The notes beneath the pieces are model-generated. The model saw only the letters and a program-made list of their open reading frames with translations. It made no database searches and was not told where the DNA came from. A DNA stretch of 7,739 bases from DATDCY01 sp031406795 [NCBI: Candidatus Rokuibacteriota bacterium] (GTDB lineage: Bacteria > JAUVQV01). Location: NCBI GenBank assembly GCA_031406795.1, contig JANOHV010000250.1:1-7739 (forward strand), in the 5' to 3' direction. Position numbers and translations under genes: made by a program. Of the stretch, positions 1-7,739 are shown in pieces. Within the stretch, counting starts at the first letter, position 1. Every line of letters starts with the position of its first letter.

Positions 1-204
1 GAAGGTGTCGACGAAGCCCTTCACCTCGAAGTGGAAGCTCGCCGGGCCGGTCGTGCCGAGGTTGACCTCCATCCGGTCCCCCTCCTTCTTGACGGTGAAC
101 GTTTCCTCGCTGCTGCTGCAGCCGGAAAAGACCGCCAGGCCCGCCGTCAGAACCAGAGCGCTCAGCGAGATGCCGGCGAAAATGCTCTTTTTCGTCTGTG
201 TCAT
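1..204 (-). CDS. Putative lipoprotein, 5' part only (runs off left edge)
   Basis: Sixty-eight codons read leftward from an ATG at 204-202 with no stop before the window edge, so the C-terminus is missing. The start is well supported: a strong Shine-Dalgarno GAGGAGGAC (complement of 211-219) lies 6 bases upstream. The N-terminus is a signal peptide: basic MTQTKKS, a hydrophobic core of about residues 8-26, then FSGC with Cys29 followed by SSS, which resembles a lipobox although Phe at -3 is not the usual Leu. This suggests export and lipid attachment at Cys29. The mature part (TFTVKKEGDRMEVNLG, then SFHFEVKGF) alternates polar and hydrophobic residues as beta-strands do; I do not recognise the family. 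It is transcribed away from the four-gene operon and shares only the intergenic region with it, so a functional link is unproven. Cleavage by ordinary signal peptidase I is an alternative. Confidence 0.8.
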   Translation of the reverse strand, partial: MTQTKKSIFAGISLSALVLTAGLAVFSGCSSSEETFTVKKEGDRMEVNLGTTGPASFHFEVKGFVDTF

Positions 205-259
205 TGAAAAGTCCTCCTCGTGTCAGCTATTGCCCGAGCTATAACGTTAAAACCTATAT

Positions 260-288
260 ATATTAGCGTACTATAAAAGGAGATCCAA
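260..288 (-). promoter_or_regulatory. Candidate sigma70-type promoter of the lipoprotein gene
   Basis: Reading the minus strand, TTGGAT (288-283) and TAATAT (265-260) are separated by exactly 17 bases, inside an AT-rich island. Both hexamers are imperfect matches to TTGACA and TATAAT. Transcription would start near 253, giving a leader of about 50 bases before the ATG at 204. The TATATA just downstream (260-255) is an alternative -10 in the same patch. Confidence 0.4.
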
Positions 289-343
289 GAAGAATCCAGC
301 CCCACGGGGTAACCCTTCAATGAACGGTGGCCCCATCAGTACC

Positions 344-421
344 GTTCGCCCTGAGCCCGTCGAAGGGCGTTTGTATGAAGGCTTCCCGTTCGTGGTTCGA
401 CAGGCTCACCACGAACGGGAA
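344..421. repeat. REP-like pair of inverted repeats (TGAGCCYGTCGAA core)
   Basis: Two copies of one palindromic unit face each other. Copy 1 at 344-364 and copy 2 at 396-416 match in 17 of 21 positions as reverse complements, sharing the core TGAGCC(C/T)GTCGAA. Each copy also sits in its own hairpin: CGCCCT/AGGGCG (347-352 with 364-369) around copy 1, and a perfect 13-bp stem TTCCCGTTCGTGG/CCACGAACGGGAA (383-395 with 409-421) around the 13-base loop that holds the core of copy 2. The loops of the two hairpins are therefore complementary. From memory, elements with a CCTGAGC..GTCGAAGG core are abundant intergenic repeats in many proteobacterial genomes. Its place between divergent genes argues against a terminator role. 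Confidence 0.75.
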
Positions 422-542
422 AAGTTGCCTCACTTCACTGAAGAGTTACCTCATGGAGCGCCTCGAGAAGCGGATTCAGCCGCTTCGCGACGGTGGGGTC
501 CGCGGCGCGCTCCGGCGTGGAACCCATGATTGAGCAGGGGAG

Positions 543-551
543 TGGTATAAT
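543..551 (+). promoter_or_regulatory. Extended -10 promoter element of the operon
   Basis: TGGTATAAT contains a perfect TATAAT (546-551) preceded by the TGn extension of extended -10 promoters, which need little -35 contact. No good -35 hexamer is found at 16-18 bases upstream (522-529 reads ACCCATGA); TTGAGC at 530-535 is too close, with a 10-base spacer. Initiation would fall near 558, only about two bases before the ATG at 560, so the first gene would have an almost leaderless mRNA or a later start. Confidence 0.5.
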
Positions 552-559
552 TAAACGAT

Positions 560-1324
560 ATGCAATCGCTGGATACGATGGTTTTGAGACATGGCCGCGG
601 GGCCACGGGTGTGGCCGACGGGCGCGACGAGAGCTTCGAGGTCCCCTCCGCCGAGAGCAAGTTCGTCGGCGCCGGCGACCTCGAGGAGTTCGTGATCGCC
701 TGGCTGCGGCACGTCTGCCTCCCCGACCCCGTGCACCCCGACGCGGTCGTGTCCTCCCTCTATTACGACACGCCGGCCCTGAGCGCCTACCACGAGAAGG
801 TCGACGGCGATTTTCTCAAGACGAAGTGCCGCCTGCGCTGGTACGACCCGGATATCGCGGCCGATCCCGCGCTGCGGACGGCCTATCTCGAAATCAAGCA
901 CAAGATCGGGCAGGGGCGGCGCAAATCGCGGGCCCGGGTGGTCGTGGAGCGCACCTGGTTCGACGACGCCAGCCTCGATCACCCGGCATTCCTCGAAATC
1001 CTCTCCCGCGAAGCCCCGACCCTCGGGGAGCGCCTGCCGTCGGGGCTGCTGCCGGCGGCCGTGGTGCGCTATCGGCGGCGACGGTTCATCTGCCCCTTCA
1101 CGCTCTCGCGGATCTGCCTGGACACCGGCATCGGGCTCGGGCGGGTCAACGAGCGTCTGCTGCCGCGTCTCGGCCCGGTGAAGCTCGGGACCATCGTGCT
1201 GGAGGTCAAGGACGGTAGATCGGCGCAGATTCCCTGGCTGGCGAAGCTCTACGCATCGGGGATCAGGCAGCGCAGCTTTTCCAAATACGGGGCCTGCATC
1301 GCCAGTCTGCTCAAGGAGGCGTGA
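560..1324 (+). CDS. VTC-domain polyphosphate polymerase family protein
   Basis: A 254-residue cytosolic protein without membrane segments, matching the VTC domain of the triphosphate tunnel metalloenzyme fold. In yeast Vtc4 this domain makes polyphosphate from ATP in a tunnel lined by basic residues and metal-binding glutamates. Visible landmarks in order: ESKF (32-35, the family's opening ExKF), SLYYDTP (66-72), YHEKVDG (77-83), the basic strand KTKCRLRWY (87-95), LEIKHK (110-115), YRRRRF (171-176), RICLDTGI (184-191), TIVLEVK (211-217) and FSKYGACI (240-247). Alternating Lys, Arg and Glu on strands is what the tunnel requires, so the enzyme looks intact. The start is uncertain: ATG 560 has no well-spaced Shine-Dalgarno and almost touches the predicted transcription start; ATG 578 and GTG 611 are in-frame alternatives that keep the whole domain. 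The stop lies 2 bases before the likely start of the DUF4956 gene. Product and polymer direction are inferred from the family. Confidence 0.87.
   Translation: MQSLDTMVLRHGRGATGVADGRDESFEVPSAESKFVGAGDLEEFVIAWLRHVCLPDPVHPDAVVSSLYYDTPALSAYHEKVDGDFLKTKCRLRWYDPDIAADPALRTAYLEIKHKIGQGRRKSRARVVVERTWFDDASLDHPAFLEILSREAPTLGERLPSGLLPAAVVRYRRRRFICPFTLSRICLDTGIGLGRVNERLLPRLGPVKLGTIVLEVKDGRSAQIPWLAKLYASGIRQRSFSKYGACIASLLKEA
1313..1319 (+). promoter_or_regulatory. Shine-Dalgarno AAGGAGG that decides the DUF4956 start
   Basis: AAGGAGG lies inside the last codons of the VTC-domain gene. It is only 1 base from the GTG at 1321, too close for use, but 7 bases from the second in-frame GTG at 1327, the ideal distance. 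This favours 1327 over the longer frame that begins at 1321. Confidence 0.7.
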
Positions 1325-1326
1325 TC

Positions 1327-2019
1327 GTGTTCGACCAACTGCAGAAGATCAAGGACGTCCAGGACCTCACGGCCAGGATCGACCCCTGGCTGTTCGGCAT
1401 CGCCATCCTCGTCTCGCTCGGCGCGTCGCTGGCGGCCAGCTGGCTCTACAACCGCTTCTACGAGCGCCGGGGGACCGGCAGCCAGATCAACCGCGCTTTC
1501 CCCCTCCTCGGCATCTCCATCACCGCCCTGTTCATCTGCATCCAGGTCTCGCTCCCGCTGTCGCTCGGCCTGCTCGGCGCCCTGTCGATCATCCGCTTCC
1601 GCACGCCGGTCAAGGAGCCGGAGGAGGTCGGGTTCATCATGCTGGTCATCGCCTCATCGATCATCTGCGCGACCTTCAACTTCCAGTTCCTGCTCTTTCT
1701 CTTCCTCGTCGCCGTGGCCGCCCTCGTGGGGATCAGCTGGTTCCGCCGCGGCAACCGGTCGGGGCGCGACGGCATCGTTCTCGTGACGCTCGGCGACGAG
1801 GATGCGACCCTGCGCCAGAAGGAGATCGAGGAGTGCGTCGGACGGCACGCCCGGCGCAGCTTCGTCGAGAGCGCCGCCAGCCAGGACGGGCTCGCCAGCC
1901 TCCAGTTCTCCTTCACGGACTTCCAGGGAGGCGTGGCCGATCTGCAGGCCGAGCTGAAGCGGCTGGCTCCGGTCAACTCGGTCCGGATCTTTTTCAATCG
2001 CCCCGGCGGCCTCTCCTGA
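1327..2019 (+). CDS. DUF4956 family membrane protein
   Basis: A 230-residue protein with hydrophobic segments at about residues 21-40, 57-73, 74-90, 101-115 and 117-137, then a soluble C-terminal domain of about 90 residues. The family signature is clear: LGALSIIRFRTPVKEPEE (83-100) sits at the end of a membrane segment, as in other DUF4956 proteins. The biochemical function of the family is not established as far as I know. Its genes often lie beside VTC-domain and CotH genes, as here. In the yeast VTC complex a small membrane domain accompanies the catalytic domain and helps move polyphosphate across the membrane; this protein could play that part for the upstream enzyme (inference). The C-terminal tail (QFSFTDF, then NSVRIFFNRP) resembles a small alpha/beta regulatory domain. 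The GTG start at 1327 is chosen for its Shine-Dalgarno; with GTG 1321 the protein would be 232 residues and overlap the preceding stop. Confidence 0.87.
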   Translation: MFDQLQKIKDVQDLTARIDPWLFGIAILVSLGASLAASWLYNRFYERRGTGSQINRAFPLLGISITALFICIQVSLPLSLGLLGALSIIRFRTPVKEPEEVGFIMLVIASSIICATFNFQFLLFLFLVAVAALVGISWFRRGNRSGRDGIVLVTLGDEDATLRQKEIEECVGRHARRSFVESAASQDGLASLQFSFTDFQGGVADLQAELKRLAPVNSVRIFFNRPGGLS

Positions 2020-2048
2020 AGGGGACGGCCGGCTTCCGGGAGCGTCTG

Positions 2049-4939
2049 ATGGAGTCGGGCAACCGGAGGAAGCTCGGATACGCGGCCGCGGCCGCGATCG
2101 TCGTGCTGCTCCTCGCGGGCCTCTCGTGCGGCGCCGGTTTCCTGCTGGACTCCCTGACCAAGGCCGTCGATCTCGGCGAGCGCGGCATCGGCGGCAGGCT
2201 GAGGCGGGCCGGCGTCCTCGCGCACTGGGATTTCGACGAGCTCCGGCCGCGCGAGCGGGTCGGCCGCGAGGGCGTCGTCACTGGCGGGACGCGGCTCATC
2301 GCCGGCCGCAACGGCTCGGCCCGGGCCTTCCCCCCCGGGGAGCACGGCGTGATCCGCACCGCGTTTCCCCTGCCGTCCCTGGGTTCCCATTTCACCTTCT
2401 CCTGCTGGCTGCGCTTCCCGGAGCGGATCGTCAACCAGCAGATCTTCCAGTACCTGACGGTCCGCGACGGGAGCCTGGTCTTTCAGATGCCCCGCCAGGA
2501 ACCCCTCGCCTGGGCAATCGCCGGCCGGCAGGGCTTCTTCCACGTCGCGTTCACCGTCGATCAGGACGAAGGCCGCGCCGCTCTGTACGTCGACGGCGAT
2601 CCGGCGGGGGAGGTGCGGCTGGGCCCGCTGAAGCACCCCGGCGAATCGCTCTGCTTCGGTCAGGACCGGCTGACGCCGCCGCCGGCGTTCGCCCTGGACG
2701 AGGTGTCCATCTGGAGCCGCACGCTCACCGCGCCGGAAATCCGCCGTCTCAGCCGTCTGCGGTGGCCGCTCATTTTCGACAACGCCTTCCTCGCCGCGAC
2801 TGCGCTGCGGGTGGCGGAGGCGGCTCGCGAATCCTGCCGGGCCCTGCTGCTGGCTGCCGATCTCTTCGATCCCTCCCTCCACGAAAGCCGGATCTACGCC
2901 TCCGGGCTGCCCACCTACGCCCTGTCGCTCTCGGGCGCCGACGTCAAGGAGTTCAACAAGTACTTCAACGAGCAGTCCGAGAACGGCCTCAACGCGCCCG
3001 GGACGTCGAAGAGACGCACGGTCGAGGTCCTCGAAGGCGGCGGCAGGCGCCGGGCGGCGATGGAGTTGGTCGCGGGGGACCATGGCGGTCCGGAGGCTTC
3101 CGCAAAGCGCGCGTTCCGTCTCGAGATGCTCTCCGACGACGACGAGCCGGAGCGGACGCTGTTCATCCGGCCGATCGAGGGCTCGCCGTTCCTCCTCGAG
3201 GTGCTGGCCGGGAGGCTGGCCGAGCGCTGCGGCGTTTCCGCAGCGCCCACGGAGCTGTGCGCCGTGAGTGTCAACGGCGCCTTCGAGGGCCTCTCGCTCT
3301 GCTCGGATGTCTCGCGGGAACAGGGGCCGTTCTGGCTTTCGGCTCCCGGCCAGGCGCAGGAGCTGCTGCGGCGGCTGCCGCTGTTCCGGGACGAGGTCCT
3401 CGGCGAGTTCGACCGGCTCGCGTCCGGGTGGCGCGCCGTGCTGCGGAGCGACCGGAAGAGCCCGCTTTCCAGCCGCGAGATGCTCAGCCGCATCAAGGCG
3501 CAGCGGCGGCTCCTCGAAGAGACGCTCACCGATCGGACGGTGCGGTCCGACGCGGCGCTGGTCGCGCTGGTGGCCGATCGGCTGCGGGAGGAGATGTTCC
3601 TCGGCGACAATCCGCACGCCGGCCTCCTCGTGGGCGATCTCGATCTCTCGGTGCGGACGGTCAACGGCGCCGCGCTCTCTTTCGCGAGTCTGACACCGGC
3701 GACGCTCGGCAACGACGGCGGGGTCTTTCCGCCGGAGGGCGCGGCGGCTTCCGCCCGACTGCGGGTGAGCATCACCAGCGGAACGGCGGTCGCCGCGCGC
3801 GAACTCTCCTTCGTCGTTCTGCCCGGGCGTCGGCGGATCCCGGTGCTGCGGGTGCAGTCGGCCGGCGCCCCCCGATCGGGGCCACCGTGCCCGCCCTTGC
3901 GGAGTTCATCGAGCCGGACAATCGCCGCAGCGGCCTGCTGGGCGGGGACATCCGCCTGCGCGGCAACACGTCGTTGTACCAGGCCAGGAACCAGAAGAAG
4001 TACTATCGCGTCGAGCTCGACCGGCCGTACGACGTCCCCGGGGTCGGCCGCACCCGGCGACTGCTGCTGATCTCGGGGTGGAAGGACAAGACCCTGATGC
4101 GCGACCGGCTGGCCTACGACCTGTTCCGGAGTTTCTCCGAACCCGGGAAACCGCGCTACAGCCCGCACGTCCGGCTCGTCGAACTGGTCGTCAACGGCGA
4201 CTACAAGGGGCTGTACAACCTGGTCGACCGGGTTGACGCCGATCTGCTCGAACTGGGGAAGGGCTCCGGGGCCGACCGTGCCGTGCTCTACAAGGCGACC
4301 GGCTCCGGGGCGAGCTTCAAGACCCCCGACCGGGATTCCTACGTCCAGCAGGTCCCCGACTGGCGGGACGGGGAGTTCTGGGGCCCGTACGAGAAGCTGA
4401 TCGCCTTCGTCGGCCAGTCGACGCCGGAGGTGTTTCGCAGGGACGTCGAGCGGATCATCGACGTCGACAACGTCATCGATTTCGAGATCCTGCTGGCGCT
4501 GACCGCCAACGGGGAAGGGCAGAACTACAACCTCTACCTCGCGCGGCGCGCGGGAGCCGACGCCCGGTTCGTCATCGTCCCGTGGGATTACGACATCAGT
4601 TTCAGCCTGGCGTTCGTCCCCTCCAACCACCTGATCGCCCGGCTGCACGCGGATCTGCCGGGATACAGCAGCCGTGTGGCGGAGCGTTGGCGGGACTTGC
4701 GCAAGGACCGCCTCTCCGAGAGCGGGCTCATGGAACGGATCGCCGGCCTGGAGGCCGAGATGCTCGAGGGCGTCGAGCGGAACTACCGTCGCTGGCCGCC
4801 CACCGAAGGGGAGACCTGGGCGGGGATGGTCCCCCAGCTGCGGTCCTACCTCCGCGGCCGGCTGCCCCTCCTCGACGCCTGGTTCGCCGGCAGACCGGGC
4901 GCCGCGCCGGGAAGCCTTCACCAAGGAGACACGCCATGA
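2049..4939 (+). CDS. CotH kinase family protein with LamG and Ig-like domains (frameshifted)
   Basis: Read across a one-base frameshift at 3868-3873, the product is 963 residues; as sequenced, the first frame stops at 4070 (673 residues). ATG 2049 has GGGAG 6 bases upstream. Domains: cytosolic start and one hydrophobic segment (about 10-33, an anchor or a weak lipoprotein signal ending at Cys27); LamG-like concanavalin fold (56-235: HWDFDE, FTFSCWL, AALYVDGDPAGE, LDEVSIWSR); a degenerate CotH-like half (285-500); an atrophied bacterial Ig-like domain (about 521-592); and canonical CotH (598-945). The last shows DIRLRGNTS (634-642), KKYYRVELD (650-658), MRDRLAYDLF (684-693), VNGDYKGLY (715-723), NYNLYL (826-831) and PWDYD (845-849), whose aspartates match the metal-binding DxD of CotH kinases. 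CotH proteins are secreted-type kinases; in Bacillus CotH phosphorylates spore coat proteins. Here it should act outside the cytoplasmic membrane; the substrate is unknown. Its stop overlaps the next start. Confidence 0.85.
3868..3873 (+). other. Frameshift site: run of six C in the CotH-like gene
   Basis: Up to codon CCC 3870-3872 the upstream frame encodes recognisable protein (PVLRVQSAGAP). Beyond it that frame turns into an arginine/serine-rich shadow and stops at 4070, while the frame one base back begins at CCG 3872-3874 with PIGATVPALAEFIEP and runs through all conserved CotH motifs to 4939. One extra C would restore a single frame. A run of seven C at 2330-2336 in the same gene stays in frame, so length errors in C-runs are not general here. 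Confidence 0.85.
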
Positions 4940-7731
4940 AGCCACGGACCAAGGCCCTGCTGCTGGCGCTGCTGTTGCTGCTGGGGGTCTGCTACCGGCT
5001 CTTTGCCGCCTACCCGATCCGGCTGGGCCGGTTCGCGCCCGCATCCTCGGCGCTGCAGGCGATGCACATCATGAACGGCGAGCGGCCGATCTTCTACTCG
5101 GGGCAGGCCTGGATGGGGCCCGCGGGCGCCTACGTCCTCGCCGGCCTCTTCAAGCTCTTCGGCGCGTCGTCCCTGACCCTCGGGGGGTTCTCCTGGATCA
5201 TGAGCGTCCTGTTCCTGCTGGGGACCGTCCTGCTGGCCTACCGGCTCTTCGGCATCGACAACGCCCTGGTGGTGGCCGGGCTATTCCTCGTCCCCATCGA
5301 CTGGGTCATGTACCTGGCGGGGCAGCCGCGCGCGCACTACACGATCATCTTCGTCCTGGTGCCGATCGTCTTTCTGGCGACGCTGGCGCTGCTGCGACGG
5401 CACCGGGAGGGCCGCCCCCTGGCGTTGACGGCCTTCCTGCTCGGCCTGCTGTGCGGGTTCGCCTTCTGGACCAACATGTCGATCGGGCCGGCCATCGGCG
5501 TATCGGTGCTCCTGCTGCTCTGGCATCTGCGGCGATCCTTCTTCACGCGCGTTCTTCCCGGCTGGAGCGCCGGCTGGGTGCTCGGCTTCTCGCCGGTCAT
5601 CTGGTACAACCTGACCCATCAGGCGATCCTCGCGGAGCAGGTGAACGCGAGAAACACCCGGCAGCTCGGCCGCATTCTCTGGGCCTTCCTGACCAACGCC
5701 TGGCCGAAATTCTGGGGGTTCGACCTCAGCGCGACCCCGACCCCGCTGCTGCATGGCGTGTTCGTCCTGCTGCTCGTCTGGATCAGCTTCCTCTACGTCT
5801 GGGCGCTCGTTCAGGGGTTGCGGAAGTGGCGGCGCGGGGAGGACGTGCTCGGCTACCAGCTGGTCTTCGGCTACTTCTTCTTCCACCTGGCGATCACCGC
5901 GGTCTCCAGCTACGGGAAGCGATTCACCGAGGGGACGCCCCTCTCCTACATCGTTACTCTGTACACGGTGGCGTTTGCCATACCGGCTCTCGTGCTGCAA
6001 TCCGGCCTCACGCGGCGTGCGAAAGCCCTGGCGCTGCTGCCCTTCGGGATCTTCATCGCCAACAACCTTGCGGCCAACACCGTCTACCCGGCGAAGTTCC
6101 TCGCCACCGTCCGGGAGCAGGGACTCTCCCGGGTGACGCGGTATCCCAACGAGGCGAACCCGTTCGTGCGCTACTTCCGGGAGCGCGGGCTAGCGGCCGG
6201 CTACCTGGGCCGGTTCCAGGGCGCCGATACCGCGAAGAACCAGAATTTCCCCCTCAATCTGGAGTGCTTCGGGGTGGGCACGTTCTCCGACCCCTCCAGC
6301 GAGCGGTATGTCGAGAGCGCCCTGGCCGCCGATGCCGCCCGGAAGATCTTCTGGGTCAACGCCGACCCGAACCAGCTGCGGCTGCTCGGCGTCACCTCGC
6401 GGGCGGCACCCGTACAGCAGTGGGAGGTGCACGACGATTTTCGCAAGGAGTTGCGCGAGCTGACCGCCGTCCGCGGGCAGTTGACCGCGGCCTCGTACAA
6501 CCGGCCGCACGGCCTCTTCGCCTCGGACGGGAACTTCGACACCTCCTGGGACGTCCCCCGGGACGCCGGCACCGTGGCTCTCGATTTCGCGTTCGAGCGC
6601 CCCGAGCGGCTGCGGGAGCTCGTGATCTTCCCCGTCGACGTGCAGCGCAGCCCGACGAACGTCACCCTCGAGATCTCCGACGACGGGGTGAACTGGCGGC
6701 AGGCCTACCGGGCGAGCGACGCCGAGCCGATCTTCTGGTCGGTCTGGCATCCCTTCACGAAGAAGGTCAAGCCGCGGATGGAGCTGCTGCTCCCCGACGG
6801 CCTCGAGACCCGCTACTGCCGGCTGCGCTTCGACCCTTCCGGAAAGCGGGCCGGGCTGGCGATCCGCGAGATCCTCTTCCGCGGCGACGGCCCGGTGATC
6901 GACCCGGCGGCGTGGGAGCGGGACATCGACGATGTCGTCCGGGCGGTCGGGGCGCAGGGCGCCGGGGCGACCGTGGTCGGCGACCACTGGTTCGTCGACC
7001 ACTTTCGGCGCCTGGGCTTCGCGACGGATTTCATTTCGAACGAGACCTTCAGCAACACCGGCGAACTGAGCCCCAATCTGGTCAGCCCCGTTGCGCTGGA
7101 TTTCTCACGCCCGCAGGTCATGATCGTCCCCCGGGCGTTCGTTGGCCGCGTGGTGGGGCTCTTGCGCAGCCGTGGCGTGCCTTTCACTGAAACGGCGTTT
7201 CTCTACCACGTCATCTGCCGGACCGAGGCCGCCAAGGTCGACCCGCCGCTCTACTGGAACGGGCTGGAGCTGAACGATCTGGAGCCGCGGGTCGGCGAGC
7301 GGATGGCCTTCCCCTTCCGGCCGCTGCGGGAGTACGCCCCCGCCGCGGAGGCGACCTCGCTGCGCTTCGGCAAGGAGTTCGAGGTGACGGGAATCGCCGT
7401 TTCCCTCGACCAGGCCGCCCGGCGCATCGACCTCGCGTTCGAGGTGCTGCCGCTGCGCGAGACCGGCCGCGACTGGTGGATGTTCCTCCACGTCCTGGAT
7501 CAGCGGGGGAAGATCGTCGCCCAGGGGGACTTCCGGATGAAGCAGGCCGGCCTCGCCACCAGCTCCTGGCTGCCGGGCAAGCGGGTCGTCCTCGAGCGGG
7601 CCCTGGCGCTGCCCTCGGGATACTCGGGGAAGGCGTCCGTGCTCATGGGCGTCTCGGACCCGCAGTGGCGCAAGCGGCTGAAGCTCGAGGGCGACCAGAC
7701 CAAGGCCGTCATCTGGCGCGGCGACATCTAG
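4936..7731 (+). CDS. GT-C-type glycosyltransferase-like membrane protein with F5/8C domain
   Basis: A 931-residue protein. ATG 4936 overlaps the preceding TGA (ATGA), with AAGGAG 7 bases upstream. Residues 1-395 hold about ten hydrophobic segments (first 7-25, last near 363-380), with GT-C pattern: after the first segment, a loop with ALQAMHIMNGERPIFYSGQAWMG (39-61, read as two adjacent blocks) and AGLFKLFGASS, typical of PMT/ArnT-like enzymes that use polyprenyl-phosphate sugars on the outer face of the membrane. The acidic residue usual just before this block is absent (RFAPASS, 32-38). The large outer part contains a mixed alpha/beta region (396-500 and 655-770), a discoidin/F5-8C-like domain (about 513-650: DGNFDTSWDV, LEISDDGVNWRQAY, CRLRF, AIREILF), and a C-terminal beta-sandwich (808-930: WWMFLHVLDQRGKIVAQGDF, SWLPGK, GYSGKASVLMGVSD) like that at the end of many family 39 transferases. 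Acceptor and sugar are unknown. Last gene visible in the operon; only 8 bases follow. Confidence 0.8.
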   Translation: MKPRTKALLLALLLLLGVCYRLFAAYPIRLGRFAPASSALQAMHIMNGERPIFYSGQAWMGPAGAYVLAGLFKLFGASSLTLGGFSWIMSVLFLLGTVLLAYRLFGIDNALVVAGLFLVPIDWVMYLAGQPRAHYTIIFVLVPIVFLATLALLRRHREGRPLALTAFLLGLLCGFAFWTNMSIGPAIGVSVLLLLWHLRRSFFTRVLPGWSAGWVLGFSPVIWYNLTHQAILAEQVNARNTRQLGRILWAFLTNAWPKFWGFDLSATPTPLLHGVFVLLLVWISFLYVWALVQGLRKWRRGEDVLGYQLVFGYFFFHLAITAVSSYGKRFTEGTPLSYIVTLYTVAFAIPALVLQSGLTRRAKALALLPFGIFIANNLAANTVYPAKFLATVREQGLSRVTRYPNEANPFVRYFRERGLAAGYLGRFQGADTAKNQNFPLNLECFGVGTFSDPSSERYVESALAADAARKIFWVNADPNQLRLLGVTSRAAPVQQWEVHDDFRKELRELTAVRGQLTAASYNRPHGLFASDGNFDTSWDVPRDAGTVALDFAFERPERLRELVIFPVDVQRSPTNVTLEISDDGVNWRQAYRASDAEPIFWSVWHPFTKKVKPRMELLLPDGLETRYCRLRFDPSGKRAGLAIREILFRGDGPVIDPAAWERDIDDVVRAVGAQGAGATVVGDHWFVDHFRRLGFATDFISNETFSNTGELSPNLVSPVALDFSRPQVMIVPRAFVGRVVGLLRSRGVPFTETAFLYHVICRTEAAKVDPPLYWNGLELNDLEPRVGERMAFPFRPLREYAPAAEATSLRFGKEFEVTGIAVSLDQAARRIDLAFEVLPLRETGRDWWMFLHVLDQRGKIVAQGDFRMKQAGLATSSWLPGKRVVLERALALPSGYSGKASVLMGVSDPQWRKRLKLEGDQTKAVIWRGDI

Positions 7732-7739
7732 CAGACCGC

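Follow-up and report, generated by a model that had tools for sequence, protein, structure and literature searches.

The window analysed here is the whole stretch of 7,739 nt from DATDCY01 sp031406795 (Candidatus Rokuibacteriota bacterium; assembly GCA_031406795.1, contig JANOHV010000250.1, positions 1–7,739, forward strand). Open reading frames and Pfam matches placed VTC, DUF4956, CotH, and GT-C-like genes consecutively on the + strand, from 560 to 7731, with the following features:

560..1324, + strand: VTC-domain protein of 254 aa, a predicted triphosphate-tunnel enzyme of the polyphosphate-polymerase type (PF09359, E 1.4e-19; AlphaFold2 model)
1327..2019 (alternative start 1321), + strand: DUF4956 membrane protein of 230 aa (PF16316, E 1.6e-13)
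2049..3866, + strand: N-terminal part of the CotH gene, with a membrane helix and Laminin_G_3 (PF13385, E 4.7e-11; tblastn frame 1)
3867..3929, + strand: frame-change stretch that breaks the CotH gene and includes a run of six C (tblastn frames on either side; sequence)
3929..4939, + strand: CotH kinase-like domain, the C-terminal part of the broken gene (PF08757, E 3.4e-48; phmmer match to 5jd9, E 1.4e-8)
4936..7731, + strand: GT-C-like multi-helix protein of 931 aa with a weak F5/8C-like domain (PMT_2, 26.7 bits)

The order and spacing that an earlier note had described for this DNA were borne out by the sequence itself: the DUF4956 gene starts with a GTG located 2 bases past the VTC stop and preceded by AAGGAGG, the CotH gene begins 29 bases beyond the DUF4956 gene, and the GT-C-like gene overlaps the end of the CotH gene by ATGA. 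The Pfam scan of the window revealed no HlyD or OEP genes, and no pel families were among its matches.

In tblastn searches, the match of a single protein from relative L005 or L016 ran in window frame 1 as far as 3866 and resumed in frame 3 at 3929 or 3953. The CotH genes of the relatives occupy one frame; in the window, the membrane helix and Laminin_G_3 lie in the frame of 2049–4070, and the CotH kinase domain lies in the frame ending at 4939. Because one protein matched two window frames, we concluded that this record contains a disrupted CotH gene, owing to either a sequencing error or a real mutation between 3866 and 3929. The "anchored CotH protein" of the earlier note was therefore present as a membrane helix and a CotH domain, but not as one intact gene. 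The Pfam and 5jd9 matches place the domain in the CotH sequence family. At the column that we read as the catalytic Asp228 of Bacillus subtilis CotH, a reading of the 5jd9 Asp based on its spacing to Asp251, the window has Glu in place of the catalytic Asp, and a second Asp is retained. Substitution of Gln at Asp228 is reported to inactivate B. subtilis CotH. Among 22 CotH domains this column contained Asp in 16, Glu in 2 (the window and L005), and Asn in 4; thus kinase chemistry is apparently not kept in all CotH domains.

The fourth gene product barely reached the family score for PMT_2 (26.7 bits, cut-off 26.1), and its F5_F8_type_C score of 21.8 bits was under the cut-off of 28.2. Its first outer loop reads FAPAS in the window and in L043; most other relatives have an Asp there, which we take to be the functional acidic residue of GT-C glycosyltransferases. 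The GT-C gene had been counted with the other three, but its link with them was not conserved in the relatives examined, and the nearest homologue (51% identical) is on a different contig from the VTC pair of its genome. A single conserved unit of CotH and GT-C with VTC was rejected on the loci of the relatives examined.

Profile searches against solved structures matched the VTC protein to yeast Vtc4, and Vtc4 and other VTC proteins were its nearest solved relatives. The AlphaFold2 model (pLDDT 87.6) has a predicted tunnel fold that aligned with 3g3r over 204 residues (Z 17.1, rmsd 3.1); the fold matches also included Vtc2p (Z 17.0) and phosphohydrolases. Ten positions (K34, R91, R93, K113, K122, R173, D188, E215, K217, and K242) had no substitutions among 97 relatives, with 1–2 gaps in four. 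The columns of R91, R93, R173, E215, and K242 align to Vtc4; presumably these are the tunnel-lining Arg and Lys residues and the metal-binding Glu, and we assume the matching Vtc4 residue numbers. In VTC proteins encoded next to HlyD genes (see below), 16 of 24 have Gln at Y68 and 20 of 24 have Cys or Ala at S241, both columns being otherwise kept. The Vtc4 profile, the model, and the ten site columns support the proposal that this protein would be a polymer-making enzyme, probably of the polyphosphate-polymerase type. The tunnel polymerase domain and site residues are common to the eukaryotic VTC complex (Vtc4, Vtc3, Vtc1), as is the concept that synthesis and membrane passage are linked; unlike that complex, the window VTC gave no match to an SPX domain, and its partner DUF4956 is, we assume, a separate MgtC-type membrane protein rather than a Vtc1-like domain.

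At least four membrane helices are predicted for DUF4956, which ends in an ACT-like domain (model pLDDT 83.3). Arg90-Phe91-Arg92, which adjoins its conserved membrane segment, was invariant in 108 of 108 aligned sequences. HHalign comparison of this alignment with MgtC gave a probability of 96.6% (E 5e-10, 179 columns), and seven controls gave 0.2% or less; a narrower DUF4956 alignment compared with three MgtC proteins gave just 0.1%. Structure comparison produced no match at E 0.001 and none over the membrane part; the ACT-like end alone matched, first to the MgtC C-terminal domain (3.8e-3) and next to a ribosomal protein (4.1e-3). Searching the DUF4956 profile against the sequences of solved structures gave chance-level matches only. 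On these sequence comparisons we consider DUF4956 to be a member of the MgtC superfamily, related to MgtC across both the membrane and ACT-like parts. It differs from the MgtC family in the second Arg of Arg-Phe-Arg and in having a VTC neighbor, present in most lineages seen. The molecular function of the MgtC superfamily is debated, and we know of no MgtC proteins that are polymer channels.

The distribution of these genes was examined in several samples. In an evenly drawn phylum sample, 41 of 44 DUF4956 places had a same-strand VTC gene no more than 3 kb away; conversely, a VTC search of 55 genomes gave 52 match rows (two of them from one gene), and 50 of these had DUF4956 within 3 kb. CotH accompanied DUF4956 in 14 of the 44 places, and 27 of the 41 VTC–DUF4956 pairs, about six in ten, were without it. 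Across 122 DUF4956 places of mixed origin, 57 had both VTC and a same-strand CotH. A further 42 loci, obtained with a DUF4956 query of genome contigs, lean to the CotH type because they were picked by likeness to the window DUF4956: here, counting same-strand matches, VTC was within 1.2 kb at 40 of 43 DUF4956 places and CotH within 4.5 kb at 37 of 43. The CotH counts for these three samples were made with a profile iterated in this analysis; the L038 call was unconfirmed by Pfam, and the DUF4956 of L108, in two pieces, was counted once. The VTC protein itself, used as a query against the genome contigs, gave no matches, and VTC was not found in plasmids. The control genome of Corynebacterium glutamicum gave matches to VTC, DUF4956, and CotH alike. 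A candidate VTC–DUF4956 fusion in L007 was dropped, as its VTC spans two frames.

In spirochaetes, 12 of 17 DUF4956 places had no VTC within 3 kb, and at least five of these 12 were near CotH, a lower bound drawn from 53 rows among the matches listed, mostly on contigs of interest. DUF4956 must therefore have a role apart from VTC. The results demonstrated that VTC and DUF4956 form a real, near-obligate pair, conserved across the phylum sample, to which CotH is an optional third partner. The association of these three exceeds chance, and that of the fourth gene does not. The claim that the first three genes are a recurring set thus stood for the pair and was narrowed for CotH.

A second kind of partner was found beside DUF4956. 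An HlyD-type adaptor gene was present on the same strand in 22 of the 44 places of the phylum sample, and 13 of these 22 also had a TolC-type (OEP) gene. HlyD_3 was found in 22 of 22 members of the HlyD alignment, which omits the genes of L075 and L106 (each in two pieces), and OEP in 11 of 13 members of the OEP alignment, which omits that of L103. The 22 genomes contained 198 HlyD matches, 9 each, and we therefore estimate chance adjacency at about 1% or less. On the DUF4956 tree the HlyD label required 3 changes, compared with 22.0 in shuffles; the units are nearly confined to one clade, which points to few independent events, and that clade is not the one containing the window. One locus (L106) has VTC, DUF4956, HlyD, OEP, and CotH on one strand, and no HlyD match was found in four Bacillota/Actinomycetota loci (L136, L138, L139, and L140). 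We scanned up to three frames on each side of 24 HlyD-type units (uncut frames of at most 1,100 aa), covering 100 of 107 listed frames, the other seven being 122–208 aa. Among these 100 neighbors no ABC, RND, or MFS model matched two or more members at 1e-6; AAA_21 matched two. DUF4956 is therefore the sole recurring inner-membrane candidate. Because half of the sampled places carry HlyD, often with TolC-type partners, DUF4956 is a plausible translocator, and its suggested role as exporter of the polymer gains support from these neighbors. This association was not found in the full text of open-licence papers, which were queried for HlyD by name in part.

We propose, with a little under even confidence, that VTC and DUF4956 constitute a two-part polyphosphate synthase and translocator with a swappable downstream output module. 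Cytosolic VTC would polymerize phosphate from ATP in its basic tunnel, and the MgtC-related DUF4956, with its invariant Arg-Phe-Arg, would pass the chain through the inner membrane. In one DUF4956 lineage the HlyD adaptor, often with a TolC-type protein, would take the polymer over the outer membrane. For the lineage of the window, the output module would be a CotH kinase-like protein that is anchored in the membrane and probably faces outward; its setting is perhaps that of a surface glycan, as the GT-C-like protein may suggest. We infer the identity of the polymer, its conduction by DUF4956, and the roles of CotH and GT-C from the families and their neighbors.

The same three families are adjacent in Gram-positive pel clusters (Streptococcus intermedius SIR_1592–1594; PMC7112168, PMC12345266). 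In print the trio is described as a Pel accessory in streptococci, clostridia, and bifidobacteria (PMC7112168), reportedly absent outside Pel. As in the present set, the S. intermedius genes encode a four-segment membrane protein carrying an ACT domain, and a secreted CotH; the two papers together suggest that SIR_1592 is the DUF4956 protein. The window differs in having no Pel genes, a Laminin_G_3 part in CotH, and the GT-C-like fourth gene, and other relatives of its DUF4956 have the HlyD–OEP type of partner. Clostridium perfringens NELoc-2 (PMC2879425), whose "tubulin" genes are probably DUF4956, and a Planococcus plasmid locus likewise have VTC and CotH with a membrane protein; the genes after them encode a protein of 685–689 aa, a HEAT protein, and a glycosyltransferase, none of which is present in the window. 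Mutants of S. intermedius without the DUF4956-like gene had more Pel and those without CotH had less, contrary to the prediction of one linear pathway, and aggregation and Pel production persisted in the VTC mutant (PMC12345266).

These systems raise the possibility that the trio is an exopolysaccharide accessory set that tunes or modifies a secreted glycan, with phosphate chemistry that regulates or decorates it (for example, by phosphorylating the glycan or its synthase) and no polyphosphate export. The Pel clusters, the effects of trio mutations on Pel and aggregation, the glycan genes adjoining the trio in Planococcus and Pseudobutyrivibrio, the epimerase in L005, and the GT-C-like gene in the window are all consistent with it. 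We nevertheless judge it unlikely, though the best of the alternatives: PelG, the pel gene searched, had no match in 40 of the 42 genomes of the relatives, which may be incomplete, and in one of the two with a match (G022) it lies about 1 Mb from the trio. The neighbors in several loci are housekeeping genes, and HlyD and TolC partners lacking a recurring glycan synthase are left unexplained.

Less likely still is that DUF4956, being MgtC-like, acts in phosphate or ATP homeostasis by ACT-like binding or sensing and regulates VTC, with HlyD and TolC serving another substrate. The relation to MgtC over both parts fits this, as does the action of Salmonella MgtC on ATP synthase and PhoR (PMC12345266), but the frequency of HlyD beside DUF4956 and the lack of another recurring transporter among the neighbors scanned argue against it. 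The full model of the earlier note, exported polyphosphate as phosphoryl donor (or metal buffer) for an extracytoplasmic CotH kinase, fits the places with both VTC and CotH and a spore-coat CotH ATP source called unanswered (PMC7821199), but is the least likely of these alternatives given that CotH in print works with ATP, that most sampled pairs have no CotH, that CotH occurs with DUF4956 minus VTC in spirochaetes, that the Asp228 column varies, and that the Streptococcus mutants have opposite effects.

The synthase–translocator reading bears on polyphosphate outside the cell. Extracellular polyphosphate occurs in bacteria, and to our knowledge no dedicated bacterial exporter is known. It has also been reported for a social amoeba (PMC10657179). 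The compact VTC, DUF4956, HlyD, and OEP unit, transferable to a laboratory strain, makes the export question testable. The results also correct the printed view that limits the VTC–DUF4956–CotH order to Pel loci, and they tie the MgtC superfamily to a phosphate polymerase. A broader generalization, which we put forward as doubtful but possible, is that prokaryotes widely secrete polyphosphate through a system of VTC and an MgtC-type protein, in which HlyD–TolC would export the chain or a CotH-type surface protein would use or anchor it, and that MgtC-fold proteins are conduits for phosphate polymers or polyanions. If they are such conduits, the MgtC family would gain a molecular function.

The four genes and the spacing proposed in the earlier note matched the window:

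560-1324, + strand, VTC gene
1327-2019, + strand, DUF4956 gene, with a ribosome-binding-like AAGGAGG ahead of GTG 1327
from 2049, + strand, CotH gene, divided over two frames
4936-7731, + strand, GT-C-like gene, with a ribosome-binding-like AAGGAGA ahead of ATG 4936

The anchored CotH protein named there is not encoded by one unbroken frame in this copy; the CotH proteins of the related loci L005 and L016 are single. The intact L005 protein (966 aa) aligned to window frame 1 at 2118-3866 and to frame 3 at 3929-4888, and the L016 protein gave the same two-frame pattern. The gap between the frames opens with a run of six C. The frame change is either an error in the record or a real mutation. 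Upstream of the VTC gene, TATAAT was present at 546-551. With just 8 bases between it and the annotated start, the transcript may have almost no leader, or else translation begins further downstream. By eye, positions 341-420 hold an inverted-repeat element with GTTCGTGGTTCGACAGGCTCACCACGAAC, of a kind that we take to be widespread repeats. On the - strand, 1-204 contains the start of a divergent gene, clipped by the window edge, for a probable lipoprotein with a signal ending FSGC.

A search with the window DUF4956 yielded 42 loci, mainly from PVC-group bacteria and also from Schekmanbacteria, Auribacterota, Spirochaetota, Fibrobacterota, Acidobacteria-related bacteria and Desulfovibrionales. 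VTC adjoined 40 of their 43 DUF4956 places, and a CotH match lay near 37. Because these loci were selected by likeness to the window DUF4956, the DUF4956 Pfam model was also run on evenly drawn genomes. It was positive in 35 of 194 genomes from the L005 phylum, giving 44 places; in 17 of 100 from the phylum of the spirochaete locus L022, giving 17; and in 3 of 148 from the phylum of locus L036, giving 3. VTC and CotH were then sought by Pfam models in these 55 genomes. VTC lay within 3 kb of DUF4956, always on the same strand, at 41 of 44, 5 of 17, and 3 of 3 places, respectively, and DUF4956 lay within 3 kb of 50 of the 52 VTC match rows. CotH was within 6 kb at no fewer than 14, 9 and 2 of these places; at least five of the spirochaete places near CotH lacked VTC. 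In the phylum of L005, VTC and DUF4956 thus form a near-obligate pair, to which CotH is an optional addition.

Several individual loci differed in arrangement. In L063, L068 and L070 (spirochaete phylum) DUF4956 adjoins CotH and VTC was not found nearby; the L070 DUF4956 in addition matches MgtC weakly. L061, L065 and L066, from the same phylum, carry a divergent DUF4956 type, directly 3' of CheR and CheD in L061 and close to several CotH genes in L061 and L066. Nitratidesulfovibrio oxamicus (L039) has two near-identical DUF4956 copies about 2.5 kb apart, each followed by a CotH match. In an Auribacterota locus (L015, 4259-5524) the gene after VTC-DUF4956 resembles, by eye, an MgtE N-domain plus CBS parts.

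GT-C did not hold up as a regular fourth gene. The window gene was matched in 7 of the 42 genomes at 1e-5, and its closest homologue (51% over query residues 6-460), in the Auribacterota genome G015, is on a different contig from that genome's VTC-DUF4956 pair, which has no CotH alongside. The genes 3' of CotH vary by locus (glutamine synthetase, adenylosuccinate lyase, periplasmic binding protein, unknown ones). GT-C-like genes do occur near L016 (below the cut-off) and near locus L008, so a glycan setting of the operon is possible, but with no fixed partner.

Neighbours were read at 43 of the 44 places in the phylum of L005, the other being the second place of genome G499, which is without VTC. 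With our own profiles the 44 places split into 22 with HlyD beside DUF4956, 14 with same-strand CotH, 5 with VTC alone and 3 without VTC; an OEP (TolC-type) gene was also present at 13 of the 22. Pfam confirmed HlyD_3 in all 22 aligned HlyD proteins: 20 from this sample and one each from L060 (spirochaete phylum) and L118. For OEP it confirmed 11 of the 13 aligned proteins. Since 198 HlyD genes were counted over the 22 genomes, chance adjacency to DUF4956 should be rare. When 100 neighbours from 24 units were scanned, no model of the ABC, RND or MFS families hit more than one of them. Locus L106 has VTC, DUF4956, HlyD (two pieces), OEP and CotH all on one strand, and the L083 and L087 units adjoin housekeeping genes (Dus; TilS and seryl-tRNA synthetase). 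In Acidobacteriota, the phylum of locus L027, VTC was found in 12 of 199 genomes; among 15 loci, HlyD adjoins DUF4956 in L119 and L121, and in L120 and L122 a weak HlyD-like frame adjoins VTC. On a Hymenobacter plasmid DUF4956 is followed by an annotated TolC-family gene, and the flanks yielded no VTC match. A Cthe_2159-type carbohydrate-binding protein (a family making up 2 of 100 neighbours of export-type units) lies directly 5' of the VTC-DUF4956-HlyD-OEP unit in L089 (6478-8310).

In a tree of 108 DUF4956 sequences the window fell on a 54-row side (support 100/99) comprising 43 VTC-CotH, 9 VTC-alone and 2 CotH-alone rows. All 24 VTC-HlyD rows lay outside it, nearly making one group of 27 (support 86/90); this label required 3 changes, versus 22.0 in shuffles. 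The partner therefore follows the DUF4956 lineage, with CotH found on both sides; L121 and several other rows are on long branches and unsure in placement.

The VTC profile matched yeast Vtc4 (E 1.2e-10). For the window VTC model (pLDDT 87.6) the thirteen best Foldseek matches were all VTC chains, with Z 17.1 against 3g3r. Vtc2p scored the same, so fold alone is no proof of a polymerase. The site columns are better evidence: R91, R93, K113, K122, R173 and D188 were identical in 97 of 97 relatives, although HlyD-type rows deviate at Y68 and S241. The DUF4956 model (pLDDT 83.3, pTM 0.63) has a C-terminal beta-alpha-beta-beta-alpha-beta domain whose top Foldseek match, weak and with others close behind, was 2lqj, the C-terminal domain of MgtC, at E 3.8e-3. 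HHalign related the 108-sequence alignment to an alignment of three MgtC proteins over 179 columns at 96.6% probability (E 5e-10), against at most 0.2% for seven controls; a narrow DUF4956 alignment gave no such relation. Arg90-Phe91-Arg92 was invariant in 108 of 108.

SIR_1592, the DUF4956-like member of a Streptococcus intermedius trio of the same families, has already been described as an MgtC plus ACT protein (PMC12345266). CotH, polyphosphate polymerase, DUF4956 and DUF4832 are known as Pel accessory genes (PMC7112168), and the gene order is reportedly absent outside Pel loci (PMC12345266). Here, by contrast, PelG was matched in 2 of 42 genomes bearing window-type DUF4956, which may be incomplete. 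Loss of SIR_1592 and SIR_1594 alters Pel and aggregation; SIR_1592 loss gives more Pel, CotH loss gives less, and the VTC mutant still aggregates and makes Pel (PMC12345266). These opposite effects and the Pel-making VTC mutant weigh against one linear path.

The window CotH domain matched 5jd9. Asp228 and Asp251 variants of Bacillus subtilis CotH are inactive (PMC7821199). Of 22 CotH domains, 16 have Asp at the column that we read as Asp228, 4 have Asn, and those of the window and L005 have Glu; this mix indicates that the kinase residue is not conserved in every member, and the window CotH is a putative, unproven kinase. That polyphosphate is the phosphoryl donor of CotH is a possible but weak explanation.

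The window trio is a known set, located well beyond its printed Pel setting and broken in this copy, and its VTC-DUF4956 core pair is tied to envelope export parts in a sister lineage. Polyphosphate secretion by this pair is the reading that we hold most likely, if tentatively.
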